Source: Acidobacteriota bacterium (GTDB taxonomy: Bacteria; Acidobacteriota; Terriglobia; Bryobacterales; Bryobacteraceae). Taken from it: a stretch of 64,000 nt of DNA. Positions 1-64,000 of this stretch are shown piece after piece. Numbering within the stretch: position 1 is the first letter of the stretch; every line of letters starts with the position of its first letter. A program made the translations under genes and the position numbers. The notes below the pieces were generated by a model that saw only the letters and a program-made list of their open reading frames with translations, had not been told where the DNA came from and did no database searches. The stretch lies in NCBI GenBank assembly GCA_016871155.1, contig VFZO01000001.1, positions 1-64,000 of the forward strand, given 5' to 3'.

Positions 1-147
1 GCACTGGCCCGCCCTCGGAAAGGGGATTCTGATCAAATCCGGCACGGGAGTGAGGCGTTGGTGTATACTGTGGGGGTCCGGGAGACCCAAAATGGAAATC
101 CCGGCTTAACCTTCGGGTTGTGTCCCCTATTGTGGCGAAACGGTTTT

Positions 148-165
148 TTCGGCATGGCCCTTGCA
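148..165 (+). promoter_or_regulatory. Candidate sigma-54 (-24/-12) promoter upstream of lactate permease
   Basis: TTCGGCATGGCCCTTGCA against consensus YTGGCACGN4TTGCW; GG and GC are separated by 10 nt; ATG lies about 39 nt downstream. Confidence 0.45.
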
Positions 166-203
166 TTTGTCCAAAGTGGGGATAAGATAACAGGGTTTCC
201 CAT

Positions 204-1811
204 ATGTGGCAGCACAACTACATCCCGATTGCCGATAATCTCGGCGCCTCGGCGCTGGTCGCCGCTCTTCCCATCTTCGTTCTGCTCTTGATGCTCGGTG
301 TCCTGAAGAAACCGGCCTGGATGGCGGGCTTGGCGGGTCTGGCCACGGCGGCGGTAGTGGCCCTGTTCGCTTACGGCATGCCGGTCTCCATGGTCGTCTC
401 GTCGGCTACCTACGGCGCGGCGTTCGGATTGCTCCCGATTGGCTGGATCGTCTTCTCGGCGATCCTGCTCTACCGGTTGACCGTGGACACAGGGAAATTC
501 GAGATCGTGAAGGAATCGGTAGGCAGCCTGACGCCGGACCGCCGGCTCCAGGCGCTGCTGATTGCGTTCGCCTTCGGCGCGTTCATCGAAGGAGCGGCCG
601 GTTTTGGCAGTCCCGTGGCCGTAGCCGCGGCGATGTTGACCGGCCTCGGGTTCTCCCCGTTCTACGCGGCAGGCATCTGCCTGCTGGCGAATACGGCACC
701 CGTCGCGTTTGGCTCCATCGGTATTCCGGTGACGACGCTGGCGGGAACCACGGGCCTGAACGTGAACGAGCTGAGCGGCGCCGTCGGGCGCATCTGCGCA
801 CCGATCTCGTTCTGGGTACCGGCCTACTTGGTCATGGTGATGGGCGGATGGCGCGCGCTGAAGGGCGTACTGCCGGCCGTCATCGTCTGCGGCGGCGCGT
901 TCGCCGGCCTTCAATACTGGGTCTCGAATCACCTGGGTCCGGAACTGGTCGACATTACAAGTTCGCTGGCGGCCATCGGCTCTCTCGTACTGCTGTTCAA
1001 GCTGTGGAAGCCGTCGGACACCTTCGAGCTGGAAGGGTGCACGCCGCAGAAGCCGGCCACGAAGAAGTATTCGGGCTCGGAGCTGTTCTGGGCGTGGATG
1101 CCCTATCTGATGCTGGTGCTGTTTGTGTTGGTGTGGGGCCATGGAAGCGTGAAGGCGTTTCTGGTTTCCACCAACATCAACGTGCAATGGCCCGGCCTCC
1201 ACAACATGATTCAGCGCGTGCCGCCGGCCGTGGTGAACGCCGGGCCGTATCCGGCGATGTATGCGGTCAGTTGGTTATCGGCGGCGGGTACATCCTGCGT
1301 GCTGGCGACGATCGCCGCGGCAGCATTATTAGGCGTGGGCCCAGGCCGGTTCCTCGGGATTCTGGGAACCACGCTGCAGCAGTTGGCCAAGCCGCTGCTC
1401 ACGATCGCGAGCGTTCTGGCGCTGGCCTTCCTGATGAACTACTCCGGCGCGACGGCCACCCTGGGATTGGCCTTCGCCTCCACGGGTTCCACGTTCCCGT
1501 TCTTCAGCGCGATGCTGGGCTGGCTGGGTGTCTTCCTGACGGGCTCCGATACGTCGGCCAACGCGCTGTTCGGTAATCTGCAGGTGATTACCGCAAACAA
1601 GCTGGGTTTGGATCCGGTGCTGATGGCGTCGGCGAATTCAAGCGGCGGCGTGATGGGCAAGATGATCAGCCTGCAGAGCATCGCTGTGGCGGCCGCGGCG
1701 ACTGGCATGGCGGCTTCCGACGAATCGAAACTGTTTCGATTTACGCTGAAGCACAGCATCTTCCTGGCTTCGCTGATCGGATTGATCACCGTTTTCTACG
1801 CCTTCAAATAG
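204..1811 (+). CDS. lctP: L-lactate permease (LctP/LldP family)
   Basis: 535 aa polytopic protein; conserved FGAFIEGAAGFGSPVAVAAAML and NTAPVAFGSIGIPV motifs. Confidence 0.93.
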   Translation: MWQHNYIPIADNLGASALVAALPIFVLLLMLGVLKKPAWMAGLAGLATAAVVALFAYGMPVSMVVSSATYGAAFGLLPIGWIVFSAILLYRLTVDTGKFEIVKESVGSLTPDRRLQALLIAFAFGAFIEGAAGFGSPVAVAAAMLTGLGFSPFYAAGICLLANTAPVAFGSIGIPVTTLAGTTGLNVNELSGAVGRICAPISFWVPAYLVMVMGGWRALKGVLPAVIVCGGAFAGLQYWVSNHLGPELVDITSSLAAIGSLVLLFKLWKPSDTFELEGCTPQKPATKKYSGSELFWAWMPYLMLVLFVLVWGHGSVKAFLVSTNINVQWPGLHNMIQRVPPAVVNAGPYPAMYAVSWLSAAGTSCVLATIAAAALLGVGPGRFLGILGTTLQQLAKPLLTIASVLALAFLMNYSGATATLGLAFASTGSTFPFFSAMLGWLGVFLTGSDTSANALFGNLQVITANKLGLDPVLMASANSSGGVMGKMISLQSIAVAAAATGMAASDESKLFRFTLKHSIFLASLIGLITVFYAFK

Positions 1812-1842
1812 GATCGCCGGCCGTGTTACTCTATAGGCGCGA

Positions 1843-2247
1843 ATGCGAGGGATCACCAGTAGCGTGCGCCGCCGGTTCACAGCGATGTGGATGCTACTCG
1901 TGTTTCTGCTGGCGCAGGCCGTGCCGCTTGTCGCCCTCGGTATCACCGACGGAGCGAAAGGCATGGAGTGCTGCCGGCGCGGCGGTAAGAATTCGCATTG
2001 CTGCAAACGGAAGGCAGTGTCCACGACCGTTGGCCTTCAGGCCGCCGGCAGCGGCTGCCATCTGCCGTGTTGCGGCGTGCCCTCCCATTCCGCGCCCTCG
2101 CTGATCGTGCCCGCGCAGCCCGCCTACCTGGAAGACGCCCCGGTTTCCGAGCCGGTGGCCCTTCGCGTTACGCCGTCCGAGGCGCGCGTTTCGGCTGGCG
2201 TCGACCCCAGTCTCTATCAGCGGCCTCCACCTATTTTCATTCGTTAG
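1843..2247 (+). CDS. Small Cys-rich exported/membrane-anchored protein
   Basis: 134 aa; N-terminal hydrophobic segment followed by MECCRRGGKNSHCCKRK and GCHLPCCG; precedes a co-directional TonB receptor. Confidence 0.7.
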   Translation: MRGITSSVRRRFTAMWMLLVFLLAQAVPLVALGITDGAKGMECCRRGGKNSHCCKRKAVSTTVGLQAAGSGCHLPCCGVPSHSAPSLIVPAQPAYLEDAPVSEPVALRVTPSEARVSAGVDPSLYQRPPPIFIR

Positions 2248-2298
2248 ATTTCGCGGCCGAAGTTTCCCGCAGACTTACGAATCAATAGGAGAAGAGCT

Positions 2299-5187
2299 AT
2301 GCGTGCTTTGTACGCAACACTCGCACTTGCCACGGCATGGGGACAGAGTGTGAGCGGTACCCTGAACGGGACCGTGCTGGATCCGCAGGGACTGGCGATC
2401 CAGAACGCCGCCGTGCGAGTTGCAAACCGGGCGACGAACGCCGAATGGAAATTGGAAAGCGATGGCGCCGGCTCGTTCCGGCTGGCCGCGCTGCCACCGG
2501 GCGACTATCGCGTGGAGGTGACGGCCACCGGGTTTGCCCGGCTGGTTTTCGACGGCGTCCGCATCGAGCTGGGGCGCACGCAATCGCTGCGCGCCGCCAT
2601 GCAGACGGAATCGACCAAGCAGGAAATTACGGTTTCGAGCGAAGGGGTTTCGGCGGTTACGTTCGATGCCGCGGGCGACGGGAAATCGTACTCGCAGGCG
2701 CTGATGCAGGACCTGCCCATGGCCACCGGCGGCACCGGCCGCAACTTCCGGAATCAGGCGTACCTGACGCCCGCGGTGACGCCATCCACGGCGGCGCACC
2801 GGCCATTTAGCGTGGCCGGCGCTCGCAACCGGAACGTCAACTATTTGATCGACTCCAACGACTACAACGAGATTGAAGGCGGCATGGTGATGGGCCGCGG
2901 CGTCAGCGAGCAGTTGATCGCCTCCGAGTCGATCGAAGGCATGCAGGTGTTGACACACAACTTCAAGGCCGAGTACGGCCGCCAGAACGGCGCCATCGTC
3001 AGCATGATCTCCAAACGCGGCGGTAACGAGTGGCACGGCAACCTGTACGAGTATTTCCGCCACTCCGCGCTGGCGGCGCGCAACGCGTTCGACAATCAAA
3101 AGCCGCCGCTGAAGTTCAATTTTTTCGGCGGGACCATCGGTGGCGCACTGAAGAAGGACAAGGCCTTTATCTTCGGCAACTGGGAAGGTTTCAACCGCGT
3201 CGTCAGCTCGGCAACGACGATTCAAACCCTGCTGCCGGCGCAGCGTGCGATGGCCGTGCCCGCTGTGCGCGCGTTCGTCGATAAGTATCCGGAACCGAAC
3301 GTACCGGGCACGAATCTTCATCGGGCCAACGCGCGGCAGGGCGGCTTCATGCAGACGTTTCTGATCCGGTTCGACGCGAATCTGACGGACTCGCAACGGC
3401 TGTTCTCGCGCTCCACTTACATGAATTCGAGCAACGAGAACACAGCCGGCGCGGCGCAGCAGGCGTCCAACGTGCAGACGCAGCCCCAGGGGCATTCGCT
3501 GCACCACATCTGGACGCCGCGGTCGAACGTCGTCAACGAAGCGCGGTTCAATTACACGCGCTACAAGCTGTTCGACACGTTCAAGGATCCGGTGCTGTTG
3601 ACGGATCAGGTTGGCTTCGTGCAGGTGAACGGATTGACGGCGCTTGGCTTCTCCGGTTTCCTGGGACGCCGGACGTTCCAGAACAATTACCAGTACACGA
3701 ACGATCTGTCGGTGATTCATGGCCGGCATACTCTGAAGGCGGGCGTGGCGGCGCGCCGCATGCAGTTGAACAACGGCGTGATTAACGCGCAGTTTCTCGG
3801 ATCGCTGCGGTTCAATAATGTGAACGACTTTCTGGCCGGACGAGCGGCGTCCTATACGAAAAACGTTGGGCAGCCGTTCGTTGGTCTGCGCGCGACGGAA
3901 TTCAACACCTTCTTTCAGGACGATTGGCAGATCACGCCGCGCCTTCAACTGAACCTGGGCGTTCGCTACGAGTACAACCAGGTGCCGGGAGAGGTGAACG
4001 GGCTGATCGCCGATCGCTACCGAATCAACAGCGACCCGAACAACATCGCGCCGCGATTTGGGTTCGCCTATCGCGCCGACAAGGCGGGCAAGTCCGTCGT
4101 GCGCGGCGGCTATGGCATCTACTACAACGTGCTCGAGCTGGCCTTTGCCGGACTGTCGCGGTTTAACCCGCCGCTGATACAGTCGCTGGCGAACGCGACG
4201 CCGCGCTTCCCCAACCTGCTGGACGGCGCGTCGTCTTCATTGCCGAGCGGCCTAGTGTATCCGAGCGGCGATCTACGTAATCCCTACGCGCAGCACATCA
4301 CGTTGAGTTACGAGCGCGAACTGTTCAATCCCCAGACCACGATTTCGGTGGGCTACATTGGGACCCTCTCGCGAAAACTGCCCTTTACGGCGCGGCCGAA
4401 CGGCGGCGATGGACTGGCGCAGGCCACGCGGCCGGATCCGTCCGTTGGCGTGGTCAACGTGCTGGCCACCGGCCAGAATTCGCACTATCAGGGATTGCAG
4501 TCCACGTTTACCTGGCAGCGGCGCGGTCTGCTGATCCGCACCAGCTACACCTACTCGAAGTTCATCGATACGGTGAGCGATATTCCGTCGACGAATCAGA
4601 ATCTCGACCGCGGCATTCTGGCGCTGGACGAGCGCAACTGGAACTTGAATCGAGGACCGGCCGATTTCGACGTGCGGCACCTGTTCAATACGGCGTGGTC
4701 CTACGAACTGCCTTGGATGGCGAAGAACCGGCTGCTGGGCGGCTGGAGCGTGCAAGGGATCGTGACCGCGAACTCGGGCCGGCCCTATACGCTGTACGCC
4801 GGCGTCGATTCGCCGCTCGGCAACAATAACAACCGCATTTTCGACGTGGCCGGCACATTGCTGCGAAATGGCGGAGGGTCCCGGCGGGCGATCGAACTGG
4901 CGCCCGGCGCGACCCGCGCGCAGTTGACGCCGGCGCGGACGCAATTCGGGACCATCGGCCGGAACACCGAGCGGGCCGACAGCCTGCTGTCCACCAACGT
5001 TTCCGTGTTCAAGACGTTTCCGATCACAGAGCGCTGGAAGCTGCAGTTCCGGGCCGAGTCCTATAACATCACCAACACCTCGAACTACGACGTTCCCGAC
5101 GGCGTCCTAAGTTCGGCTAACTTCGGCCAGGCGCTGGCCGCGTTCGATTCCCGCCAACACCAGTTGGCCCTGCGCCTTTCGTTTTGA
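2299..5187 (+). CDS. TonB-dependent receptor with N-terminal carboxypeptidase-regulatory-like domain
   Basis: 962 aa; SGTLNGTVLDPQGLAIQNAAVRV, plug-like region, C-terminal barrel ending LRLSF; RBS aggagaag. Confidence 0.92.
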   Translation: MRALYATLALATAWGQSVSGTLNGTVLDPQGLAIQNAAVRVANRATNAEWKLESDGAGSFRLAALPPGDYRVEVTATGFARLVFDGVRIELGRTQSLRAAMQTESTKQEITVSSEGVSAVTFDAAGDGKSYSQALMQDLPMATGGTGRNFRNQAYLTPAVTPSTAAHRPFSVAGARNRNVNYLIDSNDYNEIEGGMVMGRGVSEQLIASESIEGMQVLTHNFKAEYGRQNGAIVSMISKRGGNEWHGNLYEYFRHSALAARNAFDNQKPPLKFNFFGGTIGGALKKDKAFIFGNWEGFNRVVSSATTIQTLLPAQRAMAVPAVRAFVDKYPEPNVPGTNLHRANARQGGFMQTFLIRFDANLTDSQRLFSRSTYMNSSNENTAGAAQQASNVQTQPQGHSLHHIWTPRSNVVNEARFNYTRYKLFDTFKDPVLLTDQVGFVQVNGLTALGFSGFLGRRTFQNNYQYTNDLSVIHGRHTLKAGVAARRMQLNNGVINAQFLGSLRFNNVNDFLAGRAASYTKNVGQPFVGLRATEFNTFFQDDWQITPRLQLNLGVRYEYNQVPGEVNGLIADRYRINSDPNNIAPRFGFAYRADKAGKSVVRGGYGIYYNVLELAFAGLSRFNPPLIQSLANATPRFPNLLDGASSSLPSGLVYPSGDLRNPYAQHITLSYERELFNPQTTISVGYIGTLSRKLPFTARPNGGDGLAQATRPDPSVGVVNVLATGQNSHYQGLQSTFTWQRRGLLIRTSYTYSKFIDTVSDIPSTNQNLDRGILALDERNWNLNRGPADFDVRHLFNTAWSYELPWMAKNRLLGGWSVQGIVTANSGRPYTLYAGVDSPLGNNNNRIFDVAGTLLRNGGGSRRAIELAPGATRAQLTPARTQFGTIGRNTERADSLLSTNVSVFKTFPITERWKLQFRAESYNITNTSNYDVPDGVLSSANFGQALAAFDSRQHQLALRLSF

Positions 5188-5200
5188 TCTGGAGCCAACT

Positions 5201-6445
5201 ATGATCCCGAAATTTCTATCGATCTCCCTCTGCGCCACGGCGCTTTTGGCGGCGGAGGGAAAACCTTCGCCGCGCTCTTTCGCTGTGACGTTCGAGCCGG
5301 AAGCGCAGTCGTTGGGCGCCGGCAAGAGTCCGAAGTTCTTCGCCAGGCGCGCGCACGGGCTGATGTTTTTGAAGACGGTGGGCAGCGACCTTATGTTTTA
5401 TTCGTCGCCGGACCTGGGCGAGTCGCAAGGCGAATCGATGAAGGTGAACAACGTTCCGGGCGAAGTTTCCGATCACGGCGAGAACGCGCCCCAGTTGCTG
5501 ACGTCCCCGGACGAGTCGTTCCTGTACGCGGTGTGGAACGCGCGCGATCCGAAGAATCCGGAAGGCTCCGTCGTCCGGTTCTCGCGGGCCGGTGCCATGC
5601 GCACGGTGTGGAGCCCGGCGGTGACTCTGAACGACGACAACAAGCCGGTGAGCCACGGATTTCAGACGGCCGCCGTGGCGCCGGACGGCACGATCTACGT
5701 GGGATGGCTGGACGGGCGCGACGGCCGCGGAGCGACCGAAGGGGCCACCGGCGGAACGACGTCGATCTACATGACGCGATCCACCGATGGCGGCAAAACC
5801 TGGTCGAAGAACGTCCGCGTGGGGACGAACGTTTGTCCCTGCTGCCGGCTGGCGTGGGGCTTCGTCAACGGGCGCGTGGTGCTGGCATGGCGGTACGTGG
5901 AAAAGGGCGATATCCGCGACATCTACTCGGCCGCCAGCGACGATCAGGGCGAGACGTGGTCCGCCGCCGCACCCGTTTTCAAGGACGGATGGAAGATCAA
6001 AGGCTGCCCGCATGTTGGACCCGCGATGACGTCTCTGGGTGGCAAGCTCTACATCACCTGGTTCACCGAAGGCGCCAACGATCCGGCTATCTACATGGCG
6101 TCGTCAGCCGATGGCGGCAAGACGTGGGGGCCGCGGACAAAGCTCTCGACGGGAACCACGGACCCGACGCATCCGCAGATCGCCGTGAACGAAGGCCGCA
6201 TGGCGGTGGTCTTTCAGGCGCGCGATGCGAAGGCCAAGGGCGGCTGGGGCAAGATGGGCGTCTATTACCGGGAGATCCGGGCCGGCGGGACGATGAGCGC
6301 GCTCGTCCGCGCCGGCGAAGGCAAGTCGACGCCGACGTATCCGATGGTGGCGCTCGGGCTTTCCGGGCGCGTTTTCATTGGGTGGACGGAGACCTCCGAA
6401 GGCGCTTCCCAGGCGATGCTGCTGCGCGGCCGCGCGGCGCAATAA
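5201..6445 (+). CDS. Exported BNR/sialidase-like beta-propeller protein with CPCC motif
   Basis: 414 aa; STDGGKTWSKN, SDDQGETWS and SADGGKTWG Asp-box repeats; VCPCCRLAWG. Confidence 0.85.
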   Translation: MIPKFLSISLCATALLAAEGKPSPRSFAVTFEPEAQSLGAGKSPKFFARRAHGLMFLKTVGSDLMFYSSPDLGESQGESMKVNNVPGEVSDHGENAPQLLTSPDESFLYAVWNARDPKNPEGSVVRFSRAGAMRTVWSPAVTLNDDNKPVSHGFQTAAVAPDGTIYVGWLDGRDGRGATEGATGGTTSIYMTRSTDGGKTWSKNVRVGTNVCPCCRLAWGFVNGRVVLAWRYVEKGDIRDIYSAASDDQGETWSAAAPVFKDGWKIKGCPHVGPAMTSLGGKLYITWFTEGANDPAIYMASSADGGKTWGPRTKLSTGTTDPTHPQIAVNEGRMAVVFQARDAKAKGGWGKMGVYYREIRAGGTMSALVRAGEGKSTPTYPMVALGLSGRVFIGWTETSEGASQAMLLRGRAAQ

Positions 6446-6496
6446 AACATTTTCGTCCAATTTTGTTACGCTTAACGGCGGAGGCATTTTGATCCA

Positions 6497-8575
6497 ATGC
6501 GCCTTGCCGTTTCGCTCCTCGCGGTAGCCAGCGCGTTCGCACAGTTCGCGCCGCTGCAACTGCCCAGCTACGATATGTTCCGTTACGCCACGGCGGGCCG
6601 GAACTTCAGCTACCGGTTCGCTCCTACTGGGGGCGCCGCGCCGTACCGCTACTCCGTGCAGTCCGGAACGGAGTTGCCGCCGGGGCTCCGGCTCGACGCG
6701 TCGACGGGTGAGTTGGCGGGGCTGATCGTGCAGCCGGGCGAGTACCGGCATGGCATCTGCGTCGCCGACGCGGCGCGCGCCACCATCTGCGTTCCGTTCC
6801 TGGTCATCGTGGTGCGTAATGAGGGCGAGACGTACACGGAGCTGGTGCCGGCACGGGTCAACTCGCAATACCAAAACCTGATCGCGCGGCCCGGAGAATT
6901 TCAAACGGTGGAGTACGATCCGGCGTCCGGCCGGCTGCCCGTTGGCCTGATTCTGGAGACGACGGGCCGGCTGTACGGCATTCCGCAGGCCCCCGGAGGG
7001 GCATCGGCGTTTCGCGTCCGCGCCAGGGAAGCGGATGGTGAAACGGTCACGCGTAACTACGTGATTCGCGTGCTGGGGCCGCTGGTCGCGAGCGTCCAAC
7101 TGCCAAACGGATTCAGCGGCGTGCCGTATTCGGTGACGCCAACATTGATTGGTGACGCGCCGCCGCACACGTGGTCCGTGCGGCGTGGGCCGCTGCCGCC
7201 CGGCTTCACACTCAGCGACGATGGCCGGCTGAGCGGCGTGACCAACGCGGCAAATACCTATCCGTTCTCGCTGCGCGCGGCGGACAAGGACGGCGCCTAT
7301 CACGATCAGGAGATGACGCTGGTGATCGAACCCACGCCGCCCGCACTGGAGGTGACGAACGCACCGCTGCCCGGTGGAGCGGTCGGCGTGCCGTACCGGC
7401 AGCAGATCAACGCGGCCGGCGGCCGCGCCCCGTATGTATTCCGGATTCTCGGCGCGCTGCCTGCCGGACTTTCGATCGACACTGGGGGGTTAATTAGCGG
7501 TACGCCCACGGCGGCGGAGTCGCGTACGTTCACGGTGCAGATTACCGACGTGACCGGAACCTCGGCGGCGAAGACGTTTACGATCACCATCAGTAATCTG
7601 CGCTATACGGGGCCGGCCATCCTGACGCTGTTCGCGCAGGAGGCGGGGCGCGCCGTGTTAACGCCGGAAGGCGGCACGGGGCCGTATCGTTGGACGGTGA
7701 TCGCGGGCACGCTGCCGACGGGCGTGGCGCTTTCCGAAGACGGCGTTCTAAGCGGGACGCCGGCGGCGGCCGGGCAGACAACGGCGACGATCCGGTTGAC
7801 CGACGGCGGCGGGCGGACGGTGGAGTTCCCGCTTGCCATCACGGTGAACGCTCCGCGGCCGGCCATCTCGCGGAACGGCATCGTGAACGGCGCATCGTTC
7901 GCCGGCGGCGCGATCGCGCCCGGGCAGATCGTCACGCTATTCGGCGCGCGCCTGGGCCCTGCCACGCTGGCGCCGTTCGTTCTCGGCTCCGACCGCCGGA
8001 TTCCGGCGGCGCTGGCCGGCGTGCGCGTCCTGATCGGCGGCATCGCCGCGCCGCTGCTGTACGTCAGCGATACCCAGATTGGATTGATCGTACCCTACGA
8101 CATTGCCGGCCGAAGCCGCGTCGACGCCGTTGTGGACTACAACGGCAGCCGCTCGGCCGCTATCGACATCAACGCCGCCGCGACCGCACCCGGATTGTTC
8201 ACCGCCGACGCATCCGGGCGCGGCATGGCGGCGGCGTTGAACCAGGACGGTTCGGTGCACAGCCGGACGAATCCGGCGCGGGCCGGGAGCGTGGCCGTGC
8301 TGTTCGGCACGGGCGAAGGCCGCGGACTGCCAGCCGTCGCCGACGGTTCGCTGCAAGGGACAGACACGTCGCGCGCGGTGCTGCCGGTGCGCGTGACCGT
8401 GGGCGGACGCGAGGCGCAGGTGCTCTACGCCGGCGGAGCGCCGGGCCTGGTGTCGGGACTGCTGCAGTTGAACATTCGATTGGCCGAGGACACGCCGGCC
8501 GGCGATCAGCCGGTGGTGCTGACCATCGGCGACGCATCGAGCGCCGCCACGGCGACGCTGGCCGTGGTGCGTTAA
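6497..8575 (+). CDS. Secreted putative-Ig-domain protein with TIGR03437-type C-terminal domain
   Basis: 692 aa; repeated LPxGL...GxLSGTP cadherin/Ig-like repeats; C-terminal GIVNGASFAGGAIAPGQIVTLFG... Confidence 0.88.
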   Translation: MRLAVSLLAVASAFAQFAPLQLPSYDMFRYATAGRNFSYRFAPTGGAAPYRYSVQSGTELPPGLRLDASTGELAGLIVQPGEYRHGICVADAARATICVPFLVIVVRNEGETYTELVPARVNSQYQNLIARPGEFQTVEYDPASGRLPVGLILETTGRLYGIPQAPGGASAFRVRAREADGETVTRNYVIRVLGPLVASVQLPNGFSGVPYSVTPTLIGDAPPHTWSVRRGPLPPGFTLSDDGRLSGVTNAANTYPFSLRAADKDGAYHDQEMTLVIEPTPPALEVTNAPLPGGAVGVPYRQQINAAGGRAPYVFRILGALPAGLSIDTGGLISGTPTAAESRTFTVQITDVTGTSAAKTFTITISNLRYTGPAILTLFAQEAGRAVLTPEGGTGPYRWTVIAGTLPTGVALSEDGVLSGTPAAAGQTTATIRLTDGGGRTVEFPLAITVNAPRPAISRNGIVNGASFAGGAIAPGQIVTLFGARLGPATLAPFVLGSDRRIPAALAGVRVLIGGIAAPLLYVSDTQIGLIVPYDIAGRSRVDAVVDYNGSRSAAIDINAAATAPGLFTADASGRGMAAALNQDGSVHSRTNPARAGSVAVLFGTGEGRGLPAVADGSLQGTDTSRAVLPVRVTVGGREAQVLYAGGAPGLVSGLLQLNIRLAEDTPAGDQPVVLTIGDASSAATATLAVVR

Positions 8576-8601
8576 AGGGAACTGCTGTACCCTGACAGTC
8601 G

Positions 8602-11463
8602 ATGCTCCGATTCGCGTTACTGCTGAGTCTCTCCGTGTTCGGACAGTTGCACCGGCCGGAGGAACTGCTGCGCGGGCCGATGGAATGGCGCACGCTGCCC
8701 CTGGCCACGCACACCGTTCACCGGGCCGAAGCGGGCGGCAGGCAGTTCAATCTTCACTCCTACATCACGCATTTCGGCGGCAAGTTCTGGGCTGTGTGGT
8801 CGGCCAGTCCGGTGGACGAGGATTCGGATGAACAGGTGGTGCTGTATTCGACCAGCGCCGACGGCAAGACCTGGACGCGCGCCGCGAATTTGACGACCGA
8901 TCCGCCGGGCGACGGACGATGGATCGCGCGCGGCGTCTACGTGGCGGACGGCGAATTGACGGCGCTGGCCGCCTATATGGAGAGCGCGGACTACGGCAAC
9001 CGCGGCGAAGGCGACGTGTGGAAGAACCTGCGGTTGATGCGTTTCGTCTGGACAGGCTCGGCCTGGGCGCCGCGCGGCGTGTTCGCCGAGAACTGCATGA
9101 ACAACTTCCCGCCGGAGACTCTGAACGGAACGCTTGCGATGGTGTGCCGCGATAGCCGCATGGACGTTTCGATGGCGTTGCGAACGGGCGCGAAGTGGAC
9201 CCATACGAAGCTGGCGGCGGAGCCGCCGAACGACAGGATGGACGAGCCGGCGTTCTACGCGACGCGCGGCGCGGAGGTCCACATGATCGTCCGCGACAAT
9301 ACGCGCTCCGGCTTCCTGCTGCGCGCCGTGAGCCGGGACCACGGCCGCACCTGGACGGCGCCGGTGCGGACGAACTATCCGGACGCGACGTCGAAGAACT
9401 TTCCAGGCAAACTGTCCAACGGGTGGCACTACCTGATCAGCAATCCGGTGGCCGCGCGGCGCGACCCCTTGACCATCAGCTTCAGCCGCGACGGCTGGAC
9501 GTTCTCTCATCCTATGGCTGTGCGCCAGCATCCACCGGATCGCCGGTATGCGGGGCGCGCGAAGGGTTCGGGCTCCGTGCAGTATCCGCACGCGGTGGAA
9601 CACAACGGCTCGCTGTGGGTGATCTACGCGACGAATAAAGAAGACATCGAAGTAACCGAAATTCCGCTGGCCAAGATGGGGCTGGAGGAACGGGCCGAAA
9701 CGAAACCGTTCGAAGTGGTTGTGTATGGCGGCACGCCCGGCGGCGTGGCGGCGGCGGTTACGGCGGCCCGGGCCGGCCGGCAGGTGGCGCTGGTGGAGCC
9801 GCACAAGCACCTGGGCGGCATGACGGTGAGCGGACTGGGCAAAAGCGACATCGAAACGCGCGAAGCGATCGGCGGGTTGTTTCGCGAGTTCACCAGCCAA
9901 ATTCGCGAACACTACGTGGAGCACCTGGGTCCGGAGGGCGCGAAGCTCTCTCGCGACGGCTACTACTACGAGCCGTCGGTGGCGCTGCGCGTGATGCGCC
10001 GTCTGGTCGACAACGAAAAACGGATAACGGTGCTGACCAACCACCGGCTTGTGGCCGGCTTCAAGAGTGGCAGCCGGCTTGCGGTGGCGCGGGTGAAGGA
10101 TCGCGAGACGGAACGCCTGCACGATCTGCGCGCGCCCGTGTTTATCGATGCCAGTTATGAAGGCGACCTGGCGGCCTACGCACTGGCGCGGTACCGGCTG
10201 GGCCGCGAATCGCGGCAGGAGTTCAACGAACCGCACGCCGGCGTCATCTACCAGAATCATGAGACGCGGGAGATCCTGCCTGGCTCGACCGGGGAAGGGG
10301 ACCGGCGGTTGCCGGCGTACACCTACCGGCTCTGTTTGACCTCGAACCCGGAGAACTCGGTTCCTTTGACCGGGCCGCCGCCCGAGTACGACCGGGCGAG
10401 ATACACCGGCTATCTCGACGATTGGAAGGCCGGCCGGTTCGCGCCGCCCAAGGAGATGCGCGACGGAGTGGGCTACTACGCGCCCACGTTCCATACCGTG
10501 GTTCGCGCGCTGTCGTTCGCGGAGCTGCCGAACCGCAAGTTCGACGTGAACATGAATCCACGCCCCTTGGGGTTTCCGTTCGCCGAGTTGAACGAGAACT
10601 ATGTCGAGGCCGATTGGGAAGATCGCGCCCGTATTGAGGCGCACATTCGTAACGTGACCTTGGGGCTGCTCTATTTTCTACAGAACGACGCCGCAATCCC
10701 GGAGGCCCATCGCGCCCTGGCACGGCAGTATCTCCTGGCGAAGGACGAGTTCCCCGATAACGGCCACTTCCCGTTTCAGCTCTACATCCGCGAGGCGCGG
10801 CGGCTGGCCGGGCTGTACACGTTGAGCGAAAACGATACCATCCTGCAGGCGAACGCCCAGCGGACACAGGCACACGCCGATTCGATCGCCGCCGGCGAGT
10901 TTCCGGTCGATAGTTTTCCAGTGCGCCGGGCCGAGGCCGGGCGCGGCGCGCTCGAGGGCTACATCTTTATGCTGGACCGGCAGACCAAGCCGTATCAGAT
11001 TCCGTATCGCGTCATGCTGCCGGAAGCGGTGAACGGGTTGCTGGTGCCGGTCGCCGCATCCACCACGCACGTCGCGTTCTCCACCGTCCGGATGGAGCCC
11101 ACCTGGATGGCTATGGGCCAGGCCGCCGGACTGGCGGCCCACTTAGCCGTGCGGGCCGATATCGCTCCGCGGGCGCTCGAACCCGGCTACTTGCAGCGGG
11201 AGCTATTGAAGCTGGGGCAGGTGATCACGTACTTTAAGGACATTGACCGGGCGCATCCGAACTACGCGGCGCTGCAATACTGGGGCGCGCGCGGATTTTT
11301 CACGGACTACTTCGCGCGCGCCAACGATCCGGTTTCGGACGAGGTCGCCAAGGCGTGGGCGAGAATCTCCGGCCGCATGATCGAGCACGCGGGCCTGACC
11401 CGCGGCGCGTTGTGCCAGAGGCTCTACGAACTAGCGGAGCGCGGCGGTTCGCAGCCGCAGTAG
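8602..11463 (+). CDS. Fusion: N-terminal BNR-like propeller + C-terminal FAD-dependent oxidoreductase
   Basis: 953 aa; ADGKTWTRA repeats, then VVYGGTPGGVAAAVTAARAGRQVALVEPHKHLGGMTVSGLG (FAD_oxidored). Confidence 0.88.
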   Translation: MLRFALLLSLSVFGQLHRPEELLRGPMEWRTLPLATHTVHRAEAGGRQFNLHSYITHFGGKFWAVWSASPVDEDSDEQVVLYSTSADGKTWTRAANLTTDPPGDGRWIARGVYVADGELTALAAYMESADYGNRGEGDVWKNLRLMRFVWTGSAWAPRGVFAENCMNNFPPETLNGTLAMVCRDSRMDVSMALRTGAKWTHTKLAAEPPNDRMDEPAFYATRGAEVHMIVRDNTRSGFLLRAVSRDHGRTWTAPVRTNYPDATSKNFPGKLSNGWHYLISNPVAARRDPLTISFSRDGWTFSHPMAVRQHPPDRRYAGRAKGSGSVQYPHAVEHNGSLWVIYATNKEDIEVTEIPLAKMGLEERAETKPFEVVVYGGTPGGVAAAVTAARAGRQVALVEPHKHLGGMTVSGLGKSDIETREAIGGLFREFTSQIREHYVEHLGPEGAKLSRDGYYYEPSVALRVMRRLVDNEKRITVLTNHRLVAGFKSGSRLAVARVKDRETERLHDLRAPVFIDASYEGDLAAYALARYRLGRESRQEFNEPHAGVIYQNHETREILPGSTGEGDRRLPAYTYRLCLTSNPENSVPLTGPPPEYDRARYTGYLDDWKAGRFAPPKEMRDGVGYYAPTFHTVVRALSFAELPNRKFDVNMNPRPLGFPFAELNENYVEADWEDRARIEAHIRNVTLGLLYFLQNDAAIPEAHRALARQYLLAKDEFPDNGHFPFQLYIREARRLAGLYTLSENDTILQANAQRTQAHADSIAAGEFPVDSFPVRRAEAGRGALEGYIFMLDRQTKPYQIPYRVMLPEAVNGLLVPVAASTTHVAFSTVRMEPTWMAMGQAAGLAAHLAVRADIAPRALEPGYLQRELLKLGQVITYFKDIDRAHPNYAALQYWGARGFFTDYFARANDPVSDEVAKAWARISGRMIEHAGLTRGALCQRLYELAERGGSQPQ

Positions 11464-13122
11464 AACGATGTCTTCCATGTTCTCCGCGTGGATGATGTAG
11501 AGCCAGCCGTCGCGCTCCAGCAACTGCGGGTAGTGGTAGCCGCGGTAGCCGGGGTCCTTGCCGGCGTAGCGGTACGTGGTGTCGGAATCGCGAAGCAGAA
11601 AGGTCCTGTCGAACACGACGCCATCCGGGCTCAACGATAGCGCGAGCGGAATGCGCACGCCGCTGGTGTTCGGGTTCGACGCCAGGGCGTATCGCCCGCC
11701 GGCCAGGCGCAGCACGTTGAATTTCGCCATGGCGTCCGGGAAGTTCGTTTTGACGGGGCGTCCGAAATCGACGGAGCGGTAGAGACGGCGCGAGCGGTCT
11801 CCGTCGCGAAACGCCAACTGCACGTTTCCGTCCTTGGATAACCACCATTCGGGTTCGTCGAGGTTCGCGCCGCTCCTGGGAACATCCACCACGGTCCAGT
11901 CCGATTCGGAGCGCACGCCGCCGCGCAGGAGCGTGAGGTTCATGCGGTGATCCCGGCGCGCGAAGAGCCATTCGCCGCTGGGCATTTGACGCGGAGGAAA
12001 GTTGTTGATCGCATCGCGCGCCACCACGATGGGCGAGCCGAATCGCGTGCCGTTCCACTTATAGCCGCGGAGTTCCAGGCCGGGGCCGAACAGCGGCCGG
12101 ACGGCTTCGTCGCGGGCGGCGAGCGCGATCAACTCGCCATTGCGAATCCAGAAGCCCCGGGCGAAGCTCCGGAACCCCTCCTCGCTCGGCGTCAACGCCC
12201 GCGGGGCGGACCAATGCACACCGTCTGCGCTGGTGGCGTAGCGAACGTATTGGCCGGACTGCAGATCGCGGACACGGTTGGTGCTCCACATGGCCCAGAA
12301 TCGGCCCGCGTGCCAGGCAATGTAGGGATGCATGTTGAAGCCGTTGGTGTGTTCCACGCCGCGAAAAACCGTGATCGCTTCGCTGGGCAACGCACGCGGC
12401 TCTTCGAGCGGGGCGTACATGTTCGCGGCGAGAAAACGGCTTGTCTCCCGGGCCAACGCTTCGGCGTGCGAGAGCAGCATGGAGTGCCCGGCGCCTTCGA
12501 TCCACACCAGTTCGATGTTGGGACGATCCGGAATCTTCAGTTGTTCGCGGTCCGGCCGGGGAAGGCCGCGGTCTCCCCAGATCGAAAGGATTGGAAGAGT
12601 GGAGGCGGCGAGGATGCGGGAGCCGTCCCACTTGCGCCACGCCGAACCAAAGGCCTGGATCTCTTGCGGGGTCAGTGTCGCGCGGATGCGGTGGCGGTGC
12701 GCGAGAACGTCCGGCGGGAGGATGCGATTTTTGTCCGAAGGAAAGGCGGCGAGTTGCGTGGAGTGGTGGATCCAGCCTTCAATGGGCACGATGCCGCGCA
12801 GACCCTTGGGCTTCCGGCCGGCGATTTCGATGGCGATCATGGCGCCAATGGAGTGACCGCCGACGTAGAAATCGTCGAGGCCGCGGGCAGACTTCAGGAC
12901 ATGATCGGCCAGGCCCTCGATCGTGGGATTGGCGGGCATGGGGCCGGCGCCGTGGCCCGGCAGTTCTATGACACGGACCTCGACACCCGGTTGGAGGTGG
13001 CGAATGTAGGGGGCGAAGATCTGGCGGTCGTTCCAGCTTCCGGGAACGAGGATCAGCGTGGGCGCCGCGAACGCGAGGCCGCCACAAAGCAGGCCGATCA
13101 ACGCGGAGGTGGGTATGACCAT
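11431..13122 (-). CDS. Fusion: N-terminal alpha/beta hydrolase + C-terminal BNR-like propeller
   Basis: 563 aa; GGHSIGAM nucleophile elbow and GAGHSMLLSHAEALA; C-terminal ATSADGVHWSAPR resembles the propeller of the 8602 gene. Confidence 0.88.
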   Translation of the reverse strand: MVIPTSALIGLLCGGLAFAAPTLILVPGSWNDRQIFAPYIRHLQPGVEVRVIELPGHGAGPMPANPTIEGLADHVLKSARGLDDFYVGGHSIGAMIAIEIAGRKPKGLRGIVPIEGWIHHSTQLAAFPSDKNRILPPDVLAHRHRIRATLTPQEIQAFGSAWRKWDGSRILAASTLPILSIWGDRGLPRPDREQLKIPDRPNIELVWIEGAGHSMLLSHAEALARETSRFLAANMYAPLEEPRALPSEAITVFRGVEHTNGFNMHPYIAWHAGRFWAMWSTNRVRDLQSGQYVRYATSADGVHWSAPRALTPSEEGFRSFARGFWIRNGELIALAARDEAVRPLFGPGLELRGYKWNGTRFGSPIVVARDAINNFPPRQMPSGEWLFARRDHRMNLTLLRGGVRSESDWTVVDVPRSGANLDEPEWWLSKDGNVQLAFRDGDRSRRLYRSVDFGRPVKTNFPDAMAKFNVLRLAGGRYALASNPNTSGVRIPLALSLSPDGVVFDRTFLLRDSDTTYRYAGKDPGYRGYHYPQLLERDGWLYIIHAENMEDIVLLRLRTAALR

Positions 13123-13188
13123 TTTGTGGGGCAGACCGGCGTCGCCGTTGCCGGGGAGCCATGGCCTCTTCAGACTAGCAAAATCAAA

Positions 13189-13222
13189 GAAAAAGCGGCC
13201 GCTAGTTGGCGGCCGCTTTTTC
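13189..13222 (-). terminator. Rho-independent-like terminator, 14-bp perfect stem, 6-nt loop
   Basis: gaaaaagcggccgc-tagttg-gcggccgctttttc; lies just past the minus-strand TonB gene; A/T tracts on both flanks. Confidence 0.85.
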
Positions 13223-13241
13223 TTTTCCGTTTGCGCCTGGT

Positions 13242-16200
13242 TTAGAAGAAGTACTTCAGACCAAACTGGATGTTGCGGGGAGCCTGGACCTGAGCTCCGA
13301 TCGCGCCGGCGGTAGCCGGGGCGGCGACGTTCAGGCCGGGGGGCGCCCAGCTCACGTTGTTAAAGGCGTTGAACAGTTCGGCGCGGAAGTCGATGTAGTT
13401 CCGTTCCGAGATGTTGAAGCGTTTGCCGATCGAGATATCCGTGCTGAAGAAGCCCGGGCCGCGCTCGGTGCCGATCGACGAGCTGCCAAACTGGCCATCG
13501 GCCGGTTGGCCGTAGGCGCACGTCCCGTTGTCAACTCCACCGGCGCAGAACACGGCGCCACGGGCGGCGGCATCGGTCGGCAGGCCGAACCAGTTGTCGA
13601 CGTTCCGGAGCGATTCGTTCACGGTGAAGGCACGATAGCGATTGGCACGGACGTTGCCGCGAACCGCCTGGCCCGTCCGATCATTGGCGCGAACCGTGAT
13701 CGGCAGGCCCGAACGGGTCATGAGCGAGTAATTGGCGTTCCAGCCGCCGATCAGCAGATCCGCCGCCCGGCCCATCCCGCTGCCGAACTTCTTGCCCTTG
13801 CCAACGGGGACGAACCACGAACCGGCAATGGTGAAGTTGCTGCGGATGTCGAAGAACGACGGGCCGCGGTTGGAGCGGCGGTCGTAGGCGTTCTGCCAGT
13901 AGGCGCCTTCGCCGGCGGTGAAGCCGGAGCCGTAGTAGCCGAGGTTGTCCGTCAGCGTCTTGCCGTAGGTGTAGGAGGCCAGGAAATCGAACCCGGCGGC
14001 AAACTTGCGGCGGGCCGTCATCTGCAACGCGTGGTAGTCCATGGTGGCGGACGATTCGGTGCGGGCGATGTTGCCCAGGTTCGGCAGCCGGGTGATGAGA
14101 GGCCGGCGCAGATTGAGGTTCGTCCACGTTGCGAACGGGCCGGTTCCCGGCAGCGGCTGATTGGCTTCCACAGGTGCCACGAGGTGGGTACCCTTCTGCC
14201 CGACGTAGCCGGCCTGCACGGAAGTGGAGTTATCGAACTGATACTCGGTCGTGAAGTTGATCTGGCTGGTGGTCTGCGGCCGCAGATTCAGATCCCACGC
14301 GCGGCCCTGGAGCTGCGGCGTGACGCCGGCCGAGGCCGGGCGCGGCATGTCGAGCGTGATGTTGGCGGTCACGACATCGGAGAAACCGGTGCGGATGGAG
14401 CCGGGGGTTCGCGGGTCATAGGAGAAGTCCGTCTCCACAAAGAACGGAGCGTTCAGCGGCAGGCGCAGGTTGGCGCCGGTGCCCTCCATAAAGCTCTGGT
14501 AGGCGTAGCCGCCGCGAACGACTAGCTTGGACTTGAACTGGTCCGGTGTCCAGGCGAAACCGATGCGGGGCATGAACTGCTTGCGGTACGGGTTGTAGGT
14601 CGCGCGGCCGAGGGGGCCGCCGGCCTGCACCAGAGTACCGGCGAAGGTGTCGACGTTGACCTGCCGGTTGTCCTTCTCATAGATCGGCTGCATGTACTCC
14701 CAGCGCATGCCGATGTTCAACGTAAAGGTGCGGGCGGCCTTGAAGTCGTCCTGGAAGAACAGGGCGGAGCGCCAGAAGCGGTGGCCCCAAGGATCGGCGA
14801 CGGCGCCGCGGCCCTTGCTGTTCAGCGCGTCGATCAGGAAGTCGCCGAAATCCAGGCCCGTGTAGGTGCCGGTGTAACGGAAGAGGCCGAGCGCGCCGTT
14901 GTTGCCGGCGTAGTAGCGGTCCTGGTTGTACTTCATCAACTGCGTGCCCATCTTCATCAGGTGCTTGCCCTTCTGCCAGGTGAGGTTGTCGTAGATGATG
15001 TACTTGGTGTCGGTGGTGTTGGACAGCGTTGCCGCGGCGCCGATGCCGGACAATCCGCTGCCGATGCCGATCGCACTCAAACCCGCGATCGGTTGGCCGC
15101 CTGGGATCCCAAACTTCTGGTTCCCGTCCGCACCAAGCTGACCGCTCCAATCGAGCGTAACGTCATTGATTCCGACGCGCGAGAACGAGAAACGCGCTTC
15201 ATTGACGATCGATGGCGAAACCGTACGATTCCAGTTGGCAACCCAAGAGTAGGTGGGGCCTTCCTGGCCGCTGGTCATGAACACCGGCAACGCAGCCTGG
15301 CTGCCCACCGCTTCATACCGGCCGATCGACCAACGCGCCATCAGCGTGTCGCGGTCCGACGGGCGATAGTCGACCTTCGCGTCCGCCTGATGATTGTTCA
15401 GCTTCGAGGCCGACGCCGAGGCGAAGTTGCCCGAGACGCCCAGCGGGCCGACGCCCGCCTGGTTCGGCAGCGGGTAAAGCGACGAATTGGTAAATAGAAA
15501 ACGGGCCACCGGGCTGAAGCGGGACTGCGGAATCTGCTTATTCGGGAAGGGCTGGCCGTTCGTGGGGTCGGTGATCTGCGGGTTGGGGAACTGGCTCAGA
15601 TCGCCGTTGCGCCAGGTCTGCGGCGCCACGGAGGCCGAGGCCGGGCCGTCGTTGCGCTGCAAGGTGCCTTCGTAATCGACAAAGAAGAACATCTTGTTGC
15701 GCTGAATGGGTCCGCCCAGCGTGCCGCCGAAGATGTTGCGCTTGAAGCCGGTCCGGGTGGCCGTGGAGACGTTGCGGTTGCGGAAGAAGCCGTTGGCGTC
15801 GAGCTTGCTGTTGCGGAGGAACTCGAACAGGTTGCCGTGGAACTGGTTGGTGCCGCTCTTCAGCGACATCATCACGGTCGCGCCGCCGGAGTTGCCATAA
15901 TCGGCCGCGGCGTTGCCGGTGAGGACCTTCACTTCCTCCAGTGCATCGACGTTCGGCGAGTAGCCGACTCGATTGTCGATCGAATCGTTCACGTCCACGC
16001 CGTCCAGCATGAAGTTATTCGTCTGCTCCCGGTTTCCGTTGACGTACGGCCGTGCCCCGAATCGATTGTTCATCGCTTCCGGATTCGGGGAAACGGCGCC
16101 GGGAACCAGCAGCGTCAGCGAAACGAAGTTGCGGCCCTTGAGAGGGATTTCGGTCAGTTGCTTGGTGCCGAGCGACTCGCCGGTTTGGGTGGTTTCGGTC

Positions 16201-16574
16201 TGGAGCACGGGCGCGGCCGTTGTGATCTCCACCGACTGGGCGATGTCGCCGACTTCGAGTTTGAAGTCCACGCGCGCGACCTGGTTCACTTGGAGCGCGA
16301 ACGGCCCCGTGGTGCCCTTCTTGAAGCCTTTGGCTTCCGCCGCGACGTTGTAGCTGCCGACGGGCAGAAAGAGAAGATTGTACACACCGGCTTCATTGCT
16401 CTGCGCGGTGTAGGTGAGGTTGGTGCCTGTGTTGGTGGCAGTTACCTTGGCGCTCGGAATCACGGCGCCGGATTGGTCGGAGAGCGTTCCAGTGAACGCG
16501 CCTGTAATGGTCTGCGCGGCCGCAAACGGCGAAGCCAGCGCCAGAATTAAGGTGAGGGATTGGATATTTCTCAT
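13242..16574 (-). CDS. TonB-dependent receptor (Oar-like)
   Basis: 1110 aa; ITGAFTGTLSDQSGAVIPSAKVTATNTGTN; TonB barrel ending QFGLKYFF. Confidence 0.94.
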   Translation of the reverse strand: MRNIQSLTLILALASPFAAAQTITGAFTGTLSDQSGAVIPSAKVTATNTGTNLTYTAQSNEAGVYNLLFLPVGSYNVAAEAKGFKKGTTGPFALQVNQVARVDFKLEVGDIAQSVEITTAAPVLQTETTQTGESLGTKQLTEIPLKGRNFVSLTLLVPGAVSPNPEAMNNRFGARPYVNGNREQTNNFMLDGVDVNDSIDNRVGYSPNVDALEEVKVLTGNAAADYGNSGGATVMMSLKSGTNQFHGNLFEFLRNSKLDANGFFRNRNVSTATRTGFKRNIFGGTLGGPIQRNKMFFFVDYEGTLQRNDGPASASVAPQTWRNGDLSQFPNPQITDPTNGQPFPNKQIPQSRFSPVARFLFTNSSLYPLPNQAGVGPLGVSGNFASASASKLNNHQADAKVDYRPSDRDTLMARWSIGRYEAVGSQAALPVFMTSGQEGPTYSWVANWNRTVSPSIVNEARFSFSRVGINDVTLDWSGQLGADGNQKFGIPGGQPIAGLSAIGIGSGLSGIGAAATLSNTTDTKYIIYDNLTWQKGKHLMKMGTQLMKYNQDRYYAGNNGALGLFRYTGTYTGLDFGDFLIDALNSKGRGAVADPWGHRFWRSALFFQDDFKAARTFTLNIGMRWEYMQPIYEKDNRQVNVDTFAGTLVQAGGPLGRATYNPYRKQFMPRIGFAWTPDQFKSKLVVRGGYAYQSFMEGTGANLRLPLNAPFFVETDFSYDPRTPGSIRTGFSDVVTANITLDMPRPASAGVTPQLQGRAWDLNLRPQTTSQINFTTEYQFDNSTSVQAGYVGQKGTHLVAPVEANQPLPGTGPFATWTNLNLRRPLITRLPNLGNIARTESSATMDYHALQMTARRKFAAGFDFLASYTYGKTLTDNLGYYGSGFTAGEGAYWQNAYDRRSNRGPSFFDIRSNFTIAGSWFVPVGKGKKFGSGMGRAADLLIGGWNANYSLMTRSGLPITVRANDRTGQAVRGNVRANRYRAFTVNESLRNVDNWFGLPTDAAARGAVFCAGGVDNGTCAYGQPADGQFGSSSIGTERGPGFFSTDISIGKRFNISERNYIDFRAELFNAFNNVSWAPPGLNVAAPATAGAIGAQVQAPRNIQFGLKYFF

Positions 16575-16723
16575 GGTTAGAGTCAGACCTCTGCACTTTT
16601 ATCCTAACAATCTCCCCCTACGCTGCGTCAAGTGCAACCTCTTGATTTAACGGGACTTGCAATTCCATAATCGGGAGCTTGGCCCTATGAAAAAATGTAA
16701 CCGAATGGAAATACTGATCCAAA

Positions 16724-16758
16724 AAAGAAGAACCGGGCGCCTTGGGAGCGTCCGGTTC
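16724..16758 (-). terminator. Rho-independent terminator of the PEP-CTERM gene
   Basis: gaaccgggcgc...gcgtccggttc hairpin followed on the minus strand by cttctttttt. Confidence 0.75.
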
Positions 16759-16780
16759 GGGGTTGTAAATCTTTTTCGGT

Positions 16781-17422
16781 TTACTTTCGTTTGCGCACTG
16801 CGGCCATAAGGGCGATGCCGGCAGCGGCCAGCGCCATTGTCCCCGGTTCTGGGACGGACCCGGACGAGCCTTGCCCAAGTGCGCCGATTCCGGCGATAAC
16901 GTTATCGGCGCCGGCGAAGGCGCTATTGCCCTGCGCTACCTGAAAGGTCAGGCTCAAGAGCGGCGTATCGCTGATAAAGCCGACGAAGTTTGTGTGTCCG
17001 ACTGGGGCGTTCAGATTGACGACGCTGTCCGGGTCGACGCCGTTGGAGGCGATCAAACTCCCGCTGGCGTTCGGGTCGATGCCGCCAGAGCCGTTCTCGA
17101 AGAAAAAGTTGCCTCCAATGGCCGTGACTCCGCCGGTGAAGCCAGAAAGGAGCAGCGAATCTCCCATCCCCTCTGTGCTCATCATCATGTTGCCGCCGAT
17201 TTCTGCGACGTAGAGTCCGTTGGCCGCGGAAAACTGATAGCCGAAGCCGTTGCCGGACAGAGCCGACGGTGAAGCTAGACTTCCGAATGGGAAGGTTCCA
17301 AAATTCTCTTCATACATGGCGCCGGTCAGAGCGCCGAGAAACGTCGTGCGGTCGGTAAATGTCATGATGGCCGCATTGGCGGACAAGCCGCAAAAAAGAG
17401 CGGCAAACGCCATTTTCTTCAT
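16781..17422 (-). CDS. PEP-CTERM sorting-domain exported protein
   Basis: 213 aa; C-terminal VPEPGTMALAAAGIALMAAVRKRK; signal-like N-terminus; RBS ggaggaat. Confidence 0.88.
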   Translation of the reverse strand: MKKMAFAALFCGLSANAAIMTFTDRTTFLGALTGAMYEENFGTFPFGSLASPSALSGNGFGYQFSAANGLYVAEIGGNMMMSTEGMGDSLLLSGFTGGVTAIGGNFFFENGSGGIDPNASGSLIASNGVDPDSVVNLNAPVGHTNFVGFISDTPLLSLTFQVAQGNSAFAGADNVIAGIGALGQGSSGSVPEPGTMALAAAGIALMAAVRKRK

Positions 17423-17470
17423 AGATATTCCTCCGAATGCATTGCTGCTACATTCGAGGCTAAGCGGGTC

Positions 17471-17499
17471 TGCTTACGACTACAAGTACTTGCGGTAAA
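17471..17499 (-). promoter_or_regulatory. Promoter with spacer-located operator-like element
   Basis: Minus strand TTTACC-N17-TAAGCA; spacer contains AAGTACTTGTAGTCG; 12-bp CTTACGACTACA repeated at 17547-17558. Confidence 0.5.
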
Positions 17500-17571
17500 G
17501 TACATTCGAAACTAAGGTGGCGACGGATAAGGCCTAAGTGAATCGCCTTACGACTACACGAGGCGGAGCGC

Positions 17572-17958
17572 TTACAACAGGGTCGGGTCGAACCCAGCGT
17601 CTTCGCCCACCGCGGTAGCAGCGGCGATGGGTTTTTCCTGGTTTAGCCAGTTCTGCAAGCCCTCTCTGGAGCCGCCAAAATAGAGGCGGACGAGCTCGTC
17701 GATGGCCGCACTGCGCAACAGGTTGGCATCCCGGCAGGGCGCGTAGAGGAATCGGCGTCCTTGTTTCCGGCGGGAGACCTGGCCTCGCTTGGTCAACCGG
17801 TCCAGCAGAGTCAGCACGGTTGTGTAGGCGAGGGTCTGGCGCGGATGAAGGACATCCACCACTTGGTGGACGTCGCCTTCCCCCAAATCCCAGAGTGCGG
17901 CAAGGCAGGCCATCTCTAAAGGAGGGGGCAGGGGTGATTGACTGGGTCGGCGGGGCAT
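17572..17958 (-). CDS. BlaI/MecI/CopY-family transcriptional regulator
   Basis: 128 aa from ATG 17958; LEMACLAALWDLGEGDVHQVVDVL...LAYTTVLTLLDRLTKRGQVSRRKQGRRFLY winged helix; the 197-aa ORF start is too far upstream. Confidence 0.88.
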   Translation of the reverse strand: MPRRPSQSPLPPPLEMACLAALWDLGEGDVHQVVDVLHPRQTLAYTTVLTLLDRLTKRGQVSRRKQGRRFLYAPCRDANLLRSAAIDELVRLYFGGSREGLQNWLNQEKPIAAATAVGEDAGFDPTLL

Positions 17959-17963
17959 TTCGA

Positions 17964-19058
17964 TTACTTCAGATCCTCTAGGGCCCCACTGAGTTTCTCG
18001 GCAAACAAAGATCCTGTGGTGGGATAGTCTGCCGATTTGGCGGTTTTTGTAGTTTTTGGGGCTGGCGGCGCGGGTGCCGGAGGCGTGGCGACCGGGTCGT
18101 CCTCGGCGAGAAAGCGATCCTTTTTCAGCAGCGTACGCTCCAGGGAGGATGCCCAACCGGTCCAATTTCCGCCCATCAACACATCCCGTTCGATGGCGAC
18201 GCGGACGGTCTCCATCTTGGAATCCAGATTGTCCAGGTGATGCAGAAGCATGGCCTCCAGGAAGAGCGGGACCTTGGGAGAGCCGTATTCCATCAAACCG
18301 TGATGGCTGGCGATCATGTGCTCAACCAGCATGCGTAACTTCGGCGGAAATCCGGAGACGTTTCGGATCTTTTCATCCAGCATTCGAAGCGCGATGAGAA
18401 TATGGCCGGTCAGTTGGCCTTCGTCGGTGTAACCGAAGGCGCGCTCATAGCTGAGTTCGTGGATCTTGCCTATGTCGTGGAGGATCACGCCAGTTACCAG
18501 CAGGTCCTCGTCGACGTCCGGGTAGTGCTTCGCGGTGAACTTGGCCAGCGTCATCAGACTCAGCACGTGTTCTATGAGTCCGCCGATCCAGGCATGGTGG
18601 ATGGACTTAGCGGCCGGGGCGGTTTTGAAGCGCAGGGCGATCGCGGGGTCGGCGAAGAATGCCTCCATCAGAGCCTTCAAATGGGGGTTTCGCATGGCGG
18701 CGATGTGGCCCAGCAACTCGGCCATCATCTCTTCGCGGTCACGCTTGGAGCAAGGGAAGTAGTCGCCGGGGTCGACGTCATGCTCGCCGGCGCGCGATAG
18801 GCGGTCGACCCGGAGTTGCATCCGGTTCTGATAGACCGTGGCCGCCCCACGGACCTTCACATAGTCGTTGCGGTCGAACGTATCCATGATCTCGGCGACG
18901 TTGTCCCACATCTTGGCGTCCAGTTCACCGGTTTTGTCGCCCAGCACCAGTGAGAGATAGGGCTCACCGGTCTTTTTCTGGCGCACTTCTTTACTCAGTA
19001 CGAGAAAGTAAGACTGCACCGTCTGGTTCTGTTCGATTTCGTTGACGAAGGTTTTCAT
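17964..19058 (-). CDS. YhaM-like 3'-5' exoribonuclease (OB fold + HD domain)
   Basis: 364 aa; LVLGDKTGELDAKMWDN OB fold; GVILHDIGKIHEL HD motif. Confidence 0.88.
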   Translation of the reverse strand: MKTFVNEIEQNQTVQSYFLVLSKEVRQKKTGEPYLSLVLGDKTGELDAKMWDNVAEIMDTFDRNDYVKVRGAATVYQNRMQLRVDRLSRAGEHDVDPGDYFPCSKRDREEMMAELLGHIAAMRNPHLKALMEAFFADPAIALRFKTAPAAKSIHHAWIGGLIEHVLSLMTLAKFTAKHYPDVDEDLLVTGVILHDIGKIHELSYERAFGYTDEGQLTGHILIALRMLDEKIRNVSGFPPKLRMLVEHMIASHHGLMEYGSPKVPLFLEAMLLHHLDNLDSKMETVRVAIERDVLMGGNWTGWASSLERTLLKKDRFLAEDDPVATPPAPAPPAPKTTKTAKSADYPTTGSLFAEKLSGALEDLK

Positions 19059-19089
19059 CCCTAGAGTTCCCCCTAGGGTATCAGGACTC

Positions 19090-20226
19090 TTACGACTTGG
19101 AGGTCGATTTTCCTGTGATCGCGGTACCTGGGACGGGGAATCCGAGGAGTTTCTTCTTCCGCGTCATGCTGGCTACTTCTTTCTTGGTGACCGTTTCGGG
19201 CTTCAGGACGGCAGGGTCCGTCCACGCCGTGGACTTGCCCGGCGCGGCCGAGGTATCCACATACCCTTCCCGAAGCTCCAGGAACGCTTCGCTGCGCAGC
19301 TTGGTGAGGAATTCGCGGATGGCCGGCTGCATCTTGGGCTCATAGAGCTTGTTCATGATTTCGCCTTCCACTTCCTCATAGGCGGCGAGGCCGGCCTGAT
19401 GATGCTCCTCCACCTTCAGAATTAGCCAGCCGTTGGGCATGCTGAAGGGGTCCAGCGTTTCGTTGCGCTGCGCGGCCCAGACCTTTTCCTCGATCTCCTT
19501 GCGCAGTTCGCCCTTTTTGAACGGCGGCAGTTCGCCCTCGTTGCGGGCGGAGTCGGAATCGGAGTTGTCGCGGGCGAGTTCGTTGAACTTTTCGCCGCGG
19601 CGGGCGCGTGAGGCGAGATCCTTGGCCTTCTTTTCGATGGCCGCTTTTTCGGTGTCGTTCTTCCCTTCGGTTGTCAGGAAGATTTCGCGAAGAAACAGGC
19701 GCTCTTCGCGCTGGAATTCTTCCTTATGCTCGTCGTAGTACTTGCGAACGTCGGCCTTTGGAATCACGATCTTGGAGCTGACTTCCTGGCCGATCACGCG
19801 GCGCGTGAGCATGTTGTTGCGGATCTCGGAACGATAGTCCTCAAACGACATGCCGGTGTTTTCGCGCACGTAGGCCTGGAAGGCGTCCTGATCCGCGATC
19901 TTCGACTTGCGCTGCATGTCGGCGATGTATTTGGTGACCTCGCCATCCAGGTTGATGCTCAACTCCTTGCCCTTCTGGACGAGCAGCATGGAGTCGATTT
20001 TGTCGCGGAGAAAGTCCTTCTCGCGCTCCTTGAGCGCCTGGGCGACGTCGCTCTCGCTGGCGCCGCGGGATTTCATATCCTCGGCCATGGCCTTGCGGGA
20101 GCGGTCGATCTCCGAGCGTGTGATGATCTCGCCGTTGACCTTGGCGATAATCTGCTCGATGACGACAACCTGAGCGGAGAGCGAGGCGGCGGCGAAGCCG
20201 GCCGCCAGTAGGGCGCGGTACGACAT
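19090..20226 (-). CDS. SurA-like periplasmic peptidyl-prolyl isomerase/chaperone
   Basis: 378 aa; IEQIIAKVNGEIITRSEID N-terminus; SurA_N and PpiC-like segment. Confidence 0.85.
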   Translation of the reverse strand: MSYRALLAAGFAAASLSAQVVVIEQIIAKVNGEIITRSEIDRSRKAMAEDMKSRGASESDVAQALKEREKDFLRDKIDSMLLVQKGKELSINLDGEVTKYIADMQRKSKIADQDAFQAYVRENTGMSFEDYRSEIRNNMLTRRVIGQEVSSKIVIPKADVRKYYDEHKEEFQREERLFLREIFLTTEGKNDTEKAAIEKKAKDLASRARRGEKFNELARDNSDSDSARNEGELPPFKKGELRKEIEEKVWAAQRNETLDPFSMPNGWLILKVEEHHQAGLAAYEEVEGEIMNKLYEPKMQPAIREFLTKLRSEAFLELREGYVDTSAAPGKSTAWTDPAVLKPETVTKKEVASMTRKKKLLGFPVPGTAITGKSTSKS

Positions 20227-20331
20227 ATCACCTTAGATTGTAGCGAAAGCAAGAGGAGAAGGTAGTAAATCTCCGGAGTTGACAGGAACGGGCGGAAACC
20301 CGGACAATGGTAGCGAACAAAAGGCGAATAT

Positions 20332-20976
20332 ATGTCGATCGCATTGCGCAAACTGGCGGAATTGGCGCCGCCCCGGAAGACGGTGGCGGTGGAGACCCGC
20401 CCTTACACGCCGGAGGAGTTGCGTGGTCTTCTGCCGGGTTTTCCGCAAGGGGGGATCACGGAGATCACCGGAGCCCGGTCCTCCGGACGGACGACGATGA
20501 TGCACGCGGCGCTGGCGGCGGCGACCGCGGCGGGCGAGTTGTGCGCGCTGGTGGATGCCAGCGACGCGTTCGATCCCTCGTCGGCCGCCCAAAACGGAGT
20601 CGATCTGGACCGGCTGTTATGGGCGCGTTGCCACCACGACACGCAGGACGCGCTGAAGGCGGCGGACCTGATTCTCCACGCGGGCGGATTCAAGCTGGTG
20701 GTGTTGGATCTCTGCGACGTCCGGGATGCGCGCGGCGTGCCGGTTTCGGCGTGGCACCGGCTCCGCCTCGCGGTGGAGAACACGCCGAACGTGCTGCTGG
20801 TGACGGCCGCCGAACCGGTGCTGCGGCAGGCCGCGGCGATGCAGATCGCATTGGGTGGAACGGGACGGTGGGGGACGACGCTGATGCAGGGGCTGGACAT
20901 TGCGGTTCATATTCGAAAGCCCATGCATGCGGCGGCGGGACCGGGAATGCTGCGCGCGCTGGCGTGCGGCGGCTAA
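20332..20976 (+). CDS. RecA/ImuA-like P-loop protein
   Basis: 214 aa; GGITEITGARSSGRTTMMHAALA, LVVLDLCDV; size and layout of ImuA-like RecA paralogs. Confidence 0.7.
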   Translation: MSIALRKLAELAPPRKTVAVETRPYTPEELRGLLPGFPQGGITEITGARSSGRTTMMHAALAAATAAGELCALVDASDAFDPSSAAQNGVDLDRLLWARCHHDTQDALKAADLILHAGGFKLVVLDLCDVRDARGVPVSAWHRLRLAVENTPNVLLVTAAEPVLRQAAAMQIALGGTGRWGTTLMQGLDIAVHIRKPMHAAAGPGMLRALACGG

Positions 20977-21022
20977 TCGACAGCGCCGCTTCCGGCCGCG
21001 ATAGCGGTCCGGCAATCGGGGC

Positions 21023-21661
21023 TTACTTGGCCAATCCCTGACGGATCGCGAAACGGACGAGCTCGGAGGAGGACGAAAGCTGGAGTTTCTTCATGATCTT
21101 GCCGCGATGCGCGTCGACGGTATAGACGGAGATATCCAGGCTTGTCGCGATATCCTTGGCCGTGCGGCCTTCGGCCAGAAGCAGAAACACCTGCCGCTCG
21201 CGCGTGGACAGAAGGTCCAGCGGATTGCCCACGAACTGCTGATAGTCCGACAGCACGGCGTTGGAGACACCGGGGCTGATGTAGCTATTGTTCGCGGCCA
21301 GGGCCCGGACGGCGGCGATCAACTCGTTATCGGCCGCGTCCTTAAGCAGGTACCCCCGCGCGCCGGCGCGCAGCGTTTCCCGCACGTAGACGGCGTCCTG
21401 GTGCATGGAAAGAATCAGAACACGCAGATGCGGGAAGTTGCGGGACACCTGCTGGGCGACTTCCACCCCATTCATGCCGGGCATGCCCACATCGAGGATT
21501 AGGATATGGGGAGAGAGTACCGGGATCAGCCGGAGCGCCTCGGCGCCGGAGCCGGCTTCGCCGACCACTTCGAACTCGTCGTAGTGGGAGAGAATGAGCC
21601 GGAAACCCTTGCGGACCAGGGCGTGATCATCGACCAGAAGGATTCGTGAGCGGGAGTTCAC
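21023..21661 (-). CDS. NarL/FixJ-family response regulator
   Basis: 212 aa; LLVDDHALVRKGF receiver, LSTRERQVFLLLAEGRTAKDIATSLDISVYTVDAHRGKIMKKL LuxR HTH. Confidence 0.94.
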   Translation of the reverse strand: MNSRSRILLVDDHALVRKGFRLILSHYDEFEVVGEAGSGAEALRLIPVLSPHILILDVGMPGMNGVEVAQQVSRNFPHLRVLILSMHQDAVYVRETLRAGARGYLLKDAADNELIAAVRALAANNSYISPGVSNAVLSDYQQFVGNPLDLLSTRERQVFLLLAEGRTAKDIATSLDISVYTVDAHRGKIMKKLQLSSSSELVRFAIRQGLAK

Positions 21662-22967
21662 TCTCTACTCCTTTTTTCGCCGGCTCTTCCGGAATGGGCA
21701 CCGAGACGGCGATACGCAGACCCAGGGGCGGAGCGTTCCGGATGGAGATCGAGCCGCCGAGCGCGTTGGCGCGTTCCGCCATGCCGATCAGCCCCAGGCT
21801 GCCTGTGGCCGCCTTCGGGGCCGGCATGCCTTCGCCATCGTCGGTGATGCAAACATCGAGTTTCGCCCCGGCGCGCTTGATCTCGATGAAAACCCGCTTG
21901 GCCGACGAGTGCCGGGAAGCGTTCGTGAGCGCTTCCTGCGCCAGGCGGTACAGGTGCGTTTCCACGCCGGCGGGGAGGCGGCCGCGCAGGTTCGACGAGT
22001 AATCGACGACGATGCCGGTCCGTTGCGAGAAGCCGCGCGCCAGTTCCCGGAGCGACGCGTCCAGGCCGAAGTCGTCGAGAATGGACGGTCGCAGGAGCCG
22101 GGCCATTTCCCGCGCATTGGCGATCGCCTCCTTCACCATGCCCTTCACATCTTCCAGTCGCGCGTCCCCGTCCGCGGAATTGGCGTGCACAACGGAGAGC
22201 GTGGATTCGATGGCGTTCAGTGTCTGCCCAAATTCATCATGCAGTTCCTGCGAGAAGCGGCGGGCCGACTGCTCCTGCTCGTCCAGGATGTGGAGCGCGA
22301 GGTGGCGCAGCGTGTGCGCCTGGGTCTCCAGCTTTCCGAACAGCCGGAACGAAAAGAAGATCGCGCCGATGGTGCCCGTGATCGCGAATATGACCGCACC
22401 GCCCAGAAGGAGGGCGGAGTTGTTGAACAACTGGGCGAACGAACTGAGGTTGGCGGCGCGGAGTTGCACGGCCTCCTGGTAGGACGAGTCCAGCAGGCGG
22501 GCGACGCTCGCGACAAACCGGCGGTGGTTCAACGCAATGGATGCCCGGGCCGGCGATGAGCCGCCCAGGCTCGCGTCGACGGAATCGAACAGCAGCAGCG
22601 CGGAGGAACGGACGTTGCGCCAGGCCTCCGGGCTCTCCGGCCCGGCTTCGTCGACCAGACGGTTGATCTCTTCGCGCAGGTGACGCGACTCGGACTTTTG
22701 GGCGGCCAGACGCGCCGGGCCCGGCGAACCTTCCATGGCATAGAGGAGTTCACCCACGGACGTCTGCTCCAACTGTAGCTTGTCGATGTGACCGATGCGG
22801 GCCAGTTGCTGGGCCGAATACCGCTGGGAATCGGTGCCGGCGGACTGAACCGCCTGTAGCAGCAAAGCCGCCGAAATCAGCAGGAGCAAGACCACGGCGC
22901 CGAACCCAAAGGCCAGATACCAGAGCGTGCGGTGGGGGATGTGAATACTGTGCGAACGGAGGGGCAT
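21627..22967 (-). CDS. Sensor histidine kinase (HisKA_3/HATPase)
   Basis: 446 aa; two TM segments, RRFSQELHDEFGQTLNAIES, DDGEGMP; overlaps the response regulator. Confidence 0.92.
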   Translation of the reverse strand: MPLRSHSIHIPHRTLWYLAFGFGAVVLLLLISAALLLQAVQSAGTDSQRYSAQQLARIGHIDKLQLEQTSVGELLYAMEGSPGPARLAAQKSESRHLREEINRLVDEAGPESPEAWRNVRSSALLLFDSVDASLGGSSPARASIALNHRRFVASVARLLDSSYQEAVQLRAANLSSFAQLFNNSALLLGGAVIFAITGTIGAIFFSFRLFGKLETQAHTLRHLALHILDEQEQSARRFSQELHDEFGQTLNAIESTLSVVHANSADGDARLEDVKGMVKEAIANAREMARLLRPSILDDFGLDASLRELARGFSQRTGIVVDYSSNLRGRLPAGVETHLYRLAQEALTNASRHSSAKRVFIEIKRAGAKLDVCITDDGEGMPAPKAATGSLGLIGMAERANALGGSISIRNAPPLGLRIAVSVPIPEEPAKKGVESELPLTNPSGR

Positions 22968-23197
22968 CTTCTAGTGATTTGGAATCGAATCGTAGTGCCG
23001 TAACCATGTTCTCACCGCGAAAAGCACGTACGAAATCCCAAATGACCAGTATTCGCGAGTAGTGAAAACCGTGACTCCACAGTGCCAAAAGCGCTCTCGC
23101 ATCCCCAATGACAGTGAATCTATTGAGGGCGGAGGGTCCCAATGCCACTCTTTCTGTTAGGCGATCCGCATCTGTTCGGCGCGAGAAAGGGCATTGC

Positions 23198-24532
23198 ATG
23201 ATTCTGGAGCGTTTGCGGAGCTTTAACCGGATCTTTGACGACCGGTTCGAAGATTTGACCGCCGATAACTGGAAGTCCATCATCTACAGGGACTTCTCCG
23301 CGGGGTTGATCACCGCAATGACGGCGATTCCCATGGCGATGGGCTTCGCGATGGCGGCGGGAATGCGGCCGGAGCAGGGTATCATCGCCGGCGCCATGGC
23401 TTGCCTGGTAGGCCGTACCTGGGGTGGTTCCAAATACCAGGTTTATGGGCCGACCGCTGCGTTCATCCCGATTATTTACGCCGTGATGCAAAAGTATGAT
23501 CACGGATTCCTGATCGCTGGCTCCATCATCGCAGGCTTGATTCTGATGATCCTCGGCCTGACCGGAACGGGGGCGATTGCCAAGTTGGTGCCCAACTCCA
23601 TCATCGTCGGGTTTACGGTGGGTATCGCGTTGACGATCGCCGCCACCAATCTGTACGACGTGATGGGAATCACCACGGCGGCAACCGGTGGGAACCTATT
23701 GGCCAAGCTGCAGGGCGTTATCAGCCACGCGGGAGAATTGAGCGGACCGGCGCTGGCGATCGGATTAGGAACGCTGGTGTTGACCAAGGGACTGCTGCGC
23801 ATATCCATTTTTATCCCGGCGCCGCTGCTGGCGTTGGGACTGGGAACCCTGGCCGCGGCGACAATCTGGAAGGACGCGGGACTGGCGACGATTCAATCGA
23901 AGTTCGGTTCGATTCCCAACAATTTCTTCGTCTTTACACCGCCTTCGCTGCCTGAGTTGACGCCGGCCGTGATGATGGACCTTGGGCTTCTCATATTCGG
24001 CGTCGTCTTTGTGTCGGGCGTCGAATCGGTGTTGTGTTCGTCCATGGCCGACCGGATGGCCGGGAACCGTAAGACGCCGTTCAATCCGGACAAGGAGTTC
24101 TGGGGACAGGGCCTGGTCCAGGTCATCACTCCTCTGATCAACGGATTCCCCTGCACAGGCGCGTTGGCGAGAACCGCCACCTCCATCAAGGCGGGCGCGG
24201 TGACCCCGCTGGCCGGGTACTTCAAGTTCGCGTTGAAGCTCGTGATGGCCTACTACATGGCCCACCTGCTGGAGATGGTGCCGATGGCTTGCATTGGCGG
24301 CATCCTGTTGTGGGTCTCCTCCAACATGATCAAGGTGAAGGAAATCCGCGAGGTTCTGGCGACGACGAAATTCCATTCGGCGCTCATGATCTACACGGCG
24401 GTGATGGTGCCGATGACGGACTTCCTGACGGGCGTTCTCACGGCACTCATAATCTTCGCGATCGGCAAGCGGTTCTTCGAAGACGGTGCGGAGGAGCAGA
24501 AGGTGTCCGAGAAAGCGACCGTGGAGGCATGA
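23198..24532 (+). CDS. SulP-family inorganic anion transporter lacking a C-terminal STAS domain
   Basis: 444 aa from ATG 23198; ITAMTAIPMAMGFAMAAGMRPEQGIIAGAMACLVGRTWGGSKYQVYGPTAAF; ends shortly after the last TM. Confidence 0.9.
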   Translation: MILERLRSFNRIFDDRFEDLTADNWKSIIYRDFSAGLITAMTAIPMAMGFAMAAGMRPEQGIIAGAMACLVGRTWGGSKYQVYGPTAAFIPIIYAVMQKYDHGFLIAGSIIAGLILMILGLTGTGAIAKLVPNSIIVGFTVGIALTIAATNLYDVMGITTAATGGNLLAKLQGVISHAGELSGPALAIGLGTLVLTKGLLRISIFIPAPLLALGLGTLAAATIWKDAGLATIQSKFGSIPNNFFVFTPPSLPELTPAVMMDLGLLIFGVVFVSGVESVLCSSMADRMAGNRKTPFNPDKEFWGQGLVQVITPLINGFPCTGALARTATSIKAGAVTPLAGYFKFALKLVMAYYMAHLLEMVPMACIGGILLWVSSNMIKVKEIREVLATTKFHSALMIYTAVMVPMTDFLTGVLTALIIFAIGKRFFEDGAEEQKVSEKATVEA

Positions 24533-24623
24533 GGCAGTTTCGAGGGATCGTCGCGGCGGGCGCCGCTTCCGAGCTATCGCGTTTGGAAAGTGCGGGCGCG
24601 GCCGTGGCCGGCCCGGGGCGCCG

Positions 24624-25286
24624 GTGCGCGGTGTGGAAACCGCGACCCTGGACGAAGCGCTTGGCGTGGCCCGGCAGGAAGGTACGGACCTGCTCGTAGT
24701 AGCGGGAGGAGGTTCCAAAACGGCGGCGCGTCTGATGATGCTCGCTCCGTGCCCGGTATTGGTGATGCCGGCCGGCGCGGAGTTGAAACCGGGTCCGGTC
24801 CTGATTCCCGTGGATTTCTCGGAACATTCCCGCAAAGCGCTTGCCCACGGCGAGGCGCTGGCCGGCCGGTGGGGCCGCGAATCGATCTGCATGTTCGTTG
24901 AAACCGAGGACGCCCCGTGGCATGTGCAACGCGACGAAAAGGTGGAGCATGAACGAAAACTAGCCGCGCTCCGGGAGTTTGCCCCCTACTCGAACCGGCA
25001 CATTTCAGAACCGCTCGAGCGGTCCGCCGAGGCGCTGGGCGCCATGGGCCTGTCCTTCGCGCATTCGATCGAAGGCGCCGACGTGGCCTGGACCATCGCG
25101 CGCGTGGCGGCGCGGGAAGGCTGCTCGATCACAGTCATGGGAACCCGGGGGCGAACCGCTTCGGCGGCTGTTTTGCTGGGCTCGGTGGCGGAACATTTGG
25201 CCCTCTACGGCACGCGGCCCGTACTGGCCGTGAAAACCGGCGAGCACAATCTCGGAGTGTTGGACCTGCTGCTTGGGGAAGAGTAG
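24624..25286 (+). CDS. Universal stress protein (UspA fold), N-terminus in another frame or degraded
   Basis: Second Usp domain GPVLIPVDFSEHSRKALAHGEALA...ITVMGTRGRTASAAVLLGSVAEHLALYGTRPVLAVK; ATG 24529 (ATGA overlap with SulP) is in a different frame; in-frame GTG at 24624. Confidence 0.75.
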   Translation: MRGVETATLDEALGVARQEGTDLLVVAGGGSKTAARLMMLAPCPVLVMPAGAELKPGPVLIPVDFSEHSRKALAHGEALAGRWGRESICMFVETEDAPWHVQRDEKVEHERKLAALREFAPYSNRHISEPLERSAEALGAMGLSFAHSIEGADVAWTIARVAAREGCSITVMGTRGRTASAAVLLGSVAEHLALYGTRPVLAVKTGEHNLGVLDLLLGEE

Positions 25287-25301
25287 CGGCGAGTAACGCA
25301 T

Positions 25302-25586
25302 ATGAACCGCACGAAGCACGACATGAACGCACTCGAGTACTTGCACGAGGTGATGCTGGACCCGGACCAGCCTGCGGCCCCGGCCCCGAGTCTTCGCGCC
25401 TTGGCCGCCGGCCTTTCCTGGCCCAGGATTGCACCGCCCACCAAGTGGCCGGGCCTTTTCGTGGCGCGTATCCGGGAAATCTTCGCGGACGGTTGGAGCG
25501 ATATCCTCCACGAACCGGCGCCTGGCCATGCCGGGGACGCCTCGACGCCTGCCGGGGAAGGCGCGGCCCGGACGCCCGCCGCCTAA
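25302..25586 (+). CDS. Small hypothetical protein
   Basis: 94 aa ORF in the gap between UspA and the minus-strand gene. Confidence 0.4.
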   Translation: MNRTKHDMNALEYLHEVMLDPDQPAAPAPSLRALAAGLSWPRIAPPTKWPGLFVARIREIFADGWSDILHEPAPGHAGDASTPAGEGAARTPAA

Positions 25587-25621
25587 TCCTTCGCCCGTCC
25601 GGAGATACGGCCGCACTGTAG

Positions 25622-28291
25622 CTACTTCTGCGTGTGCTGCTCCCGCACCGAACGCGGGTCGTCCATCTTCGGCGACGGTTTGGGATCCAGCGGATCGCGG
25701 GCCTTGGCCGGATCGAACAGTTCGGGCCGGATGGCGCGGAGAGAAAAGGGCTGGAAGTCCGGCGTTTCGGTGAACATATCCGAAAGATCGGCGGCCGTGG
25801 CGTCATAGAGGTTCAGAGGGGGCAGCTTCAACAGCCGGAACACCGTCTTCAACAGCGCGGGGAAGCTGGCGTTGACCTTTGAAACGTAGTTCTTCTTCGC
25901 GTAGGGGCTGGCCATCAAAAAGACGGTGCGATGGGAGTCGACGTGATCGACGCCGCCCTGGGAATCATCCTCCGTGATGAACACGGCCATCTGTTTCCAC
26001 CACGGACTCTTGGATAGAAACTCCATGATGCGGCCCAGCGCGTAGTCGTTGTCGGCCATGTACGATTCGCGGAACGGATAGCCGTCCTCGGGCCGCGGCG
26101 ACGTCATATGGTCGTTGGGAAGGTGAATGTAGAGGAGGCGGGGAAAGGGTTCGTTGCCGACGATGTGGCGCTTCTCCATCTCCTGAATGAAGGCGTTGGC
26201 GCGGAACTGATCCGGGATGTTCATGTTGTATCCCGGGTAGTCGCGCGAAGTGTTCCGGAAAAGCGGATCCGGCATGGGGACGTTGGTAAGAAAGCGCGCG
26301 CCGGTGGGCTTCAGGCCGGGGCCTTCGTCGATGCCGGAGAGTTCGAATCCTTCACCGAAATTCCGGAACGGAATCCCGTGCTTATCCAGGTGATGCCACA
26401 GGGCGCCGGCCTCCAACTGCTCCTCCGGATGCACCGACGAATTGCTACCCGTGAACAATAAGCGGCCCGGCGCGGACGTTGGAAAGCGGAAGTTTTTCTG
26501 TCCGCCATAGGCGGCCATGAGCGTGGATTCGGTCCAGGCGTTCGGATAGCTGCCAACCATCCAATGGTGCCCGTCGACGCTCACCTCCGAGTCGGCGTAG
26601 AAATTATCGGAGAAGGCGAACTGCTCGGCCAGCGCGTGGTGATTGGGCGAGACGGGAACGTTCTTCATGGCGAAGCGCTGCTGCACCTCGCCGCGCGGGC
26701 TGGCTATCACTGCATACTGGCCCAGGCGGGCCAGATCCCAGGCGCCATTGACCGGCGCGTTGGAGGCGGAAACGACGTCGCCGAACACTTCGTCGAACGT
26801 GCGGTTTTCCTTGATGATGATGACGGCGTACTGAAGGGCGGCGGGCAGGGGAGCGGCCTCGCTCGCCGGGGTGAAGCCGTTCAGTTGCAGCACGCGCGCC
26901 GTGTGTCCGGCGGCGCTGGAGGGATCGGGAACCGGATAGACGGAGATGGAGCCGCGCCGCTGATCGGTGATGAAGCTTTGCTCGAACGCCTTGGTCATCG
27001 ACGCGTTGGGCCCCGTGCCGTGGCCCTTGGCGTTGGCGACATACATCGTGCCGTCTTTCACCACTACGCGCGTGGGGAACCAGCCGGCCGGCAGGTGCGC
27101 CACGGCGCGCTGCGTCTTCAGGTCGACGACGCCGATCGCATTGATGCCGGCCTCGGCGACGTAGAGCGTGTTGCCGTCCAGGGCCAGGCCGGTAGGCAGT
27201 ACGCCGCGCAGAGCTTCCAGGCCGGGAATCCGGATTGGTATCTCGCGCTCCACTTCCAGCGACCGCGCGTTGATGACGGTGATGGAATCGTTGTGCCCGT
27301 TGGCGACGAAGATGTGGGAGTCGTTGGCGATAACCGACGTAGGGCTGGAGCCGCCCTGCGAACCCTTGCCAAAGGGCAGGCCGGTGGGAATGAACTGGAC
27401 CACCTTGGCGCTCTCCGGCGCCGTCACGTCGATGACCGTGAGTGAGTTCGCCTCGCGGACGTTCGGGCTGCCGAGGCCGGGAACCTGCACCCGCTCGCCC
27501 CGGCCATTCACACGCTCCGCGCCCCGCTCGGCCTCGGCCGAAGGGAAGCCGAAAGCGGCGAACGGAAGGCCGGTCTCGCGGGCGTTTTTCGCGTCGGCGC
27601 CGGGAACGGCCTGGTACTCGAACATTCCGATGTTTGTGACGTAGACGCGCTTGCCGTCGGGCGCGAGCGCGACGGAGAAGGGCAGGCGGCCGGTGCGGAC
27701 GCTTGAGACGATGCGATGCTTCCGCGTGTCGATAACGGCCAGCCGGAAGTTGGCCTGATCGACCACATAGAGCAGATTGCGCTTGGCGTCGAAGGCGAGA
27801 TCGCCGGTGTAGGAATCCTTGAAGCCGCCGGTATTGAGATCGTAGAGCTGTTTGCGATGACCGTTGCCGGCGTCCAGCAGGCGCACGCGGCCGGAGTTGC
27901 CCTCGCTTGCGTAGACATCGTCGTTGTTCGCGAAGGCCAGGCCCATGAACACGGAGCGGAACTCGTCGTCCTCGGGCTCGTCCGCTTTTTTCCTGGTGGC
28001 CTCCAGGCGGTTCACGCGCCAGCCGTCGCTGCGTTGATCGAGCACCGTGAGCGAGAAACCCCTTGGGCCGCCGTCGGCCGAGACGATGCGCTTCCCGTTG
28101 GCGGAGACGGCGAGCCCCCACGGTCCCGGTCCGGTTTGATACTGGCGGCCGAGCGGCGCGATCAGGCGTCCGCCGGGCAGAATGGACTCGCCTCCAGGCT
28201 TCTTGGCAACGGAGCGCGTGCCGGCCGGGGGCCGGTAGTCCGCCGCGGTCAGAGCCGCAAGGCACACAAACAAAGCGAGGGCTCTGCGCAT
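25622..28291 (-). CDS. YncE-like beta-propeller + phosphoesterase (PF04185-like) fusion
   Basis: 889 aa from ATG 28291 with signal MRRALALFVCLAALTAA; VIIIKENRTFDEVFGD, YIHLPNDHM, ITEDDSQGGVDHVDSHR; the 1152-aa ORF is over-extended upstream. Confidence 0.9.
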   Translation of the reverse strand: MRRALALFVCLAALTAADYRPPAGTRSVAKKPGGESILPGGRLIAPLGRQYQTGPGPWGLAVSANGKRIVSADGGPRGFSLTVLDQRSDGWRVNRLEATRKKADEPEDDEFRSVFMGLAFANNDDVYASEGNSGRVRLLDAGNGHRKQLYDLNTGGFKDSYTGDLAFDAKRNLLYVVDQANFRLAVIDTRKHRIVSSVRTGRLPFSVALAPDGKRVYVTNIGMFEYQAVPGADAKNARETGLPFAAFGFPSAEAERGAERVNGRGERVQVPGLGSPNVREANSLTVIDVTAPESAKVVQFIPTGLPFGKGSQGGSSPTSVIANDSHIFVANGHNDSITVINARSLEVEREIPIRIPGLEALRGVLPTGLALDGNTLYVAEAGINAIGVVDLKTQRAVAHLPAGWFPTRVVVKDGTMYVANAKGHGTGPNASMTKAFEQSFITDQRRGSISVYPVPDPSSAAGHTARVLQLNGFTPASEAAPLPAALQYAVIIIKENRTFDEVFGDVVSASNAPVNGAWDLARLGQYAVIASPRGEVQQRFAMKNVPVSPNHHALAEQFAFSDNFYADSEVSVDGHHWMVGSYPNAWTESTLMAAYGGQKNFRFPTSAPGRLLFTGSNSSVHPEEQLEAGALWHHLDKHGIPFRNFGEGFELSGIDEGPGLKPTGARFLTNVPMPDPLFRNTSRDYPGYNMNIPDQFRANAFIQEMEKRHIVGNEPFPRLLYIHLPNDHMTSPRPEDGYPFRESYMADNDYALGRIMEFLSKSPWWKQMAVFITEDDSQGGVDHVDSHRTVFLMASPYAKKNYVSKVNASFPALLKTVFRLLKLPPLNLYDATAADLSDMFTETPDFQPFSLRAIRPELFDPAKARDPLDPKPSPKMDDPRSVREQHTQK

Positions 28292-28309
28292 GACGATACT
28301 CTGTACATT

Positions 28310-29026
28310 ATGATTCGGCGCCGCGACTTTCTGGAAATGACCGGCCCGATCCCCCTTTTCCCCATGAACAATTCTTCCCGCAAAATCTATACCTTCGAAC
28401 AGTTTTTCCTGAAACACTCCACGCAAGGCGCGCGCCTGCACCAGTGGCTGGAATCGGCCTGGCTGCCGGCCTACGGCAAGCGTTCGGCGCTGATCCTGGA
28501 CGCCGTTTTCGCCGGCCACATGCCGCAGATCGCGGTGGTGGCCGAGTGGGACTCCTTGGAGCAAGCCGCGGCGCTTCGGGTTGACGCAACCGCGTTGGAG
28601 GATCACGACGAGCCGCCGTATGAGCATTTCTCCCGCTCCTTGCTGGAGGCGGCCAGCTACTCGCCGGCGCTCGATTGGGCCAGCCAGGCGCCGCGGTTCT
28701 ACGAACTGCGCGTCTATCATTCGCCCACATGGAAACAGCACAAGGCGCTGAATGAACGTTTCGCCGGGCCTGAAATTCCCATCTTTCACCGCTGCGGCAT
28801 TCATCCGGTGCTCTACACCTCGGCGCTGTACGGCGAGTGGATGCCAAACCTCATCTACTTCACGCCGTTCGATACGCTGGCGGCGCGGGAGCAGGCGTGG
28901 GCAACGTTCGCAAGCGACCCGGAGTGGATTCGCGTGCGCGCCGAATCGATCGCCGCCGATGGGCAATCGAACGCCTTCATGCAGGTGGCGATTTATAAGG
29001 CCGCCGGCTACTCGCCGTTGAAGTAG
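28310..29026 (+). CDS. NIPSNAP-family protein
   Basis: 238 aa; paired YELRVYHSP and AWATFASDPEWIRVRAES NIPSNAP signatures; MIRRRDFLEM leader. Confidence 0.85.
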   Translation: MIRRRDFLEMTGPIPLFPMNNSSRKIYTFEQFFLKHSTQGARLHQWLESAWLPAYGKRSALILDAVFAGHMPQIAVVAEWDSLEQAAALRVDATALEDHDEPPYEHFSRSLLEAASYSPALDWASQAPRFYELRVYHSPTWKQHKALNERFAGPEIPIFHRCGIHPVLYTSALYGEWMPNLIYFTPFDTLAAREQAWATFASDPEWIRVRAESIAADGQSNAFMQVAIYKAAGYSPLK

Positions 29027-29034
29027 GCGCCCCC

Positions 29035-30150
29035 GTGGATGCCCGCGCGCGAATTCGAGTGCTGCTGCCGGGGCTTGCATTTGGCGGAGGGCTGCTCGCG
29101 CGGGCCCGGGACTCCGAAGTCGTCCGGGCGCTGGATCCGATCCGCACCCGGCATCGCGTGCCCGCTCTCGGCGCGGCCCTCGTCACCGGCCGTGGCGTGA
29201 TCACGCAAGGCGTGGTTGGCGTGCGCAAGGCGGGCACAAACGTCCCGGCCACGATCGCGGACAAGGGGCACCTCGGCTCCAACACGAAGGCGATGACGGC
29301 TGTGTTGCTGGCCCGTTTGATCGAGCGGGGAAAGCTCGATTGGGAGACAACGCTTGAGAAAATATTTCCGGATCTCGCTCCGGCCTTTCCCCAGGACTTT
29401 CGGAACATCACCGTCACCCACCTTCTCTCTCATCGCGCCGGTCTGCCTGGAACCCCGGACTGGACGGACTACGAAGAAGTAATTCGAACGTTCCAGTCTC
29501 TCCCTCGGCAGCGGCTGGAACTCATGAAGAAAACGGCGGCGCGGGGCGTTGGATCTCCGCCTGGCGAGCGATATCAGTATTCGAGCGCCGGCTATATGAT
29601 CGCGGGAGCTGTCGCGGAGCGACTTACGGGCCGGGCTTGGGAGGATCTCCTGCGCGACATGGTGTTCAAGCCCCTTGGCATGAACGGCTGCGGGTTTGGC
29701 GGCACCGGCACGCTGGGAAAGATCGATCAACCGTGGCCCCACACCGTCTCCGGCGAGGCGACGCCAACAAACGGCCCGGCGGTTGACAATCCCCGCATCC
29801 TGGCGCCGGCCGGCAGCGTCCACTGCTCGCTGGGCGACTGGGCCAAGTTCATTGCGGATGCGTTGCGCGGCGAGCCCGCCTTGCTCAAGCGGGACTCCTA
29901 TCGCAGGCTTCACCTGTCGCAAGGCGACGATTGCGCGCTGGGCTGGTTCGTGGTCTCGGGCGAAGCGTGGGCCGATGGCATCGCTCTGCAGCACTATGGA
30001 ACGAACAGGAAGAATTTCGCGCTCGTACGAATGGCGCCCCGGCGTGGTTTTGCCGTGCTCGCGGTTACGAATCGAGGGGGCGATGAGGCGAAGAGCGCCC
30101 TCGACGACGCGTCCGCGGCCCTGGTCCAGCTATATGACTCCAGGCGTTGA
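29035..30150 (+). CDS. Serine hydrolase, beta-lactamase/class C family
   Basis: 371 aa; GTG start; LGSNTKAMTAVL (SxxK), YSSAGYMIAG (YxN-like). Confidence 0.88.
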   Translation: MDARARIRVLLPGLAFGGGLLARARDSEVVRALDPIRTRHRVPALGAALVTGRGVITQGVVGVRKAGTNVPATIADKGHLGSNTKAMTAVLLARLIERGKLDWETTLEKIFPDLAPAFPQDFRNITVTHLLSHRAGLPGTPDWTDYEEVIRTFQSLPRQRLELMKKTAARGVGSPPGERYQYSSAGYMIAGAVAERLTGRAWEDLLRDMVFKPLGMNGCGFGGTGTLGKIDQPWPHTVSGEATPTNGPAVDNPRILAPAGSVHCSLGDWAKFIADALRGEPALLKRDSYRRLHLSQGDDCALGWFVVSGEAWADGIALQHYGTNRKNFALVRMAPRRGFAVLAVTNRGGDEAKSALDDASAALVQLYDSRR

Positions 30151-30167
30151 CGGGGCGGGAACGCCGT

Positions 30168-31409
30168 CTACCGCTTCGGCCAAACTACGCCCTGATCCTT
30201 CTTTGTGACCGGCGCCAGCCCCTTGTACGTGAACTTCTGCACGCGCTGGCCTCGATACGTTTCCGTGGTGTAGATGTTCCCCTTCGAATCCGTCGCGATG
30301 CTATGAACGGCGTAAAACTGGCCCGGCTGCCGTCCGCCGTCGCCGAACGTTGTCAACACTTCAAGCGTGTCGCGCAGGAGAATATGCACCTTCATGTTCG
30401 AACCATCGCAAACATAGAGATACTTCTCGCCCGGGTCTTTCGAGATCGCAATGTCGAAGGCCGCGCCGTCGCCGAACGTCTCCTTCGCCACCCAGCCTTC
30501 CTTCAAGTAAGTACCGTCGGTCTTAAAGGCCTGAATCCGGTTGTTGGTGCGGTCGCAAACATAAACGATCCGGTCCTTCGATAAAGCGATGCCATGCACG
30601 GGCGTGCGGAACTGTTTCGGTGCGGGGTTGGCCGGATCGTAGGGGCCGAGATCGGTATCGTCGGGCTTGTTGCCGTAGGCGCCCCAGTGGCGTTTGTACT
30701 TCAGTGTGTCGGCGTCGAAGACGATGACACGCCGGTTGCCGTATCCGTCGGCGACATAGAGTTCGTTCGTCACCGGATCGACCAGCGATTTCGCGGGCAG
30801 CCGCAGGTTATCGAGATCGTTGCTTCCCTTGCTCATGAACGGCTTGCCGAGCTGCGCCAGGAATTTGCCTGATTGCGTGAACTTCAACAGAAAGCTATCG
30901 TGCACGGCACCCGCCGCCGCCATCTTCGATTCGTCATGGGCCAGCGCCGCTCCCGCGCCCGCCGCGCGGCCGTTGCCGCCGATCCAAATGTTGCCTTTGT
31001 GGTCGATGTCTACGCCATGATTCGATGTCGGCCAGCTAAAGCCCTCTCCCTTGCCGCCCCAGCTCTGAATCAGATCGCCCGCGGCGTTGAACGCCAACAC
31101 GGGCGGCGCGGCCGCGCAGCACTCCGACGCTTTCGGCGTATGCGTCGCATACTGCTCTTTGACCTCAAGCGAGCCCTGCCGGTGCACGATCCAGACGTTG
31201 TCCTTCGCGTCGATCCCCAGTCCGATCGCCGCGCCGATCACCCAATGGTTCGGCAGCGGCTTGGGCCACATCGGATCGACCTCAAAGCGGGGCGCCATGG
31301 GGCCGGCCGCTTCGACGGAGGCTTGCCGGTCCAGCAGGTACGCGCCAACGCCAACGGCGGCGAGGACTGCAAGGAAGGAGCCGGCTTTGCAATAGGTACA
31401 GTTAAGCAT
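30168..31409 (-). CDS. NHL-repeat / peptidyl-alpha-hydroxyglycine amidating-lyase-like exported protein
   Basis: 413 aa from ATG 31409; DHKGNIWIGG, LYVADGYGNRRVIVFD, KDRIVYVCDRTNNRIQAF repeats. Confidence 0.85.
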   Translation of the reverse strand: MLNCTYCKAGSFLAVLAAVGVGAYLLDRQASVEAAGPMAPRFEVDPMWPKPLPNHWVIGAAIGLGIDAKDNVWIVHRQGSLEVKEQYATHTPKASECCAAAPPVLAFNAAGDLIQSWGGKGEGFSWPTSNHGVDIDHKGNIWIGGNGRAAGAGAALAHDESKMAAAGAVHDSFLLKFTQSGKFLAQLGKPFMSKGSNDLDNLRLPAKSLVDPVTNELYVADGYGNRRVIVFDADTLKYKRHWGAYGNKPDDTDLGPYDPANPAPKQFRTPVHGIALSKDRIVYVCDRTNNRIQAFKTDGTYLKEGWVAKETFGDGAAFDIAISKDPGEKYLYVCDGSNMKVHILLRDTLEVLTTFGDGGRQPGQFYAVHSIATDSKGNIYTTETYRGQRVQKFTYKGLAPVTKKDQGVVWPKR

Positions 31410-31463
31410 GTGTTTTCTCTTTGAACAGGTGTTCGCTATCATACACGATTCGGCCCACTCTCT

Positions 31464-32663
31464 ATGCTCTGGCGTTTGCTGTTGATCTCCCAGGTTGCGC
31501 TGGCGCACGACGCGCCCGCCGATGTCACCGTGCACCTGCAAATGCGCGGGGCGGACGTGTTGGTGCGCATCCCGCTCGCCGCCGTGCGCGATGTGGAGTT
31601 TCCACAGACGGCCGGCGGTTACCTGGACACGGTGAAGGTCGAGCCAAAGCTTCCCGCGCTAGCCAAGCTCTGGGCCGCCGAGAAGGTCGCAATGCCGGGC
31701 GTTGGCCCGCCCCGAGTGGAGGCGGTGAACCTGGCGATCGAAGCGGACCGGTCATTCGCGAGTTTCGAGGAGGCCCTGCGCCACGTGCGCGCTCCGCTGC
31801 CGGCCAGCGGCGAGAACGTCTTCTGGAAGCAGGCGTGGTTCGATATCCACCTGGTGTTTCCGGCGGCGGGCGAATCTATTCATCCGAATTTCGTGGACTT
31901 AGGCGAGAAGGTCACCACGGTTCTGCACACGCCGGCGCGCACGTTTTTGCTGGAAGGCGATCCCGGCGTAGTGGACCTGAATCCGTCCTGGTGGCGGGCG
32001 GCGGCGCGTTTCGCAGCGATGGGCTTCGAACACATCCTCTCCGGCGCCGACCACCTGCTGTTTCTGCTTTGCCTCGTGATCGCGAACCGGAGATTGCGGG
32101 ATCTGGTCTGGATCGTCAGCGCTTTTACGCTCGCGCATTCCATCACGTTGCTGGCGTCCGCGCTCGGGTGGACACCGGCGGGGTTGTGGTTCCCGCCGCT
32201 GGTGGAACTGGCGATCGCCGTCTCGATCGTCTACATGGCTGCGGCCAACGTTCTGGACGCCGCGCCGCACGGGGCCGGGCTTGCGTTCGGTTTCGGGCTG
32301 GTCCACGGGTTCGGATTCTCCTTCGCGCTGCGGGAGTCCCTGCAATTCGCCGGCGATCATCTCCCGGCCGCGCTGCTGGCGTTCAACATCGGTGTCGAAC
32401 TGGGCCAACTCGCCGCGCTGGGGATCGCAGTGCCTCTGTTGCGATGGGCGTGCCGGGCGTTCGACGCGCGCCTGCTGGCCGTCGTTCTATCGGCATTCGT
32501 TGCGCACACCGGTTGGCACTGGACCTTGGAGCGATGGGACACGTTCCGGAAGTTCCAAGTCACGATGGACGCGGCCACCGCTGCGCTGCTACTCAAGTGG
32601 GCGGTTGCCGGGATGGCCGCCTGGGGCCTGTTGTGGCTGGCCCGGCGGCGCATGGCAAAATAA
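31464..32663 (+). CDS. HupE/UreJ-family membrane protein
   Basis: 399 aa; GFEHILSGADHLLFLLCLVI, FTLAHSITL, FGLVHGFGFSFALRE. Confidence 0.9.
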   Translation: MLWRLLLISQVALAHDAPADVTVHLQMRGADVLVRIPLAAVRDVEFPQTAGGYLDTVKVEPKLPALAKLWAAEKVAMPGVGPPRVEAVNLAIEADRSFASFEEALRHVRAPLPASGENVFWKQAWFDIHLVFPAAGESIHPNFVDLGEKVTTVLHTPARTFLLEGDPGVVDLNPSWWRAAARFAAMGFEHILSGADHLLFLLCLVIANRRLRDLVWIVSAFTLAHSITLLASALGWTPAGLWFPPLVELAIAVSIVYMAAANVLDAAPHGAGLAFGFGLVHGFGFSFALRESLQFAGDHLPAALLAFNIGVELGQLAALGIAVPLLRWACRAFDARLLAVVLSAFVAHTGWHWTLERWDTFRKFQVTMDAATAALLLKWAVAGMAAWGLLWLARRRMAK

Positions 32664-32669
32664 TCGGAC

Positions 32670-33236
32670 ATGTACACGCCGTCGCACTTTCGCGAAGAGC
32701 GGCCCGATGTCCTGGAGGCGTTCATTCGCGCGCATCCGCTGGCGGCGCTGGTGCTGCCGGGGCCGGACGGCCTGGAAGCCACGCACGTGCCGCTGCTGCT
32801 GGAGGATGGCGTTCTGCGCGGCCACGTAGCGCGGGCGAATCCAATCTGGCGCTCCGCCGGGGCCGAGGCGCTGGCGATTTTTCATGGTGCCCAAATCTAC
32901 GTTTCTCCGGCGTGGTACCCGTCGAAGGCTGCCGACCCGCGCGTGGTCCCCACGTGGAACTACATCGCCGTTCATGCGTACGGACCCCTGCGCGTGGTGG
33001 AAAATCGCGACGCGCTGCTGGGGATTGTTACAAGGATGACCGAGACTTTCGAAGCCCCGCGCTCCGAGCCGTGGCGCGTCTCCGACGCGCCCGCAAGCTA
33101 CATCGACGGTCTGTTGAACGCGATTGCCGGCATCGAGATCCCCATCTCCCGCCTGGAAGGCAAATGGAAAGCCAGCCAAAACCGGACGGAGGAGGACCGG
33201 GAGGCGGTTCTGAGGCGCTGGAACATCTCCCCCTAG
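32670..33236 (+). CDS. PaiB-like FMN-binding negative transcriptional regulator
   Basis: 188 aa; [39 protein letters not shown]...[13 protein letters not shown]. Confidence 0.92.
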
Positions 33237-33856
33237 GGGAGTTCTTTGATTCGCAAGTTCCGAAACTCGGCGTAGGCTTGGTGGCCGAGCAGCGCGATAT
33301 GACCGGCTTTCCTGGCCAGGCCTGGATGCTTCTTCAGAACGGCGGGCTCGCGCACCTGATCGAGATCCGCGTCGAGGATCACGACGCCATTCAACGTAAT
33401 GGTCACGCGCCGCCCGTCGGCGCGGATCTCCTGCTCATTCCATTCGCCCGGCTGCTTTAGAAATCCGGACCTGGGCGGCCAAACGTCGTAAATCGCGCCG
33501 TGATACTGCTCCGGCCTCAGCTTCATGGTCTTGTACTTCGGGCCGCTCTGGTCCAGAATCTGGATCTCCATCCCCAGCGTGGACGTATGCCCGTCGCGCG
33601 GCGCGCGAATGCCGATGCCGTTGTTGGAATCGGCTTCCAACTTGAACTCAAACCGAAACGCGAAGTTGGCGTATTCCTTTTCCGTCATCAGCTTCTGTCC
33701 GCCGTCCAAAGGACAGACGATCGAGCCGTCCTTCACCAGAAAGCCCGGACCCTGCTTGTTGACGATGAACCAGCCGTCCAGCGATTTGCCGTCGAACACT
33801 GGGCGGAACCCGTCTTCGGCCAGCAGCGGCATCGCGGCCAGCAGCAGCAGCCTCAT
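33233..33856 (-). CDS. DUF1080 (3-keto-disaccharide hydrolase-like) protein
   Basis: 207 aa; [34 protein letters not shown]. Confidence 0.93.
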
Positions 33857-34866
33857 AGATCGAAGCCGTGCTGTTTACGGTGGTGGGGACCGTCGTAGTT
33901 CTTGGCCGACTTGAACAACTCATGGCGTCCATCGCTCGCCTCGCTCCGGACTTTCGAAAGCAGCGTCTCTTTCTCAGCGGCGGTCATCGGTTTGAAGGAG
34001 CGCGCCAGCGCGATGTCCTCCTTCAACTGCGCCATCGTCGTGATTCCCATCACCTGCGAAGCGATCGGAAGGCTTAGGCAGTATCGATAGCAGTCCGTGG
34101 CCGAAAGACCGAACTTTTCGATCAACCGTCCCTGCGGATGTCCGCCGGCCAGTCCCTTCATGCCGATCACGCCCACACTTTTGCGCAGGCAAACGGGCAC
34201 GACTTCCTGCTGAAAACTGCGGTAGTAGCGATCCAGAACGTTGATGGGCATCTGCGCGGAATCCCAGTCGTGCGGTTTGCCCAACATCTTCAAGTGAATC
34301 CGGGGATCTTTGTGTCCGGTGAAGCCAATGAAACGGACCTTGCCCGCCTTCCTGGCCTCCAAAGCCGCCTTCAAGCCGCCCTTTTCGAAGACCCAGTCCG
34401 GGTCGTTGTCGTAGACCATTTCGTGGAACTGCCATAGGTCGAGATAGTCCGTCTGCATGCGGCGCAGCGAATCGTCGAGGTTCTTCATCGACCCGGCGTA
34501 GTCGCGCTCGCAATTCTTGGTCATCAAGAAGACCTTCTTACGCCGTCCATCCGATTTCAGAGCCTCGCCCATCACTTCTTCGGAGTGCCCGTCGTGATAG
34601 TCCCAGGCGTTGTCGAAAAAGGTCAACCCCTCGTCGATGGCCGCGTGCATGATGCGGATCGCCTCGTTGTTGTCCTTCACCGCGCCGATGTGCCAGCCGC
34701 CCAGGCAGGCGATGGATACGCGCTGGCCCGTGCGGCCCAGAACGCGTGTGGGCAGCCCGGTCGCCGATGCGGAAGAGGTTTGCGCCAGGACTTCGTCGGC
34801 TAACGCCGCGGCCGATAGGGCGGCGCCCGTGAGGACGCCACGGCGGGAAACGTTCGGTTCAGACAT
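33853..34866 (-). CDS. Aldo/keto reductase with Tat-like leader
   Basis: 337 aa from ATG 34866; [59 protein letters not shown]. Confidence 0.92.
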
Positions 34867-34892
34867 ACCGAACGTTATATCCGATTCCAGCG

Positions 34893-35498
34893 CTACTGTA
34901 CAGCCACCGTCACCTGCATGCGGTCCGTCGCGCCGTCGCCGGCCGTGGCCGTCAGTATGTATGTTGTTGTCTTGTCCGGCCGCACCACGAAGCACTGGTT
35001 CGCGCCTGTGGTGAGTCCGGCGGAGGCCGCCGGCGAGACTGAAACCGAAAGGGCTCCTTCGGTGGAGTAGCAAAGCTGCACCGGAGCGCCCGGCGCCGCC
35101 GAGCGGCCCACAACATTGAAATTCTTAATGAGCTCGCGCCCTGGGGCGGCGGGCGCCGGCAGCGCGCTGGATTTTCCGATCGTCACACGGAACGTCTCAC
35201 TCACGGTGCCGCCGGGTCCTGTTGCGGTGAGCGTATAGACCGTATTCTCCACCGGTTTGTGGCCCACGCAGCGATTCAGCGTCGGGCGCAGATCGGTGTC
35301 TTCGGCTGGCTTCATGGTCACGTGGCTGGCATTCTCGGTGCCATAGCAAAGCGTCAGGACCTCGCCCCTTGCGACGGTCGCCGCGTTGCCGTAAAAGTGG
35401 GTGATCTTCGGGGGGGGCGGCGCCTTTTTCGGCGCCGGCGTTTCGGGCTTGGAGCCGCAGGCGCAAAGCGCTATCAGGATCGGGAATAAGCGGCGCAT
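34893..35498 (-). CDS. Lipoprotein with two tandem Ig-like domains
   Basis: 201 aa; LIALCACGS lipobox; two ~75-aa repeats each with (L/Q)LCY...C and TVYTLTATGP / TTYILTATAG. Confidence 0.7.
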   Translation of the reverse strand: MRRLFPILIALCACGSKPETPAPKKAPPPPKITHFYGNAATVARGEVLTLCYGTENASHVTMKPAEDTDLRPTLNRCVGHKPVENTVYTLTATGPGGTVSETFRVTIGKSSALPAPAAPGRELIKNFNVVGRSAAPGAPVQLCYSTEGALSVSVSPAASAGLTTGANQCFVVRPDKTTTYILTATAGDGATDRMQVTVAVQ

Positions 35499-35548
35499 CC
35501 GTTCTTCGATTTTCGCATGGGGAGGTAGATTGGATATGATTTGGGGCT

Positions 35549-35953
35549 ATGAGAATTCTTCTTGTTGTTATCGCACTGTCCGCCGCCGCGTTCGCGCAGA
35601 GCGGAGACGAAGCCGCGGTGAAAGCCGCTCACGAAGCGTTTGTGAACGCGGCCAAGGCCGGCGATGCCGCCGCGCTGGGCAAGCTGTTCGCGGACGACCT
35701 GCAGTACAGCCACTCCAACACCTCGCTCGAGAACAAGGCCCAGGCCATCGCCGCTCTGGTAAAGGGCAAAAGCAACTTTGAAGTCCACGAGCAGAAAATC
35801 AAGGTCATGGGCAAGGCCGCTACGATCCGCGCCAGGGTGACCGCCCACAACGCCACCGCCGATATTCCGCTCACCATTCTTCTGGTGTGGGTCAAGAACG
35901 GCAAGCAGTGGCAGTTGACGGAGCGCCAAACCACCCGCCTGCCCGCCAAGTAG
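35549..35953 (+). CDS. NTF2-like (DUF4440) exported protein
   Basis: 134 aa; signal peptide; AAVKAAHEAFVNAAKAGDAAALGKLFADDLQYSHSN. Confidence 0.88.
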   Translation: MRILLVVIALSAAAFAQSGDEAAVKAAHEAFVNAAKAGDAAALGKLFADDLQYSHSNTSLENKAQAIAALVKGKSNFEVHEQKIKVMGKAATIRARVTAHNATADIPLTILLVWVKNGKQWQLTERQTTRLPAK

Positions 35954-35954
35954 C

Positions 35955-36803
35955 ATGTTTGCGCCGCTGTTGATCGCGCAAGCCCTCTTCACCGCAACGC
36001 CCTTCACGCCGGAACACAGTTTCACCTCCGCCGTTGAAGGGCCGGCGGTTGACCGCGCCGGCAACGTGTACGCCGTTTCTTTCGCCCGGACGCCGACCAT
36101 CGGAAGGGTGTCGCCGGACGGCAAAGCCGAAGTGTTCGTCGAAATGCCGAACGGAAGCCTGGGAAACGGCATCCGCTTCTCCCACGACTATTCGCGGATG
36201 TTCGTGGCCGACCACACCAACCACAACATTTTGGAGATTGACCCCGTCACGCGCGCCATTCGCGTCTTCGCCCATGAGCCGAAGATGAATCAGCCGAATG
36301 ATGTGGCCATCGGTCCGGACGGCACACTCTGGGCCTCCGACCCCTCCTGGAAACTCGGGACCGGCCAGGTTTGGCGCATCGGCCGCGACGGTAAGGTCAT
36401 GCGCGCCGCCGAGGGCATGGGCACCACCAACGGCATCGATGTGAGCCCGAACGGAAGGTACCTCTACGTAAACGAAAGCGTGCAGCGCAAAGTTTGGCGA
36501 TTCCGGATCGCGAAGGACGGCACCTTGAGCGAAAAGACCCTGCTGATCGAATTCCCGGACTTCGGCATGGACGGTATGAAGGTGGACCGCAAGGGCAACC
36601 TCTACATCACGCGCCATGGCAAAGGAACGGTGGCGGTCGTCTCGCCGAAAGGCAAAGTGCTGCGGGAAGTCGATGTGCTTGGAAAATTTCCAACCAACAT
36701 CACCTTCGGCGGGCCGGACGGCAAGACCTGCTACGTAACCGAGGTCGAAAAGGGCCGCCTGGTGCGTTTCCGCGCGGCGATCGCCGGGCGGCCTAACGGC
36801 TGA
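35955..36803 (+). CDS. SMP-30/gluconolactonase/LRE-like protein
   Basis: 282 aa; EGPAVDRAGNVYAVSF; MNQPNDVAIGPDGTLWASDP; NGIDVSPNGRYLYVNES. Confidence 0.9.
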   Translation: MFAPLLIAQALFTATPFTPEHSFTSAVEGPAVDRAGNVYAVSFARTPTIGRVSPDGKAEVFVEMPNGSLGNGIRFSHDYSRMFVADHTNHNILEIDPVTRAIRVFAHEPKMNQPNDVAIGPDGTLWASDPSWKLGTGQVWRIGRDGKVMRAAEGMGTTNGIDVSPNGRYLYVNESVQRKVWRFRIAKDGTLSEKTLLIEFPDFGMDGMKVDRKGNLYITRHGKGTVAVVSPKGKVLREVDVLGKFPTNITFGGPDGKTCYVTEVEKGRLVRFRAAIAGRPNG

Positions 36804-39336
36804 TCCGCAGCGAAAACCGGAACGTCCGGCCCTCGTTGAGCGTGTTGGTGATCACGCCGAAGTTGGGATCCGTCAGCGACACGCCCGGCTCGGCGAACTG
36901 CGGCGTGTTCGACAGATTGATGGACTCAGCCCGAAACGTAACGGACCAATCTTGTTTTACGGGCCACTGCCCGGTGAGTCCGGCATTCCAGTTCCGGATC
37001 GACGCGCGGCGCAAAACGTGGCGGCCCAGGTTGCCGCGCGGCTGGCCCGGCCGGATGAACGCGAACGCTTCGCGCGGCATCTGCCGCCGGGATTGGTCCG
37101 GGTGCGAAATCGTACGGCCCAGCACGGCCGGGTCCACGAGATTCGGCCGGTCGCCGCTAACGCCGTCGACGTTTCCGAAGCCCGGCGCGTCGGACCCGGT
37201 GTTGACGTTGAAAGGGGTTCCGGACTTCAGCAGCAGGACCGAATCGATTCGCCAACGGCCCATCCAGCGCTGCCGCGCGCGCGGCAATTCGTAATCCGCC
37301 TTGGCCAGCAGCGCGTGCGGCGAATCGAAACGGCTCACGCTGCGCAAGTCGCCGGCAACGTCGAACTCGCCCTGGCTTCGGTAGCGGAAGGAGTCGACGT
37401 CGTGGGCCGTGTTCGTATAGTCGCCGCCCAGATCGATCGCCTTGCTTAGCCAGTAGGACGTCTCCATCGAGATACCGTGAAACGATTTCGCGGTCAGGGT
37501 GGTGCGAAACGCGTCGAAGTAGCCGCGCGACGAATTCATCACGCGGCGGATCTCGCCCACATTCTGCATCGTGCGGCGCGCGTCCACCGTCGCGGTTGTC
37601 AGCGGAAGGTCCGCCTTCGGATGCGCCCGGTTCAGATACCAGTGGTTCAGGACCTTCAACGAACGGCTGCCGGCGTAGGCGAGCTGCCAAAACCAATTGC
37701 GGGCGGGTTCCAGCTCCCACACGAGGTGATACTGCTGCGAGTACGGGCTGACCAGGTTCGGCTGATAGCCGTAAAAGACGGACTGTCGCGGCGGGTTGGA
37801 GCGAACGTCGTAGCCGCCGTTCAGAATGCGGAGCATGTCCGGGTCCTGAATCACCGACTTCGCATTGTTCGGCGGATTGAAGCGAACCTGCTGAAACGTC
37901 ACCGGGAACACTTCGCCATAGTGAAAACCGTATCCCAGCCGCCACACGCCCAGGCGGCGTGGCATCTTGTAGGCCAGGCCCAACGACGGCCCCAAGTTGT
38001 TCGAATCGGAATAGTACGGAACGCGGTCGATGTTGTTCACCTCCACTGGGCGCGAGATGGGCCGGTACCCGAGCGTCCCATTGACGGTCAGCCGCAGCGT
38101 GGCTGTCCACCGGACGGCCCCGTAGAACCAGTTGTCCCAATTGCGATAGCCGCGGTGCAGTTCCCCTTGCGCAATCCAGAATGTGGAGGGCAGGCCCAGG
38201 CGCATGTTTGTGATCGTGTTGTTGCCGTAGTTATTGAAGAAGGCCATGGCGTTGACGTGCGCGTCGGACTCGCGTCCATTCATTTGGCGGCGCAGCAATT
38301 CGAAGCCGGCCTTCCATTGCACGCGGCCCGCCGTGCGGGAGATCTGAAACGCCGGCTTCCAGAGGTTTTGCGCCCGGTCGATGGGCACCGCGTTATTATC
38401 GCTGATCGCGCGCAGCAGCCCGCTGGTAAAGATCTGGTAGCCGATCGCCTCGTTCTCCAGCACAATCAGCGACCGCGTGCGGTCGAAGCGCAGCGCTCCT
38501 ACGGTTACTGTACGCGGCGACCATACGCGCCGCCACTGCAAGCCCGCTTGATGCGACATCGTCGTAGTGTCCGGGTTCTGTCCCTGCACCAACTGGAACG
38601 CCTTCACCCGCGCGGCCACGTGGCTATAGTTCGCGATCACCGTATCGCGGCTCGCCACCGATTGATCCAGCCGCAAATTCGCAGAGTCATTATCCACCCG
38701 CTGCGGTGCGTTCGTATTCAGCATGCGCGCGTCGATATCCGTACGGTTTGGAAGTGTGGCGGGATAAGCGTTCAGCAGCCGTTCGACGAATGCGCGCACC
38801 TGCGGGTGCGTTGCTAACGGCGTCCGCTCGTCCGGCGCCGGCACTTGCACATTACCGTTCACGATGCCGCGGATCTGTTGGCGCGACCCGTCGATCGACA
38901 GCCGCGCTCCGCGCCACAGCCGGCCGGTGACCGCGGCATTCACGTTGTTCTCGCGCGCGGGCAGCACGCCGCCAACCTGGAAAAACGCACGCGCGGTGAA
39001 CAGGCTGTTCAGATGCATCCAATTCAGGTGCCCATGCCAATCGGCCGCGCCGGTCCTTGGCGCCAGAAGAATGGGCACGCTCGGCGAGGTGCCGAACTCC
39101 GAACCGTAGTAGTTGCGCTCCGCCTGGAACTCCGTAGTGATAGTCGGCGTCACGCCCAGGCGCTGATTGATTTCCTTCAACGCGTTGTTGTCGATCAAAT
39201 TGAACTGGACGTTTTCGTTTCGGCGGCTTTCGCCGGCGTTCGCATCGGTTTGGCCCAGTAAGTTCAGGTCCGTGCGCTTCTGCGGTTGCTGGCACAACGC
39301 CGCGGCCGCGAACGCTAGCGGAACGAGTCTATGCAT
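36793..39336 (-). CDS. TonB-dependent receptor-like outer-membrane protein lacking the N-terminal CarboxypepD domain
   Basis: TonB barrel motifs (SNPPRQSVFYGYQPNLVSPYSQQYHL; SINLSNTPQFAEPGVSLTDPNFGVI); signal then QRTDLNLLGQTDANAGESRRNENVQFN. Confidence 0.85.
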   Translation of the reverse strand: MHRLVPLAFAAAALCQQPQKRTDLNLLGQTDANAGESRRNENVQFNLIDNNALKEINQRLGVTPTITTEFQAERNYYGSEFGTSPSVPILLAPRTGAADWHGHLNWMHLNSLFTARAFFQVGGVLPARENNVNAAVTGRLWRGARLSIDGSRQQIRGIVNGNVQVPAPDERTPLATHPQVRAFVERLLNAYPATLPNRTDIDARMLNTNAPQRVDNDSANLRLDQSVASRDTVIANYSHVAARVKAFQLVQGQNPDTTTMSHQAGLQWRRVWSPRTVTVGALRFDRTRSLIVLENEAIGYQIFTSGLLRAISDNNAVPIDRAQNLWKPAFQISRTAGRVQWKAGFELLRRQMNGRESDAHVNAMAFFNNYGNNTITNMRLGLPSTFWIAQGELHRGYRNWDNWFYGAVRWTATLRLTVNGTLGYRPISRPVEVNNIDRVPYYSDSNNLGPSLGLAYKMPRRLGVWRLGYGFHYGEVFPVTFQQVRFNPPNNAKSVIQDPDMLRILNGGYDVRSNPPRQSVFYGYQPNLVSPYSQQYHLVWELEPARNWFWQLAYAGSRSLKVLNHWYLNRAHPKADLPLTTATVDARRTMQNVGEIRRVMNSSRGYFDAFRTTLTAKSFHGISMETSYWLSKAIDLGGDYTNTAHDVDSFRYRSQGEFDVAGDLRSVSRFDSPHALLAKADYELPRARQRWMGRWRIDSVLLLKSGTPFNVNTGSDAPGFGNVDGVSGDRPNLVDPAVLGRTISHPDQSRRQMPREAFAFIRPGQPRGNLGRHVLRRASIRNWNAGLTGQWPVKQDWSVTFRAESINLSNTPQFAEPGVSLTDPNFGVITNTLNEGRTFRFSLRISR

Positions 39337-39515
39337 TCCCAATCTTTAGGATCGCACGCAGCCCCTCCCGGATTTGTCAATTGGCCGCCGCGGTGGCGAT
39401 ATCGCCAATCCAACCCGCTGCGATCAGGGCACCATCACGGTGGACGTGCGCGCCGGTCTCAAATACCATGGCTTCAGAGCGGTTCGCCCGGCGCGCCGCT
39501 CCGGAGGATCAGACT

Positions 39516-39926
39516 GTGGCGATACCCGTACGCGGCTTGACGCCGCTCCTGCAGGTCTACGACATGCCCGCATCGGTGCGGTTCTACCGGGACTTGCTCG
39601 GCTTTGAGATCGTGGAGCACTCCCCGACGCTCGACAACGGTTCGTTCCATTGGGCGCTGTTGCGCCTGGGCGGTGCGGAGTTGATGCTGAACACCGCGTA
39701 CGAATTCGATTCCGAACGGCCCGTGCCGGCGGACCCGGCCCGCCTGGCCGCGCACGGCGATACTTGCATCTATCTCGGCTGTCCGGATGTCGACGCTGCG
39801 TTCGAGGAGATCACTGCGAAGGGCTGGCCGGCCGGTCCGCCCGCTATCGCGCCTTATGGAATGAAGCAGCTTTATTTGAAAGACCCGGATGGGTACGGTA
39901 TTTGCCTGCAGTGGCCGGTGGAATAG
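39516..39926 (+). CDS. VOC-family (glyoxalase/bleomycin-resistance) protein
   Basis: GTG 39516 preceded by ggagg; LQVYDMPASVRFYRDLLGFEIVE...KQLYLKDPDGYGICLQ. Confidence 0.9.
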   Translation: MAIPVRGLTPLLQVYDMPASVRFYRDLLGFEIVEHSPTLDNGSFHWALLRLGGAELMLNTAYEFDSERPVPADPARLAAHGDTCIYLGCPDVDAAFEEITAKGWPAGPPAIAPYGMKQLYLKDPDGYGICLQWPVE

Positions 39927-39936
39927 CCCCTGCCCC

Positions 39937-42426
39937 TCAGGCCATACAAACCGCCCGCAGCCTGTCCTCCAGCACGAACTGCTCGTTCTCGGTAAGCTTT
40001 CGGCCATTCCGCGTCAGGTAGAACACATCCAGCGCTTTGTGCGCCTCCGTGTCGATCAGTACCACCTCGACATTGAAGCCGCTCTCCGCGAATACGCTGG
40101 CGAAGTCGTACAGCAGGCCAATGCGATCCTCGGCGATCACCTCGACAAGAGTGGCATGGAGGGACGCCTCGCCATCGAAGTAGATCGACGGCCGCAACCG
40201 CTCCGCCGCGCCCTTCGGTGTCGCCGGACGCATGCGGCGTTCCAGCATCTGGCGCACATCCAGCGTGCCCATCGCGGCCTTCTCCACTGTGGAGCGCAGG
40301 CGGTCCACCTCGCTCGGGTTCAGTTCCAACGTCCGGCCTGGATCGGCGAACGTAAAGGAATCGAGCACTTCGTTCTTTGAGTTGGAGAACGCCTCAGCCT
40401 TCACGATGTCCATTCCAAACCCGCTCAACGCGCCCACGATCGACGCGAACAAGCGAGGCCGGTCCAGCGTGATCACCGTTAGTTTCCAAACGCCACCGCG
40501 CCGCACCAGTTCGACTCCGGCTCCGCCATTGCGCGCCTGCTCTTCCAGCTTCAGATGAGCGGCGATTTCGTCCTTATCGTGCGTGCGAAGGTAGCGGCTG
40601 GGGAAGCCCTCCAGAAAGTCGCTCTCAGGCGCGCCGTCCGCGGCGTGAATGCGGTCGGTGTCCAATTCGCGCGTCAGTTCACGCATGCCGATCGAATAGA
40701 CCCGCCACAACTGATCCAGGCGCCACGGCGTCATCGCCGTTGGATTCACTCCGCTGATATCGGCATAGGTCATCAACGCCAGATAGCGGAGATTCTCGAC
40801 CGTGCCGGCCTTGGCGGCCAGGTCCTTCGCCGTCGACGGTTCGTCCAGATCGCGGCCGTTCATGATCGACGAGAGCACCAGATGCTGCTCCACCAGGAAA
40901 CGCACGAAGCCGCGCTCCTCCTCCGGCATCTGGATCCGCTGCATGATCGTTTCCCCGAGGCGGGCCGACTCCTGCGCGTGCGTTGGGCCGTCTATGGACT
41001 TGCCGATGTCGTGCAGCAGAATTGCGAACACCAGCAGCGGGACCGACTCCACCTCCGTCAGCAGCTCCGAGAACCGCCGCCGCGCCGCGTCTTTGTTGTT
41101 CCGCAGTTCCAGCAGACTCTCCGCAACGATCAGCGTGTGTTCGTCGACCGTGTAGCGGTGATAAAAGTCGCGAATCACGAAGCCTTCGATCATCCGCCAC
41201 TCCGGCATAACGGCGCCCAGCAGGCCCGTGTCGTGCAGGATGCGAAGCGCCTGCATGGCGTGCGGCAGCGAAAAAATCTCTCGCAAATGGTTCCAAAGCG
41301 GCCGCTCCGCCGCGAAGAAGGTCTCGATGGCGGGTAGCGCGCGCTCGATGCGGCGCTCGGTGTCGGCGGCTGGCGGCAGACCGTGGCGGGCCGTGAATCG
41401 AACCACCCGCAGCGCCAACTCCGGATCGCTTTCCAGCGACTGCGGATTGCGCAGCAGCAGCCGTTCCTTGCTGACTGAAATTTCGGAGGTCGAAAGGCGC
41501 GTGCGCCATTCCCGGAACTGCGTGAAGAGGCCGCTGGGTATCGCCGTTTCCGTTACGTCGATGGCCTGCCGGGCCGCGCGATGGATGCGGCGCGCGGACA
41601 GGAAGTACTGGCGCATCCACTTTTCGACCGGGAGCGGACCGCCGGCAAAAGGCTGCTTGACGATCTCTTCCTGCGCGTCGAACTGCAAAACGTTCTGATC
41701 GCGCCCCGCGGTGAAGTGAAGGTAGCAGCGTATGGCGTACAGAAACTCGATCTCCCGCGCCAACTCGGAGAGCCAGTCTGGAAGCTCGCGGGCCGGGTCG
41801 TTGAGCTTCGCCAGCCAGCCAATCACATGCAGGTCACGCAGACCGCCCGGAGCCTCCTTTATGTTCGGCTCCAGGTGATACACCGTGTTCTGAAACTTCT
41901 CGTGGCGATCGCGGGTCTGGCGGACCAGTCCCTTGATGAGTGCCTGGCGTTCGGCGGCGATGAACTTGGGAAGGCGCACGGCCAGTTTCTGGTAGAGTCC
42001 CGAGTCGCCGCACAGGAATCTCTGATCCAGCAGGCTGATCGACAACTCCAGATTGCCGGTATGCAGTTGGCAGCACTCTTCGACCGTGTGGACCGAGTGG
42101 CTCAGACGCAGACCGCCGTCCCAGCCTTTCCGCAAAAACGTGGAAAGGGCATCGCGGGCCTTTTCGTCCTGCGACGCCTTATCCACAAGTAAAAGGATGT
42201 CTATGTCGGAATGAGGAAAAAGTTCGGAACGGCCGAAACCGCCGACGGCGGCCACGGCCATTCCCTTGGAAAACACGGGGGCAAGATGCTTCTCGAACGA
42301 CTCCCGGATGAGTTCATCGACGGAAGCGGATCTCTCCGGAAGAATGGCGACGGGGTTTCCGCCAGAGAAAAACCGTTCCCGCAAGTCCGGGAGCGGCCCG
42401 CTAGAGGGCGGCTTCTCCGCGCTCAT
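39937..42426 (-). CDS. glnD: Bifunctional [protein-PII] uridylyltransferase/uridylyl-removing enzyme
   Basis: 829 aa from ATG 42426; GGFGRSELFPHSDIDILLL (NT), HRYTVDEHTL and LLHDIGKS (HD), two C-terminal ACT-like domains. Confidence 0.95.
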   Translation of the reverse strand: MSAEKPPSSGPLPDLRERFFSGGNPVAILPERSASVDELIRESFEKHLAPVFSKGMAVAAVGGFGRSELFPHSDIDILLLVDKASQDEKARDALSTFLRKGWDGGLRLSHSVHTVEECCQLHTGNLELSISLLDQRFLCGDSGLYQKLAVRLPKFIAAERQALIKGLVRQTRDRHEKFQNTVYHLEPNIKEAPGGLRDLHVIGWLAKLNDPARELPDWLSELAREIEFLYAIRCYLHFTAGRDQNVLQFDAQEEIVKQPFAGGPLPVEKWMRQYFLSARRIHRAARQAIDVTETAIPSGLFTQFREWRTRLSTSEISVSKERLLLRNPQSLESDPELALRVVRFTARHGLPPAADTERRIERALPAIETFFAAERPLWNHLREIFSLPHAMQALRILHDTGLLGAVMPEWRMIEGFVIRDFYHRYTVDEHTLIVAESLLELRNNKDAARRRFSELLTEVESVPLLVFAILLHDIGKSIDGPTHAQESARLGETIMQRIQMPEEERGFVRFLVEQHLVLSSIMNGRDLDEPSTAKDLAAKAGTVENLRYLALMTYADISGVNPTAMTPWRLDQLWRVYSIGMRELTRELDTDRIHAADGAPESDFLEGFPSRYLRTHDKDEIAAHLKLEEQARNGGAGVELVRRGGVWKLTVITLDRPRLFASIVGALSGFGMDIVKAEAFSNSKNEVLDSFTFADPGRTLELNPSEVDRLRSTVEKAAMGTLDVRQMLERRMRPATPKGAAERLRPSIYFDGEASLHATLVEVIAEDRIGLLYDFASVFAESGFNVEVVLIDTEAHKALDVFYLTRNGRKLTENEQFVLEDRLRAVCMA

Positions 42427-42739
42427 CGTTACGGATTCGGATCGCGTCGGCCACGTCGTAGACAAAGATCTTTCCGTCGCCGATCTTTCCTGTCTTTGCC
42501 GCGGCAGCTACAGCGCGAACCACCTCGTCGGCGCGCGCGGAGGCAACCACCATTTCCACTTTCACTTTCGGGAGAAGGTCCACCTGGTATTCTTGGCCCC
42601 GGTAGACTTCCTTGTGCCCTTTCTGGCGGCCATGGCCGCGCACTTCGGAAACCGTCATGCCGTCGACGCCAATGGCCTTGAGCGCTTCCTTCACTTCTTC
42701 CAGCTTAAAGGGCTGAATCACTGCTTCGATTTTTTTCAT
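42401..42739 (-). CDS. glnB: Nitrogen regulatory protein P-II
   Basis: 112 aa; MKKIEAVIQPFKLEEVKEAL; VRGHGRQKGHKEVYRGQEYQVDLLPKVKVE. Confidence 0.97.
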   Translation of the reverse strand: MKKIEAVIQPFKLEEVKEALKAIGVDGMTVSEVRGHGRQKGHKEVYRGQEYQVDLLPKVKVEMVVASARADEVVRAVAAAAKTGKIGDGKIFVYDVADAIRIRNDERGEAAL

Positions 42740-42763
42740 TGTTCGTTCTCCGTGGTTCCCAGC

Positions 42764-44149
42764 CTACGCTTCCAGGTTATAGCCTTCTTCGCCGTGTTGC
42801 GAAAGATCGAGGCCTTCGGTCTCTTCTTCCGGTGACAAGTTGAGCCCGCCCGTGACCGCGGAGACGGCCTTCAGCAGTAGAAATGTCGCGACGCCGGCGA
42901 TCACCCAGGCGATGCCAACGCCGATCAACTGATTCACGACCTGACCGCCATTGCCCTCCAACAGACCGACAGGGAGAGCGTTGCCCGCCGCGTCCTTGAA
43001 CGGCGCGTTGATATCTTTCGTCGCAAAGACGCCTGTCAGAATGGCGCCAAGCGTGCCGCCCGCGCCATGCACGCCGAACGCGTCGAGCGAGTCGTCATAG
43101 CCCAGCATGTGCTTCACCTTCACCACCATGTAGAAGCAGAAGATACCGGCGAGGAAGCCGATCATCAGCGCCGGCATCGGCTTCACAAAGCCCGCGCCCG
43201 GTGTGATGGCCACCAACCCGGCGACCGCGCCCGAAATTCCGCCCAGCACCGACGGCTTACCATGCATCATCCACTCCGCCGCCAACCAGCCCAGGGCCGC
43301 TGCCGCCGCGCCGAAGTGCGTCGCGACGAACGCCGAAGTGGCCAGGCTGCCGGAACCGAGCGCCGATCCGGCGTTAAAGCCAAACCAGCCGACCCACAGC
43401 AGGCAAGCGCCGATAAAGCTCAGCACCAGAGAGTGCGGCTTCATCGGTTCATTGGGATACCCTTTGCGCTTCCCCATCACCAGGGCGCAGACCAGCGCCG
43501 AGACGCCCGAACTGATGTGCACAACGGTGCCGCCCGCAAAATCCAAACACGGAATCTTGCCGCCCAGGAATGCGTTCAACAGGCCGCCGTTGCCCCAAAC
43601 CATGTGAGCGAGCGGGAAGTAGACGACGATTGACCAGAGAATCGTAAAAAGCACCATCGCGCTGAATTTCATCCGTTCCGCGAATGCGCCCGTGATCAGC
43701 GCCGGTGTGATAATCGCGAACATCATCTGGAAGGTCATGAACGTCTGATGCGGAATCGTTGCCGCATAGGTCGTGTTGGGATCGGCTCCCACACCCTCTA
43801 GGAAGGCATAGCGAAAATCCCCTAGGAAAGAACTGCCATCCGCGAAGCTCAAGCTATAGCCGATTAATGCCCAGAGAACGGTTGCGATGGCCATGAGAAT
43901 AAAACTCTGCATCATCGTCCCGAGCACATTTTTCTTGCGGACCAGGCCTCCGTAAAACAGGGCGAGGCCGGGGCCCGTCATCATCAACACCAAGGCGCAG
44001 CTTACGAGCATCCAGGCGTTATCCGCGTTCATCTGGGCGGATTTGATTCCAGCTTCCAGTGCGGCTGACGGGCTGGGCGTGGCGGCCTGCGAGAACACCT
44101 GAACAGCACCGGCCAGCGATAACGACAACATCGAAAATAACCGTTTCAT
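42764..44149 (-). CDS. amt: Ammonium transporter
   Basis: 461 aa from ATG 44149; signal-like leader; DNAWMLVSCALVLMMTGPGLALFYGGLVRKKNVL; DDSLDAFGVHGAGGTLGAILTGVFA. Confidence 0.96.
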   Translation of the reverse strand: MKRLFSMLSLSLAGAVQVFSQAATPSPSAALEAGIKSAQMNADNAWMLVSCALVLMMTGPGLALFYGGLVRKKNVLGTMMQSFILMAIATVLWALIGYSLSFADGSSFLGDFRYAFLEGVGADPNTTYAATIPHQTFMTFQMMFAIITPALITGAFAERMKFSAMVLFTILWSIVVYFPLAHMVWGNGGLLNAFLGGKIPCLDFAGGTVVHISSGVSALVCALVMGKRKGYPNEPMKPHSLVLSFIGACLLWVGWFGFNAGSALGSGSLATSAFVATHFGAAAAALGWLAAEWMMHGKPSVLGGISGAVAGLVAITPGAGFVKPMPALMIGFLAGIFCFYMVVKVKHMLGYDDSLDAFGVHGAGGTLGAILTGVFATKDINAPFKDAAGNALPVGLLEGNGGQVVNQLIGVGIAWVIAGVATFLLLKAVSAVTGGLNLSPEEETEGLDLSQHGEEGYNLEA

Positions 44150-44407
44150 GACTCTCCTCTTGGGACATCTCGCGACAGGGCGGTGCATGCGCTACTTGGC
44201 GTGTGATTTTCATCATCCCCGCTTGCGCCCGAAAGCGGAAGTCAAACTTTCCTATCCATCCGATTCGATTTTTCTATTGGTTCCGCCGCTATCGGACCGA
44301 TTGAAATTATTGATTGGATCTCCCGGTGAGACGGCCCGTATAGTGCAGAAAGGGCCCCGTCGATCCCCACACGAATCTCACATTCCCAGTCTTGGAGAAA
44401 CAGGTAG

Positions 44408-45529
44408 ATGACACTCTCGAGGTTGTTCATAAGAACAACACTTCCACTCACCCTTGCTGCCACATCTTTCGCACAAACGGACTCGCAAGCCCCGGCGCCT
44501 GCCCCCTCGGTATGGTCGGCCGGAGCGATCAATTTCAGCGGTCTGATCGACGGCTACTACAGCTTTAACTCGAACCACCCAGCCAGCCGCGCCAACAACT
44601 TGCGAAATTTCGAAGTCAAGGCCAACCAGTTCTCGCTGAACATGGCGAAATTGACACTGGACCACGATCCAGACCCGGTCGGCTTCAAGCTTGACCTGGG
44701 CTTTGGCCGCGCCTGGGAGATCTTCCACGCCACCGACCCGGCCGGCACCGACGTAGTGCGCTACATTCCACAGGCGTATGTCAGCCTGAAGCCCAAGAAC
44801 ATGGGCGGCTTGCAGATCGACTTCGGCAAGTTCTATACCTCGGCCGGCGCCGAATTAACGGAAAACAACCTCACTTGGAGCTACGGCCGCGGCTACCTCT
44901 ACACCAATGGCCCTTACTATCACTTCGGCACCCGGATCACAAAGCCTCTTCACGAGACCTTCGCCGTCGGCCTGCAGATTGTCAACGGCTGGAACAACGT
45001 CGAGGACAACAATTCCGGCAAGACGTTCGGATTCACGACCGCGTATACGCCGAAAAGCAAGAAGTTCGCCTGGTTCAACAACTACTACGTCGGGCCGGAG
45101 AAAAACAACACGAATGAGGGTAAGCGCAATTTCTACGATACGGTGATCAACCTGAATCCGTCCGATAAGGCGAACTTCTACTTCAACCTGGACATTGGCA
45201 ACGAGAAGAAGGCCCTGGATCCCAAAACCGATGCGAGTTGGGTGGCGTTCGGCATGGCCGGCCGCTTTGCCGCGAACGACAAGTGGGCGTTTTCGCCGCG
45301 TTATGAAATCTACGACGACAAGGACGGGTTCATCACCGCGCAGAAACAGACGCTGCACTCCTTCACTCTCACAGGCGAATACAAATGGCAGCAGGGCTTG
45401 CTGGCGCGGTTGGAATACCGCCATGACCGCTCGAACAAGCCGTTTTACGATCGCGGCAACGAGCTGGCCTCGGCCAAGACCCAGAACACTTTAACTCTCG
45501 GTATCGTCGCCTTCTTCGGACCGAAGTAA
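44408..45529 (+). CDS. OmpL-like beta-barrel porin (BBP2 family)
   Basis: 373 aa; signal peptide; FSGLIDGYYSFNSNHPA; VSLKPKNMGGLQIDFGKF; C-terminal Phe-rich strand. Confidence 0.88.
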   Translation: MTLSRLFIRTTLPLTLAATSFAQTDSQAPAPAPSVWSAGAINFSGLIDGYYSFNSNHPASRANNLRNFEVKANQFSLNMAKLTLDHDPDPVGFKLDLGFGRAWEIFHATDPAGTDVVRYIPQAYVSLKPKNMGGLQIDFGKFYTSAGAELTENNLTWSYGRGYLYTNGPYYHFGTRITKPLHETFAVGLQIVNGWNNVEDNNSGKTFGFTTAYTPKSKKFAWFNNYYVGPEKNNTNEGKRNFYDTVINLNPSDKANFYFNLDIGNEKKALDPKTDASWVAFGMAGRFAANDKWAFSPRYEIYDDKDGFITAQKQTLHSFTLTGEYKWQQGLLARLEYRHDRSNKPFYDRGNELASAKTQNTLTLGIVAFFGPK

Positions 45530-45552
45530 GACAGAGTTCCGTTGGTTGGATT

Positions 45553-45590
45553 CCCCGCCGGGCGGTCACGTTCCCGGCGGGGCTTTTTTT
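45553..45590 (+). terminator. Rho-independent terminator of the porin gene
   Basis: ccccgccggg-N10-cccggcgggg-c-ttttttt. Confidence 0.92.
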
Positions 45591-46569
45591 ATGGCCGATT
45601 CGGACGGAGGGTCCCAACGCCAATCTGGCCGTTCAGGTTTTCGGCAGGTTCCGGTTTGTCGCCGCCGCCAAAATAGACCCGCACCGTCCCGTCCGGCTGC
45701 GGCTGCACATGCGGATCGCAGACCACCCGCGAGTACCACGAGCCGTCCGGGCCAACGTCCATAACCGGCTGATTCGGAACGCGGCTCCAATGGACGCCGT
45801 CGGTCGAAACGGCCAGTCCGGTGCGCCGCCACTCCCGGCGGTCCCGGCCCGTGTAGAGCATCCACCATTTGCCGAACTGGTCCCACACGGCGGGTTCGCC
45901 CAGGCCGGTTTCGTCGAACGAGCCGGGCTCGCCAAGCTCCAGGATCGGGTTTTTCCGGTACTTGACCCAAGTCCGCCCCTGGTCGACCGAGTACGCCAGC
46001 CCCAGCCGCTGCCGCCGGGCCCGATCCTGGCCCAGAAAGTACAAATAGAGCTTTCCATCGCTGTGTACTATGTATGGATCTCCCACGCCCCGTTCATCCC
46101 AAGCGCCCCGCGGCCCGGGTTCCAGCACCGGCGCCGCTGCCCGCTCCTGGCGGCCTGCGTCCAGCCGGCCAATCTTCGGAATCGGCGCCCCGGCCTGGTA
46201 AAAGAAGATCGACCCGTGGCTGGCGCCGTTAGCAGCGATGTAGCTGCCCTCCCAGGTGCCGGCCAGCGGTTCAATCAGGATTGCCGGGGACTTTTCGAAA
46301 CGCATTCCGTCGCTCGTCCGGGCGGTGCCGGTGCGCCACACCTTGCCGTCCCAGCCGGAATACGAGAAACCTGACAGAGGGTCCCAGGAAGGGTTTAGCG
46401 CGTCCACCGAGTCAAACGAGCCCGGCGGGCCCCGCCGGATCACCGGTTCCGGGTGGGGGTCCCAGCTCCAGACGGCCTCCCGGAGCTCTCCCTTTGGCGC
46501 GGGAAGGCGGAAATCCTCGTACCGCCCGCACCCGGCAAGCAGCAGAATCAGCGCGGTGGCCACCCTCAT
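45589..46569 (-). CDS. Lipoprotein with GH43/GH32-like five-bladed propeller
   Basis: 326 aa; LILLLAGCG lipobox; DERGVGDPYIVHSDGKLYLYFLGQ; DETGLGEPAVWDQFGKWWMLYTG. Confidence 0.8.
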   Translation of the reverse strand: MRVATALILLLAGCGRYEDFRLPAPKGELREAVWSWDPHPEPVIRRGPPGSFDSVDALNPSWDPLSGFSYSGWDGKVWRTGTARTSDGMRFEKSPAILIEPLAGTWEGSYIAANGASHGSIFFYQAGAPIPKIGRLDAGRQERAAAPVLEPGPRGAWDERGVGDPYIVHSDGKLYLYFLGQDRARRQRLGLAYSVDQGRTWVKYRKNPILELGEPGSFDETGLGEPAVWDQFGKWWMLYTGRDRREWRRTGLAVSTDGVHWSRVPNQPVMDVGPDGSWYSRVVCDPHVQPQPDGTVRVYFGGGDKPEPAENLNGQIGVGTLRPNRP

Positions 46570-47726
46570 AGGGGTACGCGAATTTTGATGGTGGACCCAT
46601 CGCCGGGGCGGGAGTCCAGAAGCATCTCGCCGCCAAGCTGCCGCACGCGGGAGCGAATGGTCACCGGGCCGCGCCGAAGCAGGTCCAACTCTTCCAACGC
46701 ATAGGCGCCGCTGAAGGCGTAGCCTTTGCCGTTGTCCTCGATCGAAAGCTCAAACATGTCTTTATCTTTGCCTACACCGACTACCACGCGCCTGGCGCCG
46801 GCGTGTTTGCGGACATTATGCAGCGCTTCCCGGCAGATTTGCGTGATTTCGGTGGCGATCACATTCGAGGTGTTCACGCGCGTCGTGCCGCCGACAAACG
46901 TTGCTTCCACGTTCGAGTCCCGGCTAAACTGCTCCACCAGCTTCTTAATCGATGGGACCAGCCCGGCGCCGTCGATCTCCGGCGGGCGCATAGCGCGGAC
47001 GAACAGCCGGATCTCCTCGGTCTGGTCCTTGACGAGCTTCTGGACCTCTTCCAACTCAGCGATGCCCTTACCAAAGTCCCGGTCGAACATCTTCCGGACC
47101 ACCTGCAGGCGGACCTGGAACCCGACGAAGCACTGCAGCGGCCCGTCGTGAAAGTCGTGGGCGATGCGTTGGCGTTCAGCCTCGCGGGCGTGCTCGGCTT
47201 CGGACCGGAACATGGTGGCCTGCTTGGCCGACGCCCGGAGCCGCTCCTGCAACGCCTGCCGCTGCAGCGCCATGACCGTAACGGCGGTTCCGGACAGCAG
47301 GACCGTGGGCGACAGCACCAGGATTTCGGCGGGCCGGGCCAGGAAGAAGAACGCAGTTGTGGCCAGCACGACGACGAAGATCTCCCGCGGCGTGTGCAGA
47401 ATGGCAGCCGACATCAATATGTAGAGGTAAAACAGCGACGTGATGCCGGTGGCGTATTCGAACGGCAGCGCACTGCAAATCAGGAAGAAGACCGTGTCGA
47501 TCAGCAGGCTCAACAGCATATAGCCGCGCTTTTCGAGGGAACGTCCGAAGACGGCGGCGAGCGCATAAACGGCAAACCCGACCCATACCCAGGCCGTGTT
47601 CCGCACCGACAAGGTGGTTGCGCCAAACGCCAAAACGCTGCAGAGGGTCCCAAGAACGGCCCGGAACACGGCCAGTGAGAACTGCCAGTGCGGGATCGGA
47701 GCCGGGACGGCGTCTTGTGAGGTCAT
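46566..47726 (-). CDS. Membrane sensor histidine kinase (NarX/DegS type)
   Basis: 386 aa from ATG 47726; several TM helices, ERQRIAHDFHDGPLQCFVGFQVRLQ, IEDNGKGYAF. Confidence 0.9.
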   Translation of the reverse strand: MTSQDAVPAPIPHWQFSLAVFRAVLGTLCSVLAFGATTLSVRNTAWVWVGFAVYALAAVFGRSLEKRGYMLLSLLIDTVFFLICSALPFEYATGITSLFYLYILMSAAILHTPREIFVVVLATTAFFFLARPAEILVLSPTVLLSGTAVTVMALQRQALQERLRASAKQATMFRSEAEHAREAERQRIAHDFHDGPLQCFVGFQVRLQVVRKMFDRDFGKGIAELEEVQKLVKDQTEEIRLFVRAMRPPEIDGAGLVPSIKKLVEQFSRDSNVEATFVGGTTRVNTSNVIATEITQICREALHNVRKHAGARRVVVGVGKDKDMFELSIEDNGKGYAFSGAYALEELDLLRRGPVTIRSRVRQLGGEMLLDSRPGDGSTIKIRVPL

Positions 47727-47872
47727 CGCTACCGTATTATCGGTCGAATTCGCGATGTTCTGCACTTTTGCGCGCCTCGGGAACTTTTCCGCGCCGCAGA
47801 CGTCCAATTAGCCAGCAGGACACGCAACTCGAATGTGGTAGCGTGAAAATTGTGAAGACGGGAATGCGCACT

Positions 47873-48553
47873 ATGGCCGAACAGCTGATTACAGTGCGGT
47901 TGGACGAAACCCTCCAGGCGGGGGACGCGGCGGCGCCATCCGATGCGCTGCTGATCGAGCGGCTCAAAGCGTGTGAGGAAGAGGCCTACGAGACCCTCTT
48001 GGCGCGATTCCAACAGCCAATTTATAACCTTGTCTACCGGTTGATGAACGATCCGGCCGATACGAGCGATGTGGTCCAGGAGGTCTTCCTAAAGGTCTTC
48101 CGCTCGATCGACCACTTCCGCGGGCAAAGCACGCTGAAGACCTGGATCTACCGCATCGCCATCAACGAAGCCTACAATCACCGCCGGTGGTTCAGCCGGC
48201 ACAAAAGACAGGAGGTCGCGCTCGAAACGGAAGAGGAGGCAACCCGTCCGTGGCTCGAGTCGATTTCCGATCCCGCTCGTGATCCGTACGAGCTCGCCCT
48301 GAATTTGGAGCGGCATCGGCTCATCGAACAGGCCCTCCGCGAGATCAATTCCGATTTTCGCGCGGCCGTCATCCTCCGCGATTTGGAAGATATGAGTTAC
48401 GACGAGATCGCCGAAGTGTTGGAGATTTCGCTCGGAACCGTCAAATCGCGCATCCTGCGTGGCCGCGACTCACTTCGCCGTGTGCTCGCAACGCAGATGG
48501 ACCCCAAAACCGCCGAGAGCACTCTTGGGTTCCTGCAAGGAGCAGTGAAGTGA
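47873..48553 (+). CDS. ECF RNA polymerase sigma factor
   Basis: 226 aa; VYRLMNDPADTSDVVQEVFLKVFRSIDHFRGQSTLKTWIYRIAINEAYNHRR; EIAEVLEISLGTVKSRILRGRDSLR. Confidence 0.95.
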   Translation: MAEQLITVRLDETLQAGDAAAPSDALLIERLKACEEEAYETLLARFQQPIYNLVYRLMNDPADTSDVVQEVFLKVFRSIDHFRGQSTLKTWIYRIAINEAYNHRRWFSRHKRQEVALETEEEATRPWLESISDPARDPYELALNLERHRLIEQALREINSDFRAAVILRDLEDMSYDEIAEVLEISLGTVKSRILRGRDSLRRVLATQMDPKTAESTLGFLQGAVK

Positions 48554-49254
48554 TGAAATCGATCGATTGCCGAACGTTCGCCACGTGGTGCGAGGATTTG
48601 GAAGATCGGGAACTGGATCCGGTAATGAAGAGCGCGCTGGAGGCGCACCGGGCCGATTGCCCGCACTGCGCCGAGGTTGCGCTCCTCACGCAACGGCAGC
48701 GCCGGGCGGTGCACTCGCTGCCCCGCCGTAACGTACCATTGGACCTGGCCGTGGGCCTTCGCGTCGTGGCTTCCAAGGAGTTGGCGCGCCGCCGGGCGCA
48801 CCGGGACTTCGCCGATCGCGTCGGCGGCTGGCGTGCGTCGTTCGCCGGTTGGATGCGCGAAATGTGGCGTCCGTTTGGCGTTCCCATGGCCGGCGGCCTC
48901 GCCTCGGCCTGTGTGCTGTTCAGCGCTCTAATGCCGAATTTCGCGCCGCAGGCCGGCACGATTGAGGATGTTCCCGCTGCGTGGTTCCAACAGGCGGAGG
49001 TCGGCGCGCTGTCGCCGTTCGGCGTCAACCTGGATCAGATTACTCTGGACGTCCGGATCGACTCGACGGGCCGCGTGATCGACTACGAAGTGCCTGCCGG
49101 CGAAAACGCCTGGACAAAGAACGCGGCGACCCGCCGAACAGTGGAAAACAACCTGATCTTTATGCAGTTCGAACCGGCCAAGTTCTTTGGGCAGCCGGCG
49201 GGCGATAAGGTGCGGATCACCATTCGCCGCAGCCAGGTGGACGTAAAGGGTTAA
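48553..49254 (+). CDS. Zinc-finger anti-sigma factor with TM and TonB-C-like C-terminal domain
   Basis: HRADCPHC zf-HC2 motif; TM GGLASACVLFSALMP; C-terminal LDVRIDSTGRVIDYEVPAG...FMQFEPAKFFGQPAGDKVRITI. Confidence 0.85.
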   Translation: MKSIDCRTFATWCEDLEDRELDPVMKSALEAHRADCPHCAEVALLTQRQRRAVHSLPRRNVPLDLAVGLRVVASKELARRRAHRDFADRVGGWRASFAGWMREMWRPFGVPMAGGLASACVLFSALMPNFAPQAGTIEDVPAAWFQQAEVGALSPFGVNLDQITLDVRIDSTGRVIDYEVPAGENAWTKNAATRRTVENNLIFMQFEPAKFFGQPAGDKVRITIRRSQVDVKG

Positions 49255-49255
49255 G

Positions 49256-49999
49256 CTGGGCGAACGCTTCGGGCAGCATTTTCTCCGCAGTTCCGCGGTT
49301 CTGGAGCGGATCGCGTCGGATGTCTGCGCCGGCGGTCCGGACACGATCATCGAGATCGGACCGGGCCAGGGTGCGCTCACTGCGTATTTGCTGGATAGCG
49401 GGGCGCACGTGCATGCCATCGAAGTCGACCCCCGCATGGTGGAGGCGTTGGGACGCCGCTTTCCGTCGCACCCGAAGCTGACAGTTCATCAAGGGGATGT
49501 CCTGGCCACCGATCTCGCCCAATGGGGGCCGGCCGCGCTGGCTGGCAATTTGCCCTACTACATTACCTCCCCGATTTTGGACCGGATCTTCGCGGCCGCC
49601 CCCGCTCTGCGTTGCGCGACGCTGCTCATCCAGAAGGAGGTCGCCAGCCGGCTGATCGCCGAGCCCGGGACCCGGGACTACGGTTACCTTTCGGTCACCA
49701 CCCAGACGCGCGCGCGTGTGTCCCTGCTGATGGCCGTGCCGCCCGGCGCTTTTCACCCGCCGCCCAAGGTCGATTCCGCCGTGGTTCATCTGGAAATCCT
49801 GACGGAAGGTCCCAACCCGGACTTCCTCCGGTTCGCGGGCCTCGCCTTTGCCCATAAGCGAAAGACTCTGCGGAATAATTTGCGGAGCCACTATCCGGAA
49901 CTGCCGTGGGACGCTCTTCCGCAGCGCGGCCAGCGCGCCGAGCAACTCTCAATCCCCGAACTGCGCGCTCTGTGGGAGCAGGCCGGCGGGCTATCCTGA
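49256..49999 (+). CDS. rsmA: 16S rRNA A1518/A1519 dimethyltransferase
   Basis: LGERFGQHFLRSSAVLERI...IIEIGPGQGALTAYLL...GNLPYYITSPIL; only plausible start upstream of motif I is CTG 49256. Confidence 0.93.
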   Translation: MGERFGQHFLRSSAVLERIASDVCAGGPDTIIEIGPGQGALTAYLLDSGAHVHAIEVDPRMVEALGRRFPSHPKLTVHQGDVLATDLAQWGPAALAGNLPYYITSPILDRIFAAAPALRCATLLIQKEVASRLIAEPGTRDYGYLSVTTQTRARVSLLMAVPPGAFHPPPKVDSAVVHLEILTEGPNPDFLRFAGLAFAHKRKTLRNNLRSHYPELPWDALPQRGQRAEQLSIPELRALWEQAGGLS

Positions 50000-50008
50000 G
50001 AGAGCGAC

Positions 50009-51511
50009 ATGACTCTGCTCGGAATTGGCGGCCTGGGCCGCAACGCAGCGGTGGCCGCCTCCAAGGACGGTGTCCTGGTGGCGGCGATCGAACAACTGAA
50101 GTTAGCGCGCGGCGGTTCGCCGGGACCCCTGCCGCTGGAGGCGATTGACTCCTGTCTGCAATTCGCGGGCACGCGGCGGGACTCTGTGGATGTGGTGGCG
50201 GTGGCCCGTCCTTTCCCGTCGGAGGCGGAACTCCACCTGGCATTGCGGACGGCATTCCCGAAGGCCAGGATCGTCGTCGCCGACCATCACATGGCCCATG
50301 CAGCGGCGGCTTACTACCTTTCGCCCTACGAATCGGCCACGGTGCTGACGCTCGATAATCAGGGCGATTTCTGCTGCGGAGCGCGGTGGCGGGCCGAAGG
50401 CAACACGCTGCGGATCGAGCGCGAATCGTACTATCCGGACTCGGTAGGGGCGCTGTATTCGCAAGTCACCTCGCAGCTCGGATTTCAAGGCGGCGGCGAT
50501 GAGCAAAAAGTGCAGTGGCTTTCCGCCGGCGGGACGCCGAAGCATGCCGAGCTGTTCGCGAAGATTCTGCCGGTGGAGGGCGACTGGTATGGGCGTCGGC
50601 GTTTGGGCTCCTATCCTATGCTCGACGGCGCCAACCGGGCCGACGTGGCGGCGTCCATTCAAAAAGCCGTGGAAGACCTGGCCGCGCACGTTGCGGGGCA
50701 AGGCGTGAACTTGTGCCTTGGCGGCGGGCTGTTTCTGAATGCGCTGCTGGTCGCGTCGTTAGAGCGCTCCGGGCGATTCCAAAACGTCTTCGTGCAACCC
50801 GCCGCCGGAAACGCCGGAACGGCGTTTGGCGCGCTCTGCGCCGCCTGGCACCAGACGCTAGGGCAGACGCGCCGTATGCCGGCCGGCAATCTCTGTCTGG
50901 GCCCGGAGTTTCAGAACGAGGAGATCAAACGGGTTTTTGAGAACTGTAAGCTGCGGTTTCAAACGCTGCTGACAACCGATGCGATTCTCGACACGACGAT
51001 CGATCAACTCCGCCGCGACCGCATTGTCGCCTGGATGCAGGGCCGCATGGAGTTTGGCCCGCGGGCGCTGGGGAATCGCAGCATCCTCGCCAGTCCGGTG
51101 AACCCGTACTCGACCGAAAACCTCAACGTCTTTATCAAGCACCGCGAGCCCTATCGAAAGTTCGCCGCGTCGGTCCCGGCCGAACTGGCGGGCGAGTATT
51201 TCGAAGTCGGTCCGAACGCCCGCTACCTGGCCACGGTGGGCCGCGTGCGCGACGCCTACCTGGACCGGTTCGCCTCGGCCGTCCTGGGCGACGGACTGGT
51301 GCGCGTGCATACCGTCTCGGAATCCGACCATCCGCTCTACTGGCGGCTGCTGCACAAAGCGGCGGGCGCTTTCGGAATGCCGGTTCTTTTCAACACCAGC
51401 TTCAATCTGTTCGGCGACCCGCTCGTCTGCACGCCCAGGGACGCTGTCCGCAGCTTTTATTCGGCCGGAATCGACGCGCTGGTCGCCGGACACTTCTTCG
51501 TTGAAAAGTAA
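50009..51511 (+). CDS. NodU/CmcH-family carbamoyltransferase
   Basis: 500 aa; ADHHMAHAAAAYYLSPY; VLTLDNQGDF; GRMEFGPRALGNRSILA. Confidence 0.92.
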   Translation: MTLLGIGGLGRNAAVAASKDGVLVAAIEQLKLARGGSPGPLPLEAIDSCLQFAGTRRDSVDVVAVARPFPSEAELHLALRTAFPKARIVVADHHMAHAAAAYYLSPYESATVLTLDNQGDFCCGARWRAEGNTLRIERESYYPDSVGALYSQVTSQLGFQGGGDEQKVQWLSAGGTPKHAELFAKILPVEGDWYGRRRLGSYPMLDGANRADVAASIQKAVEDLAAHVAGQGVNLCLGGGLFLNALLVASLERSGRFQNVFVQPAAGNAGTAFGALCAAWHQTLGQTRRMPAGNLCLGPEFQNEEIKRVFENCKLRFQTLLTTDAILDTTIDQLRRDRIVAWMQGRMEFGPRALGNRSILASPVNPYSTENLNVFIKHREPYRKFAASVPAELAGEYFEVGPNARYLATVGRVRDAYLDRFASAVLGDGLVRVHTVSESDHPLYWRLLHKAAGAFGMPVLFNTSFNLFGDPLVCTPRDAVRSFYSAGIDALVAGHFFVEK

Positions 51512-51531
51512 TCCTTGAATCAAAGAACTTC

Positions 51532-51560
51532 TTGACGAGAAGTACTTTTAGTCGTAAAGT
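51532..51560 (+). promoter_or_regulatory. Sigma-70 promoter TTGACG-N17-TAAAGT, predicted leaderless
   Basis: -35 51532-51537, -10 51555-51560, ATG at 51567; spacer contains AAGTACTTTTAGTCG. Confidence 0.65.
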
Positions 51561-51566
51561 TACAGT

Positions 51567-52379
51567 ATGACGGTCAGCCGCAGACTCTTTGCCGGGCAGC
51601 TTCTCGCGGCGGGCTCCACGGCCTTGTACGGACGATATGTCGAGCCGCTCTGGTTCGACCTGACGTTCACGCGGATCCGCCTTCCTGGCGCGCCGGTGCG
51701 GCGCATCCTGCACATCTCCGACCTGCACGTGGGCGACGGAACGCCCGCGGCGGCACTCACGCAGGCAGTCGTGATGGGTCTTGCCACGCGCCCGGATGTG
51801 ATCTGCCTGACCGGCGACTTTGTTTCCTCGACTATCGGTTTCGATACACCCGCTCTGCGGCGGATCCTGCGCTTGTGCGCGGATACGGCGCCGTCGCTTG
51901 CAGTCATGGGCAATCACGACGGCGGCGCCTGGCTCCGCCGGCACGGCGCGCACGGCACCTCTCGAATCATCCGGGACCTGGTGCAGGAATCCGGCGTGGA
52001 GGTGCTGCACAATGCGTCGACGGCTGTGGCCGGCCTCCGCTTCACCGGCGTGGCCGACCTGTGGTCCGGCGAGTTCCGGCCGGAGCAGGCCTTCTTTCCG
52101 GATCGGGGTCCGAACATCCTGCTTTGTCACAACCCTGACGGGAAGGACCGGCTGCGCGGCTATCCGTGGGACCTGATGCTCAGCGGCCACACGCATGGCG
52201 GCCAAGTAAGGCTGGGACTGGTGCCCGCCGTCTGGGCACCAGTACGTGACCGGCGATATCTGGCCGGACTCCATGAGTGGGAGGGGCGCCAGTTGTTTAT
52301 CACCCGAGGCGCGGGTTCACCGAAACATTTGCGTTTCGGCTGCCGCCCGGAGGTCTCGGTGTTGGAGATTGCGGGTTAG
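51567..52379 (+). CDS. Calcineurin-like metallophosphoesterase (YkuE/YaeI type)
   Basis: 270 aa; HISDLHVGDG, CLTGDFVSS, AVMGNHDGG, LSGHTHGGQ. Confidence 0.94.
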   Translation: MTVSRRLFAGQLLAAGSTALYGRYVEPLWFDLTFTRIRLPGAPVRRILHISDLHVGDGTPAAALTQAVVMGLATRPDVICLTGDFVSSTIGFDTPALRRILRLCADTAPSLAVMGNHDGGAWLRRHGAHGTSRIIRDLVQESGVEVLHNASTAVAGLRFTGVADLWSGEFRPEQAFFPDRGPNILLCHNPDGKDRLRGYPWDLMLSGHTHGGQVRLGLVPAVWAPVRDRRYLAGLHEWEGRQLFITRGAGSPKHLRFGCRPEVSVLEIAG

Positions 52380-52397
52380 AATTGGCTGACAGGACTT

Positions 52398-53702
52398 ATG
52401 CGCCTAACCCACATTCCGCTATTCACTTTGTTTGGAGCCGTTCTTTTCTCAGCCGCCGCGCCATCGCCGACTTTTCATCGGGACGTTGAGCCCATTTTCC
52501 AGCGGAAGTGCCAGAGTTGCCATCGGCCCGGCGAGGCTGCGCCGTTCGCATTGTTGACGTACGACGAAACCAAGCCCTGGGCCAAGGCGATACGCCAGGC
52601 GGTAAGCCAACGCAAGATGCCGCCGTGGCACGCCGACCCTCACGTGGGCAAATTTTCGAATGACCGTTCTTTGACCGACGAGGAATCCAAGACCGTGATC
52701 GCCTGGGTTGACGGGGGTGCGCCTCGCGGCGACGCCAAACAGGCGCCGAAGGCCTTGGCGTGGCCGCAGGGTTGGACGATCGGGAAACCGGACGCGACTT
52801 TCGAAATGCCGGACTTTGAGGTGCCGGCAACGGGAATTCTCGATTATCAATGGGTCAAGATCCCGACGGGCTTTACCGAAGACAAGTGGGTCCAGGCCGT
52901 CGAGTGCCGTCCGGGTGACGCGGCCCGCCAGGTTGTCCATCACGTCGTAGCGGTGTGGCGGCGGCCGGATTCGCCTTGGATGAAGGATCTTGCGCCGGGA
53001 ACCTTCGTTTCGAAAGGGCCAGGTGCGGGTGAATTAGGCATGTCCGACGGCCTTCTTGCCGACTACGTTCCAGGGATGCCCGGTCTCATATTCCCAGCGG
53101 GAAAGGCCATGCTACTGCCGGCCGGCGCCGATATCCTGTTGCAAATTCACTACACTCCGGCGGGCAAGGCGGTTAAGGATCGCTCCAAGGTCGCACTGGT
53201 ATTTGCCAAGGAGCCGCCGGCCGAGTCCGTCTTGAATCTGGTTGTCGCCAATGGCAGGATTCGGATTCCGCCCGGCGATCCAAATTACCGCCTGGATGCC
53301 TCGGTGACGTTTAACACACCGGTCAAGCTTCTCGCGATTAACCCGCATATGCATCTTCGAGGCAAGGCGTTTGCAGTGCAGGCCACGCTTCCGGACAAGA
53401 CGACGCAGCGATTGCTCCACGTGCCGAAGTACGATTTCAACTGGCAGACGACGTACGAGACCGGCGAGTTGCACTTCCCCGAGGGCACCCGGCTGGAGGC
53501 CTCGGCCTGGTTCGATAACTCGCCGAACAATCCATGGAATCCAGATCCGAAAGCCGAAGTCACGTTCGGTGATCAGACAACGGACGAGATGATGGTGATG
53601 TTTACCCACATTGCCATTCCGCGCACCTTTGACAGGAGGAAGTTATTGCGCCGTGCGGCGGATTCCTACGACCGGCCGACCGCACCGGTACCCGCGCCTT
53701 AG
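52398..53702 (+). CDS. Cytochrome c-type CxxCH + Cu-type monooxygenase-like (PHM C-terminal-like) protein
   Basis: 434 aa; DVEPIFQRKCQSCHRPGEAAPF; VVHHVVAVWR; INPHMHLRGKAFAV. Confidence 0.8.
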   Translation: MRLTHIPLFTLFGAVLFSAAAPSPTFHRDVEPIFQRKCQSCHRPGEAAPFALLTYDETKPWAKAIRQAVSQRKMPPWHADPHVGKFSNDRSLTDEESKTVIAWVDGGAPRGDAKQAPKALAWPQGWTIGKPDATFEMPDFEVPATGILDYQWVKIPTGFTEDKWVQAVECRPGDAARQVVHHVVAVWRRPDSPWMKDLAPGTFVSKGPGAGELGMSDGLLADYVPGMPGLIFPAGKAMLLPAGADILLQIHYTPAGKAVKDRSKVALVFAKEPPAESVLNLVVANGRIRIPPGDPNYRLDASVTFNTPVKLLAINPHMHLRGKAFAVQATLPDKTTQRLLHVPKYDFNWQTTYETGELHFPEGTRLEASAWFDNSPNNPWNPDPKAEVTFGDQTTDEMMVMFTHIAIPRTFDRRKLLRRAADSYDRPTAPVPAP

Positions 53703-53766
53703 GGACGCCAAAATCGCGAGGCCTGTGTGGGACGGCGCGGCCAAGGCCGCCGGCCTAAGCTCTAAC

Positions 53767-55185
53767 CTACCTGACGTTGGCCATCTCGGCGCTGTAGCCG
53801 AACAGGTGTTTGTCCCGGATGCGCTCGGCGACTGCCGGGGGCACATAACGTTCCCAGGATTTGTCGCCGGTCTGAATCCGGTACAGAATCTCGGCGGGCA
53901 TTACGGGCAGGTCCTCGGCGTCAAACGCCGGGAGCGCGAAGATGCGCTTGTTTTCGAGCAAGTGGCCGTACAGGTGGCGCAGATGGGGCTCGACCTCGAG
54001 TTGGTCCGCCATTCGCGGGGCGTTCGCGACGGCATCCCACATCGGATAGGCGTATAGATCGGTGTCGCCGCGCAGGACCAGGGCCAGCCCTTCCAAAATC
54101 CCGCCCGGGAGTTCCTTGTAGTACTGCTCCTGAAAAACGCTTCGCAACGTGCCCAGGCCCATCACGTAGCCGACGGGCAGTTTCGTATAGCGCCGCAGGT
54201 ACGGCGTCAGATGATACGACGTAGAAAAATTGGAGATCATCACCGGGTGGCCCAATGCGCCGAGCAAGTCGACGCGGGCGAGAAAGTCGGCGTGGTCCAG
54301 TTCATCCTCGGACATGAGATTTTTCAAGCTCATCTCCATGAGCACGGCAAGCTTGCTTTCGTCCACTCCCTTTTCGGCGATCATCCGCTCACCGGCGCAG
54401 TACAGCATATCGAGCGTGACGTTGGTCACAGGGCGGAAGCGCCCGCGTTGCAGCAGCACCGGACGGCCGAAGAGAACCTCCGCAGGCTCGATCGCCTCCC
54501 CTTGCGCGGTAAACAAAGCCGCATCGGTCAGCCCCTGTGCCACCAATTGCAGACTCATCAGGCGATTATCGACACCGGCGAAGGCGGGTCCGGAGAACTT
54601 GATCATGTCCACTTCGATGCGAACGCGGCTAAGGCCGTCCATCAACGAGGCGATCAACTCCTCGGGCTTCTCGTTCAAGTAAAACGCACCGTAGATGAGG
54701 TTCACGCCCAGGATTCCGATCACCTCCTGCTCGCGCAGCGTAACCGGATCGAAGGGGCGCACGTGGATCAGAATCTCCGACGGTTCGGCGCGCGGTGCAT
54801 TTTGAAAACGAATCCCGAGCCAGCCGTGGCCGGTGCCCGGCTGCGACCGCCGGTTGGTCGCGACCGTATCGGCGAAGGCGAAAAACTTCGTCTTCTCGCC
54901 GCGGGCTTCATCCAGACGTTCCTGTAACAACCGGTACTCATGATTCAGCATCGCCTGCAGCCGCTGCCGGCTGACATAGCGCTGCGAGGGCCCGTAGATG
55001 GCGTCGGACACCACCATGTCGTAGGCCGACATCGCTTTGGCTACGGTGCCGGAGGACCGCCCGCTGCGAAAGAACCAGGCGACCACTTCCTGCGCCGCGC
55101 CAATCTCGGCGAAAGCGCCGTAGGTGGTCGGGTCCTGATTCAAATAGGCGGCTTTTTCGTGTGTGCTGATGACTTCCCTGTCCAT
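53767..55185 (-). CDS. Conserved cytosolic protein of uncertain function
   Basis: 472 aa ORF with normal codon usage: MDREVISTHEKAAYLNQDPTTYGAFAEIGAAQEVVAWFF...; no function I can name with confidence. Confidence 0.8.
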   Translation of the reverse strand: MDREVISTHEKAAYLNQDPTTYGAFAEIGAAQEVVAWFFRSGRSSGTVAKAMSAYDMVVSDAIYGPSQRYVSRQRLQAMLNHEYRLLQERLDEARGEKTKFFAFADTVATNRRSQPGTGHGWLGIRFQNAPRAEPSEILIHVRPFDPVTLREQEVIGILGVNLIYGAFYLNEKPEELIASLMDGLSRVRIEVDMIKFSGPAFAGVDNRLMSLQLVAQGLTDAALFTAQGEAIEPAEVLFGRPVLLQRGRFRPVTNVTLDMLYCAGERMIAEKGVDESKLAVLMEMSLKNLMSEDELDHADFLARVDLLGALGHPVMISNFSTSYHLTPYLRRYTKLPVGYVMGLGTLRSVFQEQYYKELPGGILEGLALVLRGDTDLYAYPMWDAVANAPRMADQLEVEPHLRHLYGHLLENKRIFALPAFDAEDLPVMPAEILYRIQTGDKSWERYVPPAVAERIRDKHLFGYSAEMANVR

Positions 55186-55241
55186 ACGACTATCTACCTA
55201 TTGTCTCTATCGGCAGGCGCTTCGGGTTGTATTCATTTTCT

Positions 55242-56273
55242 TCACGTTAATCCGCACGGCGAATTGCCTCCCAAATCGCCCCGCCCACCGGTACCGAAAC
55301 CAGCCAGAGTACCGTGACCCCGCCCACCACCAGCCAGCGCGCCCCCCCCGGTGGCGCTGCCGACTGCGAATATGGCGATCGCCTGCACCACGCCGTCCGG
55401 CATCAAGACACCCGACGTAAACCGCCAAGCCTTCTGCGGGATCCAGGTTGTCACCGAACGGTACCGGCCGGTCACCAGCGCCGCCAGGCCGGTAGCGGCG
55501 CCGGCGGCCGCATCCAACGGGAGCGTCAGCAGCAGCACCAGCGCCAGGAACGCCAGATCCTTGGCTAGCAGCACGCGCCAGCCGCGAATAGGGAAAAGAG
55601 AATACCGATCGGCGCCCGCGCCATCGATCGAGAGCATCAACTGGGTCTGCGTACTGAGGGCCAAGGTCACCATGGCCGCCAGCATCGGCCGCGCGTTCGC
55701 ATCCAGCGGCGGACCGAGAAATCCATACGCACCGGCGGTCGCGGCCAGCGCGAGCGCGAAGTACAGGTCCATCGTCCGCGCGGTGGTCCGCCAATGCAGC
55801 CGCACAATGGCGCCCATGGCCCCTGGCGGCCGGGGAATTTGCCGGAGCAATGCCCCGCCGCCCACGCGCCCCGCCGCCCGCCCGGCCCTGGACAGAAGGG
55901 CCACGCCGGCCAGCGCCCCCAGCATTCCGGCAGCGCCTTGCCAGCCGCTCCAATACAACCCCAACGCGCCCAGCCACACGAACGGGCTGGCCAACCAGGC
56001 GGCGGCGCGGATCAGGCTCCATTCGGCCCCGGCGAGCGGCCAAAGCAGCCTTCGTTCCGGCGGCGCCTTTGCCAGAGGGTCCGTCGCCATCGGGAAGAGT
56101 ACGACGGCCGCCAGCAGCAGCGCCAGGAAGTAGCCGCTTTCCGGCTGTTGGAACAGCAGCAACAGGAAGAGGCTGAAGTTCTGGCCCGTGATCGATGCGT
56201 AGCCCTTCACCTCGCGCGAGGCCGCCACCCAGATGGCCCGGAGGACGGCGATTACCGGCCCTGGTCGAACCAT
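55242..56273 (-). CDS. ABC transporter permease, C-terminus frameshifted at C8/G8 tract
   Basis: 343 aa as read; multiple TM helices; overlaps the stop of the ATPase gene; low-complexity C-terminus in the current frame. Confidence 0.8.
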   Translation of the reverse strand: MVRPGPVIAVLRAIWVAASREVKGYASITGQNFSLFLLLLFQQPESGYFLALLLAAVVLFPMATDPLAKAPPERRLLWPLAGAEWSLIRAAAWLASPFVWLGALGLYWSGWQGAAGMLGALAGVALLSRAGRAAGRVGGGALLRQIPRPPGAMGAIVRLHWRTTARTMDLYFALALAATAGAYGFLGPPLDANARPMLAAMVTLALSTQTQLMLSIDGAGADRYSLFPIRGWRVLLAKDLAFLALVLLLTLPLDAAAGAATGLAALVTGRYRSVTTWIPQKAWRFTSGVLMPDGVVQAIAIFAVGSATGGGALAGGGRGHGTLAGFGTGGRGDLGGNSPCGLT

Positions 56274-56962
56274 TCGAAGCCCTCCGCCTCCACTGCCTCG
56301 AAGTACTGGGATTCGACCGGGCCGGGCAGGTCGCGGATGGGGGAATCGAGCACGATACGGCCGCCGCGCAGGATCAAAATCTGATCGGCCACGCAGTCCA
56401 CCAACGAAAGAATGTGCGAAGTCAGAAAGATCGTGACGCCGCGCGCGGCCAAGGCGCGCAGCGCGCCCCGGAGGGTCTGCGTCGTAACGGGATCCAGCCC
56501 CTCGAACGGTTCGTCCAGAAACAGAACCTTCGGGTTCGTCAGCAGCGCCATAGCCAAGGCGGTCTTCTTCCGCATTCCGTACGAACACTGATTAATAAAC
56601 GTATCCCGCGCTTCCAGCAGGCCCAACCGCCGGAGCAGCGGCTCAGAGTGACCGGGCGTCTCGTGCACGGCCGCCGTTAGGTCCAAATGCTCTTGAATCG
56701 TAAGGCCATCGAACAACGCCATGTTCTCCGGCAGGACGCCGGACACCGCGCGCGCCTCCCGCGTTCCGATGGGCAAGCCGGCGACGGTAGCGTTGCCTGC
56801 GGTGGGCGGCAGCAGCCCGGTCAGCATCTTCACGAGCGTCGATTTCCCCGCGCCGTTTGGCCCCAAAAGCGCGCACACCGAGCCGCTAGCTGTTTGGAAT
56901 GTGGCCGAGTCCACGGCGTTGAATTCTCCGAACCGCTTCGTAAGTCCATCGCAAACGATCAT
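56252..56962 (-). CDS. ABC transporter ATP-binding protein
   Basis: 236 aa; LLGPNGAGKSTLVKMLTGLL Walker A, YGMRKKTALAMALL signature-like, VLFLDEPFEGLDP Walker B. Confidence 0.95.
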   Translation of the reverse strand: MIVCDGLTKRFGEFNAVDSATFQTASGSVCALLGPNGAGKSTLVKMLTGLLPPTAGNATVAGLPIGTREARAVSGVLPENMALFDGLTIQEHLDLTAAVHETPGHSEPLLRRLGLLEARDTFINQCSYGMRKKTALAMALLTNPKVLFLDEPFEGLDPVTTQTLRGALRALAARGVTIFLTSHILSLVDCVADQILILRGGRIVLDSPIRDLPGPVESQYFEAVEAEGFEWFDQGR

Positions 56963-56994
56963 GAATCCAGTATGATTGCCTCACAAGGGCTCCC

Positions 56995-59900
56995 ATGAAA
57001 ACGTCTTTCTGGCCGCTGCTGGCGGCGTGCGCTTTACTCGGCCAGGATACCGGTGTGCTGACCGGCACGGTGACGGATTCGACCGGCGCGGTGGTCGTGG
57101 GCGCGCAGGTGGTGGCGACGAATACGTCGACGAACTTCGAGTCGACGGGCGAGTCGAATGGGGAAGGGTTGTATCGCATCCCGTTTCTGCGCCCTGGGAC
57201 TTATCGGGTCCGGATCACGGCGGCCGGCTTCAAAACGTTTTTGCGCGAGAATGCAGAACTGCGATTGGGCGCCACGCTGCCGGTCAACGGCGTGATGGAA
57301 CTTGGCGCGGTTTCGGACTCGGTGCAGGTCACAGCGGAGTCGCCGTTGCTTGAGACCGAAACGTCCACCACCGGCACCGTCGTTACCGGCGAGTTTTTCC
57401 AACGAATGCCGCTCTTCCAACGGCACTCCCGGTCCCTGCTGTACCTCACGCCCGGCGTGAACGTCAGCGGATTGGGCTATGGAGGTTCGCTCGGCGGTTT
57501 CTCCATCAATGGCGGCGCCACCGGAAATATTGGTTATTTCGAGGACGGCATGTATGGCGTGCAGCCTAGCGGCAACAATACAACCGACACGATTCTCAGC
57601 ACGATTGAAGAGGCGAAGGTCATCACCACCGTCCCGCCGGCCGAATACGGCCACTCCGCGGGCGGCGCCATCGTTATCGTCAAGAAGAGCGGCACCAACC
57701 TTCCGCACGGCGGCGGCGGAATCCTCTTCCGCGAGGGGCCCATGCAGCACCGCCGGTTCATGCAGGCGGCCCGCTTTGAGCAGACCGGCAACAGCCTCCA
57801 CTTCTACCAGCCCGACTTCAATCTGAGCGGTCCCGTTGTCATTCCGAAACTCTACAACGGGCGGAACAAGACCTTTTTCATGTTCGCCGGCCAATACCTG
57901 ATGGAGCGCCAGGGCGAGCAGATTTCGTGGAGCGTCCCAACGCCGGAAGAACTCGCCGGTGACTTCCGCTTCGGCGGCCGGCCCGGCGTCAATCCGATCT
58001 ACGATGCGCGCTCCACTGCGGTGAACAACGGCATTTGGTCGCGGACGCCCTTTCCAGGCAACGTGATTCCACGCGCGCAGTGGGACCCGGTGGCCACCCG
58101 GTTCCTCGGCGAAAAGGTTTGGGAGGTTCCCAACCTGCCTGGGACGCCAACGGCGACCGGCATTACCGGAAACCTGCAACTACCACGCCAGAAAACCGTG
58201 GATTGGTCCAACTACAGCCTCCGCATGGATCAACAGTTTGCCAGCCGGTTCAAGATGTTCTTCAACTGGAGCTACAACACACGCACCGCGTTCACTCCGA
58301 ATCTCGATGTGGTCAATCTCCTTTACAACACGTCGCAGCGGATTTCCCGCGATGCGCAGACCACGTCCGGCATTGGCGCCACCTACACGCTGACGCCTAC
58401 CACGATCAGCGAGACGCGCATCAATTACTACCGCTTCCGCAACGATGCCGCCTGGCCCGGATTCGGCTCCGACTTCGGCAAACTGCTGGGCATTCCCAAC
58501 ATCGGCGCGGGCAGCATGCCCGTGGTCACCGGCATCCCCAACGTTGCCAATCCGAGCTTGAACGTGGAGGAGACGATCAACTTCCGGGAGGACGTCAGCA
58601 AGCTCTCCGGCAAGCACGCCTTCAAGTTCGGCGCCGATATCATGCGGCTGCGGCGGAACAACTATACGCGGGACAACAACGCGGGAACGTTTAACCTGGC
58701 CTCCACGGCGGGGTTGAATCCGAACGGCTCCGGCATTCCCAACACCGGCGGGAATGCGCTCAGCCAGTTGATGGTGGGCGCCGTCTCCAGCTACACCATT
58801 ACGTCCAACCTTTTGAGCAATCTGCCGCGCAACTGGATTCAATCGTTCTACGCACAGGACGACTGGAAGATCCTGCCCACGCTCACGCTCAACATCGGCG
58901 TTCGCTATCAGGTGCAGAGCACGCAGAACAACAAGTACGGGCAGATTTCGAGCTTCGATCCGCTGGGCGCCGATAACGTCGTAGCCGGCGGGCGTGGTGT
59001 CATCACGCACCCCAAGAGGGTACACAAGAAGGACTGGAATAATTTCCAGCCCCGCGTTGGCCTGGCCTGGACACTGCCGCGCCGTTTTGTGTTGCGAACG
59101 GGGTTTGCGGTGTCCACGGTGGATGAGCGGCTACCGGTGGCGCCCTCGGAAGAGTACGGTGCCGTGACCTCGCGCATCGACACACCGAACGGCGACTTCC
59201 GGCCCCGCTTCCAACTGAGCCAGGGCCCGCTGGCCTCCCTGCTGCTGCGGCCCGCGCAGCGCGCCGACGGCACCATCCCGTTTGCCGGGACGAATTTCGG
59301 CGGGCGCGGCGCTACGTGGGTGGATCCGAATCGCGTCTCGCCCTACACCATGAGTTGGAACTTCGGCCTGCAGCACAGCTTCGCGTCCAATTATCTGGTG
59401 GAAGTGTCCTACACGGCGAACGCTTCGGTGAACGGATTCGAGAACCGCGAAATCAACGGTCTTTCCTACGATTGGGCGAACAACCTGCGTCTAACCGATC
59501 CGGCGCAGTTCAGCGCGTTTCAGTCCAACACCCAGATCTTCCGGCCGTTCCCGAACTTTGGCGGAATTCAATTCCGAACCAACGGCGCACGCTCGAACTA
59601 CCACGCCGGGACCGTGAAAATTGACAAGCGCATATCGAACGGCCTGTCGTTCCTGACGTTCTACACCTACTCCAAGGTAATCGACTCCTCAAGTTCCAAC
59701 AACCTTCTGCCGCGCTCCATGGATCGCGCCGAGGCGGCCAACAACCGGACCCACCAATACACCGGCAGTATGACGTACGAGCTGCCGTTCGGCAGAGGGC
59801 GCAAATGGCTCAACTCCAACGGCTGGACCAACGCCGTCTTCGGCGGATTCGACGTCGTATACCTGTACCGGATCTCGAGCGGCGATTCGCTGACCTTCAC

Positions 59901-60372
59901 TTTCGCCGGCAGCCCGGTTCAATACATGCCCGGCGTCGTAGCCACTCGCGCCGGCCGGCCCAACTCGACGGGTGACCGCGCCCGGTTGCGGGACAACTGG
60001 CAGGACATCGGCACCAACCGCTTTGTCCAGGCGGCGCAAAACACGCTGATCGAGTCGATGAACTACTTCTCCTACCCGGCCGCCTTCACAATGGGCAACG
60101 TGGGCCGGAACACGTTCGACCGGCAGCGCTTCATCGATTCCCAGTTCTCCGCCTCCAAGAAGTGGAATGTCCGCGAACGTTACACGACCGAGTTCCGCTT
60201 CGACTTCCAGAATCCGCTCAAGTGGTTTAACTTGTCGGCGCCCAACACGGTCGTGAATTTCACGAACCCGGCGGCATTCGGCAAGGTTTCCACGTCGACC
60301 TCCGACGAGGGCACGACGGCAAACGCCGGCGGCCAGGGGCTGATGAATATTACTTTGTCGTTCCGGTTTTGA
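56995..60372 (+). CDS. TonB-dependent receptor (Oar-like)
   Basis: 1125 aa; LTGTVTDSTGAVVVGAQVVATNTSTN; barrel ending ITLSFRF. Confidence 0.94.
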   Translation: MKTSFWPLLAACALLGQDTGVLTGTVTDSTGAVVVGAQVVATNTSTNFESTGESNGEGLYRIPFLRPGTYRVRITAAGFKTFLRENAELRLGATLPVNGVMELGAVSDSVQVTAESPLLETETSTTGTVVTGEFFQRMPLFQRHSRSLLYLTPGVNVSGLGYGGSLGGFSINGGATGNIGYFEDGMYGVQPSGNNTTDTILSTIEEAKVITTVPPAEYGHSAGGAIVIVKKSGTNLPHGGGGILFREGPMQHRRFMQAARFEQTGNSLHFYQPDFNLSGPVVIPKLYNGRNKTFFMFAGQYLMERQGEQISWSVPTPEELAGDFRFGGRPGVNPIYDARSTAVNNGIWSRTPFPGNVIPRAQWDPVATRFLGEKVWEVPNLPGTPTATGITGNLQLPRQKTVDWSNYSLRMDQQFASRFKMFFNWSYNTRTAFTPNLDVVNLLYNTSQRISRDAQTTSGIGATYTLTPTTISETRINYYRFRNDAAWPGFGSDFGKLLGIPNIGAGSMPVVTGIPNVANPSLNVEETINFREDVSKLSGKHAFKFGADIMRLRRNNYTRDNNAGTFNLASTAGLNPNGSGIPNTGGNALSQLMVGAVSSYTITSNLLSNLPRNWIQSFYAQDDWKILPTLTLNIGVRYQVQSTQNNKYGQISSFDPLGADNVVAGGRGVITHPKRVHKKDWNNFQPRVGLAWTLPRRFVLRTGFAVSTVDERLPVAPSEEYGAVTSRIDTPNGDFRPRFQLSQGPLASLLLRPAQRADGTIPFAGTNFGGRGATWVDPNRVSPYTMSWNFGLQHSFASNYLVEVSYTANASVNGFENREINGLSYDWANNLRLTDPAQFSAFQSNTQIFRPFPNFGGIQFRTNGARSNYHAGTVKIDKRISNGLSFLTFYTYSKVIDSSSSNNLLPRSMDRAEAANNRTHQYTGSMTYELPFGRGRKWLNSNGWTNAVFGGFDVVYLYRISSGDSLTFTFAGSPVQYMPGVVATRAGRPNSTGDRARLRDNWQDIGTNRFVQAAQNTLIESMNYFSYPAAFTMGNVGRNTFDRQRFIDSQFSASKKWNVRERYTTEFRFDFQNPLKWFNLSAPNTVVNFTNPAAFGKVSTSTSDEGTTANAGGQGLMNITLSFRF

Positions 60373-60484
60373 GGCGGCTTCATCCGGTTTCGGAATGAAA
60401 GTTGCCGCTGAGTTGCGAGGGAAACGCGTGGCCGCGATTGTACGCAACCTGACGCGGGATTGACCACGGCGTTTTGACGCCGCG

Positions 60485-61228
60485 CTACGGCTGATACACA
60501 ACGCCGCGAGGCCCGAACAGGCCCAGGTCGTGCGCCACGCCTCGAACAAACGCCCCGATCCGGGACGCCACCCATCGGACCGCCGTCCAGATTTTGGCGA
60601 GAGCGAATCGGTACACGCGGAAATACTGTTGCGCCACTTTAAATACGCCCACCGAAAGCGCCGCCAGCACCAGGCCGAGGCAAAGGAGAATCAAGCCCTG
60701 GTCGGCTTCGGTGAGATGCGCGAGAGCTTCCGAAACGTCGGTCTTCAGGCGGATGTTGCTCAGCGTGGCCGCCAGTTCCCACAGGTCCGGCCGGTAGATG
60801 CGGGTCAGGCCGAGAATCACCAGCGTCGAGCCGGCGGTCAGCAGGCCCGCGCTGGCGGCAAAGAGCCCGGCCAAAATGCCTGTGAGCGCCGCCACCAGAT
60901 AGGCGGTCGCGCCGGTCAGCGCCGCGGTGAGCGGGAGTCCAAAGATCGTTCCGAACAACATGCCCAGCACGCGTATGGGAAGACGCAGTTTTGTCTCCCG
61001 CGCGGCGACGGGCGTCCGGCCGGCGGCGAGTTCGGCTGGCTCGCCGAGATTTCGCAACACCTGCAGCATTCGCGCGGGTCCGTCGTCTCCGGGCGTCTGC
61101 CGGTATGCGTCCCGAATATGGGAATCCAACTCGCGAATGAATTCGTTCCGCTCCGCCAAGGGCAGGCCGGTGAGCCGCACCCGTACCCGGTCCAAATAGT
61201 CATTCACCAGCAATCCGTTTGTGTCCAT
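60485..61228 (-). CDS. HAAS/DUF1700-like membrane protein
   Basis: 247 aa from ATG 61228; NDYLDRVRVRLTGLPLAERNEFIRELDSHIRDAYRQ then TM helices; directly downstream of a PadR gene. Confidence 0.85.
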   Translation of the reverse strand: MDTNGLLVNDYLDRVRVRLTGLPLAERNEFIRELDSHIRDAYRQTPGDDGPARMLQVLRNLGEPAELAAGRTPVAARETKLRLPIRVLGMLFGTIFGLPLTAALTGATAYLVAALTGILAGLFAASAGLLTAGSTLVILGLTRIYRPDLWELAATLSNIRLKTDVSEALAHLTEADQGLILLCLGLVLAALSVGVFKVAQQYFRVYRFALAKIWTAVRWVASRIGAFVRGVAHDLGLFGPRGVVYQP

Positions 61229-61232
61229 GGTG

Positions 61233-61622
61233 TTATTGCGCCTTTCTGATTGGAAGTCCCACGAGTTGCGGTCCGGCTGTCTCCGCCGCCGCATCGCGAA
61301 TGAGCAACGCCAGATGGTTGAACTCGCCGCGAAGCTCTTCAAACAGCGCCTGGCCGTCGCCGGTGAGAGTGTAATATTTGCGCGGCGGCCCGTGTTCGGA
61401 CTCTACCCATTCCGACGCAACCAGGCCGTCGCGATCCAGACGCGCGAGGATCGGGTATATCGTCCCCTCCTTCAGCGGAGGGCCTTCGCCCGTCGAAAGC
61501 GCCTTGATTAATGAGTAGCCGTAATGGCGGGTCCGGTAAAGCGCCGCCATGGCGGCCAGTTCCAGCAGGCCCTTTCGGATCTGGACCACTCGGCGGTCCT
61601 TGTTTTCTTCGGTATACGCCAC
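61233..61622 (-). CDS. PadR-family transcriptional regulator
   Basis: 129 aa; GLLELAAMAALYRTRHYGYSLIKALS...LKEGTIYPILARLDRDGLVASEW; GTG start. Confidence 0.94.
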   Translation of the reverse strand: MAYTEENKDRRVVQIRKGLLELAAMAALYRTRHYGYSLIKALSTGEGPPLKEGTIYPILARLDRDGLVASEWVESEHGPPRKYYTLTGDGQALFEELRGEFNHLALLIRDAAAETAGPQLVGLPIRKAQ

Positions 61623-61671
61623 TCAGAGCAGTATACGTTACTTCTATGTACTATGTTCCGATGAATAGCAT

Positions 61672-63057
61672 TTATTTCTTCCCGAACGCGTACAACGCCT
61701 GCGCCGTGCGCAGATACAGCGTATCGTCCGCGATGGCCGGGGTGGCGTAGATCGGCTCGTCGAAGTCGTTGACAGACAAAGTTTCCCAGTCCTCGCCCGC
61801 CCTTAGAACCGCCGTCTTGCCTTTTTCGCTGCACAGGAAGATCTTGCCGTCGGCGGCCACCGGCGAAGCGTAGTAGCCGTCGATGGCGCCTTGCACACGG
61901 GCGGTTTTCTTGATTTCGCCGGTTTTGGCCGACATCGCCGTGACGATGCCACCGGTTTTCACGGTATACAGGACGCCATCCAGAACGAGGGGCGACGGCA
62001 CCTCCGGCACCATTCGCTGATGCTTCCAGACGACGTGCGTGTCCGTCAGGTCGCCGCGCGCGTCGCCAGGCCGGACGGCCATGGTCACGTTGTTCGCCTC
62101 CCGGCGTGCCCGGTAGAAGCCCCATTCGCGGCGATCCAGGCCGCCGTCTTTGTCCAAGTCGATGGCCGTCCAGCTGCCGCCGTGCCTCCAAGGTTCGGGT
62201 AACTCGGCGCTCTGCAGCTTTCCGTCCTTGTTGGCGTCGGCCGTGGCCGCGGCCTCCTCGAAGGCCGGGATCGGTTTAGCCTGGCCCGGATCGGCGCCAG
62301 GCGCCCAGCCGGTGGCGTAAATCGTATCGCCCTCGGCGACGGCCGAGGCCTTGATCTGCCAGGAAAGGCCGCGCACCGACCACCGCTCCCGGCCGGTCGC
62401 CACGTCGTAAGCGGCCAGAAGATAGGAGCCGGGGACTATGATCTGATCCCGGTACAGTGTCGCGGTGGCGAACCCGTGCACGACCGCTGGCCGGACCGTG
62501 CGCCACAGCTCACGGCCGGTATTCTTGTTCAAGGCCAGCAGATACGACTCCGAATCCTGATCGCACAGCAGAATCAGCGTCTCGCCGGCCAGGATCGGCG
62601 AGGCCGCCATACCGTGCAGATTGACGAAGGGTCCCAAGGGGACGCGCCAGCGCTCATCGCCGTCCGGACCGTAGGAGACCAGGCCGAATTCGCTGAAGAA
62701 GGCGTAGACGTTGGATCCGTCGGTGACCGGCGTGGGGCTGGCGGCGTTGTTCAGTTTGTGGCGGGCATCGGTCCTCGCCGGCTGCAGCGGACGCCGCCAC
62801 AGCACCTTGCCCGACGCGCGGTCCAGCTTCATCGTCAGAAGCCGGTTGTTCTCGTACCCCGTCAGGAACAGCGCGTCGCGCGTCAGCACAGGGGACGAAC
62901 TCCCCGCGGGAACCTCCACCCGCCAGCGGACGTTCTTGCTGGGGCCGATCTCCGCCGGCAGCGCCTGCGACACCGCGACACCCGAACCATTCGGGCCCCG
63001 GAACGAGGGCCACTCGGCTCCGGAGCAGACGCTCATTAGAATCCACGCGATGCGCAT
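61672..63057 (-). CDS. PQQ-binding-like beta-propeller protein with EF-hand-like pair
   Basis: 461 aa; PSFRGPNGSGVA; PQQ repeats; DANKDGKLQSAEL and DLDKDGGLDRREW calcium-loop motifs. Confidence 0.9.
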   Translation of the reverse strand: MRIAWILMSVCSGAEWPSFRGPNGSGVAVSQALPAEIGPSKNVRWRVEVPAGSSSPVLTRDALFLTGYENNRLLTMKLDRASGKVLWRRPLQPARTDARHKLNNAASPTPVTDGSNVYAFFSEFGLVSYGPDGDERWRVPLGPFVNLHGMAASPILAGETLILLCDQDSESYLLALNKNTGRELWRTVRPAVVHGFATATLYRDQIIVPGSYLLAAYDVATGRERWSVRGLSWQIKASAVAEGDTIYATGWAPGADPGQAKPIPAFEEAAATADANKDGKLQSAELPEPWRHGGSWTAIDLDKDGGLDRREWGFYRARREANNVTMAVRPGDARGDLTDTHVVWKHQRMVPEVPSPLVLDGVLYTVKTGGIVTAMSAKTGEIKKTARVQGAIDGYYASPVAADGKIFLCSEKGKTAVLRAGEDWETLSVNDFDEPIYATPAIADDTLYLRTAQALYAFGKK

Positions 63058-63122
63058 CGCTGAAATTGTATCCTGCGCGGAGCGGAGAAATGGTGCATGC
63101 TGGGAGACAAGAAGGAGTCTTT

Positions 63123-64000
63123 ATGAAAGCAGTTCTCTCTACCGCGCTTTTCAGCGCGTTCTCCGTCGTTGCACAAATCCGCTCCGGCACGATTGTCGGC
63201 AAAGTGACCGACCCAACGGGCGCCCCCGCGCCCGGTGTTGAGATCGTCGTCCGGGAGATCAACACGAACTCGAATTTCACCGTCACCACGCCGGACTCGG
63301 GCGAGTATGTGGCGCCGTATCTTCAATTCGGCAACTACGAAGTGACGGCCCGCAAGGCCGGATTCAAGACCGCCTCGCGCAAAGGGATTGCGCTGACAAC
63401 GGCGCAGACGGCGCGCGTAGATATCGCGCTGGAGGTGGGCGCCGTGGAGACGTCAGTCTCCGTTACCGCCTCCGCTGTCGAGTTGCAGAGCGAATCCAGC
63501 CGCGTGACCAATGCCATCTCCGAGCAGGTGATCAAATCGATTCCGAACATCAACAACAACCCGCTCAACTACGCGGTGCTCCAACAGGGCGTTGTAGCCC
63601 GCGCGGCGATGAACGATACGCAGTCGGCCCAGAGTTTTGGGATCGGCACGGAAGGGCGGCGGACGTTCTCTAATTTCCAGGTGAACGGCGGCCAGGCGTT
63701 CGGCAACGATGTCCAACTCGATGGCGTGTCGATCCAGGCGTCGGCGTGGAACGAGGTGGCGGTGATGCCGAACACCGAAGGCGTGCAGGAGGTGAAAACG
63801 ACCATCAACAATATGTCCGCCGAGTACGGGCGCAGCCAGGGCACGGTGATCATAACGACCAAGAGCGGTACGAATCAGTTTCATGGTTCCGGCCAGTTCC
63901 GGCTCCGCAACGAGGCGTTGAACGCCAACCGTTTCGAGAACAACGCCAACCAGCCGTTCGTCCCCCGGCTGCCCTTCAAGCAGCAGGGCTACTCGGCGAC
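63123..64000 (+). CDS. TonB-dependent receptor (Oar-like), truncated by window end
   Basis: IRSGTIVGKVTDPTGAPAPGVEIVVREINTNSNF; plug NMSAEYGRSQGTVIITTKSGTNQFHGSG; open to 64000. Confidence 0.92.
   Translation, partial: MKAVLSTALFSAFSVVAQIRSGTIVGKVTDPTGAPAPGVEIVVREINTNSNFTVTTPDSGEYVAPYLQFGNYEVTARKAGFKTASRKGIALTTAQTARVDIALEVGAVETSVSVTASAVELQSESSRVTNAISEQVIKSIPNINNNPLNYAVLQQGVVARAAMNDTQSAQSFGIGTEGRRTFSNFQVNGGQAFGNDVQLDGVSIQASAWNEVAVMPNTEGVQEVKTTINNMSAEYGRSQGTVIITTKSGTNQFHGSGQFRLRNEALNANRFENNANQPFVPRLPFKQQGYSA

Follow-up and report, generated by a model that had tools for sequence, protein, structure and literature searches.

A candidate operator dyad over a metallophosphoesterase promoter and a possible HTH_34 regulon in Bryobacteraceae-type Acidobacteriota

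Introduction

The repressors of the BlaI, MecI and CopY type act at sites in promoters, and the boxes of BlaI and CopY contain the core TACAnnTGTA. The MarR, PadR and ArsR-type repressors are small winged-helix dimers, which sit on inverted repeats lying over promoters. The HTH_34 family (PF13601), with PH1061 (1UB9) as a solved relative, is a curated domain family. To our knowledge, no operator or target set has been published for it, and our literature searches found no HTH_34 operator. The search for GTACTTT and AAAGTAC returned only unrelated papers.

In our study, we analysed a stretch of 64,000 nucleotides (hereafter the window) together with the genome to which it belongs and the genomes of its family. 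The window resembles the BlaI/MecI/CopY systems in that a BlaI-family gene adjoins a PEP-CTERM gene and in the logic of a repressor site within a promoter, whereas no site was found to be conserved near the orthologs of the window BlaI. The candidate operator described below, GTACTTT-N7-AAAGTAC, is unlike the operators of the MarR/PadR/ArsR-type repressors. The genome was found to encode an HTH_34 regulator that matched PH1061 by sequence (E=9e-6) and matched the Pfam families of the MarR/PadR/ArsR type more weakly than PF13601. Two creD genes with an upstream dyad (L226, L227) bring the CreBC/CreD regulon to mind, but CreB belongs to the response regulators and its binding site differs from the dyad. 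For a domain family for which we found no described operator, the candidate dyad, an operon that seems to regulate itself and a few listed targets make HTH_34 function testable with one purified protein.

The metallophosphoesterase promoter

The gene studied encodes a YaeI-like metallophosphoesterase, which matched the NCBIfam model with 232.9 bits (cut-off 188). The features of its promoter were as follows.

51567..52379, forward strand: YaeI-like metallophosphoesterase gene, 270 aa (Pfam PF00149; NCBIfam NF008460)
51532..51537, forward strand: -35 box TTGACG, aligned with TTGAC/TTGG in the same-genus orthologs
51555..51560, forward strand: -10 box TAAAGT, separated by 17 nt from the -35 box and lying 6 nt before the ATG, overlapping the right arm of the dyad
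51542..51562, forward strand: operator-like dyad GTACTTT-TAGTCGT-AAAGTTA, 12/14 to GTACTTT-N7-AAAGTAC, with an extra T ahead of the final AC

The same-genus orthologs were 56-61% identical to the metallophosphoesterase, and their promoters, L038 excepted, contained TTGAC/TTGG-N17-TAnnnT with the -10 box N6/7 before the ATG. This geometry was kept despite an upstream gene that differs from that of the window. The window sequence TTGACG-N17-TAAAGT-N6-ATG fits the ortholog pattern, and therefore the promoter call, made in an earlier note on this DNA, is good. The same geometry suggests that the mRNA is probably leaderless.

The dyad GTACTTT-N7-AAAGTAC

The dyad of the phosphoesterase overlies the spacer and the -10 box and ends 4 nt before the ATG. 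Its strict score of 12/14 had a p of 0.0015 against shuffles of the promoter. The earlier note had placed a repressor site in the promoter spacer; an operator-like dyad does lie over the spacer and the -10 box, but the 19-letter sequence named as the site is not supported as the operator. An imperfect ACTTT-N7-AAAG dyad recurred among the orthologous phosphoesterase promoters, and the longer form GTACTTT-N7-AAAGTAC was suggested by two sites of the window's own genome and one ortholog. The composite ACTTTN7AAAGTTACART-ATG was present only at the window gene and the G006 ortholog among 237 family genomes.

The exact dyad occurred 29 times, in 27 of the 237 family genomes, versus 2 times for the reversed control (about 15-fold). 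It was mostly located 2-40 nt ahead of a start codon, often 2-5 nt; an ATG was found within 5 nt at about 11 of the 28 readable loci, and most of the others had a start codon within 40 nt. Genes for a B12/radical-SAM protein, for an ankyrin lipoprotein and for CreD recurred after the exact dyad, as did a gene whose product had no Pfam match. Another recurrent set contained a membrane protein, then a winged-helix regulator, and uppS. The Pfam-less family (L222, L223, L070, and C233:475-1260 of the genome itself) starts with MDNFEPF.. or MDKHFAGL.. and contains the motif RQFQLGE; in several genomes its start codon stands 5 nt past a perfect dyad.

About 40 phosphoesterase promoters were given a strict dyad score. 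Five of them (L049, L138, L139, L149, and L155) contained the dyad at p<=0.001. The dyads of the closest orthologs were weak, with 9-10/14 (p=0.019 in L042 and 0.08-0.22 in the others); by this score none was found in L038, and it was mostly not found in the distant promoters.

In the 2.38 Mb of the genome that was read, about a third of it, there were 7 sites with a spacer of 7 and at least 12/14 matches, versus 0-6 in the control palindromes, which is a modest excess. Four of the 7 were located just before genes, namely those of a small membrane protein (C16), an M13 peptidase (C9), the regulator operon (C12), and the phosphoesterase; at least 2 of the 7 were inside genes. A dyad near the uppS of the genome (L333:17817) was discarded, as it lies inside a prepilin-peptidase-like gene, and the dyad at L296:17799 also lies inside a gene. 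The shorter ACTTTN7AAAGT gave 5 sites versus 3 for the control and is too short to judge.

The candidate HTH_34 regulator

Four of the 28 exact-dyad loci (L218, L235, L236, and L243) encode PF13601/HTH_34 winged-helix regulators, all of a single orthologous group; most dyad loci were far from the regulator gene. The ortholog in the genome was located by protein search (tblastn), not by motif, and its upstream DNA was read afterwards.

C12:7337-7699: HTH_34 regulator, PF13601 with 83.1 bits (cut-off 27), 60% identity, behind a membrane protein
C12:6729-6749: dyad GTACTTT-GGAGCAC-AATGTAG before the regulator operon, 12/14 with a spacer of 7, 4 nt ahead of the start of the membrane protein

Of the predictions made, that of a dyad ahead of the regulator operon was the clearest one to be borne out. 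In a MAG labelled deltaproteobacterium (L146:363-3777), what appears to be a single operon contains the genes of a membrane protein, an HTH_34 regulator, a DUF4153 protein and a YaeI-like phosphoesterase, and upstream of it lies the inverted repeat ACTAGTTT-N7-AAACCAGT, with the TTT-N7-AAA core as in the dyad. The genome, with about a third of it read, may contain further HTH_34 paralogs.

The dyad could also be real and serve a different regulator of the winged-helix or MarR/PadR type, with HTH_34 as a co-regulated passenger. The genome is indeed rich in winged-helix regulators, with 31 matches to the PadR family (PF03551). However, the upstream regions of 30 PadR genes were read and showed other elements, with no GTACTTT/AAAGTAC dyad standing out, and PadR was rejected as the regulator; the regulator found beside the dyads was HTH_34. 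We consider such a reader of the dyad distinctly unlikely. The PadR matches (G000 C6, C12, C27 and others) mostly had distinct short elements around the -10 region.

A simpler view is that the phosphoesterase promoter is real and unregulated, and that the dyad and the 19-letter match arose by chance in AT-rich promoter DNA. The weak strict scores of the nearest orthologs, the small excess of 12/14 sites in the genome and the abundance of 17/19 pairs in the window (given below) agree with it. The roughly 15-fold excess of the exact dyad over the reversed control in the family, the several independent phosphoesterase promoters at p<=0.001, and the dyad at the regulator's own operon do not, and we regard chance as unlikely.

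The proposed HTH_34 regulon

The phosphoesterase dyad is, in our judgement, more likely than not the operator of an HTH_34 repressor, as a site predicted from sequence. The metallophosphoesterase would have its own leaderless sigma70-type promoter, and the operator dyad, with the consensus GTACTTT-N7-AAAGTAC, would overlap the spacer and the -10 box. A dimeric HTH_34 winged-helix regulator (C12, 7337-7699) would bind the dyad, and the bound dimer would exclude RNA polymerase and so repress the phosphoesterase together with the regulator's own operon and a small number of further genes. Repression, and not activation, is suggested because the right arm of the dyad covers the -10 box. The inducing signal may be the state of the envelope, at which the dyad-bearing genes hint since they include creD, uppS, and the phosphoesterase.

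The promoter geometry, the dyad, its family-wide enrichment before start codons, the site at the regulator operon, and the HTH_34-phosphoesterase operon of another lineage are features read from the DNA itself. More tentatively, we propose that GTACTTT-N7-AAAGTAC could be the operator through which an HTH_34 regulon, so far undescribed, controls envelope genes in Bryobacteraceae-type Acidobacteriota. Such a regulon would be mainly envelope-related (creD, uppS, the YaeI-like phosphoesterase, the M13 peptidase, and membrane proteins), would also contain some radical-SAM and other genes, and would have an operator whose end often stands 2-5 nt ahead of the start codon.

A 19-letter similarity shared by two promoters

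The phosphoesterase promoter had been paired in the earlier note with that of a PEP-CTERM gene, through a shared spacer element. The features concerned were as follows.

51540-51558, forward strand: AAGTACTTTTAGTCGTAAA, first element, in the metallophosphoesterase promoter
17491-17473, reverse strand: AAGTACTTGTAGTCGTAAG, second element, in the PEP-CTERM promoter, without the right arm of the dyad
16781..17422, reverse strand: PEP-CTERM protein gene (Pfam PF07589)
17572..17958, reverse strand: BlaI-family gene (Pfam PF03965), probably starting at ATG 17958, immediately behind an OB-fold/HD-domain gene

The two 19-letter elements were found at these positions with an identity of 17/19, and the -35 and -10 hexamers with 17-nt spacers were present at both promoters as had been described. 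The -10 box of the PEP-CTERM promoter, TAAGCA, agreed with TATAAT at just 2 of 6 positions. When all pairs were counted, overlapping ones included, the window contained 130 inverted and 116 direct 19-letter pairs at 17/19 or better; therefore, a 17/19 match is ordinary in 64 kb. A scan allowing 3 mismatches to the 19-letter pattern had an expectation of 0.01, which is circular because the pattern was derived from the pair itself. In the intergenic DNA only (about 2.2 kb), the 51540/17491 pair was the sole between-locus pair at 17/19 or better, and simulated intergenic DNA gave one such pair in 2.7% of runs. The intergenic pair is thus mildly unusual, before discounting the freedom with which it had been chosen.

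The genome-wide search, which had been named beforehand as the check that could refute the shared element, found the motif at chance frequency. The 19-letter pattern had 4 matches with at most 3 mismatches, as did its reversed control; for TAGTCGTAA, there were 22 matches versus 34 in the control. Only the two window sites fitted the pattern perfectly, and most TAGTCGTAA matches outside the window appeared to be coding. In the orthologous phosphoesterase promoters, neither TAGTCGTAA nor the spacer sequence was kept. The extent of the 19-letter element also speaks against it as the operator: it spans only the left arm of the dyad and the unconserved 7-bp centre, and the PEP-CTERM site contained the left arm GTACTTG and the centre TAGTCGT with the right arm absent. 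Since the centre is unconserved among the dyads, the TAGTCGT common to both promoters is most simply, and probably, a coincidence, and the 19-letter match as a whole is mostly coincidence. A near-identical 19-letter sequence can mislead in this way, as half of the match fell in the unconserved centre of a likely true site.

The PEP-CTERM upstream region

The region upstream of the PEP-CTERM gene contained two further features.

17486..17503, reverse strand: palindrome GTACTTTACCGCAAGTAC, which agrees with the dyad arms at 13/14 positions and has a 4-bp spacer
17546..17557, reverse strand: TGTAGTCGTAAG for the second time, with N8-CTTAG after it as at 17483-17472, a local direct repeat

The best dyad with a spacer of 7 in this promoter scored 10/14 (p=0.06), which speaks against placing the PEP-CTERM gene and the phosphoesterase in one regulon, as had been suggested. 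Relatives of the PEP-CTERM gene were found in 2 of 60 other genomes (G026 at 40%, and one marginal match in G014), and none of 18 same-genus genomes contained a clear ortholog; the region upstream of the G026 relative contained no such element or dyad. As an addition compatible with HTH_34 repression of the phosphoesterase, the PEP-CTERM gene could be a second HTH_34-type target through the 4-bp-spacer palindrome GTACTTTACCGCAAGTAC. In the 2.38 Mb, this palindrome was the only arm match of at least 13/14 with a spacer other than 7, and it falls in the PEP-CTERM upstream region. However, a dimer whose arm spacing is fixed would not be expected to take 4 bp for 7, and together with the 10/14 score and the G026 relative this makes the addition very unlikely.

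The 12-bp exact direct repeat of TGTAGTCGTAAG in the 149-nt upstream region was reached in 0.1% of simulations (p=0.001). With two copies of TGTAGTCGTAAG-N8-CTTAG and CTTAGnnTCGAATGTA present twice, positions 17423-17571 resemble a partly duplicated promoter region. A repeat element was ruled out, as this DNA is single-copy in the genome.

The BlaI-family gene

The gene at 17572 belongs to the Penicillinase_R family (PF03965, 65.1 bits), as had been recognised, and its orthologs were present in most same-genus genomes with 50-59% identity. According to the earlier note, BlaI (17572-17958) would bind AAGTACTTNTAGTCGTAAR in both promoters and repress both genes. Besides the correct identity of BlaI, this agrees with the two TGTAGTCGTAAG copies that adjoin blaI in the PEP-CTERM region, with the resemblance of TACTTGTA to the TACAnnTGTA core, and with the mildly unusual intergenic pair. 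However, TAGTCGTA was found at just 1 of 23 BlaI-ortholog loci (L123 only, about 300 nt downstream), and the dyad co-localises with HTH_34 instead. The other five BlaI genes of the genome had different, unrelated dyads in front. The scarcity of TAGTCGTA, the few PEP-CTERM relatives and the unrelated dyads of the other BlaI genes therefore leave a conserved BlaI-PEP-phosphoesterase circuit unsupported. With the motif at chance genome-wide, no clear same-genus PEP-CTERM ortholog, and TAGTCGTAA not kept in the orthologous phosphoesterase promoters, we hold repression of both genes by BlaI to be highly improbable.

A long palindrome, TTACGACTACNNGTAGTCGTAA, was also tried as a BlaI box and gave no match above the control. 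The SurA/parvulin-like, OB-fold/HD and orphan BlaI genes stand in a row on the reverse strand (17572-20226), and the window BlaI, conserved across the genus, lacks a BlaR neighbour within the window. In many relatives (L106-L119), a conserved AT-rich leader was found after the BlaI ortholog, ahead of another gene.
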